A stretch of DNA of 64,000 bases from Christensenella massiliensis (GTDB lineage: Bacteria > Bacillota > Clostridia > Christensenellales > Christensenellaceae), in the NCBI GenBank assembly GCA_900155415.1, contig LT700187.1, positions 2,170,001 through 2,234,000 of the forward strand. Reading direction: 5' to 3'. Below, piece after piece: positions 1 to 64,000 of the stretch. Position numbers and translations under genes: made by a program. The notes under the pieces are model-generated. The model was given only the letters and a program-made list of their open reading frames with translations. It searched no databases and had not been told where the DNA came from. Position 1 is the first letter of the stretch. Each line of letters starts with the position of its first letter.

Positions 1-1
1 C

Positions 2-706
2 GTCGGCTATGAAGCGGGGCAGTCATGCGTGGGAGACCATTTTGCATGGTTAGTGAATAACTGTGTGCCACCACGGTATTTTGAAGAGGCAAAGGCGCAT
101 GGTATGGATATTCATGTATACCTGCAGGAAAAGGCGAGTGAGCAAAAGCCGGGAGAAAGCGGCCTTTTGGCGCTCGATTGGTGGAATGGAAACCGTAGCG
201 TACTGGTAGATGTAGACTTGACGGGCATGATGCTCGGGATGACTCTAACCACGAGGCCGGAAGAGATGTATCGCGCGCTTGTGGAAGCGACGGCATACGG
301 AACGCGAAAAATCATTGAGAATTTTGAAGAGAACGGCGTACCGGTCGATGAGTTTTATGCATCCGGCGGGATTGCGGAAAAGAGCGCGTTTGTTATGCAG
401 ATTTATGCGGACATCATCCGAAAGCCAATCAAAATTTCGGGAAGCGCGCAAGGTCCGGCGTTGGGGGCGGCGATTTTTGGCGCGGTTGCGGCAGGAAAGA
501 AAAATGGCGGGTACGACAGTGTGTATGATGCGGCCCGCATGATGGGAAAATTAAAAAATATCACGTACTTGCCCAATGAAGAAAATGCAAAGGTGTATGA
601 TAAATTGTATGCGGAATACAGCACGCTGCATGATTATTTTGGTACGGGCGGCAACGACGTGATGAAACGCTTAAAGGAAATCAAGAAAGGCGTTCAGAAT
701 GCTTGA
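2..706 (+). CDS. araB: Ribulokinase, C-terminal part (5' end outside window)
   Basis: Phosphorylates L-ribulose to L-ribulose-5-phosphate in cytosolic L-arabinose catabolism. The reading frame is open from base 2, and the visible 234 codons are the second half of an FGGY-family sugar kinase. The opening motif [15 protein letters not shown] matches the GxEAGQSAxGDIFAW signature of AraB, and the [18 protein letters not shown] segment with the following QGPALGAA motif is the FGGY C-terminal nucleotide-binding region. The start lies outside the window, so any valine or GTG inside is not taken as a start. The stop overlaps the next gene (araD) by 8 bp, so the two are co-transcribed and probably translationally coupled. 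Identification as AraB rather than another FGGY kinase rests on the AGQS motif and the araD neighbour. Confidence 0.9.
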
Positions 707-1397
707 ACAATTAAAACAGAAAGTATATGAAGCAAACATGCTCCTTCCGAAATACGGGCTGATTACGTTTACATGGGGAAACGTGTCCGGTATTGACCGT
801 GAAAAGGGACTCTTTGTCATCAAACCGTCCGGCGTGGAATATGAAAAGCTGCGTCCGGAAGACATGGTGGTAGTGGACCTTGAGGGTAAGGTGGTGGAAG
901 GAGATTTAAATCCGTCTTCGGATACGGATACGCATCTCGTGCTGTACAGACATTTCAAAAATATCGGCGGCATTACGCACACGCACTCGCGTTGGGCAAC
1001 CGCGTGGGCTCAGACAGGTAGAGGGCTTCCAGCTTATGGAACAACGCACGCGGACTACCTGTACGGTGAGGTTCCGTGCACGCGCGCGCTGACCATGGAA
1101 GAGATTAGAGGCGAGTATGAATGGAACACAGGCAAAGTGATTGTTGAAACCTTTGAAGAGTTGGATCCTGATTTGATGAACGCGGTGCTTGTGAGAAGTC
1201 ATGGGCCGTTCGTATGGGCGGAAAACGCGACGAAATCCGTGGAAAAGGCGGTCGTGTTAGACGAAGTGGCAATGATGGCGTTTGTAGGCGAAGCTGCGAC
1301 GGCCTGCGCAATGAAAGCGATTCCGCAGGAACTCCTGGATAAGCACTATTTGCGCAAGCATGGAAAGCACGCTTATTATGGACAGAAACAAGAGTAA
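699..1397 (+). CDS. araD: L-ribulose-5-phosphate 4-epimerase
   Basis: Converts L-ribulose-5-phosphate to D-xylulose-5-phosphate, which enters the pentose phosphate pathway. The 232-residue length is normal for AraD. Seen in the sequence: the phosphate-binding TWGNVSG motif (about 25-31), Asp75 in NPSSD (AraD-type acidic residue), zinc ligands His94 and His96 in HTHS, the THADYLYG loop with Asp119, and the third histidine in RSHGPF near 168. A Tyr-Tyr pair lies near the C-terminus, where E. coli AraD carries its catalytic tyrosine. It starts inside the end of araB. Since araA downstream is broken, this enzyme may now mainly serve the L-xylulose-type genes further downstream (inference). Confidence 0.95.
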
Positions 1398-1405
1398 ACT
1401 TATGA

Positions 1406-1844
1406 AAGCATTCGGGCAAGCAGTATAACCGGACGATTCCCTTAAATGAGATCGATATGGATTTCATGAATCTAAACCAGAGCGCGCACGGCGACCGTGA
1501 AGCGCCGGCAAGGATGATTTTCGAATCCGCCGCCGGAAAAGCGATATTACTGTATCGCTCGTCGATATGGGAGGCAGAATGCGGCTGACCGTGGCCGACG
1601 TTGAGTGTGTAAAGCCTATCGGAAAGATGCCGAATCTGCGTACGTCCGCAAAAGCATAGATACTCGCGGATGGTGCGCACCATTCGGTACTCAGTTATGC
1701 GCTTAACGCGCAGCACATGTGTGATTATGCAGAAATGGCAGGTATTGGACCTGTCCACATCGGTAAGGACATCGATATGAATAATTTTAAAACGGGATCT
1801 TGCGCTTTTGGACATGTTGTGGCAAATGAAACTGAAGTAGCATA
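1406..1844 (+). pseudogene. araA: Remnant of L-arabinose isomerase gene
   Basis: There is no intact reading frame, but translation in shifting frames recovers two separate stretches of AraA. From about 1421 one frame reads [20 protein letters not shown] followed by SAHGDRE, a central AraA motif. It then jumps directly to [15 protein letters not shown], which belongs far downstream in the protein, so a large internal part is deleted. A frame change near 1550 continues with [20 protein letters not shown]. Then comes a TAG stop (about 1658) where Trp is expected before ILADGAHHSVLSYAL, and finally CDYAEMAGIGPVHIGKDID. The N-terminal part is absent. The lesions (two deletions, a frameshift, a nonsense codon) mean no functional isomerase is made here. 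Confidence 0.85.
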
Positions 1845-1850
1845 AAGATA

Positions 1851-1880
1851 AAAGAGGATGATTTAAGCATCCTCTTTTTG
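1851..1880 (+). terminator. Rho-independent terminator of the ara remnant operon
   Basis: AAGAGGATG pairs with CATCCTCTT across a short loop and is followed by a T-run. It sits just after the araA remnant and would end the araB-araD transcript. Confidence 0.8.
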
Positions 1881-2127
1881 TTTCTTCAATTATTGTTTCG
1901 CTCGTCAACGCAAAAAGCGGGAATCAAGGAATCGATGATTTTATAGCGGAGCATGGGGAAAAGTCATAGTTATCTTGAAATCCTTGAAAATTCCACAAAT
2001 TACATCGTAGGTCCTCTTTAAGGTCTGCGGATCGTATCGTTTGCCATATAATAAATAATCCCCAGCTTTTCGTTGCAAAAAGCTTCTATTATATGCTGTT
2101 TGTACGTTGGATTCAAAAGCGGAAGAA
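1881..2127. other. Intergenic stretch without recognisable gene
   Basis: This 250-bp gap lies between the ara terminator and the next terminator. Short open stretches occur on both strands (for example a 40-codon minus-strand run around 1960-2085), but none has a start with a ribosome binding site or a family signature I recognise. It is probably decayed sequence. Confidence 0.5.
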
Positions 2128-2163
2128 ACATAAAAACCCCTTTCGTGAAAAGGGGTTTTTATG
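2128..2163. terminator. Strong bidirectional terminator
   Basis: A near-perfect hairpin (ACATAAAAACCCC with GGGGTTTTTATGT, loop around TTTCGTGAAA) has A-runs on one side and T-runs on the other, so it can end transcription from both strands. It lies 14 bp beyond the stop codon of the minus-strand glycyl radical enzyme gene. Confidence 0.9.
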
Positions 2164-2176
2164 TGATAGTTTGTCT

Positions 2177-4660
2177 CTATAAAACATGCTCGGTCCTTGC
2201 GATTATGTCATTTTGCAGGTCACGGTCAAGCGGCGCGAAGAGCGCACTGTAGCCTGCCACGCGGACCATCAGGTCTTTATACTTCTGCGGCTCTTTTTGA
2301 GCCTCTTTCAGTATATCCGCGTTGACTATATTAAACTGGATGTGCATTCCTTTTAGATCGCCGAGGAAAGTGCGTACCAGCGATATAAACTTTTGCCGTC
2401 CCGCTTGTGTATCCACAGACGCGGGACTTAGCTTCAGATTAAGCAGTGCACCACCCGATACAAGCACGGTAGGCAGTTTGCTGACCGACTTTAGAGAAGC
2501 CGTGGGCCCGTGCGTATCTGTGCCATGCATAGGAGCGGTAGTGTCTGCAAGGGGCTCTCCCGCGACACGTCCGTCAGGCGTCGCGCCTACCATCGCCCCA
2601 AACGGTACGTTGGCGGAAATGGTACTGGTGGACGGCTGCCACATGGCGCCGATAGGGCCACGACCATAACGAGTCGTCTTGTATTTTACGATTTCTTCGC
2701 AGATGAAGCGGAAATATTCGACAGTCAGCTCATCCACGTAATCGTCATCGTTACCAAATTTAGGGGCACTTACAAGGATTTGCTGAATCTCAGCACCGGT
2801 AGGCGAGGTTTCCATATCCTTGAAATTCGTATGGAGAGCATGCATAACCTGTGCAGCCGTCAGCGTTTTGTCCTCAAAAACGACTTTTTTGATGGCGGCG
2901 AGGCAGTTACCCACGTTGGCGGTGCCGATGAATTCCGGCCCGGCATAATCGTAATACATGCCGCCTTCTTTAAGGCCGCGCCCACGGCCGATACAATCCT
3001 CAATAAGCATGGAAACGAGCGGATCGCCGATATACTGCTCGGTGCATTTATCAATGATGTTGTCCCAGATGACCTGCTCGCGGATATACCATGCGCTGAA
3101 TTGCTTGATTGCCTCAAATACCTCATCGAAGGTTTTGAACGTTGTCAGGTCACCGTTGCCGGCGTGGGGGCAGATGCCCGTCCTCGGATCGACGCCGTTG
3201 TTTAACGCGACCTCGACAATCTTGCCCAAATTGATCAGACCGGAACCGTTGGGACGGTGTCCGCATTTGCCTTCGCACACGGCTTCCACACAGCCGACTA
3301 CGGAATATTCAGTCGCGTCTTCCACGGACATACCACGGTTGACAAGCGCTGGAATATAGATTTCGTCGCTGTAAAACGCGGGTTGTCCGCCGCCAAGGCG
3401 GATACAGTCAAGACACGCATGGATAAACTTGTTGGAGACACGGTCGTGGTAACGCGCGGACACGGAGGGCGTATGTAAACGGATAGCGGCTTGTGTTTCC
3501 AACACAAGGTAGGAAAGCTCGTTGGTGGCATCGTGGCCGTTTTTGTCCTGTCCGCCGATGGTAATGTTCTGGAAAAGCTGATAACCAGAAAACGATTTCT
3601 GATTGTCAAAGGTAAAAATCTTGTTCAATTGGAATAGTTTCAAAAACAAGCAGCTCAAAAGCTCCACCGCGTCGTCAGCGGATTCCAGTTCGCCGGATTC
3701 AAGGTCGTTCTTATAAAAGGGATACAGATTAGTATCCATGCGGCCGAGCGAATAGGAATGTCCGTTGTTTTCAATTTGGATAACCAGATTGATGAACCAG
3801 TACGCCTGCAGCGCTTCATGGAAAGTACGCGCGGGGTATTCAGGCACGCGGTTGCAGATTTCGGAAATCTTATAAAGTTCCGCCTTACGCTGCGGGTCAT
3901 TTTCTTTTTCACCCATCTCTTTTGCAAGCGTGGCGTAGCGGTGCGCAAAGGCGGTGATGGCATCGCACAGGATGACGCAGGATTGCAAAAACGGCAGTTG
4001 CGTCATATCGTCCGGCACGGAAAGATCAAGTGAATCAATTTTGGAGAGAGCTTGTTTTTTAAAGGAAATCAGACCCTCGTAAGCGACACGCTTTAAGTCC
4101 ACCGTCAGGTGACCGTCCGCGCCGTTCATCAGCCAGTAGGAATCGACCGCGCCGATGGCGCCTGTATTGCGAATATCGTCCGTAAGTAGCTTCTCGCAAT
4201 GCTCGGCATGCGTTTTGCCTTTCCAGAAAGGAGCCAGTTCACGTATGTTTTTTTCGTGTTCTTCGCTGATGATAAAGCGGTCGCCCTGACGTTGGTCGGG
4301 ACGCATGGGCTTGCCGTCAAGCTCGTCGATGATCCAATTAATGGAAAATTCGGGAAAGACGGGTGCGCTGCGGGGTGTGGATGCCTGGTTGCCAACCAGA
4401 AGCTCACCATCCAAAATAAAAATACTCATTTCTTCCAATACTTTTTTGAGCGCCTTGGCACGCAAGATATAAATATTTTCCCCTTCGAATTCTTGATACG
4501 CCTTGGTAACGGCTACCGCGCGCTGGGAACAAATAGTGGGAGCGGAAGCAAGCAAAAGGTTGCGCAGGTCCTCGATTCTCTTGCTGCGGTAAACAGTCTT
4601 GCCGAGAATCGAAGCATTGGTGTCCTTATATCGTTTCGTAACTTCGTCGACATATTTCAT
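2177..4660 (-). CDS. Glycyl radical enzyme, dehydratase-like (substrate unknown)
   Basis: This 827-residue member of the pyruvate formate-lyase superfamily would act in the anaerobic cytosol through a backbone glycyl radical. The radical loop RVAGYSALF (Gly803) lies 24 residues from the C-terminus, as is usual. The thiyl residue is a single Cys457 in VVGCVEA with Glu459 two residues later. That is the C-x-E arrangement of eliminating enzymes (glycerol, propanediol, choline, hydroxyproline types), not the Cys-Cys pair of pyruvate formate-lyase. His184 in GADGHLTVD matches the conserved GH of the dehydratases. Odd points: two more cysteines (462, 466) lie close to the active Cys, and Asn471 sits 14 residues after it, where glycerol dehydratase has its catalytic Asp447. 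The start at 4660 is chosen over an in-frame upstream start because AAGGAG lies 9 bp before it and the upstream codons cover the promoter. It is divergent from its activase and the pentose genes, which suggests a sugar- or polyol-derived substrate (inference). Confidence 0.9.
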   Translation of the reverse strand: MKYVDEVTKRYKDTNASILGKTVYRSKRIEDLRNLLLASAPTICSQRAVAVTKAYQEFEGENIYILRAKALKKVLEEMSIFILDGELLVGNQASTPRSAPVFPEFSINWIIDELDGKPMRPDQRQGDRFIISEEHEKNIRELAPFWKGKTHAEHCEKLLTDDIRNTGAIGAVDSYWLMNGADGHLTVDLKRVAYEGLISFKKQALSKIDSLDLSVPDDMTQLPFLQSCVILCDAITAFAHRYATLAKEMGEKENDPQRKAELYKISEICNRVPEYPARTFHEALQAYWFINLVIQIENNGHSYSLGRMDTNLYPFYKNDLESGELESADDAVELLSCLFLKLFQLNKIFTFDNQKSFSGYQLFQNITIGGQDKNGHDATNELSYLVLETQAAIRLHTPSVSARYHDRVSNKFIHACLDCIRLGGGQPAFYSDEIYIPALVNRGMSVEDATEYSVVGCVEAVCEGKCGHRPNGSGLINLGKIVEVALNNGVDPRTGICPHAGNGDLTTFKTFDEVFEAIKQFSAWYIREQVIWDNIIDKCTEQYIGDPLVSMLIEDCIGRGRGLKEGGMYYDYAGPEFIGTANVGNCLAAIKKVVFEDKTLTAAQVMHALHTNFKDMETSPTGAEIQQILVSAPKFGNDDDYVDELTVEYFRFICEEIVKYKTTRYGRGPIGAMWQPSTSTISANVPFGAMVGATPDGRVAGEPLADTTAPMHGTDTHGPTASLKSVSKLPTVLVSGGALLNLKLSPASVDTQAGRQKFISLVRTFLGDLKGMHIQFNIVNADILKEAQKEPQKYKDLMVRVAGYSALFAPLDRDLQNDIIARTEHVL

Positions 4661-4766
4661 GACAAAATTCTCCTTTTCTGAAAAATAACATTTATGAATC
4701 GCCCGGCCAAAATCCGGCGGTATTGGAAACTTACATGTGGGAAACGATAGATGTCTTCTTGTGTTG

Positions 4767-4795
4767 ATTATAGGTGCAATACGTCGGGTTGTAAA
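4767..4795 (-). promoter_or_regulatory. Sigma-A-type promoter of the glycyl radical enzyme gene
   Basis: Read on the minus strand: TTTACA (4795-4790), a 17-bp spacer and TATAAT (4772-4767). Transcription would start near 4760, about 100 bases before the chosen start codon at 4660. Confidence 0.75.
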
Positions 4796-4821
4796 CGGCA
4801 AAAAGCCTGTTTTAAGCCATT

Positions 4822-4895
4822 TTATAACAACTTTCTACTTAGGTGGGCAGAATTTATAACAACATTTCTGACATATGTTTTCCAAGTTGTTATAC
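4822..4895. promoter_or_regulatory. Three 10-bp boxes spaced 32 bp, candidate operator or activator array
   Basis: TTATAACAAC occurs at 4822-4831 and again at 4854-4863. The inverted form GTTGTTATA(c) lies at 4886-4895. Successive box starts are exactly 32 bp apart, about three helical turns, which puts the boxes on one face of the DNA. They lie upstream of the glycyl radical enzyme promoter and between the two divergent units. SorC-family regulators bind as oligomers to repeated sites, so the SorC-type protein encoded at 9088-10068 is the natural candidate (inference). Confidence 0.5.
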
Positions 4896-4931
4896 CCGTA
4901 AAATATGTTGTATTTGAATCGGAATTTAGTC

Positions 4932-4978
4932 TTGAGTTTCCGTTTTGAGTACTCTAACATATGATTTGACAAGTGTCA
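4932..4978 (+). promoter_or_regulatory. Candidate promoter with overlapping inverted repeat upstream of the activase operon
   Basis: TTGAGT (4932-4937), a 17-bp spacer and TAACAT (4955-4960) make a reasonable promoter, with initiation near 4967. An inverted repeat TGACA-AG-TGTCA covers 4967-4978, exactly where an operator would block initiation. The TTGACA inside the repeat has no good -10 element at the right distance, so it is more likely part of the operator than a second promoter. Confidence 0.45.
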
Positions 4979-5063
4979 TAAATATTGGAATCCACACTAT
5001 CATTTTTTACACGGCGCCCGAAACGATACACTTCAGATATTTTCAGAAAAAAGGAGAAATAGA

Positions 5064-5981
5064 ATGGAGAGAACGGGAAAAGTATTTAATATAGAAAAAT
5101 TCCATATCCATGACGGCGAAGGAATCCGTACGGCCGTTTTCCTGAAAGGATGCCATCTGCAGTGTCCGTGGTGCAGTAATCCGGAATCCCAGAAAACGGG
5201 CAATGAAATCGTAGTATTCGATAATCTGTGCACTGCTTGCCTGCGCTGCGAGAATCTATGCCCGCAAAAGGCGATATACCATATTGAAAATAGAATACGT
5301 ACCAACACTACGCTCTGTAATTTCTGTGGTAAATGTGTGGAAATGTGCCCTACGTCTGCGCGTCAGATCTATGGTGAAGATATGACGGTAGCGGAAGTTA
5401 TACGCGAGGTCATGGAAGATGAAATATATTACGCGCGTTCGGGCGGCGGCGTAACGGTCACCGGCGGGGAGCCGCTTTTGCAGGCGGAATTTGTGCAGGA
5501 GCTGATTGCGGCATGCAGGAGCGAATATCTGAGTGTAGCGGTAGAAACATGCGGCATTGTGAGTTGGGATAAGATGTGGATGGGGCTGGAAAACGCAGAT
5601 GAAATCCTGTTGGATATTAAGACTACGGATCCGCAGAAGACAGTAGTTATCATGCCGAACGGAAGCGACGATTATATTGGTGTTTTAAGAAACAATATCC
5701 GCAAACTAAGGCAGAAAGATAAAAATGTGATTTTCAGATGCCCGATCATCCCGGGCTTCAATGATACGAAATCCCATGTGATGTCTGTTGTCATTTGGGC
5801 GAAAGAATTTGACGTACAGCGTATTGACCTGCTCCCTTTCCATCAGTTTGGCAGGCATAAGCACCGCGCACTGGGCCTTGGCTATGTAATGGAAGATAAG
5901 AAGCAACTGCAAAACGAAGATATGGAAAATTTGAAATCTCTGATTGAACGCGCTGACCTTACATGTATAGTCGGCGGCTGA
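5064..5981 (+). CDS. Glycyl radical enzyme activase (radical SAM)
   Basis: Installs the glycyl radical on its partner enzyme by reductive cleavage of S-adenosylmethionine. The 305-residue protein carries the radical SAM cluster motif CHLQCPWC (Cys30, 34, 37). An inserted ferredoxin-like domain with two four-cysteine motifs follows (Cys56/59/62/66 and Cys85/88/91/95). This arrangement is typical of activases of the dehydratase and decarboxylase types; the short PflA of pyruvate formate-lyase lacks the insert. GGVTVTGGEPLLQ (about 130-142) is the SAM-binding GGE motif. AAGGAG lies 8 bp before the ATG. It is divergent from the glycyl radical enzyme gene, which is its evident partner, and heads the plus-strand sugar operon. 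Confidence 0.93.
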   Translation: MERTGKVFNIEKFHIHDGEGIRTAVFLKGCHLQCPWCSNPESQKTGNEIVVFDNLCTACLRCENLCPQKAIYHIENRIRTNTTLCNFCGKCVEMCPTSARQIYGEDMTVAEVIREVMEDEIYYARSGGGVTVTGGEPLLQAEFVQELIAACRSEYLSVAVETCGIVSWDKMWMGLENADEILLDIKTTDPQKTVVIMPNGSDDYIGVLRNNIRKLRQKDKNVIFRCPIIPGFNDTKSHVMSVVIWAKEFDVQRIDLLPFHQFGRHKHRALGLGYVMEDKKQLQNEDMENLKSLIERADLTCIVGG

Positions 5982-6024
5982 AAACGGTACCAAAATTCAT
6001 TTTAAATAAACGGAGGATAAAACA

Positions 6025-6660
6025 ATGTATGAGGAAGACAAAAAGGCAGTCATAGCGGCGGCGCTCGAAATGAAAGACAACAGGCTGATTACGCTTTCGG
6101 GCGGCAATGTGAGTGTCAGAAAAGAAAACGGTGACATCATTGTCACGCCATCCGGTATGAGTTATGTGGGCATGGTGCCGGACGATTTGATTGTTTATAA
6201 CAAAGAGGGTGAAATCATTGAGGGCACGCGCAAGCCGTCGGTAGATACGGTTGCCCTGCAATATATTTATGAGCATATGCCGGAAGTGAATGCAATCATC
6301 CACACGCATCAGCCCTACGCGACGGCAGTAGGCCTGATCAGCGACAAGCTGCCGGCCTGTTGCACCACGCTTTCCAACGTGGCGTTGGGGGAAGTATATG
6401 TCGCACCGTACAGCACGCCGGGCAGCCTTGAGATGGGGATACTGACTGTGGACTATTCCAAAGGAAAACGCGCCGTCATCCTGCGCCACCACGGCGTAGT
6501 TACTATTGGCGGTAACCTGAAAGAGGCACTCTATGCGGCGGTATATACGGAAGACGTTGCGCGCAGTTATCTGGCTGCCAAGGCAGCGGGCGATCCGGCG
6601 GTCATGACGGAAGAAGAAGATAGGCTCGCGGTGGAAATGTTCAGCAGGTACGGACAATAA
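6025..6660 (+). CDS. Class II aldolase/epimerase-family protein (fuculose-P aldolase or pentulose-P 4-epimerase type)
   Basis: This 211-residue zinc enzyme of the class II aldolase/adducin family would act on a ketose phosphate in the cytosol. Seen: SGGNVSVR (phosphate site, about 25-32), TPSGMSY (41-47), zinc ligands His93 and His95 in IIHTHQ, and His155 in LRHHGV. The position equivalent to the catalytic Glu73 of L-fuculose-1-P aldolase is Asp74 (KPSVDT), as in AraD epimerases. However, the THADYxxG loop that holds the second catalytic acid of AraD is missing. Aldolase or 4-epimerase activity therefore cannot be chosen from sequence alone. GGAGGA lies just before the ATG. It sits 43 bp after the activase and 10 bp before the 3-epimerase gene, in one operon. 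Confidence 0.85.
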   Translation: MYEEDKKAVIAAALEMKDNRLITLSGGNVSVRKENGDIIVTPSGMSYVGMVPDDLIVYNKEGEIIEGTRKPSVDTVALQYIYEHMPEVNAIIHTHQPYATAVGLISDKLPACCTTLSNVALGEVYVAPYSTPGSLEMGILTVDYSKGKRAVILRHHGVVTIGGNLKEALYAAVYTEDVARSYLAAKAAGDPAVMTEEEDRLAVEMFSRYGQ

Positions 6661-6670
6661 GGGGAAAGGC

Positions 6671-7528
6671 ATGGGCTTAAAAGACTGTAAGGTAGGGCTT
6701 TACGAAAAAGCTTTGCCCAAAAGCTTCGGATGGAAACAGAAAATAAAAGAGGCAAAAGCAGCTGGATACGATTTTATCGAGATCAGCATCGATGAAACGG
6801 ATGAAAAGATAGCGCGGGTCCGGTCGGGCAACCCGCAAGGCATAGAAATTAGGGAAGCGCTGCTGGAAGAGGATTTTCCCTTGCTGACGATGTGCCTGAG
6901 CGGCAACCGGCGTTTTCCAATCGGCAGCATGGACGATGGTACGCGCAATACAGGACTTGCTTTGATACGCGAGGCGGTGGATTTTGCAGTTGCGGCGGGC
7001 GTACGTATTGTGCAGCTTGCGGGTTATGACGAATATTACGGCCCGCGAAGCAAGGAAACAGAACGGCGATTTTTGGACGCGCTGCGCAGCGCGACGGAAT
7101 ATGCTGCGCAGCGTGCGGTGACGTTGGCGATTGAAAACGTGGACACCGATTTTATGAATACGCTCAGCAAAATCAAGACCTATGTCGATGAGGTGGATTC
7201 TCCGTGGCTTAAGATATACGCGGACATTGCGAATCTTACCGCCTGTGGCATGAGCATGCAGGATTTATATGAGGATATCGGCTGCGCATACACGGATACG
7301 ATCGCATGGCATGTGAAGGACGGAAAATTAAACGTCATTCGCGATACGCCGTACGGCACCGGAATTGTGGATTTCGACACATTCTTTACGTTCCTAAAAG
7401 AAAAAGAATACGCCGGATTATTCGTCATGGAAATGTGGTCGGACCAAACGGAAGAGTCCGTCCGGTATGTGCGGACTGCACGGCAGTTTTTGGAAGAGAA
7501 AATCGAGATGGCGTATGGGAAACGATAG
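6671..7528 (+). CDS. L-ribulose-5-phosphate 3-epimerase-like TIM barrel (UlaE/SgaU type)
   Basis: Likely interconverts L-xylulose-5-phosphate and L-ribulose-5-phosphate. The 285-residue length fits the UlaE family. The N-terminal GLYEKALPKSFGWKQKI is characteristic of hexulose/pentulose-phosphate 3-epimerases. The expected metal site is complete: Glu155 (LAIENVD), Asp185 (IYADIANL), His214 (AWHVKDGK) and Glu254 (VMEMW). GGGGAAAGGC precedes the ATG by a few bases. Placed between the aldolase-family gene and a kinase, it implies that an L-xylulose-type sugar is phosphorylated and then epimerised, leaving AraD (699-1397) to finish the conversion to D-xylulose-5-phosphate. Confidence 0.88.
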   Translation: MGLKDCKVGLYEKALPKSFGWKQKIKEAKAAGYDFIEISIDETDEKIARVRSGNPQGIEIREALLEEDFPLLTMCLSGNRRFPIGSMDDGTRNTGLALIREAVDFAVAAGVRIVQLAGYDEYYGPRSKETERRFLDALRSATEYAAQRAVTLAIENVDTDFMNTLSKIKTYVDEVDSPWLKIYADIANLTACGMSMQDLYEDIGCAYTDTIAWHVKDGKLNVIRDTPYGTGIVDFDTFFTFLKEKEYAGLFVMEMWSDQTEESVRYVRTARQFLEEKIEMAYGKR

Positions 7529-7548
7529 GAAGGAAGGCGGAAGAAGAT

Positions 7549-9057
7549 ATGGCGGGAAAATATTACATCGGGCTGGATAACGGCGGCAGCGTGTCCAAGG
7601 CGGGTCTATTTGATTGTGCAGGAACCGAACGCGCAGTGGCGACGGCAATCGTGCCGCAAATATTGCCACAGGCCGGTTATGTGGAGCGCGATACAAACCT
7701 GCTGTATCAGGCAAACGTGCAGTGTATTCGTGAAGTCATCAGGAAAAGCGGCGTAGAACCACGGGAAATCGGCGGCGTTTCGGTAACGGGGCACGGCAAC
7801 GGGTTATACCTGATCGGCAAGGATGGTAAGCCGTCTTATAATGGCATCATCTCAACAGATATGCGTGCTGCGGATTTGGTGGAAGCATGGCTGGATGACG
7901 GAACGTTTGATAAAATCCTGCCTAAAACAAAACAATCGTTATGGGCAGGTCAGATCGTTCCGCTTCTGAAATGGTTTTCGGTAAACAGACCGGAGGTCAT
8001 AAAGCGGTCGCGGTATGCGTTTAGCTGCAGCGACGTGATCCGTTATTTTCTGACGGGCGAGGCTTGGGGAGAGATTTCCAATATGTCGTCCATCAGCGCC
8101 ATGGACCTTGAAAAGGGTGAGTATTCACGTGAAGTGCTCACGGCCCTGGGTGTAGAAGACTGCATGCGGCTACTGCCGCCACTGCGGCGTTCGACAGATG
8201 TTTGCGGCAAGATCACGGGGCAGGTGGCGCGGGAGACAGGTCTTGAACCGGGAACAATTGTCGCGGGAGGATTGGTCGACTTTACCGCTTGCCCGATTGC
8301 CACAGGTATCGTCGACGAAACGGTGCTCAGTATTGTTGGCGGAACATGGGCGATCACCTGTTATGTGGATAAACAACCAGTTGAGGACAAGGATTTATTT
8401 ATGTCTTCTATCTATACGGTTGACGGATATTATAATATAATGGAAGGTAGCATGACGTCCGCTAGCAACTTGGAATGGTTCATCCAGAAAATACTCAAGG
8501 ATGAAAATAAAAGCAGCAAGGAATATTACGAGCTGTGCAATGAGATGGTGGATTCCAAGCAGCCGGAAGATTGCGACGTGGTATTTTTGCCGTATTTATA
8601 TGGAACGAACGCAAACCCCAAGGCAAAGGCGTGCTTTATAGGCCTTACATGTATGGACGATAAGGCAAGCATGCTGCGCGCTATTTATGAGGGTGTGGTT
8701 TTTTCCACTTGTTACCACGTGGAAAAGCTGATGGGCTACAAGAAAGATGGCGTAAAGGTCGCGCGTATATCGGGTGGCCCATCCAACTCCAGAGTATGGG
8801 TACAGATGTTCGCGGATGTGTTGGATATGCCCATCGAGGTTTGCGGGGCGGGAGAGTTGGGAACGTTGGGCGCGGCGATGTGCGCGGCGGTTGCGGATGG
8901 GCAGTTTGCAGATATGAAACAGGCGGCACAGACATGCTACCACGCCGACTATACTTGTGAACCCAACCATATGAACGTGGAAATTTATGCCCGTAAATAT
9001 AAAAAATTCAAAAAGCTGGTCGATACACTGGACGGTTATTGGTCCGTATGTGTTTGA
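7549..9057 (+). CDS. FGGY-family carbohydrate kinase, L-xylulokinase-like
   Basis: ATP-dependent sugar kinase of 502 residues. The N-terminal GLDNGGSVSKAGLFD is the phosphate-binding motif; DNGG rather than DxGT is typical of the LyxK/YoaC-like branch. GHGNGLYLIG and AGGLVDFTACP (Asp near 244, the catalytic base region) follow, with GGTWAITC around 264 and the C-terminal SGGPSNSRVWVQMFADVL signature. The ATG at 7549 is chosen over an in-frame start at 7306 because the latter lies deep inside the epimerase gene. GGAAGGCGGAAG precedes 7549. Together with the UlaE-like epimerase this gives the usual pair for L-xylulose use. The actual substrate could be another ketose. Confidence 0.88.
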   Translation: MAGKYYIGLDNGGSVSKAGLFDCAGTERAVATAIVPQILPQAGYVERDTNLLYQANVQCIREVIRKSGVEPREIGGVSVTGHGNGLYLIGKDGKPSYNGIISTDMRAADLVEAWLDDGTFDKILPKTKQSLWAGQIVPLLKWFSVNRPEVIKRSRYAFSCSDVIRYFLTGEAWGEISNMSSISAMDLEKGEYSREVLTALGVEDCMRLLPPLRRSTDVCGKITGQVARETGLEPGTIVAGGLVDFTACPIATGIVDETVLSIVGGTWAITCYVDKQPVEDKDLFMSSIYTVDGYYNIMEGSMTSASNLEWFIQKILKDENKSSKEYYELCNEMVDSKQPEDCDVVFLPYLYGTNANPKAKACFIGLTCMDDKASMLRAIYEGVVFSTCYHVEKLMGYKKDGVKVARISGGPSNSRVWVQMFADVLDMPIEVCGAGELGTLGAAMCAAVADGQFADMKQAAQTCYHADYTCEPNHMNVEIYARKYKKFKKLVDTLDGYWSVCV

Positions 9058-9087
9058 CGCAGGAGCAATAGGGCGGTGAGAACGTAA

Positions 9088-10068
9088 GTGGACGGTAAGA
9101 ACGACATCCAGATCATGGTGCAGTGCGCCAAAATGTATTATACGGAAAAGATGACGCAGGCGGAAATTGCTAAAAAGTTAGGAATTTCGCGTTCCGGCGT
9201 GTCGATGATGCTTTCGGAAGCGATGGAGAATGGGATCATTGAAATCAATATCAAGGACCCATACGCCAACAACGATTCGCTTTCGGGCATCTTTAAGGAC
9301 CGCTTTCACCTTGATGACTGCCGTGTCATACCGACCAACGTGACCAGTGAGGAAATGCTCATCCGAATCGTTTCCTCGCAAGGCGGGTTGCTCGCGTCTA
9401 AGATACTCAAAAGTCATTCCGCCCTTGGTATTGCATGGGGACGGATGTGCTATGAATTTATGCAATCCTTTCCAATCAGTAAAGATATCTACGATGTGAA
9501 CGTAGTGCCGCTTTTAGGTGGCTCTAACCGTGTAGGTATGGAATATCAGCTCAACGAAACGGTGCGTATGTTCGCGGAAAAGCTGCATGGCACGCCGTCA
9601 TTTATCTATGCACCCGCAATTGTAGAGACGATTGCGGACCGCGCGCTTTACATGCAGAGCGTATATATGCAGTCTATCGTGGAAAAATGGGCGAATATCG
9701 ATTTTGCCGTAATATCGGCAGGTGCGCCGCCGAACTATTACGAAAATAATATGCAAGTTCCATTGGACCGCATGATTGATATGATTAATGAGAATTATGG
9801 GAAGCCGGTAGGCGATATTTGCGCTTTCCGTATTAATATCAAGGGCGAATTCGTCAATAATGATTATAACAGCCGTATCATCGGTATCGGTGAGGAATAT
9901 CTGAAAAAGGCGGGTAAGGTAATGGGGATTATTGCTGGAGAATACAGGGCGCTTTCCGCCATCGGCGTACTTAATACCGGATTGCTTAATTATCTGGTGA
10001 TCGATGAGAGAACCGCGCAGCGCGTACTGGAAATTTTAGACAGAAAACTCATTCATTGCTTGCAGTGA
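9088..10068 (+). CDS. SorC/DeoR-type sugar-binding transcriptional regulator
   Basis: The 326-residue regulator has an N-terminal helix-turn-helix (about 18-45, MTQAEIAKKLGISRSGVSM) and a C-terminal sugar-phosphate-binding domain of the SorC family. GIAWGRMCYEF (about 114) and the GIIAGEYRALSAIGVLNTG region near the C-terminus are typical. It starts with GTG at 9088, with GGTGAG 7 bp upstream. It is the last gene of the activase operon, 30 bp after the kinase, so it most likely controls this operon and the divergent glycyl radical enzyme gene, with the ketose phosphate as signal (inference). The repeated boxes at 4822-4895 and the inverted repeat at 4967 are candidate sites. Confidence 0.88.
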   Translation: MDGKNDIQIMVQCAKMYYTEKMTQAEIAKKLGISRSGVSMMLSEAMENGIIEINIKDPYANNDSLSGIFKDRFHLDDCRVIPTNVTSEEMLIRIVSSQGGLLASKILKSHSALGIAWGRMCYEFMQSFPISKDIYDVNVVPLLGGSNRVGMEYQLNETVRMFAEKLHGTPSFIYAPAIVETIADRALYMQSVYMQSIVEKWANIDFAVISAGAPPNYYENNMQVPLDRMIDMINENYGKPVGDICAFRINIKGEFVNNDYNSRIIGIGEEYLKKAGKVMGIIAGEYRALSAIGVLNTGLLNYLVIDERTAQRVLEILDRKLIHCLQ

Positions 10069-10102
10069 AGAAAATTTTAAGGCCGGAGGCCCTAAGAACG
10101 GT

Positions 10103-11200
10103 ATGGACGACAGCAGTAAAAATTTTAATTTTAAGTATATTATCCTCAAACAATGGATCGTGGATAATATCAAAAACAAAACCTTCCGGCAAGGAGATAA
10201 ATTGCCGTCCGAGAATTTGTTGTGTCGGAAATTCGGGATCAGCAGGCAGACGGTGAGGAATGCAATGGCGCAATTGAGCGAGGAGGGTGTAGTTAAAAAG
10301 GTACGCGGAAGCGGGATGTACGTCAACAAAACATTCGCGGCTGCTACGTCCAAAACAGTCGGGATCTTGATTAGTTATTTAAACGAATATATATTCAAGC
10401 ATATTTTCAAGGAGATCGAAACGGTATTAAAGCTCGAGGGATACGAAATCGACCTTTGCATTTCTGAAAACAGGATTGAGCAGGAACGCGGTTTTCTGGA
10501 GCGTATGTATCATTCGGATGTTGCGGGGCTGATCATCGAGGGAACACGCTCTGCGCTACCCAATCCGAATATCGAATATTACCGCAAGCTGGAAGAAAAG
10601 GAAGTTCCTTTCCTGTTTATCCATAATTATTACAGTGACGTGAAATGTCCGAGTATTCTGATGGACGACATTGGAGCATCCAAAAAAATGACGCAAATGC
10701 TCATTGAAGCAGGACATACCGATATTGCGGGAATTTTCAAGGGAGACGATTTGCAGGGACACAGGCGTTACTTGGGATACGTACAGGCACTTGGTGAAGC
10801 GGGCATTCCCGTACGCGAGGAACTAATTGGCTGGTTTTATTCTAATTATGATAATAATATCCTGTTGGAAATCAGTATCAAGGCCATTCTTGACACGCTC
10901 GATTATTATACGGCGATGATCGCTTATAACGACTTGATTGCGTTGGAGATCAACAGGTTTTACGTGCAAAATGGAATCAGCATCCCAAGGAATGTTTCGA
11001 TGGTCAGCTTCGACGATGGCGCAGCGTCTAGTAATCTGGGGATCATTTCAGCCAAACACCCCAAAAAGATGCTGGGTATTGAAGCGGCAATGCGTATATT
11101 GCGTATGATACGCGAGGGCAGGGACGCGATTCCTCCTGTGCCGTATGTGATTAATACGGAACTTGCGCTGCGGGATTCTATTAAAAAAATTGCCAGATAA
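10103..11200 (+). CDS. araR: AraR-type repressor (GntR helix-turn-helix fused to LacI-type sugar-binding domain)
   Basis: The 365-residue chimeric regulator has a GntR winged helix in residues 8-75 (GDKLPSENLLCRKFGISRQ, then TVRNAMAQLSEEGVV). A LacI/GalR-like periplasmic-binding fold starts near VGILISYLNEYIF (about 88) and ends with the effector-binding VSMVSFDDG and LALRDSIKK segments. This fusion defines AraR, the L-arabinose repressor of Firmicutes. It follows the SorC regulator by 34 bp. Its presence next to a broken araA suggests it controlled the araBD-araA remnant operon; whether it still regulates it, or has moved to the L-pentulose genes, cannot be told from sequence. The symbol is by domain architecture and neighbourhood. 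Confidence 0.8.
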   Translation: MDDSSKNFNFKYIILKQWIVDNIKNKTFRQGDKLPSENLLCRKFGISRQTVRNAMAQLSEEGVVKKVRGSGMYVNKTFAAATSKTVGILISYLNEYIFKHIFKEIETVLKLEGYEIDLCISENRIEQERGFLERMYHSDVAGLIIEGTRSALPNPNIEYYRKLEEKEVPFLFIHNYYSDVKCPSILMDDIGASKKMTQMLIEAGHTDIAGIFKGDDLQGHRRYLGYVQALGEAGIPVREELIGWFYSNYDNNILLEISIKAILDTLDYYTAMIAYNDLIALEINRFYVQNGISIPRNVSMVSFDDGAASSNLGIISAKHPKKMLGIEAAMRILRMIREGRDAIPPVPYVINTELALRDSIKKIAR

Positions 11201-12308
11201 ATTATAAAGTGTAACCAGCGAGGCTACCGCAAAAAGGCGGATTTTTATATGTAGGTGGAATACCGATAAAGGTAATGGAAAGCTGTTGCCGCTGTGTGTA
11301 ATTGACCGTTTATCCGATACCGCCGCCGGATGTTAGGCAGGCTGAACCTTTGTTTGCGTAGTGTGCGGGAGTATATAAACCAGCCGTATTGGATAGATGA
11401 TAGTATTCTTATTTCCAGTACAATGGAACAAATAACAGATTAGCACCCCGCGCCATACTACAGCAAGAGACATCTCGAACCTGTGCTATTTTGATATGGG
11501 TGCAGACAATTCCGTAGCTATTACGAACAATGTGGGCAAACCATGCCTCCTGTTCAAGGGAGCATTGTGAAATCTATCAACCAACGGTATAACAAACAGA
11601 TAGCCCGCATTATAAGTGAGCGGACTTCTGATTCCAAGGTAAAGCTATTATGACACCGGAAATCAATTTGTTATGCCTGAAGCGAGATAATCAAATTAGC
11701 GATTTAATGCACAAAACGACCAGAAGTATTGTTCAGTGGTGCGTGTCGGCAACAATATTGATATCCTTGCCATTGGTAAAATAAGATTTTGGAAGCTTGA
11801 AAGCAGAAAACGGAAATATTCTAAACTTCTATTTTCCATGGATTGATAATACCGTTCTCGTCAAGGGCATAAATGCGATTGCGTTTTCTGGCGGGCTCTT
11901 TCCCAAAATGCAAAGTAATTGACCAAAAGGGATACAAGAGGAAACAGGTGGTGCTTTATTTCTATTCAAGATACAGATCTATCCCAAATGACTGGGAGCG
12001 GGAATCGCGATCAATATGCTGACAACCGGAAAATTAAATCATCATAGCATATATCCTGGCATATAATGGTCGCATTTAAAAGATATCAAGAAACGGATAG
12101 AGAAGCTGCCGCTGGCGGCTTTTCTGTTTGCTAAATAATAGCGTATGGTTTATTATAAATAAGTCGGACATAGAAATTTTATGTTAGCTTGAATGCTGTC
12201 TCGACAGTTTATGTGATTTAATAAAGAAAATGGACAGAGCCAGTACAGAAGCAAAAGCGCCTGAAAAGAAATGTGTCTGACGCATTTTTTGTTATGTTAT
12301 ATAGATTT
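11201..12308. other. 1.1-kb stretch of decayed DNA
   Basis: No intact gene of useful length is present on either strand. A weak CCGC/GCGG hairpin with a T-run (11226-11246) could end araR transcription. A tnpB remnant lies at 11487-11785. A hairpin AGCTGCC/GGCGGCT followed by TTTT is at about 12103-12124, and another followed by six T at 12270-12293. The rest contains short, stop-riddled frames without recognisable families. Confidence 0.6.
11487..11785 (+). pseudogene. tnpB: Remnant of an IS200/IS605-type tnpB (RNA-guided nuclease of transposon origin)
   Basis: Frame-shifted translation recovers the TnpB core. First comes YFDMGADNSVAITNNVGKPC followed by LLFKG, the family motif around the first RuvC aspartate. 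After a frame change at about 11565 it reads IVKSINQRYNKQIARII, then SERTSDSKVKLL. After another frame change it reads NQISDLMHKTTRSIVQWCV and NNIDILAIGK, matching the helix before the second catalytic residue. The N-terminal domain, zinc ribbon and final RuvC part are not found, and stops interrupt every frame. No tnpA is visible. It is an inactive relic. Confidence 0.8.
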
Positions 12309-12331
12309 TTTAAGATAGGAGGGGAACAACT

Positions 12332-14299
12332 ATATCTGCAGCTTCCGCTTTTAGAAATATGAGCATGGAGTTTCGCAAACGTTTTCTGGACGCTTTGCCG
12401 GTAATAGTATTCTTCCTGCTGTTATTTTACACGGTCGTTTTTTCTGTAGGAACGAATTACGCGCTGATCGTTTCTATCACCACGACTGCATTCAAAGTGA
12501 ATTTTAAGAAAAAAATGGATCTGCCGGGCATCTTTTTGTTGCTTTGCTCTCAAATAATCATTTGTGTTCTTGCATTTTTAGCGACGTTGAATATACCACT
12601 GTGTGTTATTCTGAATGGAATTGTTCCCTTCGTATTGATTTATTTGCAGTCATCTCAATTTAATCAAAAGGGCTATTTTGTGAGCGCCATGACATTTATT
12701 TTTTTGCAGCTGCGGCCGGTAGGATGGGATGGAATACTTTCTTTGCTCGGTATTATGGCACTGGCAAGCGGCTGCCTTGTAGTAGGTCTATTGCTTTATT
12801 CGGCATTCCATAAAAAAACTACCGATTATACGGCGGTCAAAAAAGGGATTATGCTTCTGTCTCAAGATTTTTGTGAAATGTCGGGGGGGAATGCAGAGCC
12901 GCATGGTTTACAGGAAAATATTCTTCAAATACAGGCTACGTTACACCGTAGAGTATACAGCAACAGAGATCTCATCTATCTGACCCGATATGAAGGAGAG
13001 ATCCATTATATGTTTGCCCTGATGTTTCAGCGCGCGGCATACTATATTCTGGATTTCGGGGAAAGTATAGATGAAAATACGGAAAATAATCGAAAGATAT
13101 TTTATAGGCTGGGTATTTTTCTAAATAAAGTAAATGATACAATGAATACTGCTGACAACAGCGAAATAATTAAAGAGGCTGAAAGTCTAATGAAAGAAAC
13201 GAGCGGATTGACGGAACGGTTTGCTACATTTCTAAGGAACTTTCTCCGACTCTTGATCATGGCGCTGAAGGGGATGACTGAGGTGGAAAATAAGCCGCAC
13301 CCTCAATGGAAGCTCCCGGTGAATTTACGGCCTATCAGCGGTCTCCGGGCCAGTATGCGGCTGAATCAATTTGAAGTAAGATTTGCCCTGCGCTTATCAA
13401 TGACGGCAGTTATCAGCTTTTTAGTCGTAAGACTTACAAACAGCGAGCACTCCTATTGACTTCCGCTGAATGCATTTTTATTGTTGCAGCCAATGTATGA
13501 AGAAAGTGCCTACCGTATCAAAACAAGATTGTTTGGAAGCAGTATTGGCTGTCTGCTGTCCTATTTCGCACTTATGCTGTTTTCAGGGATTACGGGACAT
13601 CTTATTTTTGCCACCGTTATGATAACCTTAATGTATTGTTCTACTCCGGGGAAATGGGTACAGCCAATTTTTTCGACAAGTTTTGCACTTTCACTTGCTT
13701 CCTTATCTATTGGAAGCACAGCGGCGGTTGAATTTAGATTGCTCTACCTTGGATTGGCGATAGGCCTTGTATTTTTCATTAACCGTTTTTTCTTTCCGAC
13801 AAGTGCAAAAGGGCAATTCAAATTCAACATACGGGAATTGTTCCGCATACAGGATTCCTATATGAGTATGCTGGAAACAAGTTTATTACATTCCATAGAT
13901 TCTCTGGTGCTGAGCGATTCTCTGGTGCATTTTCATCTGTTGCAAGATGAGATACGAAAATATGCGGATAAGAATTGTAAAAAGGAGGAGCAAAGGGCAA
14001 TACGTAGCATGACGCTTCTCATGTGGCGTATGCTTGCGGAAGCGGAGCAGATGATCGTATTTATACAACGTGGAGAGTTAGCGGAGGAAAAACGTGGAGC
14101 AGTCCTGCAGTTTTCACATACTATGCGCCGCTGCTTTGAGAAGGGAATTTCCCCAAAACAGGAAATCCTTTCTCTGCCTTGTACGGAGTCTCCTTTTTTT
14201 GATGTACTTGAACAGCACTATTATTGCAACTTAAATGAACTGCAAAAATTGATCGGCACAGAAAAAGGGAATCTGCTATTCCTGTCTGTCAATCTATAA
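12332..14299 (+). pseudogene. FUSC-family membrane protein gene interrupted by an in-frame TGA
   Basis: One continuous frame (12359-13459 and 13481-14299 are in the same phase) is split by TGA at 13457-13459. It encodes two FUSC-type modules, each with a hydrophobic bundle and a soluble helical part. They resemble YccS/aromatic acid exporter-like proteins of the inner membrane. The stop falls in HSY*LPLNAFLLLQPMYE, where the family has Trp (YWxPL), so it looks like TGG to TGA. A good AGGAGG (12317-12322) points to an initiation site at 12332, where the codon is now ATA; the first usable in-frame ATG is 12359. Both changes suggest a recently broken gene. A truncated 366-residue N-terminal half could still be made. 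Confidence 0.75.
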
Positions 14300-14331
14300 A
14301 ACCAATCAGCGGGAAAAGCAGCCATTTTATA

Positions 14332-14360
14332 TTGCCGAGCGATGGTTCTTTTGATATAAT
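14332..14360 (+). promoter_or_regulatory. Promoter of a short transcription unit
   Basis: TTGCCG (14332-14337), a 17-bp spacer and TATAAT (14355-14360). Initiation near 14367 would give a transcript of about 165 bases ending at the terminator at 14510-14534. Confidence 0.6.
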
Positions 14361-14417
14361 CAATATAAAGGCAAAGCATATTATCCAGAAGTCTATTGAG
14401 CCATTTTGGAGAAAATA

Positions 14418-14507
14418 ATGATAGAAATATTTTCGGAAAAATCATTTGCATTTATGGATGCGGCCGCTAACGGGCTTGATATTCTTCTGATAGCAGTTAG
14501 AGCATAA
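14418..14507 (+). CDS. Possible 29-residue peptide, unknown
   Basis: A 29-codon frame starts with ATG after GGAGA (spacing about 6), reads MIEIFSEKSFAFMDAAANGL with a hydrophobic tail (DILLIAV), and stops directly before a terminator hairpin. A consensus promoter lies 58 bp upstream of the start. No family is recognised. It may be a real small peptide, a small RNA with a chance frame, or the leftover of a larger gene at the edge of the decayed region. Confidence 0.35.
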   Translation: MIEIFSEKSFAFMDAAANGLDILLIAVRA

Positions 14508-14535
14508 AAGAAACACAATTGTGTTTCTCTTTTTA
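14508..14535 (+). terminator. Terminator with perfect 9-bp stem
   Basis: GAAACACAA pairs with TTGTGTTTC (14510-14527) and is followed by a T-rich run. It ends the short unit upstream and insulates pyrH. Confidence 0.85.
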
Positions 14536-14614
14536 TGTGTAAATTTATATATAAGGATGAACATGCTCGCCGCCAATACCGGAGGGATGTGAGATAAAAA
14601 TGGAGGGAAGACAG

Positions 14615-15325
14615 ATGACAGAACCTAAATATAAACGAGTGATTATGAAAATAAGCGGTGAAGCGCTCTGCTCACCAAATAATAAACCATTGGATTTTGA
14701 TATTATAGATAATGTGACAGAACAAATTATTGATATTGCTGCACAGGGAGTAGAGATCGGTATTATCGTCGGAGGGGGCAATATTTGGAGAGGCGCCCGC
14801 GTAGGTAAGCACATGGATCGTACGACGGCAGATTATATGGGTATGCTTGCAACGGTCATCAACGCGCTTGCTCTTCAGGATTCTCTGGAGGAAAAGGGGC
14901 TGCAGACGCGTGTGCAGACAGCGATAGAGATGCGGCAGATCGCAGAACCATACATCCGGCGGAAAGCAGTAAAGCATCTGGAAAAAGGCCGGGTCGTGAT
15001 TTTTGCATGCGGAACAGGAAACCCATATTTTTCCACAGATACAGCGGCTGCACTGCGCGCGGCAGAAATGGAAGTGGATCTGATCATGCTGGCCAAAAAT
15101 GTAGACGCGGTATATGACAGTGACCCGAAAGAAAATCCGGGCGCGGTACGTTTCGATTCGATCAGTTATATGGATGTGATCAATAGGGGACTCAGTGTGA
15201 TGGATAATACTGCGATTACCTTATGTATGGATAATCATATTCCGATCAATGTATTTGGCGTGAACGAAAAGGATAGTATCAGGCGTGTTGTTTTCGGAGA
15301 AGAGATTGGAACGATGATTCGTTAG
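14615..15325 (+). CDS. pyrH: UMP kinase
   Basis: Phosphorylates UMP to UDP; a hexameric, cytosolic enzyme of pyrimidine nucleotide synthesis. The 236-residue amino acid kinase fold shows KISGEALC (about 9-16), GGGNIWRG (51-58), [17 protein letters not shown] and the ATP-site segment [13 protein letters not shown]. The ATG at 14615 with GGAGGG 8 bp upstream is preferred; an in-frame ATG at 14600 also has a GGAGGG before it and would add five residues. In many Firmicutes rpsB and tsf precede pyrH, but here the gene starts the housekeeping block after decayed DNA. It is followed by frr. Confidence 0.96.
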
Positions 15326-15351
15326 GAGCGGTAAAATCCTATAAGTTAGGA

Positions 15352-15380
15352 TTGAGTTTTAAAACGCATTACGGTACAAT
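15352..15380 (+). promoter_or_regulatory. Promoter of the frr-uppS operon
   Basis: TTGAGT (15352-15357), a 17-bp spacer and TACAAT (15375-15380). It overlaps the right arm of a short inverted repeat (AATCCTA/TTAGGATT, about 15336-15353) that may weakly terminate pyrH. Confidence 0.6.
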
Positions 15381-15437
15381 AGTATTAAATACAAAACACC
15401 TTTTTATGATTTGGAATGATGAAAGGAACGGGTGAAT

Positions 15438-16001
15438 ATGCAGATTAAACATGAGGCACTTGAAACTGCCGCAACCAAAATGGATAAAACATTGGGCGTT
15501 CTGAGAAAAGAGCTCGTCAGCATCCGGGCAGGACGCGCAAATGCACAGCTTTTAGATGGAATTATGGTGGATTATTACGGTACGCCTACGCCGATCAATC
15601 AGGTCGGCAACATTGCGGCGCCCGAACCGCGGCTCCTTACGATTTCATTGTGGGATGCGAGTATATTGCATGAAGTAGAGAAAGCGATCCAAGCATCGGA
15701 CCTTGGCATCAATCCGGCCAATGACGGAAAGATGATTCGCCTCGCTTTCCCTGAAATTACAGGAGAAAAAAGACAGGAGCTCGTAAAGCTGGCTAAGAAA
15801 AAGACCGAGGAAGCAAAAGTTGCGATACGCGCCATTCGCCGTGACGCGAACGAAGTGTTTAAGAAAGATAAAAAAGCAAGCATCGTTACAGAAGACGATT
15901 ATGAGATATTGGAAAAAGAGATTCAAACGCTGACAGACAAAAAGACGAAAGAAGCGGAAGAGATTCTTGCTGCAAAGGAAAAAGAGATTCTTGAAATATG
16001 A
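15438..16001 (+). CDS. frr: Ribosome recycling factor
   Basis: Splits the post-termination ribosome together with EF-G. The 187-residue length matches the family (about 185). Seen: RAGRANAQLLDGI (about 31-43), the YYGTPTPINQVGNIAAPEPR loop (50-69) and the charged helix ending in a Lys/Glu-rich C-terminus. ATG at 15438 is preferred over the GTG two codons earlier; GAAAGGAAC precedes it. It follows pyrH with its own promoter and is followed, essentially without gap, by a small unknown frame. Confidence 0.96.
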   Translation: MQIKHEALETAATKMDKTLGVLRKELVSIRAGRANAQLLDGIMVDYYGTPTPINQVGNIAAPEPRLLTISLWDASILHEVEKAIQASDLGINPANDGKMIRLAFPEITGEKRQELVKLAKKKTEEAKVAIRAIRRDANEVFKKDKKASIVTEDDYEILEKEIQTLTDKKTKEAEEILAAKEKEILEI

Positions 16002-16005
16002 TTTT

Positions 16006-16200
16006 TTGGGGGTAGAGCTGAAAGAGGCCGAGAGGATATTGAAACGGGATAAGCAGCCTTACAGTATTGTCCGTTATGTATCCTATAGACCCTATACAGA
16101 TGCCGATTCAACACGGGTCCTGCGGATGCGTTTCCGTAATGGGATCTATGAACTTTTGGTCGGCGAATTTATAACGAATGTTAGGACGTCTCAGGGCTGA
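16006..16200 (+). CDS. Small protein of unknown function between frr and uppS
   Basis: An open frame of about 64 codons follows the frr stop by 4 bp; the same frame is open further upstream, overlapping frr to 15967. The start is unclear: TTG at 16006 is the best-placed candidate and would depend on coupling to frr termination, because no strong ribosome binding site is visible. The product GVELKEAERILKRDKQPYSI is followed by a basic stretch. The start resembles the repeat opening of PASTA-like modules, but this is too short to assign. The stop codon lies inside the terminator-like hairpin at 16187-16220. Confidence 0.5.
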   Translation: MGVELKEAERILKRDKQPYSIVRYVSYRPYTDADSTRVLRMRFRNGIYELLVGEFITNVRTSQG

Positions 16201-16220
16201 TGCCTTGAGACGCACTTTTT
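16187..16220 (+). terminator. Terminator/attenuator between frr and uppS
   Basis: CGTCTCAGGGC pairs with GCCTTGAGACG around a TGAT loop and is followed by five T. It lies between the small unknown frame and uppS with no clear new promoter after it, so it may reduce rather than stop read-through into the isoprenoid genes. Confidence 0.7.
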
Positions 16221-16233
16221 AAGGGAGCAGTAA

Positions 16234-16983
16234 ATGAGATTCTTTTCAAGAAAGCGCTCTGCAGAATTGTCGGAGCTTGACCTCGGCAATCTGCCTGCGC
16301 ATGTGGCGATCATTATGGACGGAAACGGCCGGTGGGCGAAAAAACGTTTCCTGCCCCGCGCAGCAGGTCATCGGGCGGGGATGTATAAGGTGAAAACGAT
16401 CATTCGCATGAGCAGCGATATCGGTATCAAGCACTTGACCCTATACGCTTTTTCAACAGAGAACTGGAAACGGCCGAAAGAAGAAGTAGGGGCGTTGATG
16501 AATCTGTTGATTGAATTTTTACAAAAAGAACTCGACGAAATGCATGAGCGAGGCGTAATATTCCGTACGATAGGGGATATCAGCCGCTTGCCGCAGGCTG
16601 TGATCGATGTGCTTGAGAATGCAAAGGAAAAAACGAAAAACAACACGGGATTAACGCTTAATATTGCGCTTAATTATGGTTCGCGTTCCGAGATCAAAAA
16701 CGCTGTGATCAAAATCGCAGATAAAGTAAGGAACGGGGAGATCGCCCCTGAAGAGATCACAGAGCAAATGATCTCTGAACATCTGGACACTTGCGGACAG
16801 CCTGACCCTGATTTTATGATACGCACAAGCGGTGAGGAACGGCTTTCCAATTATTTGCTTTATCAGCTTGCCTATGCGGAATTTTATTTCACACCGGTGT
16901 TTTGGCCGGATTTCGATGAAGCGGAATATGAAAAGGCTCTTATTGAATATCAAAACAGACAGCGCCGTTATGGCGGCCTTTAA
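16234..16983 (+). CDS. uppS: Undecaprenyl diphosphate synthase (cis-prenyltransferase)
   Basis: Makes the C55 lipid carrier for peptidoglycan by adding isopentenyl diphosphate to farnesyl diphosphate. The 249 residues contain the signature IMDGNGRWAKKR (about 28-39, catalytic Asp), GHRAGM, LTLYAFSTENWKRP and the C-terminal RTSGEERLSNYLLYQ with an FTPVFWPDF region. AAGGGAG lies about 6 bp before the ATG. It is immediately followed by cdsA (9-bp gap), dxr, rseP and ispG, the common envelope and isoprenoid operon of Firmicutes. Confidence 0.97.
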   Translation: MRFFSRKRSAELSELDLGNLPAHVAIIMDGNGRWAKKRFLPRAAGHRAGMYKVKTIIRMSSDIGIKHLTLYAFSTENWKRPKEEVGALMNLLIEFLQKELDEMHERGVIFRTIGDISRLPQAVIDVLENAKEKTKNNTGLTLNIALNYGSRSEIKNAVIKIADKVRNGEIAPEEITEQMISEHLDTCGQPDPDFMIRTSGEERLSNYLLYQLAYAEFYFTPVFWPDFDEAEYEKALIEYQNRQRRYGGL

Positions 16984-16992
16984 GGAGCAACT

Positions 16993-17832
16993 ATGCTGAA
17001 AAGAATTTTAGTATCGATTCCGATTGTGGTCATCGTAGCACTCGCCGCGATCTTCCAAAGCTGGGTATTGGTGATTCTTGCGGCGGTACTGGCCCTTACC
17101 ACACAGTTTGAGATCGTCCGGGCGTTAAACGGCAATGGAAAGAGAGTCGTAATTTTCACTTCTTATTTATTCGCAGTCGTTTTGGCAGCTTTTTTTGTCG
17201 GCTTTTTTCTCTTGCTGCAAAACGGTGCGGATTATGTCCCGTGGATGCCGGTCTTATCTCTTTCCGCATTTGTTATACTGATCATGCTGACGTTTATTAT
17301 TGCTATGTTTTCGCGGAAGCATACGGCAGACAGTGTGACAAATACGATTTTTACGTTTGTATATCCCCAATTATTTATGGCGTTGTTTTATATGCTGATT
17401 CTTGCGAATATAGGGGAATACTACCGCATGCTCGTTGTATTTCTTATGGTTTTGATTCCCGCCATGTTTTCAGATACATTCGCTTATTTCATTGGTATGG
17501 CACTGGGCAAGCGCAAACTATGTCCTCAGATCAGTCCTAAAAAAACGGTAGCCGGCAGTATAGCGGGCATAATCGGCGGAACGGTCGGTGCGCTCCTGAT
17601 TACCGTATTATTTTGGGGAGGAAAAGATATTCTTTATTTTATGGCATCAGGAGCAATATTGGGAACGATTTCGCAATTTGGAGATCTCAGCGCATCGTTC
17701 ATAAAGCGTTCATTGAATATTAAAGATTTTGGCAAGATTTTACCCGGTCATGGTGGTATAGTGGACAGGATGGATAGTATCCTGTTCTGCATTCCGGTTG
17801 TGTTTATTTTGACAACAACAGGATTGATATGA
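16993..17832 (+). CDS. cdsA: Phosphatidate cytidylyltransferase
   Basis: Makes CDP-diacylglycerol from CTP and phosphatidate at the cytoplasmic membrane. The 279-residue protein has about eight hydrophobic segments. The family signature at the C-terminus reads SQFGDLSASFIKRSLNIKDF followed by GKILPGHGGIVDRMDS, containing the metal- and CTP-binding acidic residues. DTFAYFIGMALGKRK (about 160) is also typical. AAGGAG precedes the ATG. It lies between uppS and dxr in the same operon. Confidence 0.96.
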   Translation: MLKRILVSIPIVVIVALAAIFQSWVLVILAAVLALTTQFEIVRALNGNGKRVVIFTSYLFAVVLAAFFVGFFLLLQNGADYVPWMPVLSLSAFVILIMLTFIIAMFSRKHTADSVTNTIFTFVYPQLFMALFYMLILANIGEYYRMLVVFLMVLIPAMFSDTFAYFIGMALGKRKLCPQISPKKTVAGSIAGIIGGTVGALLITVLFWGGKDILYFMASGAILGTISQFGDLSASFIKRSLNIKDFGKILPGHGGIVDRMDSILFCIPVVFILTTTGLI

Positions 17833-17848
17833 CTGCAAGGAGACAGCA

Positions 17849-19009
17849 TTGAGAAACATAACGATATTAGGTGCGACCGGTTCGGTCGGAAAACAATCGG
17901 TGGATGTGGCGAAGGCCTATCCGGACAAGATACATGTCGGCTGTATTTCAGCGCACAGAGATGTTGAGGCTCTTGCGGAAGCAGCAAATGAGTTGCGGCC
18001 GGAGTATGTTGCATTTACGGGAGCAGAGACTGAACTGAACCAAGTAGAAAAGCTGCTGGACTATCGCCCGGTTATTCTATCGGGACGGGATGCGCTGAAG
18101 AAGGCGTGTACATGCGGCCAGCCGGATATGGTGGTGTTGTCTGTTTTGGGGATCGCAGGTCTTCCTGCGTTTGAGGAGTGCCTGAAGCATAAAATCACAG
18201 TGGCGCTTGCCAATAAGGAATCTTTGGTGTGCGGAGGGCATATCGCGCAGAAACTGATTCAGGAGACAGGCACGAAGGTACTTCCGGTCGACAGCGAACA
18301 CTCAGCACTATTTCAATGCCTGAATCACCATTTTGATACGAAAGGTGTAGAAAATTTGTGGGTCACCGCCTCTGGCGGTCCTTTTCTGAATTGGAGCAAG
18401 GAAGAGATAGAACATGCTCCGCTCGAAAAAGCGCTGAAGCATCCCAGATGGAATATGGGGCAAAAAATCACGATCGATTCAGCTTCTCTTGCTAATAAAG
18501 GGCTTGAAGTAATGGAGGCACATTTTATGTATCATATTCCGCCCGAACATATTAAGGTATTGATACACCCGCAGAGTATCGTTCATTCCATGGTGGAATG
18601 GGAGGATTCCTCAGTAACTGCCCAAATGGGGCCGGTCGATATGCGGATGCCGATCCAAAAGGCGATGCTGTTTCCGGAAATGGTTCCCAATCCTTGTATA
18701 AAGCCGCTTAATTTCTATGAAATCGGAAGCTTGGAATTTTCAGAGCCCGATATAGAACGGTTCCCATGTCTTGCACTTGCGTTTGATGCAATCAGGGAGG
18801 GCACGACTGCCGTCTATAATACGGCGAATGAAGAAGCGGTCGCCTGCTATTTGTCAGCATCAATTGAATTCGGAGAGATAGCGCGGTTGATACAAAAAAG
18901 CATGAAGGAGTTTCGCGAGAAAAAACCGCAGAACGTTGCCGAAATACTGGATTTGGAACAGGATGTCAGAAATTATGTGAGAGCTCAGGTCTGGGATATC
19001 CGGAGGTAA
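17849..19009 (+). CDS. dxr: 1-deoxy-D-xylulose-5-phosphate reductoisomerase
   Basis: Second enzyme of the methylerythritol phosphate route to isoprenoids; uses NADPH and a divalent metal. The 386-residue protein has the NADPH motif GATGSVGKQ (about 6-14), LANKESLVCGG, the metal/substrate motif VDSEHSALFQCL and ASGGPFLNW. The start codon is TTG at 17849, supported by AAGGAG 6 bp upstream. IspG, a later enzyme of the same route, is encoded two genes downstream. Confidence 0.96.
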   Translation: MRNITILGATGSVGKQSVDVAKAYPDKIHVGCISAHRDVEALAEAANELRPEYVAFTGAETELNQVEKLLDYRPVILSGRDALKKACTCGQPDMVVLSVLGIAGLPAFEECLKHKITVALANKESLVCGGHIAQKLIQETGTKVLPVDSEHSALFQCLNHHFDTKGVENLWVTASGGPFLNWSKEEIEHAPLEKALKHPRWNMGQKITIDSASLANKGLEVMEAHFMYHIPPEHIKVLIHPQSIVHSMVEWEDSSVTAQMGPVDMRMPIQKAMLFPEMVPNPCIKPLNFYEIGSLEFSEPDIERFPCLALAFDAIREGTTAVYNTANEEAVACYLSASIEFGEIARLIQKSMKEFREKKPQNVAEILDLEQDVRNYVRAQVWDIRR

Positions 19010-19013
19010 ATGA

Positions 19014-20048
19014 TTGCAGGTCATAATTAGTATTATCGTAACGCTACTCGTCCTTACTGCCCTTGTGGTAGCGCATGAGTTTGGTCATTATATCGTTGCG
19101 AAGAAGCGTGGAATAAAGGTAACTGAATTTGCGATCGGCTTTGGGCCAAAGCTGATCAAATGGCATAGGGGGGAAACGGAATTTTCGATTCGGCCTTTCT
19201 TCATAGGAGGTTATAACAAATTTGCGGATGACGAGGAGCACGAGCCGGTACCGGGGGATTTTCGTGCTGCCTCTCTGAAAAGCCGTTTTTTAGTGATCAT
19301 TGCCGGCCCTCTTATGAACGTTATCCTTGCCGTTGTGCTGGCTGCCGTATATTTAATGTCTGTTGGGACGGTTTTACCGAAAGTGGTTGCTGTCGACGCG
19401 GGTTCTCCGGCGTATGAAGCGGGGGTTCAGGCAGGAGATGTGATAAAAAGCATGGACGGTATCAGCATTGATTTTACAAACGATTTGACGACTGCCATGA
19501 CTGCGCCGCAGGGAGACTCGTTGGAGCTTGTTGTGCAGCGCGATGGCGAGACGCTGCGGTTTAGCGTGCCTTATGAGGATGAAACGGTAGATGGGCGCAA
19601 GGTGACCGGTTTTACCATGGGGGGAGAAAATGGCTGGCAGGAGGTGCGCTATAATTTTTTTGAAGCCTTGGGCCTCAGCTTCAAATGGCTGTTTTTAATT
19701 ACGCAGCAGATGCTTTCCGCATTAGGACAGTTGTTTTTTATGGGGCAGGGAGTCCAGAATATGTCGGGGATCGTCGGTGTAGCAACTGTCGTGGGGCAGG
19801 CGGCAATGATTGGATTTGAACCGGTGCTCTATTTGACAGCTCTGCTGAGCATTAATCTTGCTATTGTTAATTTGCTTCCGATCCCGGCGCTCGACGGCGG
19901 TAAAATTGTCCTATATGCAGTTGAAGGGATCCGGAAAAGACCAGCCTCGCCCAGAGTGGAGGGAGCGCTAAACCTTGGCGGAATGATATTGATTTTCGGA
20001 TTAGCGATTTTTTTGGTTTTTCAGGATATTCAACGGCTGATTTTGTAG
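19014..20048 (+). CDS. rseP: Site-2 (M50) membrane metalloprotease RseP
   Basis: Intramembrane protease cutting signalling proteins or leftover signal peptides within the membrane. The 344 residues show the zinc motif VVAHEFGHYIVAK (HExxH-type, about 19-31), a PDZ domain (about 120-185, VVAVDAGSPAYEAGVQAGDV) and the second active-site motif NLLPIPALDGGK (about 288-299) between C-terminal membrane segments. The TTG start at 19014 has GGAGGT 7-8 bp upstream. It is encoded 4 bp after dxr and 9 bp before ispG. Confidence 0.94.
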   Translation: MQVIISIIVTLLVLTALVVAHEFGHYIVAKKRGIKVTEFAIGFGPKLIKWHRGETEFSIRPFFIGGYNKFADDEEHEPVPGDFRAASLKSRFLVIIAGPLMNVILAVVLAAVYLMSVGTVLPKVVAVDAGSPAYEAGVQAGDVIKSMDGISIDFTNDLTTAMTAPQGDSLELVVQRDGETLRFSVPYEDETVDGRKVTGFTMGGENGWQEVRYNFFEALGLSFKWLFLITQQMLSALGQLFFMGQGVQNMSGIVGVATVVGQAAMIGFEPVLYLTALLSINLAIVNLLPIPALDGGKIVLYAVEGIRKRPASPRVEGALNLGGMILIFGLAIFLVFQDIQRLIL

Positions 20049-20057
20049 GAGCGGGAT

Positions 20058-21122
20058 ATGAAGACACGGGTGGTAAAAATTGGGAATACTGCGATTGGAG
20101 GAGGAATGCCGGTCGCAGTCCAATCTATGACAAATACAGATACGAAAGACGCTGTAAAAACGATAGCGCAGATCGCCTCTCTTGAAAAAGCAGGATGTGA
20201 AATCGTTCGGTGTGCAGTTCCGGATGTGGAGAGCGCAGCGGCTCTGCGTAAAATCAAGGATGCGATCTCCATACCGTTGGTCGCAGATATTCATTTTGAT
20301 GCACAGGCAGCCATTGCGGCAATTGAAAACGGGGCAGATAAAATACGCATCAACCCCGGCAATATCGGGAACCGGGAAAAGATCATAGCCGTTGTGGAGG
20401 CGGCAAAGGCAGCGCATATTCCGATCAGGGTCGGAGCAAATGCAGGTTCGTTGGCAAAAGATGTGTTATCTAAATATGGCGGGCCCACCTCTGATGCTTT
20501 GGTCGCAAGCGTCATACAAAACATACGAATTTTAGAACGGGCAAAATTTGAAGACATTGTTGTGTCTATCAAATCCTCGAATGTTCCGGTTTGTGTAGAA
20601 GCCTACCGGAAGATCGCAAAGCAGATCGATTATCCGTTGCATCTCGGAGTGACGGAAGCCGGCACCTATCATATGGCCGTAATCAAATCTGCTATTGCGA
20701 TAGGAGCCTTGCTTCTTGACGGGATCGGCGATACTCTGCGGGTATCCGTTACAGGAGATCCGGTGCAGGAGATTTACGCTGCGCATGATATATTAAAGAG
20801 CTGCGGGCTTCGCAAGTCAGGCGTAGAAATTATTTCCTGCCCGACATGCGGAAGATGTTCCATCGATATTGAAAAAATTGCCGGAAGCATTGAGAAGTTT
20901 ACACAGGATATCAAAGCTCCGCTGAAAATTGCGGTCATGGGGTGCGCGGTCAACGGGCCGGGCGAAGCGCGTGAGGCAGATATCGGAATTGCCGGCGGAC
21001 GCGGCGAGGGGCTTTTGTTTGCCCATGGGGAGATCATTAAAAAAGTAGATGAATTCAACATTCTGCCGGAACTGCGCAGGATGATCTTGGAGCTTGTAGA
21101 GGAAAGGGAAGAACAACATTGA
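20058..21122 (+). CDS. ispG: 4-hydroxy-3-methylbut-2-enyl diphosphate synthase
   Basis: Iron-sulfur enzyme of the methylerythritol phosphate route (reductive opening of the cyclic diphosphate). The 354-residue short bacterial form has the N-terminal VQSMTNTDTKD segment, the TIM barrel with KIRINPGNIG, and the 4Fe-4S cysteines in CPTCGRCSID (about 256-265) and GCAVNGPGEA (about 295-304). Its stop overlaps the polC start by 4 bp (TTGA). Confidence 0.97.
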   Translation: MKTRVVKIGNTAIGGGMPVAVQSMTNTDTKDAVKTIAQIASLEKAGCEIVRCAVPDVESAAALRKIKDAISIPLVADIHFDAQAAIAAIENGADKIRINPGNIGNREKIIAVVEAAKAAHIPIRVGANAGSLAKDVLSKYGGPTSDALVASVIQNIRILERAKFEDIVVSIKSSNVPVCVEAYRKIAKQIDYPLHLGVTEAGTYHMAVIKSAIAIGALLLDGIGDTLRVSVTGDPVQEIYAAHDILKSCGLRKSGVEIISCPTCGRCSIDIEKIAGSIEKFTQDIKAPLKIAVMGCAVNGPGEAREADIGIAGGRGEGLLFAHGEIIKKVDEFNILPELRRMILELVEEREEQH

Positions 21123-24100
21123 ACGCGCTTGTAAACGCCCTCGCAAAGATAATCGAAGCGATCAAAAAGGACGAACACTTTTCAAATATCATACAATTCG
21201 ATAGAGTGGAATACAGCTCGGAAGAAGAAAAGATGAAGGCTTTCTTCAAAACAGTAAAGCATCTTTCTCCTTTTGAATTTATGCACATAAAACAGAAATT
21301 AGAAATATCTGGAAATGAGAAAATAAAGATTCTGCTGGATCAGTCCGATTATGCAGAGGCGATCCTTTCCGATGAGACTATTTTAGAGCAATATCTGAAA
21401 GATTTTATAATTCTGTCTGAACCTGCGGTCATGCCGTTTATCAGTCAGGCAAAAATAACGATGGCGGACCATAGTCTTGAAATCGTATTCCCGTCTGAAA
21501 TAGCAGAGGGGATATGTAAGACAATGGAGCTTGGCATGCTTGCCGAATATTTTTTAAAGGATACCTACGGCCTGAAGATGGGGATACGCACCTGCGTAGC
21601 AGAGGATGCGCAAAGCAGCTATGAGGTTTCTCCCGAAGTGAAGAAATCGATCGAGAGCCAAAGCAGCAGGAGCGAAAGAACGAATAAGCGCCCTGCAGAA
21701 CGAAAGGAACCTATCGCTGAAGAAATGACGCCGCCACCGTGGGAAGCGCCTCCCGAAACAGAAGAGCCGGCCCCCATATCCGCTCCGGAAAAGATACCAT
21801 CCCCCGTGCAAATGCAGACTGATTCATCGGCGGGCGGAGCAATAACAAAAATATGTGATCTGCAGACAGATACACGCGTCTCCATAGAGGGGGAAGTCGT
21901 TTTTACAGAGGATAAGGAACTTAAAAACGGCGAACTGATCAAGCATAAATTTGTCGTAACGGATTACACCTCCAGTATTACCTGTTTTTTTCTGGAAAGC
22001 AATAAATATAAAACACGCCTGACCGCACCGAAGAAGGGCCAGTGGGTAGTAGTTACCGGCTTATGCGCAGACGATAGCTTCGAGCATGAAAAAACGGTCA
22101 AAGCGCAGAAAATCGAAAAATCCAATCATAAGGACAGGGAGGATAAAGCCGAGGTAAAGCGTGTAGAGCTGCATACGCATACTCAAATGTCGGCGCAGGA
22201 CGCCGTATCGGATGTGAAAAAGATCGTGGAGCGCGCAGCTAAATGGGGACATAAAGCGATTGCGATCACAGATCACGGTGTCGTACAGGCGTTTCCGGAT
22301 GCGGCAAATGCCGCTAAAGCAAACGGGATCCATTTGATTTATGGAGTAGAAGGATATATGATAGATGATTCCCGGCGGATCTATGACGCTGAGGATCACC
22401 GGAAATTCACGGATGAATATGTGGTATTTGATATCGAGACGACCGGACTTTCTCATATCAACTGTGATATTACTGAAATAGGCGCTGTGCGCGTGAAGGA
22501 TGGGAAACTAACGGACCGCTTTCAGACTTTTGTTAGACCGCGCGGCCCGATCCCGCCCAAAATTGTCTCTTTAACAGGGATCAATGACGACATGGTCAAG
22601 GATGCGCCTTTGCCGGAAGAGGCGCTGGAGGAGTTCCGGCGTTTCTGTGGGGAAGAAGCGGTACTTGTCGCGCATAATTCAGACTTTGATACAAAATTTA
22701 TTTTTCACAAGTCGCGGGAGTTTGGGATCACCTATCCGCATAAGGTAGTGGATTCCCTTGCCTTATGCCGCCTTGCTTTTCCTTCCTTAAAAAATCATAA
22801 ATTAAATACAGTGGCAGGGCATTTGCATATTCCGCTTGAGCATCACCGCGCGGTGAATGATGCGGTATGCACTGCGCGCGTCATGCTGGAATGCTTCCGA
22901 GAATTTGAAAAGCAAGGCGCGGCGGATATGCAGGGTATAAACGAAATGTTTGCAAAGCAAGCAGACAGTAAAACCGCCAAGACTTATCATGTTATTTTGT
23001 TATGTAAAAATAAGCAGGGACTTAAAAATCTGTATAAGCTTGTTTCGTTTGCACATCTCGATTATTTTTACCGCAAGCCGCGTATGCCGAAAAGTGTGAT
23101 CGAAGCGCATAGAGAGGGCCTGCTTATCGGTTCTGCCTGCGAAGCGGGAGAATTGTATCAAGCCTTGCTCGCAGGAGCGGATGAACAGAAGCTAATGAAC
23201 ATTGCTTCGTTTTATGATTATTTGGAAATACAGCCCACGGCCAATAATGAGTTTATGGTCAAAAAGGGTATCTTGGCAAGCAACGAAGATATCAGACATC
23301 TCAATAAAAAGATCGTAGAACTTGGGAAAAAACTCGATAAGCCCGTCGTGGCGACCTGTGACGTCCATTTTTTAGACCCGCATGAAGAATATTTTCGCCG
23401 CATCATTTTTCAGATTCAGGGATATGACGACACAGAGCAGGCGCCGCTTTATCTGCGTACAACAGACGAGATGCTGAAAGAATTTGCGTATTTGGGGGAA
23501 GATACGGCTTATGAGGTAGTGGTCAAAAACTCCAACAGCATCGCTGAGATGACAGAGGAGATCGAGCTTTTTCAGTCCGAGACAGCAATGCCGAGCCTTC
23601 CGAACGCCGCAGAAAATATTACGGAGCTTGCCTTTAAAACGGCAAAAGAGAAATATGGGGATCCGCTTCCAGAGCTTATTGAAGCGCGTTTGAAGCGCGA
23701 ACTGGATTCGATCGTATCCCATGGATTCTCTGTGCTTTATTACAGCGCGCATCTGTTGGTAAAAAAATCCAATGAGGACGGCTATCTGGTCGGCTCCAGA
23801 GGATCCGTTGGTTCCAGTCTTGCCGCCACGATGACGGGGATCACGGAAGTAAATCCTCTGCCTCCGCATTATATTTGCCCAAAGTGTAAACATTCTGATT
23901 TTGATATTGATAAAGAGAAGTATCCCTCAGGCGTAGATTTGCCGGATGCGGTATGCCCCGTTTGCGGCACACAATATCTGAAAGACGGTTATGACATCCC
24001 GTTTGAGGTTTTCCTCGGGATAGATGCGGATAAGGTGCCGGATATCGACCTTAATTTCTCAGGAGAATATCAGCCGACTGCGCATAAATATACGGAAGTG

Positions 24101-25477
24101 ATGTTTGGAAAAGGACATGTGTTCCGTGCGGGAACGATCAGCACCGTAAAGGATAAGATCGCCTATGGTTATGTCAAAAAATTTCTTGAGCAGACGGGAA
24201 CACAGGCAAATGAGGCGGAGATCAACCGCCTTGTACAGGGAGTATCGGGAGTAAAAAAGACGACCGGACAGCATCCGGGCGGCATTGTTATCGTGCCGCA
24301 CGATATGGAGGTGTATGATTTTACGCCCGTACAGAAGCCGGCCGATTCAGCGGAGGCAGAATGGGTTACGACCCATTTTGATTTCAATTCCATGCATGAT
24401 ATTTTGATCAAGCTGGATATTCTCGGCCACGATGTTCCTACAATCATTAGGCTGCTGCAGGACGCGACCGGGATCGATCCGCTGACGATCCCCTTGGACG
24501 ACAAGCCGACGATGGAGCTTTTTTCCGGGCTAAAGCCGCTTGGACTTAAATCAAAAGACCTTCTCGGCATTCAAACAGGAACGCTCGGGATCCCGGAATT
24601 CGGAACGAAGTTCGTGCGCCAAATGCTGATGGATACGAAACCGACAACGATGTCTGAGATTGTGCGGATCAGCGGCCTTTCCCATGGAACAGACGTATGG
24701 CTCGGAAACGCGCAGGACTTGATAAAGGCTGGCACCTGTACGCTGAAAGAAGCGATTTGTACGCGGGATGATATTATGAATTATCTGGTAGATAAAGGCG
24801 TGGAAAAGCGCATGGCGTTTTTCATTATGGAAGCGACCAGAAAGGGAAAGGTAGCCAAAAACGGCTTTACAGAGGATATGCAGAAAGCGCTCGATGATGC
24901 GCATATTGCGGACTGGTTCATAGAATCCTGTAAAAAAATCAAATATATGTTCCCCAAAGCGCATGCGGTCGCATATGTGATTATGGCATACCGAATCGCT
25001 TATTGTAAGGTCCATTATCCGGAGGCATTCTATTCCTCTTATTTTACAGTCCGCGCCAATGACTTTGACGCATCGTATGTATTAGGCGGACTTGAAGACA
25101 TTAAAAAGAACTGGCAAGCCATAGAAAGCAACGGAAATGCGACGGCGAATGAGAAAAATATGGCGACGATGCTTGAAGTAGCGTGCGAAATGTATTTGCG
25201 GGGTTATCATTTTCTGCCCGTAGACCTTAAAAAATCAGATGCAGAAAAATTTTTGATCGAAGAGGGCGGACTGCGGCTGCCGTTTTTGTCGATCCCCAAG
25301 CTTGGGGGAAATGCGGCGGCAAAAATCGTTGAAGAGCGTGAAAAAGGGGCGTTCCTGTCTATAGAGGATTTGAGAAAGCGGGCCAAAATATCGACCGCAG
25401 TCATCGAGGAAATGCAGAAAATGGGGACGCTTACCGGGCTTTCCCAAACGAACCAGCTCAGCTTGTTCGATTTCTAA
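21119..25477 (+). CDS. polC: DNA polymerase III alpha subunit, PolC type
   Basis: The replicative polymerase with built-in proofreading typical of Firmicutes. The 1452 residues are arranged in the standard order. There is an N-terminal helper domain (1-230, including a Pro/Glu-rich linker) and an OB fold (about 240-330). A PHP domain begins at VELHTHTQMSAQDA (about 348) and is split by a DEDDh exonuclease starting at FDIETTGL (about 436). A zinc motif with two CPxC pairs lies at about 920-960, followed by the polymerase core with DIDLNFSGEYQ (about 973) and C-terminal duplex- and clamp-binding parts ending QLSLFDF, a likely beta-clamp motif. Start TTG overlaps the ispG stop, indicating coupling. 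Length and domains are complete. Confidence 0.97.
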   Translation: MNALVNALAKIIEAIKKDEHFSNIIQFDRVEYSSEEEKMKAFFKTVKHLSPFEFMHIKQKLEISGNEKIKILLDQSDYAEAILSDETILEQYLKDFIILSEPAVMPFISQAKITMADHSLEIVFPSEIAEGICKTMELGMLAEYFLKDTYGLKMGIRTCVAEDAQSSYEVSPEVKKSIESQSSRSERTNKRPAERKEPIAEEMTPPPWEAPPETEEPAPISAPEKIPSPVQMQTDSSAGGAITKICDLQTDTRVSIEGEVVFTEDKELKNGELIKHKFVVTDYTSSITCFFLESNKYKTRLTAPKKGQWVVVTGLCADDSFEHEKTVKAQKIEKSNHKDREDKAEVKRVELHTHTQMSAQDAVSDVKKIVERAAKWGHKAIAITDHGVVQAFPDAANAAKANGIHLIYGVEGYMIDDSRRIYDAEDHRKFTDEYVVFDIETTGLSHINCDITEIGAVRVKDGKLTDRFQTFVRPRGPIPPKIVSLTGINDDMVKDAPLPEEALEEFRRFCGEEAVLVAHNSDFDTKFIFHKSREFGITYPHKVVDSLALCRLAFPSLKNHKLNTVAGHLHIPLEHHRAVNDAVCTARVMLECFREFEKQGAADMQGINEMFAKQADSKTAKTYHVILLCKNKQGLKNLYKLVSFAHLDYFYRKPRMPKSVIEAHREGLLIGSACEAGELYQALLAGADEQKLMNIASFYDYLEIQPTANNEFMVKKGILASNEDIRHLNKKIVELGKKLDKPVVATCDVHFLDPHEEYFRRIIFQIQGYDDTEQAPLYLRTTDEMLKEFAYLGEDTAYEVVVKNSNSIAEMTEEIELFQSETAMPSLPNAAENITELAFKTAKEKYGDPLPELIEARLKRELDSIVSHGFSVLYYSAHLLVKKSNEDGYLVGSRGSVGSSLAATMTGITEVNPLPPHYICPKCKHSDFDIDKEKYPSGVDLPDAVCPVCGTQYLKDGYDIPFEVFLGIDADKVPDIDLNFSGEYQPTAHKYTEVMFGKGHVFRAGTISTVKDKIAYGYVKKFLEQTGTQANEAEINRLVQGVSGVKKTTGQHPGGIVIVPHDMEVYDFTPVQKPADSAEAEWVTTHFDFNSMHDILIKLDILGHDVPTIIRLLQDATGIDPLTIPLDDKPTMELFSGLKPLGLKSKDLLGIQTGTLGIPEFGTKFVRQMLMDTKPTTMSEIVRISGLSHGTDVWLGNAQDLIKAGTCTLKEAICTRDDIMNYLVDKGVEKRMAFFIMEATRKGKVAKNGFTEDMQKALDDAHIADWFIESCKKIKYMFPKAHAVAYVIMAYRIAYCKVHYPEAFYSSYFTVRANDFDASYVLGGLEDIKKNWQAIESNGNATANEKNMATMLEVACEMYLRGYHFLPVDLKKSDAEKFLIEEGGLRLPFLSIPKLGGNAAAKIVEEREKGAFLSIEDLRKRAKISTAVIEEMQKMGTLTGLSQTNQLSLFDF

Positions 25478-25492
25478 ACGAAGCGTTTTCAA

Positions 25493-25521
25493 TTGACTAT
25501 TCCTTTGCACAGCTATATAAT
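25493..25521 (+). promoter_or_regulatory. Promoter of secDF
   Basis: TTGACT (25493-25498), exactly 17 bp, then TATAAT (25516-25521). Initiation is expected near 25528. Confidence 0.75.
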
Positions 25522-25537
25522 ATTAGGGTGAGTTTTT

Positions 25538-25565
25538 AGCCGCAGATGCTTGCGGTTTCTTTTCA
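25538..25565 (+). promoter_or_regulatory. Leader hairpin with T-run upstream of secD
   Basis: GCCGCA pairs with TGCGGT around a six-base loop and is followed by TTCTTTT, starting about 10 bases after the predicted transcription start. A second hairpin (GACAAA/TTTGTC, about 25570-25591) follows. The arrangement resembles an attenuator in the 90-base leader of secD, but no known riboswitch motif is recognised. Confidence 0.4.
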
Positions 25566-25619
25566 CAGCGGACAAAGGCTTGATTTTGTCTGACAATTAG
25601 AAAGTTAGGAGGAACATTG

Positions 25620-26921
25620 ATGAAAAAACGCAGTGTGATCGGCATTATTGTGACATTTGTAGTCATCATATTGTTGTGCTTTGTTGTCATCAACGGTTTC
25701 GATGTTGGAGTCTACGAAATCAGGCCGCTCAACGGTATCCAACAGGGACTGGATCTGACAGGCGGCGTTTATACCGTTTATCAGGCAGCTGACACCTCGG
25801 TTGATGATTTTGATGAGAAAATGGACGGTGCCATGCTTGTGCTTCGGGATAGGCTCGATGCAAAAGGATTCACGGAAGCAACCGTTACAAGACAGGGAAC
25901 GGACCGTATCCGGGTCGAGATACCGATCAACAGTACCAGTGAAATGCAGGACCCAAACGAGGTGGCTGAGTTCATCGGAACGCCTGCTAAGCTGGAGTTT
26001 GTGGACCCGAACGGTGAAACGATTCTGGAGGGCGGAGATATCCAAAAAGCAGAGACGGTACAGAATTCGCAGACGCTTGAATATGCCGTAAGCTTTGAAC
26101 TGACGCAGGAAGGAGCAGAAAAATTCGCCGAAGCTACGCAGGAATTTCTGAACCAGACGATTGCCATTACGATCGACGGAGAAACCATCTCTGCTCCTAC
26201 TGTAAACAGTGTGATTGCCAATGGGCGTGGAGAAATCACAGGAGATTTTACAATGGAAGAAGCGCAGGATCTTGCAATGCAGATCGAAAGCGGTGCGCTT
26301 CCTCTTGATCTTCAAGAAATAGAGGTGCGTTCCATCAGTGCTACGCTTGGAGAGGGAGCGCTTCAAAACAGTATCTTTGCGGGGATAGTCGGCCTTGTGA
26401 TCCTCTTCGCTTTTATACTGATTTATTATAGGTTGCCGGGGCTCACGGCTTGTATGGCACTTATCGTTTATATTATGTTTGTTCTGCTTTTGCTTGGCAG
26501 TGTGCCGGGGGTACAGCTGACGCTACCCGGTATTGCAGGTATTATCCTCGGTATCGGTATGGCGGTCGATGCGAACGTCATTATATTCGAACGGTTCAAG
26601 GAAGAATTTCGTTCCGGAAAAACGCTACGTACCTCTTTTAACGGAGGCTTCCAAAAAGCGTTCATTACAATTCTGGATTCCAATATCACGACGCTTATCT
26701 GTGCGGTGGTGCTTGCGGTGTTTGGCACGGGAACTCTGAAAAGCTTTGCGTATACGCTTATTATCAGCATCATTGTTTCCATGATTTCAGCACTGCTGAT
26801 TACAAGAGGGATCCTGAAAATGTTCATCAACCTGAATATTAAAAATCCAAATGTGTTTATGGCGAAGGCCCGACAGCTCCGCGAAGCAGCGAAGGCTGCA
26901 AGGGAAGGGGGTAATGCGTAA
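25620..26921 (+). CDS. secD: Protein translocase subunit SecD
   Basis: Membrane component that helps pull secreted proteins out of the SecYEG channel using the proton motive force. The 433-residue protein has one N-terminal membrane helix, the signature LNGIQQGLDLTGGVYTVY (about 37-54), a large extracytoplasmic domain and five C-terminal membrane helices with ANVIIFERFKEE. The ATG at 25620 is preferred over the TTG one codon earlier, with AGGAGG 7 bp upstream. It overlaps secF by one base (TAATG). Confidence 0.96.
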   Translation: MKKRSVIGIIVTFVVIILLCFVVINGFDVGVYEIRPLNGIQQGLDLTGGVYTVYQAADTSVDDFDEKMDGAMLVLRDRLDAKGFTEATVTRQGTDRIRVEIPINSTSEMQDPNEVAEFIGTPAKLEFVDPNGETILEGGDIQKAETVQNSQTLEYAVSFELTQEGAEKFAEATQEFLNQTIAITIDGETISAPTVNSVIANGRGEITGDFTMEEAQDLAMQIESGALPLDLQEIEVRSISATLGEGALQNSIFAGIVGLVILFAFILIYYRLPGLTACMALIVYIMFVLLLLGSVPGVQLTLPGIAGIILGIGMAVDANVIIFERFKEEFRSGKTLRTSFNGGFQKAFITILDSNITTLICAVVLAVFGTGTLKSFAYTLIISIIVSMISALLITRGILKMFINLNIKNPNVFMAKARQLREAAKAAREGGNA

Positions 26922-27853
26922 TGATTACGAAGCATTTTAAAAAGTTTCTGATTGCTCCCATCGTTATTCTCGCTCTTGGTGTTATTTTCGGTATAGTGAA
27001 CGGCGGTCTGAATCTCGGTATTGATTTTACCGGAGGCAGCATCGTTACGATCGACTTTCAGGAAGAATTTGATACAGCTGTCGTACAGCAGGCCCTTGAT
27101 CAAAATGGAATGGGAGATTCGCCGATCGTGAAATCGGGGGAGGGGTATACGCAGGCGGAGATTCGGATGCGTACGCTCGATACGGATGAATTGCAGTCCA
27201 CGACAAACAATGCAATCTTGGAGGACATCAAGGAGACTTATCCGGAAGCAGAAATCACAACTGTCGATAAGGTCGGCGGAGTTGCAAGTGCTGATCTTGT
27301 GAAGAATGCATTTTTGGCAGTGGCGATTGCATGCGGTCTTATGCTGATTTATATCTGGATACGGTTCCAGCTATATAATGGTATTAGTGCAGTCGTCATG
27401 CTGGTGCATGACGTAGGTATCATGATTGCCATTATGTGCATTCTGCAGATACAGATCAATAGCGCATTTATTGCGGCCTGCCTCACTATAATCGGTTATT
27501 CCATCAATAATACGATCGTTATTTTTGACCGTGTGAGGGATAATCTTAAAATCATGAATCCGAAGCGTATTCCGCGCGCAGAGATTGCAGATACCAGTAT
27601 CAAAGAAACGCTTACGCGTACGATCAATACATCTGTGACAACTTTGATCATGATCGTGTGCCTGTATATTTTTGGCGTATCGACGATCAAGGAATTTTCT
27701 TTCCCGATCATCGTTGGTTTGCTCGCAGGCGTTTATTCTTCCGTATTTCTGGCGGCCCCTATGTGGTCGCTTATGGCAGACCGCTCCGACAGGAAGAAAA
27801 ATGGTGCTGCTAAAACAAAATCAAAGAAGAAAACAAAAACAGCAAAGGCTTAA
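26921..27853 (+). CDS. secF: Protein translocase subunit SecF
   Basis: Partner of SecD in the membrane. The 310-residue protein has the N-terminal helix, the GLNLGIDFTGGSIV motif (about 28-41), a smaller extracytoplasmic domain than SecD and membrane helices with SINNTIVIFDRVRDN. It ends in a Lys-rich cytosolic tail. It shares the TAATG junction with secD and is followed by a strong terminator. Confidence 0.96.
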   Translation: MITKHFKKFLIAPIVILALGVIFGIVNGGLNLGIDFTGGSIVTIDFQEEFDTAVVQQALDQNGMGDSPIVKSGEGYTQAEIRMRTLDTDELQSTTNNAILEDIKETYPEAEITTVDKVGGVASADLVKNAFLAVAIACGLMLIYIWIRFQLYNGISAVVMLVHDVGIMIAIMCILQIQINSAFIAACLTIIGYSINNTIVIFDRVRDNLKIMNPKRIPRAEIADTSIKETLTRTINTSVTTLIMIVCLYIFGVSTIKEFSFPIIVGLLAGVYSSVFLAAPMWSLMADRSDRKKNGAAKTKSKKKTKTAKA

Positions 27854-27854
27854 C

Positions 27855-27888
27855 AAAAAAAGACCTCCCTATGAGGAGGTCTTTTTTC
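27855..27888 (+). terminator. Terminator after secDF
   Basis: AGACCTCC (27861-27868) pairs with GGAGGTCT (27875-27882) around CTATGA, flanked by an A-run before and a T-run after. Confidence 0.92.
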
Positions 27889-27900
27889 TAAGGAAACAAT

Positions 27901-29928
27901 ATGAGGTATATTTTAAAACAGAAGCCTCAAATGAATACAGAAAAAGAAGCGGTCGCACGTTTGCGGAAAGAATTGAAGCTATCCCAAATCACGGCTTCTC
28001 TGCTATGCGCCCGCGGTCTGTCGGATACCGCGGCAGCTTATGATTTCCTGAATCCCGGAGTCAGCCAGCTGCATGACCCATTCAGTTTTTTAGATATGCG
28101 CGATGCAGTAAGCGCGATCAAGCATGCAATAGCGTCTAAAAAAAGAATCTGCGTTTATGGGGATTATGATGCAGACGGTATCTCTGCCAGCGCGATTCTG
28201 TATAAAACGCTTGTGCAAATGGGCGGACAAGTGGAAGTATTTCTGCCAAACCGTATGGAGCATGGCTACGGCCTTACGATGGATAACGTAAAGAGCTTGC
28301 AGGGGATATCACTGCTCATCACTGTAGATTGCGGGATCACCAGCATAGACGAAATAGAACAAGCAAAAAAAATGGGGATGACGACGATACTCACCGATCA
28401 TCACGAATGTCCGCCGGTTTTGCCGCAGGCCGATTATATTTTAAATCCACACCGTCCCGGGGAGACATATCCGTTTGATTCTCTTTGCGGAGCGGGCGTT
28501 GCATTTAAATTAGCTCAGGCCCTGATTGGCGATGCTGCGCTTGAAATGATCGATCTTGCTGCGCTTGCTACGATTGCCGATATCGTTCCGCTGCTTGGTG
28601 AAAATCGCTCGATCTCGGCTTTGGGTTTAAAACGTCTGAATGAGGAGTCCAACCCGGGCGTTGCAGCACTCGTGCAAAAAGCCTGCACAAAACGCAACGC
28701 GGAGATCGACGCGCAAACGGTATCTTTTGTTCTTGCACCCCGTATCAATGCGGCCGGACGTATTTCCACCGCAAAAACTGCTTTTGAGCTTTTAACGGAA
28801 AACGACGAGGAGAAACTCAATGATCTTGCAGAGCAGTTATGTGCGCTCAATGCGGACAGACAGCAGAGGCAGGAGAAAGTCGTAAGTGAAGCGGTCCGGA
28901 TGTATACTGAAAGCGGTGATCCATCGGCGAGCATTATTATTCTCTATCAAAAAGACTGGGATATTGGCATCGTGGGATTGGCGGCATCTAAAATCGCAGA
29001 AGCATATATGCGCCCGACGATCCTACTTGGGGAAACTGAACCGGGCCTTTATACCGGCTCGGCGCGCAGTATCCCCGGAATCAACATATATGAGGCGATG
29101 AGGTCTCAGGCTAAATTATATGAAAAATTCGGCGGGCATGCCGGAGCCGCCGGCTTGACGGTAAAAGAAGAATATATTCCGCAGATTGCACGGCGCCTTG
29201 ATGGCTATTTGAAGCAAGCCTATAAAGAAGATGTTTTTAGACCGCTTAAGACCTATGATTTTGAAATCGTTCCCGCTGAAATCAATAATGCACTGATTTC
29301 TGAATTGGAGCGGCTTCGGCCTTTCGGTTTCAAAAATGAGCAAGTAGAGCTTTTAGTGCGTGGCGCCCGTTTGGAAAATATCCGTTCTATAGGGGAAGAC
29401 CGCCATGCAAAGTTTAAGATATCAAAGCAGGGAAGGGAAATAAACGCCGTTGTTTTTGGAACATCTGCTTCCGAGCTCCCCAAACAGGCGGATATCGTGG
29501 GAACGGTAAGCGTGAATACCTATGATATGAAACCGCAGATGGTTGTAAGTGTATTGTCTTATGAAGACACTCTATTGCAACGGCTTCAGAAAGCAAAAAA
29601 ATATTTAGAGCGCATGACAGCTCCGGCGGTGTCGGACCGACAGATATATTTTGTTCCTCGTTCTCTTTTGCTTGAGATATATGCCGTCCTGAAAGGGGCG
29701 GCAGAGCGTAAAATAACGTTTTCGGATGAAGCGGATGTCGCCGCTTTCATCCAAAAATACGCGCCAGTTACTGAACCTGAAAGAATCGTTTTCGCATTAA
29801 CTGTGTTTCGGGAAATTGGTTTGCTTGAAATGAAAAAAAATGATAGAATACACATTGTGATATATACGGGAAAGCGCGAGCTTTCGAACAGCAGATTATA
29901 TAAAATGTTTACTTCGGGAGAGATGTGA
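27901..29928 (+). CDS. recJ: Single-stranded-DNA-specific exonuclease RecJ
   Basis: 5'-3' exonuclease of recombination and mismatch repair. The 675-residue protein has the DHH-family motifs YGDYDADGISASAILY (about 86), DCGI (about 143) and DHHE (about 165), then the DHHA1 domain with GGHAGAAG (about 416), and an OB-fold region. The C-terminal extension after about residue 560 fits the Firmicutes form. It starts 13 bp after the secDF terminator with AAGGAA as ribosome binding site, so its promoter overlaps that region or read-through is used. apt follows within 2 bp. Confidence 0.93.
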   Translation: MRYILKQKPQMNTEKEAVARLRKELKLSQITASLLCARGLSDTAAAYDFLNPGVSQLHDPFSFLDMRDAVSAIKHAIASKKRICVYGDYDADGISASAILYKTLVQMGGQVEVFLPNRMEHGYGLTMDNVKSLQGISLLITVDCGITSIDEIEQAKKMGMTTILTDHHECPPVLPQADYILNPHRPGETYPFDSLCGAGVAFKLAQALIGDAALEMIDLAALATIADIVPLLGENRSISALGLKRLNEESNPGVAALVQKACTKRNAEIDAQTVSFVLAPRINAAGRISTAKTAFELLTENDEEKLNDLAEQLCALNADRQQRQEKVVSEAVRMYTESGDPSASIIILYQKDWDIGIVGLAASKIAEAYMRPTILLGETEPGLYTGSARSIPGINIYEAMRSQAKLYEKFGGHAGAAGLTVKEEYIPQIARRLDGYLKQAYKEDVFRPLKTYDFEIVPAEINNALISELERLRPFGFKNEQVELLVRGARLENIRSIGEDRHAKFKISKQGREINAVVFGTSASELPKQADIVGTVSVNTYDMKPQMVVSVLSYEDTLLQRLQKAKKYLERMTAPAVSDRQIYFVPRSLLLEIYAVLKGAAERKITFSDEADVAAFIQKYAPVTEPERIVFALTVFREIGLLEMKKNDRIHIVIYTGKRELSNSRLYKMFTSGEM

Positions 29929-29929
29929 G

Positions 29930-30442
29930 ATGGATTTAAAGGAAAAAATAAGAAATATCAAGGATTTTCCAGAGAAAGGGGTTATTTTCCGCGATATTAC
30001 GACATTGATCAAAGACCCGGATGCATTTGAGTATGTAACGGATGCATTGGCCAAACATGTTGAAAAGGAAGATATCGATGCGATCGTTGTACTTGATGCA
30101 CGGGGTTTTTTGTTCGGAGCGCCAGTTGCATATCTGCTGAAGAAAAGAATCGTGCCGGTTCGCAAAAAGGGCAAGCTTCCAGCCGAGACCTATCAGGTGG
30201 AGTATCAGCTTGAATATGGAACAGGACAGCTCGAAATGCATAAAGACGCGATTCAAAAGGGGATGCGGGTCGCTGTTTTTGACGATTTGTTGGCTACGGG
30301 CGGAACGGCTAAGGCGGCGTGCGAATTGGTCGAGCTTGCAGGTGCGCAGATCGTATCGCTGAATTTCGTGATTGAGCTGACTGAGCTGGGCGGCAGAGAG
30401 GCTCTGAGCGGATATCAGGTATATTCATTAGTACAATATTGA
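29930..30442 (+). CDS. apt: Adenine phosphoribosyltransferase
   Basis: Salvages adenine to AMP with PRPP. The 170-residue length is standard. Motifs seen: IKDFPEKGVIFRDIT (N-terminal base-binding region), LDARGFLFGAPVAYLL, and the PRPP motif VAVFDDLLATGGTAKA (about 106-121). GGGAGAG lies before the ATG. The recJ-apt-relA order is common in Firmicutes. Confidence 0.97.
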   Translation: MDLKEKIRNIKDFPEKGVIFRDITTLIKDPDAFEYVTDALAKHVEKEDIDAIVVLDARGFLFGAPVAYLLKKRIVPVRKKGKLPAETYQVEYQLEYGTGQLEMHKDAIQKGMRVAVFDDLLATGGTAKAACELVELAGAQIVSLNFVIELTELGGREALSGYQVYSLVQY

Positions 30443-30458
30443 CGGGGAGATAGTTTGG

Positions 30459-32597
30459 GTGTCGGAATATTATAACGACTTTATCAGACGGCATAAGCTT
30501 GAATATGACCCAATGGTCGAAAAGGCCTTTACGATAGCGGAAAAAGCGCATGCAGGACAGCTGCGCCATTCCGGCGAGCCTTTTTTTACACATCCTCTTG
30601 CGGTGGCGGATATCGTTGCAGATTTGGGCCTCGACCATACGACGATCATCGCTACGATCCTCCATGATGTAGTAGAGGACACCCAATTTACGACAGAAGA
30701 TATCAGCCGGGAATTTACTCCTGAAATTGCAAAGCTTGTCGACGGAGTAACGAAGCTCAATAATTACGATTTTAAAACGCGCGAGGAGCAGCAATGGGAA
30801 AGTCTGCGAAAAATGTTTCTCGCAATGGCTTCCGATATCCGTGTAGTAATTATAAAGCTTGCGGACAGACTGCACAATATGCGGACGCTGAAATACCAGT
30901 CTGAGAACAAACAGATAGAAAAAGCCAAAGAGACGCTTGAAATCTATGCGCCGCTTGCGCACCGTCTCGGGATCAGTACCATACAGTGGGAGTTGGAAGA
31001 TCTTTCTTTAAAATTTTTAAATCCAGACGAATATTTTGAGATCGCCAATAAAATTGCATCGACCCGCGAGGAACGTGAGAAACAGATCAGTTCCGTAATA
31101 GTCAAGCTGGAAGATAAGCTTGCCGAAATGAAAATAAAAGCGGAGATCGAAGGGAGACCCAAGCATATTTATAGCATCTATAAAAAGATGAAAGAAAAGC
31201 ATAAGGTTTTTGAAGAGGTATACGACCTGATTGCTATCCGGATCATTGTATCCAGCATCAAGGATTGCTATGGTGTGCTCGGGATCGTTCATACCATGTG
31301 GAAACCGATCCCGCTCCGTTTTAAGGATTATATCGCAGTACCAAAGCAAAATATGTATCAATCCTTGCACACGACGCTTCTCGGCGAGGACGGGAAACCA
31401 TTTGAGGTGCAGATCCGGACATATGACATGCACCGTACTGCTGAATATGGAATTGCCGCGCACTGGAAATATAAAGAGGGCGGCAAGGAAAACAGTATGG
31501 ATTCCAAGCTGGCATGGCTGCGTGAATTGATGGAATGGCAGAACGATCTGAAGGATTCCCGAGAATTTATGGAAACCTTGAAGGTCGATCTATTTGCGGA
31601 TACCGTTTTTGTGTTTACGCCGAAAGGCGACGTGAAGGACTTTGTGGCAGGGGCAACGCCGCTCGACTTTGCCTATAGCATCCATAGCGCGATAGGAAAT
31701 AAATGTGTTGGAGCAAAAATAAATGGCAAGATCGTTCCGTTGGATTACAAACTGAAAACGGGAGATATCGTTGATATCATCACTTCTAATTCAGCGACGC
31801 CAAGCCGTGATTGGCTCAAATTTGTTAAAACAGCACAGGCGCGCAGCAAAATCAAACAATGGTTCAAAAAGCAGCTGAAAGAAGAAAATATCGTTAAAGG
31901 CCGTGAAATGCTTGAGAAAGAAGCAAAACGGCAGGGCTATCAGCTGTATGAACAGCTTTTGAAGCCAGACTGGCTGAGCGTGCTTTATAAGCGTTTTACG
32001 CTGAATTCACAGGACGATATGTTCGCAGCGGTCGGCTATGGTGCGCTTTCTGCCCAGCAGATACTTTCCAAGCTGATCGAACAATATAAGATGGCGAACA
32101 AGATCGATTCAGGCTCGGAGGAATTGAAAATCGTAAAACGCACGGGAAAGGGTGCGGAGGAAGATATTACAGTAGAGGGAAATACCGGGTTGGCAGTCCG
32201 GTTCGCGAAATGCTGTAATCCGGTTCCCGGAGACGATATCATAGGATATATCACGCGCGGCCGCGGTGTATGCGTACATACGAAAGAGTGCAAGAACCTG
32301 CAGAATGTAGATAAGGAACGGTTGATAGAGGTCGCATGGGCGGGCGATCAGACGACCTCCTATAATGTTGAGATACAGATCGTTGCGGATGACAGGCCGG
32401 GTCTTATGGTAGAGATTGCGCAGGCAATGTACAATATGGGACGTGATATCACGGCGATCAATGCACATTCTGCCAAAAATGGAGTCGCTACGATATCGCT
32501 TCGTTCTAATATTACCTCCGTGCAGGATCTGCACGATCTGATGAATAAGCTGAAAAGCCTGAAAGGCGTGCGGGATGTGTTCCGCGTGAATTATTGA
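30459..32597 (+). CDS. relA: (p)ppGpp synthetase/hydrolase (Rel)
   Basis: Bifunctional stringent-response enzyme. The 712 residues contain an intact HD hydrolase domain (TILHDVVEDT, about 66-75), so it can degrade (p)ppGpp. The synthetase domain includes KPIPLRFKDYIAVPKQNMYQ followed by SLHTT (about 284-308). A TGS domain starts near FVFTPKGDV (about 383), and a C-terminal ACT domain starts near VEIQIVADDRPG (about 636). GTG at 30459 is the likely start. It is a single long Rel as in most Firmicutes and lies 10 bp before dtd. Confidence 0.95.
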   Translation: MSEYYNDFIRRHKLEYDPMVEKAFTIAEKAHAGQLRHSGEPFFTHPLAVADIVADLGLDHTTIIATILHDVVEDTQFTTEDISREFTPEIAKLVDGVTKLNNYDFKTREEQQWESLRKMFLAMASDIRVVIIKLADRLHNMRTLKYQSENKQIEKAKETLEIYAPLAHRLGISTIQWELEDLSLKFLNPDEYFEIANKIASTREEREKQISSVIVKLEDKLAEMKIKAEIEGRPKHIYSIYKKMKEKHKVFEEVYDLIAIRIIVSSIKDCYGVLGIVHTMWKPIPLRFKDYIAVPKQNMYQSLHTTLLGEDGKPFEVQIRTYDMHRTAEYGIAAHWKYKEGGKENSMDSKLAWLRELMEWQNDLKDSREFMETLKVDLFADTVFVFTPKGDVKDFVAGATPLDFAYSIHSAIGNKCVGAKINGKIVPLDYKLKTGDIVDIITSNSATPSRDWLKFVKTAQARSKIKQWFKKQLKEENIVKGREMLEKEAKRQGYQLYEQLLKPDWLSVLYKRFTLNSQDDMFAAVGYGALSAQQILSKLIEQYKMANKIDSGSEELKIVKRTGKGAEEDITVEGNTGLAVRFAKCCNPVPGDDIIGYITRGRGVCVHTKECKNLQNVDKERLIEVAWAGDQTTSYNVEIQIVADDRPGLMVEIAQAMYNMGRDITAINAHSAKNGVATISLRSNITSVQDLHDLMNKLKSLKGVRDVFRVNY

Positions 32598-32607
32598 GGG
32601 AAACGGC

Positions 32608-33057
32608 ATGAGAGCAGTTGTTCAGCGCGTGAAAAATGCTTCTGTTTTCGTAGAGGACGCAGAGATATCAAGGATCGAAAACGGTATCTTGGTGTTTTTG
32701 GGAATCGCAGGGGATGACACGGAAAAGGATATGGAATATATTGTGGAAAAGTGTGTTAACCTGCGCATATTTGAAGATGCGGAAAACGTTATGAATCTAT
32801 CTGTACAGGATATTGAGGGGGAGATTTTGCTCGTATCTCAGTTTACGCTGTATGGGGATGCCCGCAAGGGAAGGCGTCCAAGCTATCAGAAGGCTGCTTC
32901 GCCAGATATGGCGCGCGGTTTGTTTCAAAAATGTATATGGCTCTTTGAGCAGAAATATTCTAAGGTCAGAACAGGAAAATTTCAAGCAGAGATGCAGGTA
33001 GCGCTCATCAATGACGGACCTGTAACGATTTTGCTCGACAGCAAGAAGGATTTTTAA
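32608..33057 (+). CDS. dtd: D-aminoacyl-tRNA deacylase
   Basis: Removes D-amino acids wrongly attached to tRNA. The 149-residue length is normal. The conserved VSQFTLYGDARKGRRPSY motif (about 76-93) and the C-terminal NDGPVTILLDS stretch, the GP-containing chiral-selectivity motif (usually NxGPVT), are present. It is placed directly after relA, as in Bacillus and relatives. Confidence 0.96.
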   Translation: MRAVVQRVKNASVFVEDAEISRIENGILVFLGIAGDDTEKDMEYIVEKCVNLRIFEDAENVMNLSVQDIEGEILLVSQFTLYGDARKGRRPSYQKAASPDMARGLFQKCIWLFEQKYSKVRTGKFQAEMQVALINDGPVTILLDSKKDF

Positions 33058-33058
33058 G

Positions 33059-33679
33059 ATGCAGGTAATCTCGCTTATAACAGGCCCTTTAATGGAAAAT
33101 ACTTATATTGTTTCCGATGAGCTTTTTCAGAATATGGTAGTGATAGACCCGGGGAGCGAAGCGGAAAAAATCATGGAACAAATAGACCGTAAAGGCGGAA
33201 AGGTTTCTTATATCCTTCTAACGCATGGTCATGCGGACCATATCGGTGCAGTAGACGAACTGCGGAAGCGATACAGCGCGCAGGTAGCGATACACAAAGA
33301 AGATGCGGATATGCTTGGCTCGTCCTCTGGAAATCTTTCTCAATTTCTGGGGAACCCGTTTACCGTTCTCCCTGCGGATATATTTCTTGCGGATGGCGAT
33401 GTCATTCGTTTTGGAGAAACGGAATTGAAAATCATACATACGCCCGGGCATTCTCCGGGAAGCATTTGCCTGCTTGGCACAGAGGTTATTTTTTCCGGGG
33501 ATACGCTGTTTGAAAGTTCCATCGGCCGGACAGATTTCCCGGGAGGAGATATTGAAGCAATGCGGGAATCGCTCAGTATTCTTGAGGCGCTGCCGGGCGA
33601 CTATACAGTCTATCCCGGTCACGGCGGAACAACGACGCTTGCTCAGGAAAGAGCAATGAATCCATATATGGGACGGTAA
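33059..33679 (+). CDS. Metallo-beta-lactamase-fold hydrolase (glyoxalase II-like)
   Basis: The 206-residue zinc hydrolase has the HxHxDH motif in LTHGHADHIG (about 54-63), a further His in HTPGHSPGS, Asp in FSGDTLFESSIGRTDFPGG, and a final YPGHGG. It belongs to the YqgX/GloB-like group, whose natural substrates are mostly unknown; thioester hydrolysis is possible. It sits 1 bp after dtd and 3 bp before hemZ. Confidence 0.88.
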   Translation: MQVISLITGPLMENTYIVSDELFQNMVVIDPGSEAEKIMEQIDRKGGKVSYILLTHGHADHIGAVDELRKRYSAQVAIHKEDADMLGSSSGNLSQFLGNPFTVLPADIFLADGDVIRFGETELKIIHTPGHSPGSICLLGTEVIFSGDTLFESSIGRTDFPGGDIEAMRESLSILEALPGDYTVYPGHGGTTTLAQERAMNPYMGR

Positions 33680-33682
33680 TCC

Positions 33683-35167
33683 ATGGTTTCGGTTTATACA
33701 GATACACCTTCTTTCTTTAATGATATTTGCGAAGAGATCCGCTTATTTTTGCCGGAAGAAAAACATGTCGAACAATTAAGTGCGCCGAAAAATACAGGCC
33801 GCGGTGTTGTGCTGCACCATTTTTGGAAAAAGGAGGGCGCGGCATGGCGCAACCGGGCTGAATATTATGTTGATGGGATACTTGCGGCGCATGTTTCCGA
33901 ACGACATACGCCCGCGGAGGAGTTTGGCAGAGAAAGAAACCGGAAAGAAGCTCCTCTGCTCGTCAAAAGAATGAAAAAGCATGCGGTAAAGCGTATCGTC
34001 TATGAAACGCTGCGCCAATATTATCAGAAGGATATGCCATGGGGTTCGCTTACAGGGATTCGTCCGACTAAATTTCTGCGCGAGTTGTCCGCAGAGCATG
34101 GCGCGGCGGAAGCACGCCGTATTTTTGCCGCCGCTTATCATGTTTCTGAACAAAAAATACGGCTGGCTGAAACGATTTGTTCCGTTCAGGCTCCTTTTAT
34201 GGACAGGAAAAAAGAAAATGAGCTTGATATTTATATTGGGATCCCTTTTTGTATCTCCCGTTGTAAATATTGCTCTTTTATCTCAAAAGACCTGCAGTTC
34301 AATCAAACGATCAAAACACAATATTTACCCCGGCTATTTTGGGAAATGGATTCTATGAGACCGATCATAGAAAATTATCATGTCCGCGCCGTTTATATTG
34401 GCGGGGGAACACCGACTGCATTAAGCGAAAAGGAATTGGAAGCCCTGCTTTTGAAAGTGACCAGTCTTTTCCGCGGAAATTATGAGTTTACGGTCGAAGC
34501 CGGGCGTCCGGACACCATTACAAGAGAGAAGCTTGCCATTTTGAAAGAAAATAATGTTCAGCGTATTAGCATCAATGCGCAGACAACAAATGACAGAACG
34601 CTTGAGTTGATTGGACGCAGACATACGACGCAGGAATTTGAGCAAGCCTTTTCGCTTGCAAAGGAGTTTGGATTTCAAAGCGTCAATACGGATATGATCC
34701 TTGGGCTTCCCCGCGAGGAGCTGACAGACGTTGAAAAAACGCTTCGTGATATCATGCGGTATGAACCCGATAATGTAACGGTCCATACTCTTGCGATTAA
34801 ACAATCCTCTTCCTTTGCGGAAGAGCAGAGGAACGACCTTCCGGATGCAAAACTGGTTTCCAATATGGTAGAGCTTTCTCAGAACTTTTTACAGAAAAAA
34901 GGATATCTTCCCTATTATCTGTATCGGCAGAAATATATGAGCGGAAATCTTGAGAATGTAGGCTTTGCACGGCCCGGAAAAGAGTGCGTTTATAACATAG
35001 ATATCATGGAAGAGACCGTTAGCAACCTTGCATTTGGCGCGGGTGCGATATCAAAGCGTTTATTTCCGGAGAAAAATTTGATCAAACGCGCACCGAATGT
35101 AAAAGACTTAAAAAATTACATCGAACGGACAGACGAGATGGTGCTGCGTAAAAAGGAACTATTTTAA
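33683..35167 (+). CDS. hemZ: HemZ-type radical SAM coproporphyrinogen dehydrogenase-like protein
   Basis: Oxygen-independent coproporphyrinogen oxidase-like enzyme. The 494-residue protein has an N-terminal extension of about 170 residues, then the radical SAM motif IPFCISRCKYCSF (Cys near 190, 194 and 197), YIGGGTPTAL and NTDMILGLPRE. The N-terminal GSLTGIRPTKFLREL segment is specific to HemZ compared with HemN/HemW. Genuine haem synthesis is not supported by any neighbour here, so the reaction remains an assumption from family. Confidence 0.88.
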   Translation: MVSVYTDTPSFFNDICEEIRLFLPEEKHVEQLSAPKNTGRGVVLHHFWKKEGAAWRNRAEYYVDGILAAHVSERHTPAEEFGRERNRKEAPLLVKRMKKHAVKRIVYETLRQYYQKDMPWGSLTGIRPTKFLRELSAEHGAAEARRIFAAAYHVSEQKIRLAETICSVQAPFMDRKKENELDIYIGIPFCISRCKYCSFISKDLQFNQTIKTQYLPRLFWEMDSMRPIIENYHVRAVYIGGGTPTALSEKELEALLLKVTSLFRGNYEFTVEAGRPDTITREKLAILKENNVQRISINAQTTNDRTLELIGRRHTTQEFEQAFSLAKEFGFQSVNTDMILGLPREELTDVEKTLRDIMRYEPDNVTVHTLAIKQSSSFAEEQRNDLPDAKLVSNMVELSQNFLQKKGYLPYYLYRQKYMSGNLENVGFARPGKECVYNIDIMEETVSNLAFGAGAISKRLFPEKNLIKRAPNVKDLKNYIERTDEMVLRKKELF

Positions 35168-35237
35168 TCTGTGCAGCGCACGGATTCAGAAATGCGTTCA
35201 AAACGAGAAGAAGGCTTTTGTGCTGTTTTCAGCTTTA

Positions 35238-35266
35238 TTGACAGCCCTTTGTTTTCCCGGTATAAT
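35238..35266 (+). promoter_or_regulatory. Consensus promoter of the hisS T-box leader
   Basis: A perfect TTGACA (35238-35243), 17-bp spacer and TATAAT (35261-35266). This is the strongest promoter seen in the window. Initiation is near 35273. Confidence 0.9.
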
Positions 35267-35272
35267 GGAATC

Positions 35273-35522
35273 GGTAAAAGGCAATGATGTGGAGAGTAAC
35301 CGTGCGCCTTGCGGAAAGAGAACGGTTGTCGTGGCTGAAAACAGCCGTACGTTCAAGACATGGTGAAGAACGCCACGGAGCTTCTGTCGTGAAAGCGGTC
35401 TTGTAATTAGCGGCGGGCGCAGGTCTGCGTTACGGACGAGAGCGGAGGATTTGATTCTCAATTTGGGTGGTACCGCGGATTTTTAAACTTCGTCCCTGTC
35501 TTGGTCAGGACGTTGTTTTTTT
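35273..35522 (+). promoter_or_regulatory. T-box riboswitch controlling hisS-aspS
   Basis: The leader RNA of about 250 bases senses uncharged tRNA. The invariant T-box GGGTGGTACCGCGG is at 35465-35478, followed by a terminator hairpin (CGTCC/GGACG, about 35491-35512) and a T-run. The upstream part contains a GGAGAGTA AG-bulge-like element near 35290 and a candidate specifier loop (GAACGCCACGG) with CAC, a His codon, at 35374-35376. A histidine specifier matches hisS downstream. Antitermination would let hisS and the following genes be transcribed when tRNA-His is uncharged. Confidence 0.92.
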
Positions 35523-35562
35523 ATATGAATAAGAAGCAGGCAAATGAGGAGGGAACTGTAAC

Positions 35563-36813
35563 GTGGCAGTAAAAGCCCCAAAAGGAACAAAGGATATTCT
35601 TCCACAAGAAAGCTATAAATGGCAATACGTTGAGAAGCTTGTACGAAAGCTTACGGCACTGGCCGGGTACCGCGAGGTGCGTACACCGATTTTTGAGCAT
35701 ACGGAATTATTTTTGCGCGGTGTCGGCGATACGACGGATATCGTGCAGAAAGAAATGTATACCTTTACAGATAAGGGCAATCGCTCCATCACGCTTAGGC
35801 CGGAAGGAACGGCAGGAGTTGTACGCGCGTTTCTGGAGGGTGGGCTGCCTTCCAATGCACAGCCGACAAAAATGTATTATCTGAGCGCGCCGGTGTTTCG
35901 CTATGAAAAGCCCCAGTCCGGACGTCTGCGCGAACATCATCAATTTGGAGTAGAAGTGTTTGGCGCGCCGGATGCGAGCATTGACGCTGAGGTGATCGGG
36001 CTTGCCCTGACGCTTCTTGGAGAGCTTGGATTAAAAGGGCTTCGGCTCAATATCAACAGCATTGGCTGCGAGAAATGCCGCCCTCAGTATAATGAGCTTT
36101 TAAAGCAATATCTGCGCGAGCATACAGAAGAATTGTGCGACTCCTGCAAGGAACGTATGGACCGCAATCCGCTGCGCGCATTAGACTGCAAGGAAGAGCG
36201 GTGCCGGGCCGTTGTAAAAAATGCTCCGCTTATGATCGATCATTTGTGCGGAGAGTGCTCCGGGCATTTCGAAAAGCTGAAGAAATATTTGGATGCCATG
36301 GGCATCGGTTATGCGGTTAATCCTTTTATTGTACGCGGGCTCGATTATTATACTAAAACAGTATTTGAGATCATATCGGACAGTATCGGCGCACAGGGAA
36401 CCGTATGCGGCGGCGGGAGATATGATCGGCTCATGAAGCAGGTCGGCGGCCCGGACATGCCGGGTATCGGCTTTGGTATGGGGATAGAGCGTTTATTGCT
36501 GGTGATGGAAAACGAAGGTATTTCCATTGAGAAGCCGTCTCTTACAGATATCTTTTTGTGCGCACATGGAGAAGAAGCGCATCTTCGAACTGCACAGCTG
36601 GTACGCGAGCTGCGGGCAAAAGGGATAAAAGCCGATATGGACCATTGTGCACGCAGTATGAAAGCACAGTTTAAGTATGCAGATAAATTGGGCGCAAAAT
36701 TTGTCGGGGTTGTCGGAGAAACCGAGCTTGCAGACGGAACCTTGGTTTTGAAAACGATGCAGACCGGCGAAGAACGCAGCATACATCAGGACGAAATTGA
36801 AAAGTTTTTATAA
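35563..36813 (+). CDS. hisS: Histidyl-tRNA synthetase
   Basis: Class II aminoacyl-tRNA synthetase of 416 residues. GTG start with GAGGAGGG upstream. Seen: KGTKDILPQES (N-terminus), class II motif 2 (APVFRYEKPQSGRLREHHQF), the histidine-binding VRGLDYYTKTVFE and GGGRYDRL, then an anticodon-binding C-terminal domain. A four-cysteine set (CDSCKERM..CGEC) in the insertion is typical of clostridial HisS. It is controlled by the T-box leader just upstream; the aspS start region overlaps or abuts its end. Confidence 0.97.
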   Translation: MAVKAPKGTKDILPQESYKWQYVEKLVRKLTALAGYREVRTPIFEHTELFLRGVGDTTDIVQKEMYTFTDKGNRSITLRPEGTAGVVRAFLEGGLPSNAQPTKMYYLSAPVFRYEKPQSGRLREHHQFGVEVFGAPDASIDAEVIGLALTLLGELGLKGLRLNINSIGCEKCRPQYNELLKQYLREHTEELCDSCKERMDRNPLRALDCKEERCRAVVKNAPLMIDHLCGECSGHFEKLKKYLDAMGIGYAVNPFIVRGLDYYTKTVFEIISDSIGAQGTVCGGGRYDRLMKQVGGPDMPGIGFGMGIERLLLVMENEGISIEKPSLTDIFLCAHGEEAHLRTAQLVRELRAKGIKADMDHCARSMKAQFKYADKLGAKFVGVVGETELADGTLVLKTMQTGEERSIHQDEIEKFL

Positions 36814-36838
36814 AGAATTTATGATTGGGAGAAAAGCT

Positions 36839-38623
36839 ATGGGAGAATTTTTAGGAGATTGGAAACGGACTGCGTTGTGCGCAGAATTTACTACGGCAGA
36901 TATCGACAGGGAAGTGACTTTGATGGGGTGGGCCGATACCCGGCGTGACCTCGGCGGCTTGATTTTTGTCGACCTTAGAGATCGTTCCGGAATCATGCAG
37001 GTCGTATTTGATGAATCTATGTTCGAAGGGGATTTTAATAAAGCCGGGAGTATTCGCAGCGAATTTGTATTGGCTATCAAAGGAAAGATCGTGAAACGTT
37101 CCGAGGATACGGTGAATCCAAAGCTGCCGACCGGATTGATCGAGGTGAAAGTACGTGAGCTTAAGATATTAAGCCGCGCGGAAACACCGCCGTTTGAAAT
37201 AGAGGACGGCAGCAAGGTGCGCGAAGAACTGCGCTTGAAATACCGTTATCTTGACCTGCGGCGTCCGGAAATGCAGAAAAACCTGATTTTGCGCAACAAA
37301 ATCGCGAATTCTGCGCGCGCTTATCTGACAGAAAATGGATTTCTCGATATCGAGACGCCGATGCTGCAAAAAAGTACGCCGGAGGGCGCAAGGGACTATC
37401 TGGTGCCGTCGCGTATCCACCCGGGCTGCTTTTATGCGCTGCCGCAGTCTCCGCAGCTTTTTAAACAGATCCTGATGATTTCGGGGTATGACCGGTATTT
37501 CCAGATCACAAAATGCTTTCGAGATGAAGACCTCCGTGCAGACCGTCAGCCGGAATTCACACAAATCGATACGGAGATGTCTTTTGTAGATGCGGACGAT
37601 GTAATGACGATGCATGAGGGCTTGATCCAACGGGTATTCAAGGATGTGCTTGATGTTGACATCAAGCTCCCCCTAAAACGTCTCCCTTATCAGGAAGCAA
37701 TGGACAGATTTGGCAGCGATAAGCCGGACACTCGCTTTGGGTTCGAACTGAAAGATGTAAGCGATATCGTGGCAGGCAGTGAATTCAAAGTATTCAGCTC
37801 CGTTGTGAAAAACGGGGGGAGCGTCCGCGCGATCAATGCAAAAGGATGTGCAAATCTTCTTGCGCGGCGGGAAATCGATGCGCTTGTCGATTTTGTCAAA
37901 ATCTATGGCGCAAAGGGAATGGCGTGGATATCGATTCGGGAAGACGGGTTGAATTCACCGATCACGAAATTTATGACGCAGGAAGAGATCGACGGTATCA
38001 TGCAGAGGCTTGATGGTCAGGTAGGGGATATCCTGTTTTTTGTCGGCGATAAAAATTCAGTTGTATATGATTCTCTTGGCGCACTGCGCCTGAAGCTGGC
38101 TGAAAAGCTGAACCTGATTCAGGATGGCACATGGGATCTATTGTGGGTAACGGAATTTCCGCTGTTCGAATACAGCGAAGAGGAAAAGCGGTATGTTGCC
38201 AAACATCATCCGTTCACATCACCGATGGACGAGGACATCGACAAAGTGGAAGGTGATCCGGAGCATGCGCGCGCAAAAGCATACGATATCGTTTTGAACG
38301 GAAACGAGATCGGCGGTGGAAGCATCAGAATACACAGCACGGAATTACAGGAAAAAATGTTCGGGGCGCTTGGCTTTTCCAAAGAAGACGCATGGGAGCG
38401 TTTTGGGTTCCTGCTTGAAGCGCTGAAATATGGCACGCCTCCGCATGGCGGGCTTGCGTATGGTCTTGACCGGCTGGCTATGCTGATGGCTGGAGTGGAT
38501 TCCATTCGGGACGTGATTGCATTTCCGAAAGTACAGAACGCTTCCGATTTGATGTCGAAAGCACCGGATACGGTGGATAAGAAGCAGCTGCGCGAGCTGC
38601 ATATCAAAGTGGATGAAGATTGA
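36839..38623 (+). CDS. aspS: Aspartyl-tRNA synthetase
   Basis: The 594-residue bacterial-type AspRS has an N-terminal OB-fold anticodon-binding domain, a class II catalytic core and the GAD insertion. Seen: LMGWADTRRDLGGLIF, DFLDIETP-type motif (ENGFLDIETPMLQ), QSPQLFKQILM, FRDEDLRADRQPEFTQID, and GLAYGLDRLAMLMAG near the C-terminus. The ATG at 36839 with GGGAG 7 bp upstream is preferred over in-frame starts at 36797 and 36821. Co-transcription with hisS under a histidine T-box is a common clostridial arrangement. Confidence 0.96.
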   Translation: MGEFLGDWKRTALCAEFTTADIDREVTLMGWADTRRDLGGLIFVDLRDRSGIMQVVFDESMFEGDFNKAGSIRSEFVLAIKGKIVKRSEDTVNPKLPTGLIEVKVRELKILSRAETPPFEIEDGSKVREELRLKYRYLDLRRPEMQKNLILRNKIANSARAYLTENGFLDIETPMLQKSTPEGARDYLVPSRIHPGCFYALPQSPQLFKQILMISGYDRYFQITKCFRDEDLRADRQPEFTQIDTEMSFVDADDVMTMHEGLIQRVFKDVLDVDIKLPLKRLPYQEAMDRFGSDKPDTRFGFELKDVSDIVAGSEFKVFSSVVKNGGSVRAINAKGCANLLARREIDALVDFVKIYGAKGMAWISIREDGLNSPITKFMTQEEIDGIMQRLDGQVGDILFFVGDKNSVVYDSLGALRLKLAEKLNLIQDGTWDLLWVTEFPLFEYSEEEKRYVAKHHPFTSPMDEDIDKVEGDPEHARAKAYDIVLNGNEIGGGSIRIHSTELQEKMFGALGFSKEDAWERFGFLLEALKYGTPPHGGLAYGLDRLAMLMAGVDSIRDVIAFPKVQNASDLMSKAPDTVDKKQLRELHIKVDED

Positions 38624-39324
38624 TGCTTGATTGCTCGAGAACGATTTCATTGATCGGCGAGGAAGGAGCGGCGCGTCTGCGCGCCTCTGCGGTAGCCGTA
38701 TTTGGTATAGGCGGCGTTGGTTCGTTTGCAGCGGAAGCGCTTGCGCGTGCAGGGGTCGGAACACTGCTTTTGATCGATAATGATGTTGTGAAGCCTTCCA
38801 ACTGCAACCGGCAGTTGGTTGCGCTTCATTCCACGATTGGACAAAAAAAAGTGGATGTCATGGCGCGCCGCGTACAGGATATCAATCCGGAGATCAAAGC
38901 AGTTTGCCTTGATTTATTCTACGGACAGGATGACTCGGAGGAAATATTTTCCCAAAGAATAGATTTTGTCGTCGACGCGATCGACAGTCTGCGCTCCAAG
39001 GAAGCGCTGATTCTTGAATGCATCAAGAGAAAGATCGATATAATATCTGTAATGGGAGCAGGCAATAAACTGTATCCGGAGCGTTTCTCTATCATGGATC
39101 TTTTCCAAACGCGATATGATCCGATTGCCAAAATCCTGCGGAGGAATTTACGGGCGGCAGGCGTACGTTCCCTTTCGGTCGTTTGCTCGGACGAGCCGCC
39201 GCACAAGGCGCAGTGCAGAGATGAAGGGAAGACTGTTCCCGCCAGCATCTCGTTCGTACCGTCTGTGTGCGGTCTGCTTGCAGCGGGGGAGGCAGTCCGA
39301 AAATTAGCGGGGATTCAGGAATGA
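38623..39324 (+). CDS. tcdA: tRNA threonylcarbamoyladenosine dehydratase (ThiF/E1-like)
   Basis: Cyclises t6A37 in tRNA to ct6A using ATP. The 233-residue E1-like protein has the nucleotide motif GIGGVGSFAAEALARAGVG (about 29-47), DNDVVKPSNCNRQL (about 54-67), the DAIDSL segment and a Cys in VVCSDEPP (about 187-194). The start ATG overlaps the aspS stop (TGATG). The order aspS-tcdA is common. Other E1-like adenylating roles are possible, but family length and neighbours fit TcdA. Confidence 0.9.
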   Translation: MLDCSRTISLIGEEGAARLRASAVAVFGIGGVGSFAAEALARAGVGTLLLIDNDVVKPSNCNRQLVALHSTIGQKKVDVMARRVQDINPEIKAVCLDLFYGQDDSEEIFSQRIDFVVDAIDSLRSKEALILECIKRKIDIISVMGAGNKLYPERFSIMDLFQTRYDPIAKILRRNLRAAGVRSLSVVCSDEPPHKAQCRDEGKTVPASISFVPSVCGLLAAGEAVRKLAGIQE

Positions 39325-39764
39325 ACGAATCAGGACTTGTTATAAAAACAAATGAAGATATCGCTTATGTGAGATTCGAACGGACCTCGGCTTGCTCCAA
39401 GTGCGGCGCCTGCGGAATGCTCAGCGGACAGAATGACATTACTGTTTCCATGGAAAACAGTCTGCATGCTAAGACGGGCGACCGCGTTGAAGTCCAGTTT
39501 ACAACGAAGAATGCGCTGCAGTCTTCTGCGATTGCCTATATCTTTCCCTTGCTGATGCTTTTTTTAGGCGTATGGATCGGATATATCATTCCGCAGAATA
39601 TATTTCCGGTAAACGATGTGCTTGCCGCACTGCTCGGGATCGTTTTTGCAGCGGCTGCTTTTGTCATATTAAAGCTTCTGAATCCATACTTCAAGAAAAA
39701 ATTTTCCAATGTATATACTATGACAAAGATCATAAAAGAAAGCGAGCAAGATAAGTGTTCCTGA
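39321..39764 (+). CDS. RseC/MucC-like redox regulator membrane protein
   Basis: The 147-residue protein of the SoxR-reducing-system (RseC) family has an N-terminal cysteine cluster CSKCGACGM (about 24-32), suited to metal or Fe-S binding, and two membrane helices (about 70-90 and 96-118). The usual role is assisting an Rnf-type electron-transfer complex or sigma-factor signalling; nothing nearby shows the partner. The start ATG overlaps the tcdA stop by 4 bp and the end overlaps smc by 10 bp. Confidence 0.8.
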
Positions 39765-42700
39765 AACGGATTGAACTTAACGGGTTCAAATCTTTCTGTA
39801 ACAAGAAAGAAATCATCATTAATAAGGGGATCACGGGTGTCGTCGGTCCGAATGGAAGCGGTAAAAGCAATATTGCAGACGCTATGCGTTGGGTGCTGGG
39901 AGAGCAGAGCTCTAAAAACCTGCGCGGGACGAGCATGCAGGATGTTATTTTTAACGGGACCCAGACGCGCAGTAAGAAGGCTTACTGCGAGGTCTCTCTT
40001 ATTTTTGATAATTCCGATATGCGTATCAAATCGGATTATACGGAAATTTCGGTCCGGCGCAAGATGTACCGTTCCGGAGAGAGTGAATATTCCATTAATA
40101 ATACGGGCTGCCGATTGAAAGATATCCTTGAGCTTTTTCGCGATACCGGAATTGGGAAAGAGGGTTATTCCATCATTGGGCAGGGAAAAATCGACGAGAT
40201 ATTGACCAGTAAGGCGACAGACCGCCGCAAGGTATTTGAAGAAGCAGCCGGAATCATGAAATTCCGGTTTCGCAAAGAAGAGGCGGAACGCAATCTTCGA
40301 AAAACAAAAGATAATATTACTAGAATAGATGACATCCTTGCTGAACTTTCTGCGCAGATCGAGCCCCTTGAGAAGCAGATGAAAGAGGCGCAGGACTATC
40401 TGAAGCTGCGCGACCGTCTGAAAGAGCTTGATATCAATCTATATTTGTATCAATATGATCGTGCAGGGGAACGGATCGCAAAAACGGAAGAGCAGATCCG
40501 TGGAAACGAACAGGCGTTAGAGGAACTGACCGCTCAAATCGCACAGGAAAACATAAACGCCGCGGAAACAAAAAAGCATTTAGCCGCTCTTCAGCAGGAA
40601 ATTGAAAAGCAGAACATACAGCTTGGGGAATACATGAGCGAGCAGGAGCGCCTGAAAGGCTCATTGAACCTTTTGGAGGAGAAGGAGCATGTGAACCAGA
40701 GCGCTATGCGTGAAAATTTTGAGAAGCGGGATTCGTTGGAAGCGCGATTGATATCCGATGAAAAAGCCCTTCAGGAGCTCGGAACACAGATCGGTCATAA
40801 AAATACTCAGATCGATGAACAATATGCACAGATTATAGAGTTGCGGAAAAAGATCGAAACGATCACCGGGGCGTCCGGAGATACGCAGGAAGAAATCGAT
40901 GAGGCGCGTGCTCAGGTGGAAGAAGCCCGCACTGTGTTGCAGACTTTGCTGATCGACTTAAATGAAAAACAGGTAAAAGCCGAAGTCGTTGTGCAAAAGA
41001 AAGAGCAGGCACAGGCAGAGGCGGAAAAGCAGGCGGCTTATGTCGTACAGCTGAAAGAAGAGGTCAAAGAACTGGAGGCAGATAGGCAGGCCTGCGAAGA
41101 GCAGGGGGCGGAGCTGCGCAGAAAGCTGAACGAAACCTCCCGGCATTTTCAGGAGCTGCAGGAGGAGCGTGCTCAGACCGAGCAAAAAGCCGCGGAGATC
41201 CTCCGGCGGTTAAATGAGGATGAATCGCGTCTAAAGCTGCTCGAGGATATGCGGGAAGGATACGAGGGGTATTTTGACAGCGTTCGCGCCTTATTTCGGG
41301 AAGCGAAAAAAACGCCGGAGATCGAAACAAAAATAAAAGGCGTTTTAGCCGAACTGATCGATGTTCCTAAAAAATATGAAACGCCGATCGAGGTGATTTT
41401 AGGCAATGCCTTACAGAATGTGGTCGTGGAACAGGACACGGATGCAAAGGATATTATTTCTTTCCTGAGAAAGAATAACCTGGGGCGTGTGACGTTTCTG
41501 CCGACCCGATCTTTAAAGGTGCGAACCCTGCAAAAGGATGAGCGTTCGTTTCTTTCACTCAGCGGAGTAGAAGGCGTTGCCAGCGAAATGATAGGTTGCG
41601 CGGATGAGATACGTCCTGCGGTCGATTTTCTGCTTGCGCGTACTGTAATTGTACGGGATATGGATAGTGCAATCAATCTGATGAAAGGAGCCGATTACGC
41701 TTTCCGCGCTGTTACGATGGACGGAGATTTTATCAAGCCGGGGGGAGTGATTACCGGAGGCAGCTTCAAAAAAAGCAATGTCGGACTTCTTGCACGTAAA
41801 CGGATGGCGCAGGAGTTAGAGAAAAATATCAGAGATAATAAGCAGGCATTGGAGCAATGGAGGACAGTGCTTGCAGACAGTGAAGAAAAGGCGGAGCAAG
41901 CGCGGAGCATGCAGCAAGAATTGATGCAGGTCCTGCGCGAGCAGGAGATAAAGGCAGTCGAAGCAAAGCAAAAGGCGCTCACGGCGCAGCGTTTGCTTGC
42001 GGAGAATGAAAAAAATGCAGAAGAACTTGCGGACGGTCTTTTTGAGACGGAAAATGAACGTGAAAAAATATTGGCGTCAGTGCAGGAATTGGAAAAAGAT
42101 GCCAAGCAGGCACAGGCTGATTTTGACAGGCTGAAGAAGCGGCAGGAAGCGGCAGAGGCGCATGCAGCAGGAGTTGCCGCCCAGGCGGTCGAAATAAAGG
42201 AGCTGTTATCGTCAAAAGAATTGCGCCAAAACGAGCTGAGCAATGAAAAAAATATGCTGCTGAACGAAGCGGAACATCTGCGTAAAGCTATTGCACAGAA
42301 CAAAGAGGAAGTGGAGCGGCTGCTGCAGCGCAATGAGACGCTTTCCGCAGAAATGAAAGAGCTCACGCACTCTAAAGCCGAGATGCGCGGTTCTTTGGAC
42401 AATATTTTGACTGCTATTCGTATGGCGGGGGAAGAAGCGCGCGGGAAGCTGGCGCAGCGTGACAGCTGGAATCTTCAGGCGGAAGAGGCCGCTCAAAAAG
42501 CGGAGGAGCTGACCGTACAGAAAAATTCCCTGATCGAACAAAAATATAAATTGGTCGCAAACCGTGAAAAGCTGGAGCTTTCACGGGAAAATCAACAAAA
42601 TAAGCTTTGGGAGGACTATGGACTTACGTATGCCAACGCTCTCCCGTTCAAAAAATCAGATTTTGCCTACCAATCCTCAGGACGCGAGGCAGATAGGATC

Positions 42701-43306
42701 CGCGAGCGGATCCGTGGAATGGGAGCAGTCAACCCCAATGCGATTGAAGATTATACACGCGTGCGGGAGCGTTACGACAATTTATCTATCCAGCGCGAGG
42801 ACCTTATAACGGCCGGAAACGACCTTCAGATCGTGATAGACGGGCTCTTATCCGGTATGAAAGAAAGCTTCCGCGAAAAGTTTGCGCAGATCAACGAAAA
42901 CTTCCAAAGAACATTTCACGATCTGTTCGGAGGCGGTCACGCGCGGCTGGAGCTTGAAGACGGCGATATCATGGAATGCGGCGTAGAGATCATCGCCGAA
43001 CCGCCGGGAAAAAAGCTGCAGAATATCAGTCTTTTATCGGGGGGAGAAAAAGCGCTTACGGCAATAGCACTTCTGTTCGCAATGCTTGATATCAATCCAT
43101 CGCCGATCTGCCTGCTGGATGAGATAGACGCGCCTCTCGACGATGCCAATGTGATTCGGTTTTCAGAATATCTGAAGAGCCTTTCGGCGGAGCTGCAGTT
43201 CATCGTCATCACTCACCGCAAGCCATCTATGGCAATTTGCGATACTCTTTACGGGGTGGCGATGCAGGAAAAGGGCGTTTCGGACATTGTATCCGTACAA
43301 CTTTAA
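39755..43306 (+). CDS. smc: Chromosome partition protein SMC
   Basis: Condensin ATPase organising the chromosome. The 1183-residue protein has Walker [15 protein letters not shown] (about 32-45), two long coiled coils rich in Glu/Gln/Lys (about 170-510 and 660-1020), a hinge (about 520-640, including [14 protein letters not shown]), the ABC signature [15 protein letters not shown] and Walker [17 protein letters not shown] at 39755 is the likely start. It overlaps the previous gene, and ftsY follows within about 20 bp, a conserved pairing. Confidence 0.96.
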
Positions 43307-43325
43307 AAAAGTAGGAGTGATAAAA

Positions 43326-44225
43326 ATGGGTTTTTTTGACAAACTAAAGGAACGCGTCAATAAGACGCGGGAGAATTTTTCGACAAAGGTCAACAGCGTG
43401 ATCAAAAATTTCCGAAAAGTAGACGAAGAATTTTTTGAAGAGCTTGAAGAAGCGCTGATTCTTTCAGACATTGGCTATGCTACTACGGAAAAAGTGATAG
43501 AGACGCTTCGGGACCGCGTGAAAGAAGAAAAAATATCGGATCCGGCTGAAATAAAGGACATGCTGATCCATATTCTTGCGGAGTATATGACGGCCGACCC
43601 GCTTGAGATCGTCAAACCCACCGTTATGTTGGTCGTTGGAGTAAACGGTGTAGGAAAAACAACTGCAATCGGAAAACTGACCAACTATTACAATAAGCAG
43701 GGGAAAAAGGTGCTCTTGGCGGCAGCGGACACATTCCGCGCAGCGGCAGCGGAACAACTTTCTATTTGGGGGCAGCGCACGGATACGCGGGTCATCAAAT
43801 ATGCGGAGGGCGCAGACCCTGCAGCAGTCGTTTATGACGCGATCGATGCAGCGAAGCACGCGGGCAGTGATATTTTAATAATAGATACGGCAGGACGTCT
43901 TCACAACAAAAAGAATCTTATGGGCGAGCTTGAAAAAATAAACCGGGTGATCGATAAAGAATATCCGCAGGCGAACCGTGAAACTTTCCTTGTTGTGGAT
44001 GCAACGACTGGTCAAAATGCGATCTCTCAGACCGAGGTGTTTAACGAAAGCGTAAAGTTGACCGGTATCATCCTGACTAAGCTCGATGGAACCGCAAAGG
44101 GCGGCGTAGTATGTGCGGTAAAAGATATGACCGGAGTTCCGGTACGCTTTATCGGCGTAGGGGAAGGTGCTGAAGACCTTCAGCCGTTTGACGCATACGA
44201 TTTTGCAAAAGCAATTTTGGAATAG
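43326..44225 (+). CDS. ftsY: Signal recognition particle receptor FtsY
   Basis: GTPase docking SRP-ribosome complexes at the membrane. The 299-residue protein has the N domain, then the G domain with GVNGVGKTTAIGKL (about 105-118), DTFRAAAAEQL, DTAGRLHNK and TKLDGTAKGG. The acidic N-terminal A domain of proteobacteria is absent, as is normal in Firmicutes. ATG at 43326 with TAGGAG upstream is preferred over an in-frame start inside smc. Its partner Ffh is encoded about 1 kb downstream. Confidence 0.97.
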   Translation: MGFFDKLKERVNKTRENFSTKVNSVIKNFRKVDEEFFEELEEALILSDIGYATTEKVIETLRDRVKEEKISDPAEIKDMLIHILAEYMTADPLEIVKPTVMLVVGVNGVGKTTAIGKLTNYYNKQGKKVLLAAADTFRAAAAEQLSIWGQRTDTRVIKYAEGADPAAVVYDAIDAAKHAGSDILIIDTAGRLHNKKNLMGELEKINRVIDKEYPQANRETFLVVDATTGQNAISQTEVFNESVKLTGIILTKLDGTAKGGVVCAVKDMTGVPVRFIGVGEGAEDLQPFDAYDFAKAILE

Positions 44226-44873
44226 ATGGCCGTTACAGTTACACGTTTACGCTTCGGGGGTGATAACTGCTATCTACTGGAGCAAAATGGCAATACGATA
44301 TTAGTAGATACCGGGAGAGCCTCTGCACGGGCACGGCTGTCTGAAATTCTGGAACTGCACCGAATAGAACTCGCTGTCCTGACGCATGGGCATTTTGACC
44401 ACATTTCCAATGCGGCCTTTCTGCAGCGGGAGCATGGGATCAAAATCGCGATGCATCGTGCAGATATCTTCTTAGCAGCGGATAACCGTATACGAAGCAT
44501 CGACGCCCGCGGGCTGCTGGGGATTTTGATAAAGAAGCGGTCGCTTGCGTCTATCCGAAAGACCCGGATCGATTTTTTCCGGCCGGATATTCTTTTGCAG
44601 GATGGTCAGGAGTTAAATGATTTTGGAGTCGATGCGCAGGTGATAGAGCTTGCGGGGCATACGGCAGGCTCTATTGGGATATTAACGGCGAAAGCGTGTA
44701 TTGTAGGCGATCTGCTCATGAATGTTGGCTTTGCCTGTTCCGCGCGGATTGCTGAAGATTTTACGGAAACAAGGCGGAGCATAGAGCGCCTCAAATGCAC
44801 AACATCGGATATCTTTTATCCGGGGCATGGCGGGCCGATCTTACGTCAACGGCTTATGAAGCTGAAGGTGTAA
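44226..44873 (+). CDS. Metallo-beta-lactamase-fold hydrolase
   Basis: The 215-residue zinc hydrolase shows the HxHxDH motif in LTHGHFDHIS (about 53-62), the second His in ELAGHTAGSIG, the bridging Asp in IVGDLLMN and a terminal YPGHGG. It begins directly after the ftsY stop codon, so it is translated in the same operon. The substrate is unknown. It is distinct from the GloB-like protein at 33059 by its basic segment at about 100-120 (IKKRSLASIRKTRID). Confidence 0.85.
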   Translation: MAVTVTRLRFGGDNCYLLEQNGNTILVDTGRASARARLSEILELHRIELAVLTHGHFDHISNAAFLQREHGIKIAMHRADIFLAADNRIRSIDARGLLGILIKKRSLASIRKTRIDFFRPDILLQDGQELNDFGVDAQVIELAGHTAGSIGILTAKACIVGDLLMNVGFACSARIAEDFTETRRSIERLKCTTSDIFYPGHGGPILRQRLMKLKV

Positions 44874-44884
44874 AGGCCTGACGC

Positions 44885-44912
44885 TTGACATCAGGAGAAA
44901 ATCATGTATAAT
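44885..44912 (+). promoter_or_regulatory. Promoter reading straight into a terminator hairpin
   Basis: TTGACA (44885-44890), 16-bp spacer and TATAAT (44907-44912). The predicted start (about 44919) lies inside the left arm of the hairpin at 44914-44951. Confidence 0.6.
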
Positions 44913-44913
44913 A

Positions 44914-44951
44914 AACAGATGTAAAGCAGTCAGCCTTTACATCTGTTTTTT
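44914..44951 (+). terminator. Terminator/attenuator before ylxM-ffh
   Basis: AACAGATGTAAAG pairs perfectly with CTTTACATCTGTT around an eight-base loop, then T5-6. It ends the smc-ftsY-MBL operon and may attenuate transcripts from the promoter that overlaps it. Confidence 0.88.
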
Positions 44952-44966
44952 GATTGGCGGTGCGCT

Positions 44967-45206
44967 ATGAAGCATGAAAAAGATTTGAGCCTCATCCTGT
45001 ATTACGATTTCTATGGAGAGTTTCTTACGGAACGGCAGGCAAAGATATTTGAGCTCTATTATAATGATGATTATTCTTTAGCAGAAATCGCGCAGGAATG
45101 CGGTATTTCGCGGCAGGGCGTATTGGATGCCCTGAAACGTGCTCAGGTAAAATTAAAAGATATGGAAAACAAGCTTGGGCTCATAGCTGACAGCAAGGAG
45201 ATTTAA
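44967..45206 (+). CDS. ylxM: YlxM family helix-turn-helix protein
   Basis: The 79-residue protein of the UPF0122 family is encoded, as nearly always, directly before ffh. The central QAKIFELYYNDDYSLAEIAQ and GISRQGVLDALKRAQ form a sigma-70 region 4-like helix-turn-helix. It is thought to modulate SRP function. There is no gap between its stop and the ffh start. Confidence 0.92.
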   Translation: MKHEKDLSLILYYDFYGEFLTERQAKIFELYYNDDYSLAEIAQECGISRQGVLDALKRAQVKLKDMENKLGLIADSKEI

Positions 45207-46529
45207 ATGGCATTTGAGGGGATCGCGGAAAAACTTCAAAACGTATTTAAAAAGCTAACGTCCCGCGGGAAGCTCTCGGAGAGCGATATTAAGGCCGCTA
45301 TGCGCGAGGTCAAGCTCGTCCTGTTGGAAGCCGACGTTAACTTTCTGGTGGTGAAAAAGTTTATCAAGGAGCTTTCTGCGAAAGCGGTTGGAGCCGAGAT
45401 ATTGGAAAGCCTGACTCCGGGACAGCAAGTCATCAAGCTCGTGCGCGATGAATTGACGGAGCTGTTGGGCGGAAAGCAGTCTGAAATCAAGCTGGCCGGT
45501 TCGCCGCCCACCGTCGTATTGATGATGGGGCTTCAGGGTGCGGGAAAAACGACCTTTTGCGCAAAGCTTGCGGGATATTACAAAAAAAAGGGAAAAAAGC
45601 CTCTGCTTGTAGCGTGCGATATTTATCGGCCCGCGGCCATCAAACAGCTTCATGTAGTCGGGGAGCAGGTTGACGTCGACGTATTCGATATGGGACAGGA
45701 TAACGCATCGAATATCTATCGGGAAGCAGCTAAATATGCCATGAAGCTGGGATGCGATATGATCATTGTCGATACCGCAGGACGCCTGCATATTGATGAC
45801 GAAATGATGGCGGAGCTGAAAGAGCTGAAAAAAACGTCGAATCCGACAGAGACTTTGCTCGTTCTCGACGCTATGACAGGACAGGATGCTGTAAACGCGG
45901 CCACCGCCTTTAACGACAATATCGGTATCGATGGGGTGATCCTGACGAAGATAGACGGAGATACGCGCGGCGGTGCGGCAATGTCTGTTCGCGCAGTGAC
46001 CGGAAAACCAATCAAATTTGTAGGCGTAGGAGAAAAGCTCACTGACATCGAGCCTTTTCATCCAGATCGTATGGCTTCCCGTATTCTCGGGATGGGAGAC
46101 GTCATGTCTCTGATCGAAAAGGCGGAAGCGTCCTTTGAAGAAAAAAAAGCGGTTGAGCTGCAAAAAAAGATTGCAAAAGATCAGTTGACACTGGAAGATT
46201 TTCTCGACCAGATGGAGCAGCTGCAGGATATGGGTTCTGTAAGTGATATATTGGCGATGATGCCCGGCGGAAATAAATTAAAGGGCCTGACCGTAGATGA
46301 AAAGCAGCTTGAACGCACAAAGGCGATCGTGCGTTCCATGACGCGGGAAGAGCGTCTCAATCCGCAAATCGTAAACGCGTCGCGCCGGCGCAGGATAAGC
46401 GCGGGCAGCGGTACGACAGTGCAGGACGTCAACCGGCTGCTGAATCAGTTTGAGCAAATGAAGAAAATGCTCAAGCAGTTTTCGGGAAAGGGCGGAAAAC
46501 GGCGCGGAATGATGAAGTTTCCCTTTTGA
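45207..46529 (+). CDS. ffh: Signal recognition particle protein Ffh
   Basis: GTPase that binds signal peptides and SRP RNA. The 440-residue protein has an N domain, a G domain with GLQGAGKTTFCAKL (about 107-120), DIYRPAAIKQL, DTAGRLHID and TKIDGDTRGG, and a Met-rich M domain ending in QMKKMLKQF with the RNA-binding SRRRRISAGSGTT motif (about 393-405). AAGGAG lies before the ATG. It forms an operon with ylxM and leads into rpsP. Confidence 0.97.
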   Translation: MAFEGIAEKLQNVFKKLTSRGKLSESDIKAAMREVKLVLLEADVNFLVVKKFIKELSAKAVGAEILESLTPGQQVIKLVRDELTELLGGKQSEIKLAGSPPTVVLMMGLQGAGKTTFCAKLAGYYKKKGKKPLLVACDIYRPAAIKQLHVVGEQVDVDVFDMGQDNASNIYREAAKYAMKLGCDMIIVDTAGRLHIDDEMMAELKELKKTSNPTETLLVLDAMTGQDAVNAATAFNDNIGIDGVILTKIDGDTRGGAAMSVRAVTGKPIKFVGVGEKLTDIEPFHPDRMASRILGMGDVMSLIEKAEASFEEKKAVELQKKIAKDQLTLEDFLDQMEQLQDMGSVSDILAMMPGGNKLKGLTVDEKQLERTKAIVRSMTREERLNPQIVNASRRRRISAGSGTTVQDVNRLLNQFEQMKKMLKQFSGKGGKRRGMMKFPF

Positions 46530-46600
46530 TGCAATGCTTTAAACCGCACGACGCGGTAAATTATATTTCAACAAGGAAAATATTTTGGAGGTAATATGTC

Positions 46601-46840
46601 ATGTCAGTAAAAATCAGATTGAAAAGAATGGGTTCTAAGAAACGGCCTTTTTACCGGATGATCGTAGCAGATGAACGTGCTCCGCGCGATGGCCGCTATA
46701 TTGAAGAATTAGGGTATTATAACCCGCTCACAAAAGACCTGAAGCTGGACAATGAAAAAGCACAGGGATGGATCAGCAATGGGGCGCAGCCTACGGATAC
46801 CGCGCGTGCTTTGCTGAAAAAGAGCGGTGCAATCAACTAA
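46601..46840 (+). CDS. rpsP: Ribosomal protein S16
   Basis: The 79-residue small-subunit protein starts [19 protein letters not shown], the family signature. A strong TTGGAGG precedes the ATG at a favourable distance. It is followed by khpA, rimM, trmD and rplS, the classical trmD operon of Firmicutes. Confidence 0.98.
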
Positions 46841-46854
46841 GAAGGTAGAATGCA

Positions 46855-47082
46855 ATGCGTGAATTAGTGGAATATATCGCCAGAAATCTGGTGGATGACC
46901 CAGAGGCTGTGCGCGTAAACGAACGCGAGGAAGAAAACGCTTTTATTCTTGAGCTTACTGTGGCGCCTGACGACATGGGGAAGGTGATCGGTAAGCAGGG
47001 GCGTATCGCAAAGGCGATTCGGACGGTCGTAAAAGCCGCGACGACGAAATCTCCGAAAAAATATATTGTCGAGATTATATGA
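46855..47082 (+). CDS. khpA: KH-domain RNA-binding protein KhpA
   Basis: The 75-residue protein has one KH domain with the motif VIGKQGRIAKAIRTVVKA (about 43-60). KhpA pairs with KhpB (Jag) and binds RNA to influence cell division and elongation. It lies 14 bp after rpsP, and its stop overlaps the rimM start (ATGA). Confidence 0.95.
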   Translation: MRELVEYIARNLVDDPEAVRVNEREEENAFILELTVAPDDMGKVIGKQGRIAKAIRTVVKAATTKSPKKYIVEII

Positions 47083-47600
47083 CGACGGAATATTTTGAGC
47101 TTGGCCGCATCTTAAGGCCGCAGGGAATCAAGGGAGAGGTAAAATTCGACGCGTTCACCGACGATTTGTCCAGATTTGATACGCTTGATTTTGCATATTT
47201 TAAAAATGAGGATTATGAGCGTATCAATATCGAAAGTGCACGTATCGACGGCAAATATGCGTATTTGAAGCTGGAAGGGATCGATACACGCAATGAGGCT
47301 GAGAACCTGCGCGGATGTTTTCTGTATATCGATAGGGCGCATGCCGCAAAGCTTCCGGAAGGCGCATGCTATATTCAGGATCTCATTGGCTGTACGGTGA
47401 ATGACACAAATGGAGCGATCATCGGTACGCTGAAGGATATTCTTCAAAATGGTGCTGCCGATGTATATGTCGTCAAAACAGCCAAAGGGAACTGTATGTT
47501 TCCGGCAGTCAGGCATGTTGTTTTGGAACGGGATATTAAAAGCGGTACGATAACTGTCGACGCTCAAAGGCTTGACGAGGTTGCCATACATGATTTTTAA
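47079..47600 (+). CDS. rimM: Ribosome maturation factor RimM
   Basis: 16S rRNA processing factor that binds S19. The 173-residue protein starts with the LGRILRPQGIKGEVKF signature and has a PRC-barrel in the second half (QDLIGCTV.. and the conserved DVYVVKT segment). Its end overlaps the trmD start by 11 bp. Confidence 0.95.
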   Translation: MTTEYFELGRILRPQGIKGEVKFDAFTDDLSRFDTLDFAYFKNEDYERINIESARIDGKYAYLKLEGIDTRNEAENLRGCFLYIDRAHAAKLPEGACYIQDLIGCTVNDTNGAIIGTLKDILQNGAADVYVVKTAKGNCMFPAVRHVVLERDIKSGTITVDAQRLDEVAIHDF

Positions 47601-48327
47601 TTGCCTCACGATCTTTCCTGAAATGTTTGCAGGATTTACGGGGACGAGTCTCTGCGAAAAGGCGATCCAAAAAGGCTTGATCGAAGTCAATCCTGTCAAT
47701 TTCCGGGATTATACGGAGGACAGGCATAATCGTGTGGATGCTTATCCTTTTGGGGGAGGCGCCGGAATGCTTCTCGCGCCTCAGCCCTTATTCAGTTGTT
47801 TTGAGGCTCTTGACAGGAAGTATGAGGGGAAAAAGACGCACAGCGTCTATATGAGTCCGGCGGGGCAAGTCCTGACGCAGCAAAAAGCCGCTGATCTTGC
47901 CGGGTATGAGGTGCTCAATGTTTTATGCGGCCATTATGAAGGGGTAGACCAACGCGTGTTGGATCATTTGATCGATGAGGAGATCTCGATCGGAGATTAT
48001 GTATTGACCGGCGGCGAATTACCGGCAATGGTGCTGATAGACTGCGTTATGCGGTATATTCCGGGGGTCCTTTCAAACGGAGATTCACTTGCAGAAGAAA
48101 GCTTTTCAGGCGGTTTGCTGGAATATCCGCAATATACGAGGCCCGCTTCTTTTCGGGGCATGGATGTTCCGGAAATCCTGCTTTCCGGTCATCATAAAAA
48201 TATTGCAGCATGGCAGCGGGAGCGAGCGCTTGCTAAAACGCTTGCATGCCGTCCGGAGCTTTTGGAGCAGGCAGAACTGACCGCGGAAGACAGGAAAATT
48301 TTAGAGCATCTAAAAAAACAGCCTTGA
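47590..48327 (+). CDS. trmD: tRNA (guanine37-N1)-methyltransferase
   Basis: Methylates G37 to prevent frameshifting. The 245-residue knot-fold enzyme shows IFPEMFAG (about 9-16), DYTEDRHNRVDAYPFGGGAG (about 40-59), LCGHYEGVDQRVLDH (about 111-125) and SIGDYVLTGGELPAMVL (about 136-152). ATG at 47590, inside the end of rimM, is chosen because the family begins at MxFxxLTIFPEMF; a longer in-frame start at 47572 would add six residues. Confidence 0.97.
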   Translation: MIFNCLTIFPEMFAGFTGTSLCEKAIQKGLIEVNPVNFRDYTEDRHNRVDAYPFGGGAGMLLAPQPLFSCFEALDRKYEGKKTHSVYMSPAGQVLTQQKAADLAGYEVLNVLCGHYEGVDQRVLDHLIDEEISIGDYVLTGGELPAMVLIDCVMRYIPGVLSNGDSLAEESFSGGLLEYPQYTRPASFRGMDVPEILLSGHHKNIAAWQRERALAKTLACRPELLEQAELTAEDRKILEHLKKQP

Positions 48328-48352
48328 TATTTTTATCTGGTTATGATAAACT
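48324..48352 (+). promoter_or_regulatory. Promoter of rplS
   Basis: TTGATA (48324-48329) overlapping the trmD stop, 17-bp spacer and TAAACT (48347-48352). The transcript would carry a leader of about 70 bases with a CCCG/CGGG hairpin (48383-48396), a possible autoregulatory r-protein leader. Confidence 0.5.
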
Positions 48353-48429
48353 TTTAATGTTTTGAATTAGGATGGTCCGCTGCCCGAATATGCGGGTATG
48401 AACGTCTGAAGGGGAAGGAGGAATTCAAA

Positions 48430-48771
48430 ATGAACGATATTATCAAAGCGGTGGAAGCAGAACAGCTGAAGACAGATTTGCCCAAGATGAAAGTGGGCGA
48501 TACAGTTCGTATCTATGTAAAGGTTGTTGAAGGTACGCGAGAAAGATTGCAGGCGTTTGAGGGATATTTAATCGCACAGAAAGGCGGCGGCCTCTCTGAG
48601 ACGATTACAGTGCGTCGTGTATCGTATGGTATCGGCGTGGAAAGAACGTTCCCGATCCATTCGCCTCGTGTAGACAAGATCGAAGTCGTCCGTCATGGTC
48701 GTGTGCGCAGAGCAAAATTGTTTTATCTGCGCGATCGTGTTGGTAAAGCAGCAAAGATCAAAGAATCTTAA
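48430..48771 (+). CDS. rplS: Ribosomal protein L19
   Basis: The 113-residue large-subunit protein shows [20 protein letters not shown] followed by QAFEGYLIA, the family hallmark, and the conserved [16 protein letters not shown]. It has an excellent GGAAGGAGG ribosome binding site and is followed by a strong terminator. Confidence 0.98.
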
Positions 48772-48773
48772 GG

Positions 48774-48800
48774 CGGGGGGCGTAACGCCCCCTGTTTTTT
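48774..48800 (+). terminator. Terminator after rplS
   Basis: GGGGGCG (48776-48782) pairs with CGCCCCC (48786-48792) around TAA, followed by TGTTTTTT. Confidence 0.92.
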
Positions 48801-48849
48801 ATCTGTCTTTTTATGACCGACTGAAAAATTCCGGAAAGGAGCGGATAAA

Positions 48850-49692
48850 ATGGATATTCAATGGTATCCCGGGCATATGGCAAAAGCGCGCCGGCAGCTA
48901 AGAGAGAATTTGAAAACGGTGGATCTCGTCATCGAGGCGTTGGATGCGCGTGCGCCCGCAAGCTCCTTAAATCCCGATTTTGACGATCTTTTTTCTCATA
49001 AGACGCGTTTTTATATTTTAAATAAAGCAGATTTGGCTGACCCGAATATCACCGCTAACTGGTTGGATCATTTTAAAAGAAAGGAAATAGACGCCGTTTC
49101 CTTTTCCGCTGTCTCCGGAAATATACAGTTCCTGAAAAAACGCATACTCGACTGCGCCGCAGCGATCCTGAAACGCTATGAGGAACGTGGTATGCATAAG
49201 ACGCTGCGCTGTGCGATCGTCGGCATACCTAATGTTGGAAAATCAGCAATTTTAAATCGACTTTCAGGCGAAAAAAAGCTGAAAGAAGGAAACCGCCCGG
49301 GGGTAACAAAATCACTTCAATGGGCACGAATCGACGAACATCTCGAGATCATGGATACGCCGGGGCTCCTGTGGCCGAAATTTGAGAACGAACAAACAGG
49401 AGCCGTTGTTGCCCTTATCGGCAGTATCAAGCTTGATATTCTTGACGAGGAAGCCCTTGCCTTCTATTTGCTCGGCCGTTTGAAAAACACGGCCCCCGGG
49501 CTTTTGAAAGAACGGTATCATTTGGACGAGTTGGATAAAAATGATTTTGAGCTTTTAGAGGATATCTGCCGTAAGCGGGGATTTCTTTTGAGAGGCGGAG
49601 CGTATGATACAGAACGCGGGGCAAAAACGCTTTTGGATGAATTCAAAAATGGAAAATTGGGGCGTCTTTCGCTCGAAAAGCCGGAGCAGTAA
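48850..49692 (+). CDS. rbgA: Ribosome biogenesis GTPase RbgA (YlqF)
   Basis: GTPase needed for late 50S assembly. The 280-residue protein has the circularly permuted order of GTPase motifs: NKADLAD (about 58-64) first, then GIPNVGKSAILNRL (about 126-139) and DTPGLLWPK (about 173-181). The N-terminal IQWYPGHMAKARR is the family signature. GGAAAGGAG precedes the ATG. It is the first gene of an rbgA-rnhB-yraN cluster. Confidence 0.96.
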   Translation: MDIQWYPGHMAKARRQLRENLKTVDLVIEALDARAPASSLNPDFDDLFSHKTRFYILNKADLADPNITANWLDHFKRKEIDAVSFSAVSGNIQFLKKRILDCAAAILKRYEERGMHKTLRCAIVGIPNVGKSAILNRLSGEKKLKEGNRPGVTKSLQWARIDEHLEIMDTPGLLWPKFENEQTGAVVALIGSIKLDILDEEALAFYLLGRLKNTAPGLLKERYHLDELDKNDFELLEDICRKRGFLLRGGAYDTERGAKTLLDEFKNGKLGRLSLEKPEQ

Positions 49693-49693
49693 A

Positions 49694-50329
49694 ATGGGAA
49701 AACGAGAAGAGCTGTGGCAGCAAAAATTGCAGAGTATGACTGTTTATGAAAGGCCTTATTGGGAACGCGGAGAACTGGTCGCCGGAATTGACGAAGCGGG
49801 CCGCGGCCCGCTTGCCGGACCTGTTGTGGCGGCATGCGTCGTCATGGATCCGCGGGATTTGATTTTGGGAATAGACGATTCCAAAAAAATATCCGAAAAG
49901 CGCCGCGAAGCATTCTATGATATAATACTGGAAAAAGCGGTTGATTGTTCTGTATATATCGTGGATAATAAAGTGATAGACGAGATCAATATACTGAACG
50001 CAGCACGGCAGGCGTTTGAAAAAGCGCTTGCGGGCCTCAAGGTACAGCCGGCCCATATTTATACAGACGCTATGGATATCGATACGGATATCCCGTATAC
50101 GCCGCTCATAAAGGGAGATGCAAAGGTCTATACGATCGCGGCGGCTTCCATAGTTGCAAAAGTGACCCGGGATCGGATCATGCGGGAATATGACAAGAAG
50201 TATCCCGGTTATCTTTTTGCAAAGCATAAAGGATATGGAACAAAAGAACATTATGCCGCGATTCGTTCATATGGGATACTTGACATACACAGACGAACGT
50301 TTCTAAGGAAGTTTTTGCAGAATGACTGA
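49694..50329 (+). CDS. rnhB: Ribonuclease HII
   Basis: Cuts RNA in RNA-DNA hybrids. The 211-residue protein has GIDEAGRGPLAGPVVAACVV with the first two catalytic acids, DSKKISEKRRE, a third Asp in YTDAMD and SIVAKVTRDRIM. ATG at 49694 is preferred over earlier in-frame starts that lie within rbgA. It overlaps yraN by 8 bp. Confidence 0.96.
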   Translation: MGKREELWQQKLQSMTVYERPYWERGELVAGIDEAGRGPLAGPVVAACVVMDPRDLILGIDDSKKISEKRREAFYDIILEKAVDCSVYIVDNKVIDEINILNAARQAFEKALAGLKVQPAHIYTDAMDIDTDIPYTPLIKGDAKVYTIAAASIVAKVTRDRIMREYDKKYPGYLFAKHKGYGTKEHYAAIRSYGILDIHRRTFLRKFLQND

Positions 50330-50678
50330 TACATTGCGTCTTGGCAGGGCGGGGGAGGATGCCGTCTGTAAATATATAATAGACCGGGGAATGAAGCTGC
50401 TGGCGAGAAACTATCGTGCAGCAAAGGGCGAAATAGATTTGATTGCCTGCACGGGAGATACCGTTGTCTTTATAGAGGTAAAATCACGTTCCGGGCTGTC
50501 CTATGGAACGGCGGCTGAGGCAGTTGGGTTCCATAAGCAAAAAACAGTGATCCGTACTGCGCAGCATTTTATTGCGCAGCATGGTCTATATGAAAGCAAT
50601 ATACGTTTTGATGTAGCCGAAGTATATTTGGCACAGGAATGCCGCATCAATTATATTGAAAATGCATTCGGAATATAA
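50322..50678 (+). CDS. yraN: YraN (UPF0102) nuclease-like protein
   Basis: The 118-residue protein has the restriction-endonuclease-like fold motif: Gly-Glu in LGRAGEDAVCKYI, GEIDLIACTGDTVVFIEVKSR (Asp and Glu-x-Lys catalytic pattern, about 36-56), then a helix with HKQKTVIRTAQHFI. Its cellular role is not settled. It follows rnhB as in many bacteria. Confidence 0.92.
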   Translation: MTDTLRLGRAGEDAVCKYIIDRGMKLLARNYRAAKGEIDLIACTGDTVVFIEVKSRSGLSYGTAAEAVGFHKQKTVIRTAQHFIAQHGLYESNIRFDVAEVYLAQECRINYIENAFGI

Positions 50679-50696
50679 ACGATATGGTGGTATTTT

Positions 50697-53600
50697 ATGG
50701 AAGCTCAAAATGAACTGATCGTATGGTTTACCGTGATAGGCGTTATTTTTCTTTTTTTGATCGCCTATTTGTATTATGGAAAAAAGACGAGAAATCCTTT
50801 TGAAAGGCCGCTGCCGGCGGGAATGCTTTTTGCTATATTTGCCGCTGCAGCCGTTTTGATCAGACTTATACTCGCCTATTCGCTTCCGGGTTATGTAACG
50901 GATCTGGATTGCTTTAAAGCATGGGCTAATTATTCTTATACGGGTGGTCTGGAAAATTTTTATACCAGCGATTTTTTTGCAGACTATCCTCCCGTATATA
51001 TTTATGTACTATATTTCTTTGGCTTCCTGCAAAATGCTCTTTCTTTGAATCTCGGAGGTCCTGAGTTCGCCTTATTGATTCATATTCCGGCTATCTTCTG
51101 TGATATTCTGGCAGCCTATCTTGTTTATAAACTGGCGCGTACGAGATTTCGTCCGGAACTTGCGCTTCTATTGGGTGCCCTCATTTTATTCAACCCGGCA
51201 GCGATCTTTAATTCCAGTATATGGGGCCAGATCGATATTCTGATTACACTTGCCATTGTGCTCGTTATCTATCTGCTTGTCAAAAAGCGGCCTGTCCTTG
51301 CTTCTGCGGCATTTATGGCCGCCTTTCTTCTGAAGCCTCAGGCGATCATGATATTACCGCTCCTGCTGTTTGTTTTGATACGCAATATCATTATTTCCCG
51401 GGATAAGAAAAAAGAGATCGGAAAGCTGCTTGCTTCTCTTGGCGTTATGGCCGGCCTTTTTTTCCTGATCCCATTGCCGTTCGGAAACGGTCAGGAGCCT
51501 TTATGGCTTTTCAAACAAATGATAGAAACGATGGGGCAATACGATCAGGCTTCTCTCAACGCCTTTAACCTATTTGCGCTCCTTGGCCAAAATTTTGTTC
51601 CTGCGGATCAGGCTGTATTCTTAGGGCTTCCCGCTAATGTATGGGGCTCCATTATGATCGCGCTTGTATGCGCATATTCACTTTTTTTGTTCATCAAAAA
51701 TCAGAGCAGGGAATTTCTGTTTGCTCTTGCTGCATTTATCATAATGGGCGTATTTTTTCTCGGCCACGGGATGCACGACCGCTATTTGTTCCCGGTACCG
51801 TTCTTGCTGCTCTTCGCGTTTATTTTTATGAAAGACAGACGCCTCATATGGCCGGTCGTCCTCAACTTTATCGTACTTCTTCTGAATCAGAGCATTTCTC
51901 TCTATTATTATCAGGTTTTGATTCCCGAAGCATGGACCATCAGCGTATCGGCAGTATGCATGGCAGTTTTTGTCTATACAGCAATTATTATTACAAAGCT
52001 GGCAGTCAGCCCCGTACAGCAGAAAGCAGAGGATACCGATGTTTCCGCTATGGAAACGCTTGAGAAACCGCCTGCCCAAATACGTCTTGAAACCTTTCAA
52101 GAGAAAAAAACGCTCAATAAAAAGGACGGCTTGTTGATGCTGGCCATTTCTGCGATTTATGCTGTCGTAGCCTTTACGAATCTCGGTGCATTTCAGATTC
52201 CGGAAACATCCGCACTGCTTGAGGATGAGCCGATCGTAATAGAGCTTCCTGCAGAAGAACAAATTTCTACGATCGAATACTACGCGGGTTATGGGGAAGG
52301 GAATTTTATCTTTTCTTATTCGGACGACGGAAAAGCTTATACGCCTGTCGTTCTTGAGAAGGGTGAAACAAAGCTTTCGGAGATCGAACATAAATTTGCC
52401 AATATGTATAAATGGCAGATCTATACGGTAGATATTCAAGCGAAATATATTAAAATCGAACCGATCTCCGGCTCTCTGCCGGTTTTGGAGGCCGCTTTTA
52501 AAAACGAGCAGGGAGAATTGATCGTACCGGAGAAAGTTATTCCTTCCTCTGCGCAGGCACTTTTTGACGAACAGGCACTCGTTCCTGAAGAGTCTACCTA
52601 TATGACGGACTTCTATTTTGATGAAATTTACCACGTCCGGACGGCGTATGAAAATATTCATGGTATAGAGCCTTATGAAATTACACATCCTCCGCTTGGC
52701 AAGCTGATACTTGCCTGTGGTATCCAGCTGTTTGGGATGAATCCATTCGGCTGGCGCTTTATGGGGACATTGACCGGCGTTCTGATGCTTCCCGTCATGT
52801 ATATTTTTGCGAAAATGCTCTTCAAAAAGAGCAAATATGCAGCGATCGCGACAATTCTATTTGCTGCGGACTTTATGCATTTCGCGCAGACGAGGATCGG
52901 GACCATAGACAGCTATAGCATATTATGGATCATGCTGATGTACTTGTTTATGTACCGTTTTACGCAGAGCAATTTCAACTGCCAGAAAATATCGAAATCT
53001 CTCGTTCCTCTTGCACTATGCGGTCTGTTTTTCGGCATCGGCGCAGCAACAAAATGGTTATGCATTTATGCAGGCGCAGGTCTGGCGGTGATATTCTTTA
53101 TTACGCTGTATAAGCGCTACAAAGAATACCGGTTTGCACGTGAACAATTGCTTGCTCATGAGACAGGCAGGGCATCTGATTCCGGCGGCCTTTCTCTCTA
53201 CCGTTCCATCGTCAGAAAATATAAAATCAATGTTGCGCTTATCCTGTGCTGGTGCGTGCTGTTCTTCATCATCATTCCTGCGGTCATTTATGTCGCTTCC
53301 TATTATCCCTATACAGTTGTTATACAGGGAGAAGCATATCAATTTATCGTGCCCGGGAATCTTAAAGAGCATCACAGTATTATCGGAAACCAGTTTTATA
53401 TGCTCAATTATCACTCTACGCTCAATCCGGATCACGTTCATCCTTTCTCATCAATGTGGTATACATGGCCGTTGGATGTCCGTCCGGTACTGTTTTTTAA
53501 CGGACATAACGATGCGAACTATACGACCTCCACACTTTCTACTATGGGAAATCCGCTTCTTTGGTGGGCGGGGGTCGTTGCGTGCTTCTGGCTCATTATA

Positions 53601-53927
53601 GATTCCGCGCGCGGCAAGCACCGTAATTATGGCGTTATGTTTACCGCTATTGCCGCGCTTTCACAGTTTATGCCGTGGTGGTTCGTTACGCGCGAGGTCT
53701 TTATTTACCACTATTTTGCGACGGTACCGTTCCTGATCATTCTCGTCGTATACTGGCTGAAAAACATCGAAAGCGACTTTAAATACGGGAAATATTTTAT
53801 GTGGGAATTTGTGATTGCCTGCATCGCCATGTTCGCGCTCTTTTATCCGGTCATCACTGGCATTCCATTCAATACGGATTATATAACGAATCTCCGCTGG
53901 CTGCCGTCGTGGCCGTTTTATGGTTGA
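50697..53927 (+). CDS. Two-part GT-C membrane glycosyltransferase with PMT-like C-terminal half
   Basis: The 1076-residue polytopic membrane protein seems to join two lipid-phosphate-sugar-dependent glycosyltransferase modules. Residues 1-440 form about ten membrane helices with DLDCFKAWANYSY after the first loop and an FFADYPPVYIY stretch, as in GT87-like enzymes. A cytosolic linker (about 440-475) and one helix lead to an extracytoplasmic region of about 505-620 that reads like a discoidin-type beta domain. Residues 630-1076 resemble protein mannosyltransferases: DFYFDEIYHVRTAYE (Asp-Glu pair near 641), ITHPPLGKLIL, DFMHFAQTRIGTIDSYSILW, and a C-terminal four-helix part. Protein or cell-surface polymer O-glycosylation is likely; the acceptor is unknown. 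It stands alone between yraN and comM. Confidence 0.85.
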   Translation: MEAQNELIVWFTVIGVIFLFLIAYLYYGKKTRNPFERPLPAGMLFAIFAAAAVLIRLILAYSLPGYVTDLDCFKAWANYSYTGGLENFYTSDFFADYPPVYIYVLYFFGFLQNALSLNLGGPEFALLIHIPAIFCDILAAYLVYKLARTRFRPELALLLGALILFNPAAIFNSSIWGQIDILITLAIVLVIYLLVKKRPVLASAAFMAAFLLKPQAIMILPLLLFVLIRNIIISRDKKKEIGKLLASLGVMAGLFFLIPLPFGNGQEPLWLFKQMIETMGQYDQASLNAFNLFALLGQNFVPADQAVFLGLPANVWGSIMIALVCAYSLFLFIKNQSREFLFALAAFIIMGVFFLGHGMHDRYLFPVPFLLLFAFIFMKDRRLIWPVVLNFIVLLLNQSISLYYYQVLIPEAWTISVSAVCMAVFVYTAIIITKLAVSPVQQKAEDTDVSAMETLEKPPAQIRLETFQEKKTLNKKDGLLMLAISAIYAVVAFTNLGAFQIPETSALLEDEPIVIELPAEEQISTIEYYAGYGEGNFIFSYSDDGKAYTPVVLEKGETKLSEIEHKFANMYKWQIYTVDIQAKYIKIEPISGSLPVLEAAFKNEQGELIVPEKVIPSSAQALFDEQALVPEESTYMTDFYFDEIYHVRTAYENIHGIEPYEITHPPLGKLILACGIQLFGMNPFGWRFMGTLTGVLMLPVMYIFAKMLFKKSKYAAIATILFAADFMHFAQTRIGTIDSYSILWIMLMYLFMYRFTQSNFNCQKISKSLVPLALCGLFFGIGAATKWLCIYAGAGLAVIFFITLYKRYKEYRFAREQLLAHETGRASDSGGLSLYRSIVRKYKINVALILCWCVLFFIIIPAVIYVASYYPYTVVIQGEAYQFIVPGNLKEHHSIIGNQFYMLNYHSTLNPDHVHPFSSMWYTWPLDVRPVLFFNGHNDANYTTSTLSTMGNPLLWWAGVVACFWLIIDSARGKHRNYGVMFTAIAALSQFMPWWFVTREVFIYHYFATVPFLIILVVYWLKNIESDFKYGKYFMWEFVIACIAMFALFYPVITGIPFNTDYITNLRWLPSWPFYG

Positions 53928-53947
53928 GATAAGGAGGGGATGGGAAT

Positions 53948-55495
53948 TTGCTGGCTAAGGTTCTGAGCTTTGGACTTCAGGGACTTGAGGGATATCCCGT
54001 CTTGGTGGAGGCGGACGTTTATAATGGCTTACCGGCATATGAACTTGTCGGACTTCCGGACACGGCGGTCAAGGAATCTAAAGAACGCGTCCGTTCTGCA
54101 ATCAAAAATTCAGGATTCGAATATCCGGCAAAGCGTATCACGGTAAATCTTGCGCCTGCTGATATGAAAAAGGAGGGACCGCTGTATGATCTGGCTATCG
54201 CCGTCGGTCTTTTGGCTGCGAGCGATCAGGTGCTTCCCGATTTTTTGAAATATATGGTGATTTTTGGCGAGCTTTCCTTGAACGGCGACGTGAGACCTGT
54301 CAATGGAATATTGCCTCTTGTAATAGAGGCGAGGAAACGCGGTTTTAATCTGATGGTCGTTCCTTACGAGAATGCGCGGGAAGCAAGCTATATCAACGAT
54401 GTACGCATCCTGCCGGTCAGAAATCTTAGGGAGCTATCCAAAATACTGAATAAACAGGAAAAGCCTGTTTTTGATTCGGTATCCCAATGGAAAGCACCGG
54501 AGCACCAGAGTCCGGATATCGATTTCAGCATGATAAAGGGGCAGGAAAAGGCCAAGCGTGCAATGGAGATCGCGGCTGCAGGCGGTCATAATATTCTATT
54601 GATTGGCCCGCCGGGGTCCGGTAAAAGCATGCTCGCAAAATCGCTCCCCGGTATACTTCCGGATTTTACCTTTGAAGAAGCGCTTGAGGTAACAAAGATA
54701 CATTCGATAGCCGGCGAGCTGCGCAGCCAAAATCAGGAAATCGTATGCAGGCGGCCATTTCGCAGTCCGCATCATACATCTTCCGCGGCCGCGGTGATCG
54801 GCGGCGGTGCAAAAAGCCGTCCCGGGGAAATCAGCCTTGCCCATAGGGGAGTTCTGTATTTTGACGAGCTTCCTGAATTTAATCGCGCGCTACTCGAAGC
54901 GCTCAGGCAGCCGTTGGAGGATGGGATCATATCGATCTCACGGGCAAATGCAAAGGTTTCCTATCCGGCTGATTTCATGTTTGTTGCCTCTATGAATCCC
55001 TGTCCGTGTGGAAATTTCGGTTCGGAGGATGCGGAATGCAGATGCAGCCCCGGGCAGATCGCGCGTTATCTTTCAAGGATATCAGGCCCTTTGCTTGACC
55101 GGATCGATCTTCATATAGAGGTTGACAGAGTACGTTATGACGATATCCGCAGTAAAAAAGCACAGGAAAGTTCGGCGGAAGTACGAACCCGCGTCAACGA
55201 AGCGCGCAGGCTGCAGAACGAACGTTACCGGGAAATCAGAAAATTTTGCAATGCACAGCTTTCCTCGGGTCAGATCGGAAAATACTGTGAAGTTGAGCCG
55301 CAGGCGGAGACCCTTTTGAAGAGCGCATACGAAAAGCTGAAGCTGAGCGCACGGTCCTATACGCGGGTCGTGTTGGTCGCGCGTACGATTGCGGATTTGG
55401 AGCGAAGCAAAACCGTACAGGCCGCGCATGTTGCGGAGGCGATACAATACCGGACGCTTGACAGAAAATATTGGGGGAATTCTTTTCATGACTGA
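53948..55495 (+). CDS. comM: Mg-chelatase-like AAA+ ATPase ComM (YifB)
   Basis: The 515-residue protein of the YifB/ComM family; in Proteobacteria ComM is a helicase helping branch migration during transformation. Order: N-terminal Lon-like ChlI domain (VEADVYNGLPAYELVGLPDT), AAA+ core with Walker A GPPGSGKSMLAKSLPG (about 219-234), Walker B LYFDELPEF, and the C-terminal DRIDLHIEVDRV segment plus a helical lid. A zinc-like CPCGNFGSEDAECRC lies near 350. TTG start with AAGGAGGGG upstream. It overlaps dprA by 8 bp, a common pairing. Confidence 0.93.
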   Translation: MLAKVLSFGLQGLEGYPVLVEADVYNGLPAYELVGLPDTAVKESKERVRSAIKNSGFEYPAKRITVNLAPADMKKEGPLYDLAIAVGLLAASDQVLPDFLKYMVIFGELSLNGDVRPVNGILPLVIEARKRGFNLMVVPYENAREASYINDVRILPVRNLRELSKILNKQEKPVFDSVSQWKAPEHQSPDIDFSMIKGQEKAKRAMEIAAAGGHNILLIGPPGSGKSMLAKSLPGILPDFTFEEALEVTKIHSIAGELRSQNQEIVCRRPFRSPHHTSSAAAVIGGGAKSRPGEISLAHRGVLYFDELPEFNRALLEALRQPLEDGIISISRANAKVSYPADFMFVASMNPCPCGNFGSEDAECRCSPGQIARYLSRISGPLLDRIDLHIEVDRVRYDDIRSKKAQESSAEVRTRVNEARRLQNERYREIRKFCNAQLSSGQIGKYCEVEPQAETLLKSAYEKLKLSARSYTRVVLVARTIADLERSKTVQAAHVAEAIQYRTLDRKYWGNSFHD

Positions 55496-56594
55496 TATCA
55501 CGCAGGAAGAACGGTATTGGCTGTGGTTCTCTTCGATCGACGGGATAGGCCCGGTACGATTTTATGATACGCTTAGCGTGTTTACGGATATCAGCAGTGC
55601 TTTCAGAGAATGCCGCTCCATTACAGCACGAGTACAGTCGGTCGGCAAAAAATATGAGCAGGCGATTTGCCAAAGTGCAAACGAAGCGTATATAGACCGA
55701 ATTTTAGAACGCTGCTATCAAAAAGATATCCATATATTGACCCGTTTGAACAGAAACTATCCGCAAACACTGGCTGAAATAGAAAATCCGCCGCCGGTCC
55801 TGTTTTATAGGGGAACGCTTCCGAATTTTGACGATAAGTCCTGCGCGGTCGTCGGCTCGCGCAGGCCCACCAAAAATGGGTTTTCAACCATCCGCAGTCT
55901 TGCAGGCGGACTCGCGAATGAGCAGGTTGTGATCGTATCGGGGATGGCGCGCGGCATCGATACAGCCGCTCATATGGGCGCGCTCGATTCCGGCGGGATC
56001 ACTGCTGCGGTTCTCGGCTGCGGCGCAGATGTTGTATATCCTCTTGAAAATAGAGATTTGTATGAAAAGATTTTGGAAAAGGGCGCAATTATTTCGGAAT
56101 TTCTTCCCGGCGTGGAACCTAAGCCTCAATTTTTTCCGCAGCGCAACCGGATCGTATCCGGTCTTTCCAGCGTTTTAGTAGCGGGCGAAGGCGGCGAGCG
56201 CAGCGGCGCGCGAATCACGGTGGATTATGCTCTCCGGCAGGGCCGGGATGTATATACGACGGCCTGCGACATGAAATCGCCAATGGCGAAGCTGCCGCTT
56301 TATCTTATGGAAGCGGGGGCTCCTCTGGCGCGCAGTGCGGCCGATATTATGCATGGAATGGGTTGGCCGTCTGTCAATAAAGAATTACCGCAAAACAACG
56401 ACGCTGAAATAAATGGGCTTGATTTATCGGAGTCCCGGATATATAATCTGCTTTTAAAGGAGCATTTATCGGCTAGCAATCTTGCGGAGGAAACAAAGCT
56501 TCCTATCCGCGAGGTCAATATTCTTCTGACCGTAATGGAATTGAAGGGATTGATCGAGGGAATTCCGGGCGGAAAGTTTAGAATTAACAGTTAA
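55488..56594 (+). CDS. dprA: DNA processing protein DprA
   Basis: Loads RecA on incoming single-stranded DNA. The 368-residue protein has an N-terminal helical part (IDGIGPVRFYDTL), the Rossmann core with CAVVGSRRPTKNG (about 121), VSGMARGIDTAAHMGAL (about 146), AVLGCGADVVYPLEN and the FFPQRNRIVSGLS segment, and a C-terminal winged helix. ATG at 55488, inside the end of comM, is chosen because the longer in-frame start at 55389 would sit well inside comM. Transformation ability itself is not proven. Confidence 0.95.
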   Translation: MTDITQEERYWLWFSSIDGIGPVRFYDTLSVFTDISSAFRECRSITARVQSVGKKYEQAICQSANEAYIDRILERCYQKDIHILTRLNRNYPQTLAEIENPPPVLFYRGTLPNFDDKSCAVVGSRRPTKNGFSTIRSLAGGLANEQVVIVSGMARGIDTAAHMGALDSGGITAAVLGCGADVVYPLENRDLYEKILEKGAIISEFLPGVEPKPQFFPQRNRIVSGLSSVLVAGEGGERSGARITVDYALRQGRDVYTTACDMKSPMAKLPLYLMEAGAPLARSAADIMHGMGWPSVNKELPQNNDAEINGLDLSESRIYNLLLKEHLSASNLAEETKLPIREVNILLTVMELKGLIEGIPGGKFRINS

Positions 56595-56658
56595 TTTACA
56601 TTAAGTATGCTTTTTGTGATTATAATATATAGTATTAGTTAGAATTTGGAGGAAGAGA

Positions 56659-58839
56659 ATGGCGAAGGAAGCGACTGGCACTGCCGGGAAAACAGCTGCA
56701 AAAAAGAAGACGGCAAAGAAAACGGCAGGAAGCACAAAAGCGTCCAACCGGAAGCTAGTCATTGTGGAGTCTCCCGCAAAGGCTAAGACGATCGAAAAAT
56801 TTTTGGGGAAGGGCTACACAGTGCGTGCCTCGAACGGCCACCTTCGGGATTTACCAAAAAGTAAAATCGGGGTAGATATTGAAAACAATTTTGAGCCGGA
56901 ATATACAACGATTCGCGGTAAGGCTCAATTGATCAAGGCGTTAAAAGATGAAGCAAAAAAATCTTCGCGTGTCTATCTTGCGACAGACCCAGACCGTGAA
57001 GGAGAAGCGATATCGTGGCATATCGCAAATTTACTTGGGCTCGACCCGGCGGACGCAAGCAGGATCGAATTCAATGAAATCACAAAAGACGCAGTTACAG
57101 CAGCGATCAAAACGCCGCGCAAAATCGATATGGACCGCGTAGACGCACAGCAGGCGCGCCGCGTTCTTGACAGGCTTGTCGGATATAAACTAAGCCCTTT
57201 GCTTTGGAAAAAAGTGAAAAAGGGACTTTCTGCCGGACGCGTGCAAAGCGTTGCTGTCAAGGTGATCGTGGACCGCGAGAATGAAATACGCAGTTTTAAG
57301 CCTGAAGAATTCTGGACGATCAGTGCGAATCTGAGGAAAGACGAACAGGAATTTGAGGCAAAATATTACGGAATGGCCGGGAAGAAAGCGGCACTCTCTA
57401 CGGAAGCCGATGCGGCGGCCGTTTTGAAAGCAGTGGATGGCGCAGATTTTATCGTATCGAAAGTAAAAAGCGGTACAAGAAAGAAAAATGCGCTTCCTCC
57501 TTTTACAACCAGCTTCTTGCAGCAATCCGCTTCCGGGAAGCTTGGATTTACTGCTAAAAAAACAATGATGCTCGCTCAGATGCTTTATGAGGGCGTACCT
57601 CTTGAAGATGGAAATACCGTCGGTCTCATCACCTATATGAGAACCGATTCCACGCGTGTGTCTGCAGAAGCGCAGGCTGCTGCACTGAGCCACATCAGCA
57701 AGGTTTATGGAACGGAATACGCGCCGGAGAAGCCAAATATTTATAAAGGCCGCAAAAATGCGCAGGACGCGCATGAGGCGATTCGGCCTACCTATATCGA
57801 GAATACGCCGGAACGGATAAAGCAATATCTTACACCTGACCAATATAAGCTCTATAAGCTGATTTATACACGTTTTCTTGCCAGTCAGATGATGCCGGCA
57901 AAATTTGAAACCCTTGGTTACGACATTGAGGCGAACGGCCATACCTTTAAAGCAAGCGGCTCCCGCATTTTGTTCAAAGGCCATCTGGCGGTATATGATT
58001 CGCGCACGGATGATGACGAGCAAAAAATGCTTCCCCGTGCGGAGGAGGGGGAAGCGCTGGAATGTCTCGGCGTCATCCCAAAACAAAATTTCACGCAGCC
58101 GCCGGCACGTTACACGGAAGCGGCTCTCATCAAATTTCTCGAGGAGCGCGGTATCGGACGTCCGAGCACATACGCCCCTATTATTTCAACCATTCAGGAC
58201 CGCGGCTATGTTCAGAAGGAGGCGAGGTCTTTCGTGCCGACAGAGCTGGGAGAGATCGTAACGGAGCTGATGGCAAAAAACTTTTCCGATATCGTCGATA
58301 TTGCGTTTACAGCAGATATGGAAGAAAAGCTTGACGGCGTAGAACAGGAAGGGAACGATTGGAAAAAAGTTATCAGCGATTTTTACGGGCCGTTTGAAAA
58401 AGATTTGGAAAACGGCGAAAAAAATATAGAGCGTGTAAAGCTTCCGGAAAAAATATCGGATGTTATCTGCGAGAAATGCGGCGCAAACATGGTCTATAAA
58501 ACAGGACGGTTCGGCGAATTTTTAGCATGTCCAAATTATCCGGAATGCAAAAATACCAAGCCAATCGTCAAGCAAATCGATGTGCCTTGCCCGAAATGCG
58601 GCGGCAAGGTCGTCGTAAAACGCGCGGGGAAATCCGGAAAGAGTTTCTATGGATGTGAAAATTATCCGGAATGCGATTTCGTATCGTGGGATAAGCCTCT
58701 CGATGAAAAATGCCCTGAATGCGGAGCCTATATGGTAGAAGCAAAATTTCGTTATGGCGGCAAGACATATAAGAAGTGTTCCAATCCTGAATGTGTGACG
58801 AACCAGAAGAAGAAAACAGATGCAAAAAAAGAAAGTTAA
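56659..58839 (+). CDS. topA: DNA topoisomerase I
   Basis: Type IA topoisomerase relaxing negative supercoils. The 726-residue protein has a low-complexity Ala/Lys/Thr-rich basic leader (residues 5-32), then Toprim (LVIVESPAKAKTIEKFLG, and TDPDREGEAISWHIA at about 112-126), the catalytic Tyr in GLITYMRTDSTRV (about 321-333), and three C-terminal four-cysteine zinc modules starting near 605, 648 and 686. TTTGGAGGAAG precedes the ATG. A TATAAT at 56621-56626 may be its promoter, but no good -35 is seen. Its end overlaps trmFO by 20 bp. Confidence 0.96.
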   Translation: MAKEATGTAGKTAAKKKTAKKTAGSTKASNRKLVIVESPAKAKTIEKFLGKGYTVRASNGHLRDLPKSKIGVDIENNFEPEYTTIRGKAQLIKALKDEAKKSSRVYLATDPDREGEAISWHIANLLGLDPADASRIEFNEITKDAVTAAIKTPRKIDMDRVDAQQARRVLDRLVGYKLSPLLWKKVKKGLSAGRVQSVAVKVIVDRENEIRSFKPEEFWTISANLRKDEQEFEAKYYGMAGKKAALSTEADAAAVLKAVDGADFIVSKVKSGTRKKNALPPFTTSFLQQSASGKLGFTAKKTMMLAQMLYEGVPLEDGNTVGLITYMRTDSTRVSAEAQAAALSHISKVYGTEYAPEKPNIYKGRKNAQDAHEAIRPTYIENTPERIKQYLTPDQYKLYKLIYTRFLASQMMPAKFETLGYDIEANGHTFKASGSRILFKGHLAVYDSRTDDDEQKMLPRAEEGEALECLGVIPKQNFTQPPARYTEAALIKFLEERGIGRPSTYAPIISTIQDRGYVQKEARSFVPTELGEIVTELMAKNFSDIVDIAFTADMEEKLDGVEQEGNDWKKVISDFYGPFEKDLENGEKNIERVKLPEKISDVICEKCGANMVYKTGRFGEFLACPNYPECKNTKPIVKQIDVPCPKCGGKVVVKRAGKSGKSFYGCENYPECDFVSWDKPLDEKCPECGAYMVEAKFRYGGKTYKKCSNPECVTNQKKKTDAKKES

Positions 58840-60139
58840 CGTAATTGGCGCGGGCCTTGCGGGATGCGAATGCGCTTATCAGCTCGCGCGGCGCGGGGTT
58901 CCGGTCCGCCTCTATGAGATGAAACCCGGCAAAAAAACACCGGCGCATGTAAGCGGGCTGTTTGCGGAGCTTGTATGCAGCAATTCCTTGAGATCGGACC
59001 GCATTTGTAATGCCGCAGGCCTTTTAAAAGAAGAAATGCGTCTTTTGGGAAGCCTTATCATGCAGGCCGCCGATGCAACGCGCGTTGCAGCCGGCGGAGC
59101 GCTCGCGGTCGACAGAAACGCTTTTTCCGAGTATATCACGCGGGAGATCCGGCAAAACGATTTGATCGAGATCGTGCCTGCTGAAGTGAGCGATCTTTCC
59201 ATATTTCAGGATGAATTTGTAGTAGTTGCAAGCGGGCCGCTGACCTCTGATGTGTTATCCGATGCAATTATGGAAGCGACAGGAGAAGAATATCTTCACT
59301 TTTTTGATGCGGCGGCTCCGATCGTCTCGGCGGAAAGCATCGATATGGGATATGCTTTTTTTGCATCCCGTTATGACCGGGGAAGCGATTATGTCAACTG
59401 TCCGATGACGAAAGACGAATATGAAGTGTTTTATCATGCACTGCTTCGCGCGGAATGCGCCGAGCTCCATGAATTTGAAAACACATGCGTATTCGAAGGA
59501 TGTATGCCTGTGGAAACGATGGCGTCGCGCGGCCACGACACCTTGCTGTTTGGTCCTTTAAAGCCAAAGGGGCTTATTGATCCCAAAACAGGCAGGGAAC
59601 CATTTGCAGTCGTACAGCTGCGTAAAGAAAACGAGGACGGCAGTATGTATAACATCGTCGGTTTTCAGACGCATCTGAAGTTTCCGGAGCAAAAAAAGGT
59701 ATTCGGCCTTATTCCTGCGTTGAAGAACGCAGAATTCCTGCGGTATGGAGTTATGCATCGAAATACATTTCTGAATGCTCCGCAGCTTCTGGACCGCTAT
59801 TACCGCTTGCGCAAGAATCCGGCGATTCGTTTTGCCGGACAGATCACAGGAGTCGAAGGATATGTGGAAAGTACCTCCAGCGGACTTTTGGCCGGAATAT
59901 TCACGGCGTGCGAATATTTGGGAAAGCCTCAGCCGGAGTTCAATGACGACACTGCATCCGGCGCTCTGTGCGCCCATGTTTCGGGGGCGATTTCCGGGAA
60001 TTTTCAGCCGATGAATATCAATTTTGGGATCATGCAGCCGCTTGGATACAAAATCAGAAACAAGGAAGAAAAAAATACACGTATTGCAGAGCGTGCTCTT
60101 GCTAAAATAAAAACGACGGTCCGTGAATACGGATTATAA
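58820..60139 (+). CDS. trmFO: Methylenetetrahydrofolate-tRNA-(uracil54-C5)-methyltransferase
   Basis: Folate- and FAD-dependent enzyme making T54 in tRNA, found mainly in Firmicutes. The 439-residue protein shows the FAD motif [19 protein letters not shown] (about 8-26), the conserved CSNSLRSD (about 53-60), the [20 protein letters not shown] segment (about 193-212), and the C-terminal [14 protein letters not shown]. The topA-trmFO-hslV-hslU order is the Firmicutes standard. It overlaps topA by 20 bp; the hslV start follows 13 bp after its stop. Confidence 0.97.
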
Positions 60140-60152
60140 ACGGAGGATATCG

Positions 60153-60686
60153 ATGGGATTGAAAGGAACGACAATATTAGCAGTAAAAAAAGGCGGCCAA
60201 TGCGCGATTGCAGGCGATGGTCAGGTGACGCTCGGCGAAAGCGTCATCATGAAAAAAGGGGCGACCAAGGTCCGCAGGATCTATGGAGACAAGGTCGTGA
60301 TCGGCTTTGCCGGAAGCGTGGCAGATGCTTTTGCGCTATCTGAAAAATTTGAGGCCAAGCTCGAGGAATATGGCGGAAGTTTGCAGCGCAGCGCCGTTGA
60401 ACTGGCACAGGATTGGCGCAGCGATAAAGCGATGCGGCAGCTTGAAGCAATGCTGATTGCGGCAGACAAAGAAAATCTTTTGATCATTTCCGGTACCGGC
60501 GAGGTCATCGAACCGGATGACGGCGTATGTGCAATCGGCTCGGGAGGAACGTACGCGCTTGCTGCAGCCCGCGCGCTTATCCAGAATACAGAGCTTCCGG
60601 CAGCAGAAATTGCATATAAAGGCTTGAAGATCGCAAGTGAGATCTGTGTGTATACAAACGACAATATTACAGTAGAAGAAGTGTAG
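60153..60686 (+). CDS. hslV: ATP-dependent protease subunit HslV (ClpQ)
   Basis: Peptidase core of the HslUV complex. The 177-residue protein starts [11 protein letters not shown]. As in Bacillus ClpQ, a short pro-peptide comes before the Thr-Thr that would become the catalytic N-terminus. [15 protein letters not shown] and [20 protein letters not shown] are typical, as is the C-terminal [18 protein letters not shown] at 60153 has GGAGGA upstream and is preferred over an in-frame start in trmFO. Confidence 0.96.
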
Positions 60687-60695
60687 GTGAAATGA

Positions 60696-62075
60696 ATGTC
60701 ATATTTAACGCCAAAAGAAATTGTAACAGAGTTGGATAAATATATTATCGGACAGGATAAAGCGAAAAAGGCAGTAGCGATCGCGCTGCGAAACCGTTAC
60801 CGCAGGAGCCTGCTCGAACCGGAGATGCGGGAAGAGATCACGCCGAAAAATATTATTATGATGGGCCCGACCGGGGTTGGTAAAACAGAGATCGCCCGGC
60901 GTCTTGCAAAACTGATGGATGCTCCTTTTGTTAAGGTGGAGGCAACAAAATTTACAGAGGTCGGCTATGTGGGCCGCGATGTGGAATCTATGGTGCGCGA
61001 CCTTGTCGAGGCTTCTATTCGTATGGTAAAGCAGCAACGGTTCGAAACTGTAAAAAACCGGGCGGCGGCAAATGCGGAAGAACGTCTGGTGGATATTCTC
61101 GTTCCCAACAAGCAGGCACGCCAAAATACCAATCCGCTCGGCGCACTTTTCGGCGCGCCTCAAATCGAAGCGGCGCCGGCAGAGAGCGATGAAGAAAAAC
61201 AGAAGCGCATGTCCCGTCGGGACGAGATACGCGCAAACCTTCGTGCCGGAAAGCTGGATCATTTGGTGATAGAGCTTGAAGTAGAAGTCAGTCAGGGAAT
61301 GGGTATGGAAATCCCCGGTATGGGCGGAGAAAGCATGGGGGATCTTCTCTCGGGGATTCTGCCGCCTAAAAAGAAGAAACGAAAGGTAAATCTGATCGAG
61401 GCAAGAAAAATTTTGGAACAGGAAGAAGCTGAAAAACTGATCGACATGGACGAAGTCACCCAAACCGCAATCGAACGGGCAGAGCAGGACGGCATCATCT
61501 TTCTGGACGAGATCGATAAAGTCGCCGGAAAGGGAGCCGGAAACGGTCCCGATGTTTCCCGCGAGGGAGTCCAGCGGGATATCCTGCCTATTGTAGAGGG
61601 AAGTACAGTCGTTACGAAATACGGCCCTGTCAAAACGGATTATATGCTTTTTATTGCAGCGGGAGCGTTCCATGTAGCTAAAATATCAGACCTGATCCCA
61701 GAGCTTCAAGGGCGTTTTCCCATCAAGGTTGAGCTTGAAAACCTAACAAAAACGGAATTCGAAAGGATTTTAACACAGCCTAAAAATGCGATCACCAAGC
61801 AGTACGAAGCATTGCTTGCAGCGGACGGCGTTAATCTGAAATTTACGCCGGATGCTCTGAAGAGGATAGCGGAATTTGCACAGGTCGTCAATGAGAGCAC
61901 GGAAAATATCGGCGCGCGCAGATTGCATACGATCATGGAAAATCTTCTGGACGATATCTCTTTTAACGCAAGCGGCATCGAGCCTGCCGTAGATGTTGTG
62001 ATCGACGGCAATTATGTGACAGAGCATCTAAAAAATGAAGAGCAATATACTAATCTGCAAAAATTTATCCTGTAA
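60696..62075 (+). CDS. hslU: ATPase subunit HslU (ClpY)
   Basis: AAA+ unfoldase feeding HslV. The 459-residue protein shows [20 protein letters not shown] (about 16-35), Walker [19 protein letters not shown] (about 56-73), the pore segment [20 protein letters not shown] (about 81-100), an I domain (about 115-245), Walker [13 protein letters not shown] (about 269) and sensor residues in GRFPIKVEL. The C-terminus [14 protein letters not shown]-like tail (seen as [13 protein letters not shown]) docks into HslV. It lies 10 bp after hslV. Confidence 0.97.
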
Positions 62076-62104
62076 ATGCAGAGTCAGTATATTTATGGTA
62101 TAAT
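62076..62104 (+). promoter_or_regulatory. Extended -10 promoter upstream of rnj
   Basis: TGGTATAAT (62096-62104) is an extended -10 element; the -35 region is weak. It would give a leader of about 35 bases before the TTG start of the RNase J gene. Confidence 0.5.
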
Positions 62105-62146
62105 GGTTACAGAAAAGACAGAGTAGAAAAGAGAGATCAATAAAGT

Positions 62147-63859
62147 TTGGAAAATAAAAGAGTAAAAACAAAGCAGCCGCGGCAAAAGCAACAAAATAAG
62201 GCCCCGGCTCCGTCGGTCAAGATCATTCCATTAGGCGGGATCGGCGAGATCGGCAAAAATATGACGGTGATCGAATTTGAGAATGATATCATCGTGATAG
62301 ATGCGGGAATGATGTTTCCGCGCGAGGAAATGCTCGGCGTCGATTATGTGATAGCCGACACCGCATATTTACAAAAAAATGCACATAAAATCAGAGGCAT
62401 CTTTTTCACACACGGGCATGAAGACCATATTGGCGGCGTTCCGTACGTTCTGCAGACATTGAATGTTCCCCTGTATGGTTCTACGCTTACGATGGCATTG
62501 ATTGAAGCTAAATTGGCAGAACATCCGGAAATCGAAGCGGATATCCATGTTGTAAAAAATGGCGACAAAATCAAAGCAGGCGTTTTTACGGTAGAGTATA
62601 TTCATGTCAGCCATTCCATCGATGATGCAATGGCGCTTGCTATTACGACCCCGATCGGCTTGCTCGTTCATACGGGCGATTTTAAGATAGACCTCACGCC
62701 TGCCTGCGGAGAGGTCATGGAGCTTTCCCGTTTTGCAGAGCTGGGTAAAAAGGGTGTTTTGGCGCTGATGTCTGACAGTACGAACGCGGAGCGGCCGGGC
62801 TTCACGATGTCGGAAAGTCAAGTTGGTGAAACATTCGTCAACTATTTCCGGCAGGCCAAGGGAAGGATCGTTGTCGCTTCCTTTGCCTCCAACGTGCATA
62901 GGATCCAACAGGTGATCGATGTTGCACGTATCTTCAACCGGAAAATATGCCTTTCCGGGCGGAGTATGATCAAGATCGTGAACGTTACGCGCGAGCTTGG
63001 CTATTTGAATGTTGACGATGACATGTTCGTCAGTTTCGATGAATTGAAAAAGCTGCGCGATAATCAGATCGTTATTTTGACGACAGGCAGTCAGGGCGAG
63101 ACGATGTCGGGCTTGGTACGCATGGCAACAGGCCAGCACGCGAAGCTCAATGTTAAGGAGGGGGACCTCGTTATCATTTCAGCATCACCGATCCCCGGGA
63201 ATGAGAGATATGTATCGGATGTTATCAATATGCTGTACCGCAAGGGAGCAAGCGTGATCAATGATGCGGTCGATATGGTGCACGTTTCCGGACATGCGTG
63301 TGAAGAGGAGCTGAAATTGATGCTTTCCTTGGTCAAACCAAAATTCTTTATTCCGGTCCACGGAGAATACCGGCATCTCTATAAGCATGCGGCTCTTGCG
63401 GAAAAAATGGGGCTCAAAAAGAAAAATATTTTTATACCTGAAATCGGTTCTGTGATCGAACTGAACCGCAAAGTAGGCGTTCAAAAGGACACCGTACAAT
63501 CGGGAAGCGTACTGATAGACGGCCTTGGGGTAGGCGATGTCGGAAATGTTGTTCTCCGCGACAGAAAACAGCTTTCTTCCGACGGCTTGTTCATCATCGT
63601 GGTAACGACGTCGAGCGAAACAGGCGAGCTTTTGTCTGCACCGGATATCGTTTCACGGGGCTTTGTTTATATGAAGGAATCGGAAGACCTGCTTGAGCAT
63701 GCACGCGATCTTGTGATCGATATTGTAGATCATTGCAATGCGAACGGCCTTTCCGATTGGTCGACGCTCAAAAGCTCTATCAAAAAGGAAATATCGAATT
63801 ACTTATATGATATGACGCAAAGAAGCCCGATGATCCTGCCTATTATTATCGAAGTGTAA
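62147..63859 (+). CDS. rnj: Ribonuclease J
   Basis: Endo- and 5'-3' exoribonuclease of RNA processing and decay. The 570-residue metallo-beta-lactamase/beta-CASP protein has a short basic Gln/Lys-rich leader (1-22), then PLGGIGEIGKNMTVIE, the zinc motif FFTHGHEDHIGG (about 86-97), HTGDFKID, the beta-CASP part with MSDSTNAERPG (about 208-218) and TTGSQGE, and PVHGEYRHL (about 402-410). The start is TTG with GAGAG upstream. It is the only RNase J in the window, so J1 or J2 cannot be told. Confidence 0.95.
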   Translation: MENKRVKTKQPRQKQQNKAPAPSVKIIPLGGIGEIGKNMTVIEFENDIIVIDAGMMFPREEMLGVDYVIADTAYLQKNAHKIRGIFFTHGHEDHIGGVPYVLQTLNVPLYGSTLTMALIEAKLAEHPEIEADIHVVKNGDKIKAGVFTVEYIHVSHSIDDAMALAITTPIGLLVHTGDFKIDLTPACGEVMELSRFAELGKKGVLALMSDSTNAERPGFTMSESQVGETFVNYFRQAKGRIVVASFASNVHRIQQVIDVARIFNRKICLSGRSMIKIVNVTRELGYLNVDDDMFVSFDELKKLRDNQIVILTTGSQGETMSGLVRMATGQHAKLNVKEGDLVIISASPIPGNERYVSDVINMLYRKGASVINDAVDMVHVSGHACEEELKLMLSLVKPKFFIPVHGEYRHLYKHAALAEKMGLKKKNIFIPEIGSVIELNRKVGVQKDTVQSGSVLIDGLGVGDVGNVVLRDRKQLSSDGLFIIVVTTSSETGELLSAPDIVSRGFVYMKESEDLLEHARDLVIDIVDHCNANGLSDWSTLKSSIKKEISNYLYDMTQRSPMILPIIIEV

Positions 63860-63872
63860 AGGAGAACAAAGC

Positions 63873-64000
63873 ATGATAAATATTTATGATAAAGCGAATG
63901 AGCTTGCCTCTCTCATCAAGCAAAGCGAAGAATACAAAGCTTATGATAAGATAAAAGATGAAGTATATGAGGATGAGCAGTCCAAACGGATGATCAAGGA
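63873..64000 (+). CDS. YlbF/YmcA-family protein, N-terminal part (cut by window end)
   Basis: The first 42 complete codons of a small helical protein are visible, starting with ATG after AAAGGAG. NIYDKANELASLIKQSEEYK and the following KIKDEVYEDEQSKRMIKE match the N-terminal helix of the YlbF/YmcA family. In Bacillus these proteins act with RNase Y and influence competence, sporulation and biofilm formation. It lies 13 bp after the RNase J gene, consistent with an RNA-decay operon. The rest is outside the window. Confidence 0.75.
   Translation, partial: MINIYDKANELASLIKQSEEYKAYDKIKDEVYEDEQSKRMIK

Follow-up and report, generated by a model that had tools for sequence, protein, structure and literature searches.

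A glycyl radical enzyme gene cluster of Christensenella massiliensis points to an undescribed anaerobic breakdown of a five-carbon sugar or sugar alcohol

A gene cluster of Christensenella massiliensis, located within the 64,000-nucleotide stretch of DNA analyzed here ("the window"), points to an undescribed anaerobic breakdown of a five-carbon sugar or sugar alcohol. In this cluster (2177-10068), a glycyl radical enzyme (GRE) gene is divergent from genes for its activase, a class II aldolase/epimerase-family enzyme, a 3-epimerase, a kinase, and a SorC regulator. The GRE belongs to the lineage of E. coli YbiW, and our best explanation, held tentatively, is that it catalyzes the first step of a C5 sugar or polyol pathway, as a lyase or dehydratase on an unphosphorylated substrate. 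The features of the cluster and its surroundings are as follows:

2177..4660, minus strand: GRE of the YbiW-side lineage, 827 aa (PFL-like and Gly_radical domains, TIGR01774, trees and AU test, AF2 model)
4661..5063, no strand: divergent control region between GRE and activase genes (three TATAACAAC sites)
5064..5981, plus strand: GRE-activating radical SAM enzyme with 4Fe-4S ferredoxin motifs (TIGR02494, Radical_SAM, Fer4, CX3CX2C)
6025..6660, plus strand: class II aldolase/epimerase-family enzyme (PF00596; comparison with FucA and AraD)
6671..7528, plus strand: UlaE/SgbU-type L-xylulose-5-phosphate 3-epimerase, as predicted (TIGR00542, structure match 3cqh)
7549..9057, plus strand: FGGY kinase, LyxK (L-xylulose kinase)-like (PF00370/PF02782; comparison with E. 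coli kinases)
9088..10068, plus strand: SorC-family sugar-responsive regulator (PF04198; 47% identity to the SorC at the C. hongkongensis cluster)
10103..11200, plus strand: AraR-like GntR/LacI regulator, 34 bp 3' of SorC, of uncertain cluster membership (GntR and Peripla_BP_3; same place in genome G001)
699..1397, plus strand: AraD of the adjoining arabinose operon, a neighbour and not part of the cluster (NF006047, 379.7 against a cut-off of 257)

The genes named in the initial annotation (GRE, activase, aldolase-family enzyme, epimerase, kinase, and SorC) were all found, and all frames are open among the ORFs of the window. For the GRE, the TTG start at 4801 was rejected because of its position too far upstream, and the ATG at 4660, preceded by a good ribosome-binding site, was chosen instead. 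In the control region, TATAACAAC sites occur at 4823, 4855, and, reversed, 4886, and the 12-mer pattern with at most one mismatch gave 7 matches in the window versus 1.09 expected. The region is conserved in the related stretch L014, where two exact sites are kept. The C. hongkongensis stretch (L015) has no exact copy, and TATAACAAC was rejected as a shared operator. The absence of shell genes, claimed earlier for the locus, extends to the whole genome of the window (G000), with 0 BMC matches. Shell genes occurred in 5 of 12 genomes searched, the nearest about 33 kb from a GRE, which speaks against a microcompartment locus. No importer and no aldehyde or alcohol dehydrogenase was recognized by eye among the ORFs of the window cluster. 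The claimed lack of transport genes thus holds for this cluster, but many relatives' GRE clusters carry an rbs-type ABC importer.

The enzyme has these features of the GRE superfamily: the PFL-like barrel (658 bits, cut-off 24.3), the C-terminal glycyl radical domain (101 bits, cut-off 22.2) with Gly803 as the radical site, the catalytic cysteine in Cys457-Val-Glu459, and RVxGY. The activase encoded alongside it scored 309 bits with TIGR02494 (cut-off 174) and has a CHLQCPWC motif. The label "dehydratase-type" in the initial annotation fits loosely: the GRE exceeded the cut-off of TIGR01774, the PFL2/glycerol dehydratase family (801 against 678 bits), but all substrate-specific NCBIfam GRE models that matched it scored far under their cut-offs. 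On this basis, we rejected identities as sulfopropanediol dehydratase (608 bits, cut-off 1000), PflD type (NF007437; 586, 1109), hydroxyproline enzyme HypD (575, 1100), choline enzyme CutC (573, 1050), indoleacetate decarboxylase (458, 1100), hydroxyphenylacetate decarboxylase (345, 1150), and PFL (138, 994). The GRE lies outside every characterized family tested, with no tight clustering with any of them. In the tree, it falls in a clade of nine Christensenellaceae sequences (support 100/100) on the YbiW side; YbiW itself is in a separate clade on that side. The sister of the nine is an archaeal GRE (L035) with an adjoining activase, whose surroundings contain none of the context families and no sugar gene recognizable by eye.

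The epimerase is a well-typed partner and the kinase a fairly well-typed one, in agreement with the earlier assignments as UlaE-like and L-xylulokinase-like. Among six E. coli FGGY kinases, LyxK was the best match of the kinase (36%, 319 bits), followed by LsrK (139 bits) and XylB (92 bits); identity to LsrK, XylB, FucK, AraB, and RhaB was at most 25%. There was no LyxK model among its NCBIfam matches, and XylB, with 221 bits, remained under its cut-off of 380. The epimerase scored 281.6 bits with TIGR00542, over the equivalog cut-off of 272.15, and is 40% identical to E. coli UlaE, whose structure (3cqh, E 2.8e-68) was the only solved-structure match at E ≤ 1e-10.

The genes, their linkage, the GRE lineage, and the conserved catalytic residues are observed directly; from these and the gene families, we infer a substrate, a product, and an order of steps. 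As known for the family, the activase would make the glycyl radical at Gly803. The radical would move to Cys457, which would abstract hydrogen (H atom) at a carbinol carbon of the substrate, an unphosphorylated C5 polyol or anhydropolyol, with Glu459 accepting the hydroxyl proton. Expulsion of the neighbouring C-O bond, either a hydroxyl or, as in YbiW, a ring oxygen, would yield a deoxyketose. As a family, FGGY kinases take open-chain ketoses and polyols, and the LyxK-like kinase may phosphorylate the deoxyketose at its far end; the UlaE-type enzyme would then invert C3, and the class II enzyme would split the C3-C4 bond. SorC, judged from its position, probably controls the divergent promoters. 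A more particular version, possible but unlikely in this exact form, has the GRE act by ring opening on an unphosphorylated 1,4- or 1,5-anhydropentitol, or by dehydration on a pentitol. Either reaction would form a 1-deoxyketopentose, for example 1-deoxy-L-xylulose, a deoxy sugar that the kinase and epimerase would handle and the class II enzyme would cleave. An acetoin/pyruvate-dehydrogenase-like E1 gene was found 6.5 kb (L015) and 7.3 kb (L019) from the GRE. At five places, an E1 gene and a GRE are no more than 10 kb apart, but E1_dh matches are numerous in the genus (16 in G005). As a speculation, 1-deoxyketose phosphates could be split by an E1-type complex, yielding acetyl-CoA and an aldose phosphate.

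The order of GRE and kinase could also be reversed, with the kinase first and the GRE then converting a phosphorylated C5 substrate, a reading that we regard as rather unlikely. YbiW is the nearer of two E. coli reference GREs (40% versus 36% for PflD), and it takes a phosphorylated substrate itself, 1,5-anhydroglucitol-6-phosphate, as stated in the title of PDB entry 8id7 and in a passage of PMC12441222. However, the window GRE has FDNQK where YbiW and its ROK/PTS-linked kin have the SHSK/SHTR-type histidine stretch, although the contact of the histidine with phosphate is putative and the difference not decisive. The same applies to the preference of the kinase family for open-chain substrates, which argues in the same direction without deciding the matter. 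In the 28-row YbiW-side group, ROK or PTS neighbours were found for 8 of 13 rows with the histidine motif (two of them also with FGGY; none with FGGY alone), and FGGY neighbours for 8 of 15 rows without it (two also with ROK; none with ROK or PTS alone), a split that has no statistical support because the tree holds only one independent pair. Two more histidine-bearing rows outside this group (L020_14945 and L076) have none of these kinases. The ROK/PTS neighbours of GREs with the motif (8/13) probably phosphorylate the substrate first, which we count in favour of the GRE-first order in the window.

Another reading, which we consider unlikely, places the GRE last as a small-diol dehydratase: the sugar phosphate would be split, the aldehyde reduced elsewhere to ethylene glycol or 1,2-propanediol, and the diol dehydrated by the GRE, as in fucose and rhamnose fermentation. 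FucA-type class II aldolases are known as a family to give an aldehyde that is reduced to the diol, and glycerol/propanediol dehydratases match the GRE about as well as the YbiW group does, by sequence and by fold. Likewise, the AF2 model (pLDDT 92.5), with 6xs4, YbiW, and diol dehydratases as its nearest structures, did not separate YbiW from the diol dehydratases. The tree did: a joint clade with the ten rows of the glycerol/diol dehydratase group, tied to 1r8w and 5i2a through L038 and L045, was rejected by the AU test (p-AU 9.7e-9). Moreover, after GCVE the window GRE reads GHRPNG where these dehydratases have a WHD-type loop with its Asp (Asp447 in 1r9d). By the tree and the loop motif together, we rejected the identity of the GRE as a glycerol/propanediol dehydratase. 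The genome without shell genes also argues against this reading, as does the failure to recognize, by eye, an aldehyde or alcohol dehydrogenase in the window cluster or the C. hongkongensis cluster.

The initial annotation had placed the sugar genes on a route from an L-ketopentose to D-xylulose-5-phosphate, with AraD nearby, which the GRE might feed or drain by dehydrating a pentitol, a sugar acid, or a deoxy-sugar product. In the form considered here, L-xylulose or L-lyxose would enter the route, AraD would complete it, and the GRE would feed or drain it with an unmodified ketopentose. The LyxK-like kinase, the UlaE-type epimerase, and an AraD gene 4.6 kb from the class II gene agree with such a route, which we nevertheless judge improbable. 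The products of known GRE eliminations are deoxy compounds and not plain ketoses. The AraD gene belongs to a decayed arabinose operon, AraB-AraD-(araA relic), and the surroundings of the C. hongkongensis cluster yielded no araD, so the nearby AraD could not be upheld as a part of the route. The class II enzyme is unlikely to supply the 4-epimerase end either, as it lacks AraD features. It is 31% identical to FucA and 32% to AraD, and reached 99.9 bits with the AraD model TIGR00760 (cut-off 389.1) and 99.6 bits with the FucA model TIGR01086 (cut-off 400.25). Among the catalytic residues of AraD (Asp120, His218, and Tyr229), Asn stands at the Asp120 position and the His218 loop is missing; the C-terminus reads YGQ in the window and CGQ in L015. 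Of the FucA sites, Glu73 is replaced by Asp and the zinc histidines are kept. Judged by these residues, an aldolase is more probable than an AraD-type 4-epimerase, and a route through the class II enzyme to D-xylulose-5-phosphate is unlikely. In genome G004, an orthologue (59-60%) adjoins a very different GRE, with an FGGY kinase and SorC; a homologue of lyxose/mannose isomerase and an ABC importer are encoded there as well. The class II enzyme is thus tied to GREs twice. More distant homologues (42-52%; L101-L104) have surroundings without a match to the window GRE, and the substrate is not fixed by them.

The GRE and the sugar genes look functionally linked, because in C. hongkongensis the GRE, activase, kinase, class II enzyme, and epimerase genes form a single same-strand run, with SorC divergent. 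Identities to the window proteins are 61% for the GRE, 48% for the activase, 40% for the kinase, 63% for the class II enzyme, 39% for the epimerase, and 47% for SorC. Close kinase matches (E ≤ 1e-60) were found in 3 of 18 genomes (G000, G001, and G005) and epimerase matches (E ≤ 1e-30) in 4 of 18, these three and one more; the genomes with both (3/18) are those with this cluster. G005 has a second kinase match (31%) on another contig. In other genomes, too, relatives of the GRE adjoin sugar genes of these kinds; 7 of the 9 clade members have an FGGY kinase within 7 kb. Sister clusters in the genus and family combine the same GRE type with xylulokinase/ribulokinase-like FGGY kinases and ribulose-phosphate 3-epimerases, and 3 of 4 have a zinc-type polyol-dehydrogenase-like gene. 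It is very improbable that the GRE/activase pair and the sugar genes are unrelated neighbours, as the divergent GRE gene in the window might suggest, given the single run in C. hongkongensis, the same gene set in three genomes, and the kinases beside the clade members.

GRE and FGGY kinase genes cluster more often than expected by chance. Across four near-complete genomes of Christensenella, 7 of 30 GRE genes had an FGGY kinase within 4 kb among the matches listed (17 of 19 FGGY genes in G000, 14 of 15 in G001, 17 of 22 in G002, and 13 of 15 in G004), whereas circular shifts gave 1.6 on average; 7 was reached in a fraction of 0.0014 of 20,000 shifts. The length of G002 was rounded, and G003 and G005, which are drafts, were excluded. 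Many Christensenella GRE genes lie next to genes for ABC sugar importers and for sugar kinases belonging to several families. PFL-like matches numbered 16 in G004, 9 in each of G001 and G005, and 3 in the window genome. In separate, strict GRE searches, no more than two candidates were scored for each genome, so the match lists of those searches are lower bounds.

Christensenella species are widespread gut anaerobes. If the GRE-first reading is true, radical C-O cleavage would serve generally as a way into the catabolism of sugars and polyols and not be special to 1,5-anhydrohexitols. In the more particular version, with radical pentose or pentitol breakdown, there would be a whole family of such radical pathways, with E. 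coli YbiW and PflD as only one corner. The window cluster, small and with its LyxK-like and UlaE-like partners, should be among the easier ones to solve. A text search of a limited collection of papers found none joining "glycyl radical" with "ulaE" or with "lyxK".

Among known systems, the 1,5-anhydroglucitol- and 1,5-anhydromannitol-6-phosphate lyases YbiW and PflD also have a GRE and activase among sugar genes, and YbiW is the nearest characterized relative by sequence. GCVE/GCIE, the Gly radical, NGHS, and the GKxGxR loop are shared, whereas the window GRE is in another clade and lacks the YbiW-type histidine motif. The window cluster has an FGGY kinase, in contrast to the E. coli pathways, which start from a PTS-made phosphate according to a passage of PMC12441222. 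An FSA-type aldolase is present at both E. coli loci, but not within 7 kb of the window GRE, where a class II aldolase-type enzyme and a UlaE-type epimerase are found instead. The B12-independent glycerol/1,2-propanediol dehydratases share the fold and the catalytic Cys, Glu, and Gly; they differ in their separate clade and WHD-type loop, and the window genome has no shell genes. UlaDEF and YiaK-SgbE of E. coli (L-ascorbate, 2,3-diketo-L-gulonate) likewise bring together a LyxK-like kinase, a UlaE/SgbU-type 3-epimerase, and a class II aldolase-family enzyme. Their decarboxylase, PTS, and TRAP transporter were not recognized in the window cluster, whose class II enzyme differs from AraD in the catalytic residues and to which a GRE and its activase are added.

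The window covers bases 2,170,001-2,234,000 of a 2.56 Mb genome assembled as one contig. The cluster occupies positions 2177-10068 of the window and consists of the following genes:

2177-4660, minus strand: glycyl radical enzyme (GRE)
5064-5981, plus strand: activase of the GRE
6025-6660, plus strand: class II aldolase-family enzyme
6671-7528, plus strand: UlaE-type 3-epimerase
7549-9057, plus strand: FGGY kinase
9088-10068, plus strand: SorC regulator

Successive plus-strand genes, from activase to SorC, are separated by 10-43 bp, and an AraR-like regulator lies 34 bp beyond the SorC gene. Three TATAACAAC sites were found in 72 bp inside the 400 bp dividing the GRE from the activase; this intergenic region is conserved in a near relative within the genus (G001), where two exact TATAACAAC sites are kept. 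The cluster has no recognisable importer gene.

The clustering of the GRE and its activase with sugar genes, proposed in the initial annotation, proved to be real, and the link between them is well supported. C. hongkongensis carries on one strand, in order, the GRE (61% identity), activase (48%), kinase (40%), class II enzyme (63%), and epimerase (39%), with SorC (47%) divergent from this run, and G001 shows the same arrangement as the window at 91-99% identity. The kinase query matched only these two genomes and that of the window (3 of 18, E<=1e-60), with a second match (31%) on a different contig of C. hongkongensis. The epimerase query (E<=1e-30) additionally matched a fourth, G004, in a stretch without a GRE. 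G004 also holds a fourth close homologue of the class II enzyme (59-60%), adjoining another GRE (36-38% identical to that of the window) at a locus that also encodes an FGGY kinase, a SorC regulator, a homologue of D-lyxose/D-mannose isomerase, and an ABC importer.

The window GRE belongs to a nine-sequence Christensenellaceae clade; for seven of these GREs, an FGGY kinase lies no more than 7 kb away. None was found within that distance in the stretches L020 and L021; as judged by eye, L020 does hold a PfkB-looking gene, 2.7 kb off and closer to a second GRE. In four further members (L016-L019), the GRE and activase are accompanied by another type of FGGY kinase and a ribulose-phosphate 3-epimerase. 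These kinases are 63-95% alike, mutually and to the second C. hongkongensis kinase, for the pairs compared. SorC with an rbs-type ABC importer occurs in three of the four stretches, and a zinc-type dehydrogenase likewise in three, though not necessarily the same ones.

The window GRE retains the catalytic Cys and Glu, NGHS, and RVAGY, and scores above the cut-off of the broad model TIGR01774; none of the substrate-specific models matching it reached its cut-off. The closest solved structures by sequence search were 6xs4 (E 1.9e-193), E. coli YbiW (2e-192), and, level with these, glycerol dehydratase (4.5e-192). In a 54-row tree, the nine-sequence clade (support 100/100) is sister to a GRE from a Nitrososphaeria archaeon MAG (48% identity, 100/98), which is accompanied by an activase; this position suggests cross-domain transfer or a binning error. 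Both fall on the YbiW side of the tree, apart from the glycerol/propanediol dehydratases. We are unsure of the branching order inside that side, which differs between two trees: the clade and its archaeal sister join the YbiW group first in the 54-row tree (81/76), and in the tree used for the AU test they first join a Christensenellaceae-rich group (L022, L023, L025, L027, L028; SH-aLRT 95), then the YbiW group (98). Uniting the nine GREs in one clade with ten rows of the glycerol/diol dehydratase group, which rows L038 and L045 link to PDB entries 1r8w and 5i2a, was rejected at a cost of 138 log units (p-AU 9.7e-9). The nine-sequence clade is rare. With at most two candidates scored per genome, matches at E<=1e-230 occurred in 5 of the 396 genomes searched within the order, all from Christensenella or a single further genus of the family, and the best matches among 398 genomes across the phylum, other than the window's own, were 46-47% identical.

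Among the partner enzymes, the kinase is nearest to E. coli LyxK (36%, 319 bits), with LsrK, XylB, FucK, AraB, and RhaB distant. The epimerase scores above the TIGR00542 cut-off, and UlaE was its sole solved-structure match at E<=1e-10. The class II enzyme is nearly equidistant from FucA (31%) and AraD (32%). It has Asp at the position of FucA Glu73, as in AraD, but Asn replaces AraD Asp120 and the His218 loop is missing. Because AraD Asp120 and the His218 loop are absent, we consider the enzyme, with moderate confidence, to be an aldolase, and the AraD-type 4-epimerase step previously included in a route from an L-ketopentose to D-xylulose-5-phosphate is unsupported. The neighbouring AraD scores as a true AraD by NF006047 (379.7 vs cut-off 257; TIGR00760 gave 371.9, below its 389.1) and is a remnant of an arabinose operon: AraB enters from the window's edge, araD is open, and the araA that separates araD from the GRE survives only as relic pieces (1402-1840), which match residues 1-6, 102-132, and roughly 367-494 of the G001 gene, which is intact.

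Established GRE eliminations convert HO-CHR-CHR'-X to O=CR-CH2R' + X, and the product of the window GRE should therefore be a deoxy carbonyl compound. A deoxyketopentose would then pass to the LyxK-like kinase and the UlaE-type epimerase, which as next in line fit such a compound better than a small diol. Two hints suggest that the GRE would act ahead of the kinase. The substrates of FGGY kinases are open-chain polyols and ketoses. In addition, of the 13 YbiW-side rows keeping the YbiW His motif, 8 have ROK or PTS genes, whose products phosphorylate the substrate first, and of the 15 His-minus rows, 8 have FGGY kinases. This split arose once on the tree and is thus a hint rather than a test. 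Against the deoxyketopentose reading we count that the window cluster lacks a recognisable importer, that the full gene set is confined to two independent cluster types, that the C. hongkongensis GRE has NGFAVS instead of NGHSYS, and that the predicted GRE structure matches YbiW-type GREs and diol dehydratases about equally.

Further GREs were observed in the window's genome and in others. PFL-like matches numbered 16 in G004 and 9 each in G001 and C. hongkongensis, vs 3 in the window's genome, an expansion in some Christensenella in which many GREs adjoin ABC sugar importers, ROK/FGGY kinases, ribulose-phosphate 3-epimerases, or D-lyxose/D-mannose isomerase homologues. The second GRE of the window's genome (L032, G000:C1:1116000-1135900, at 9242-11626) neighbours an rbs-type ABC importer, an activase, short-chain-dehydrogenase-looking genes, and a Dak1 (dihydroxyacetone kinase) gene, likely another radical sugar/polyol cluster. 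The third (L033, G000:C1:1411000-1430900; 34% to the window GRE) lies about 4-8 kb from E1/E2/E3 acetoin- or pyruvate-dehydrogenase-type-looking genes. D-lyxose/D-mannose-type isomerase homologues adjoin GREs outside the window's clade in L072, L073 (matching PDB 7nzo, E 5.6e-59), L074, and L078. Two genomes that belong to a single further genus of the phylum (L067, L071) carry tandem GREs, one of the PflD branch and one of the YbiW side; genes for FGGY and ROK kinases, a ribulose-phosphate 3-epimerase, and an ABC importer lie nearby. One GRE copy (G004:C1:206941-209364) has one in-frame TGA in the match, for which either gene decay or a sequencing error may account.

The cluster represents a putative new branch of GRE sugar metabolism, readily testable, in a genus with some GRE-rich species. 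Diol dehydratases have a WHD-type loop after GCVE, where the window GRE has GHRPNG, nearer to the GYRCTG of YbiW; YbiW and its near kin have an SHSK/SHTR-type stretch where the window GRE has FDNQK. PDB titles place YbiW with 1,5-anhydroglucitol-6-phosphate (8id7) and E. coli PflD with 1,5-anhydromannitol-6-phosphate (8id0), and, according to PMC12441222, these compounds are cleaved by the two enzymes to 1-deoxyfructose-6-phosphate. At both E. coli loci an FSA-type aldolase adjoins the GRE.
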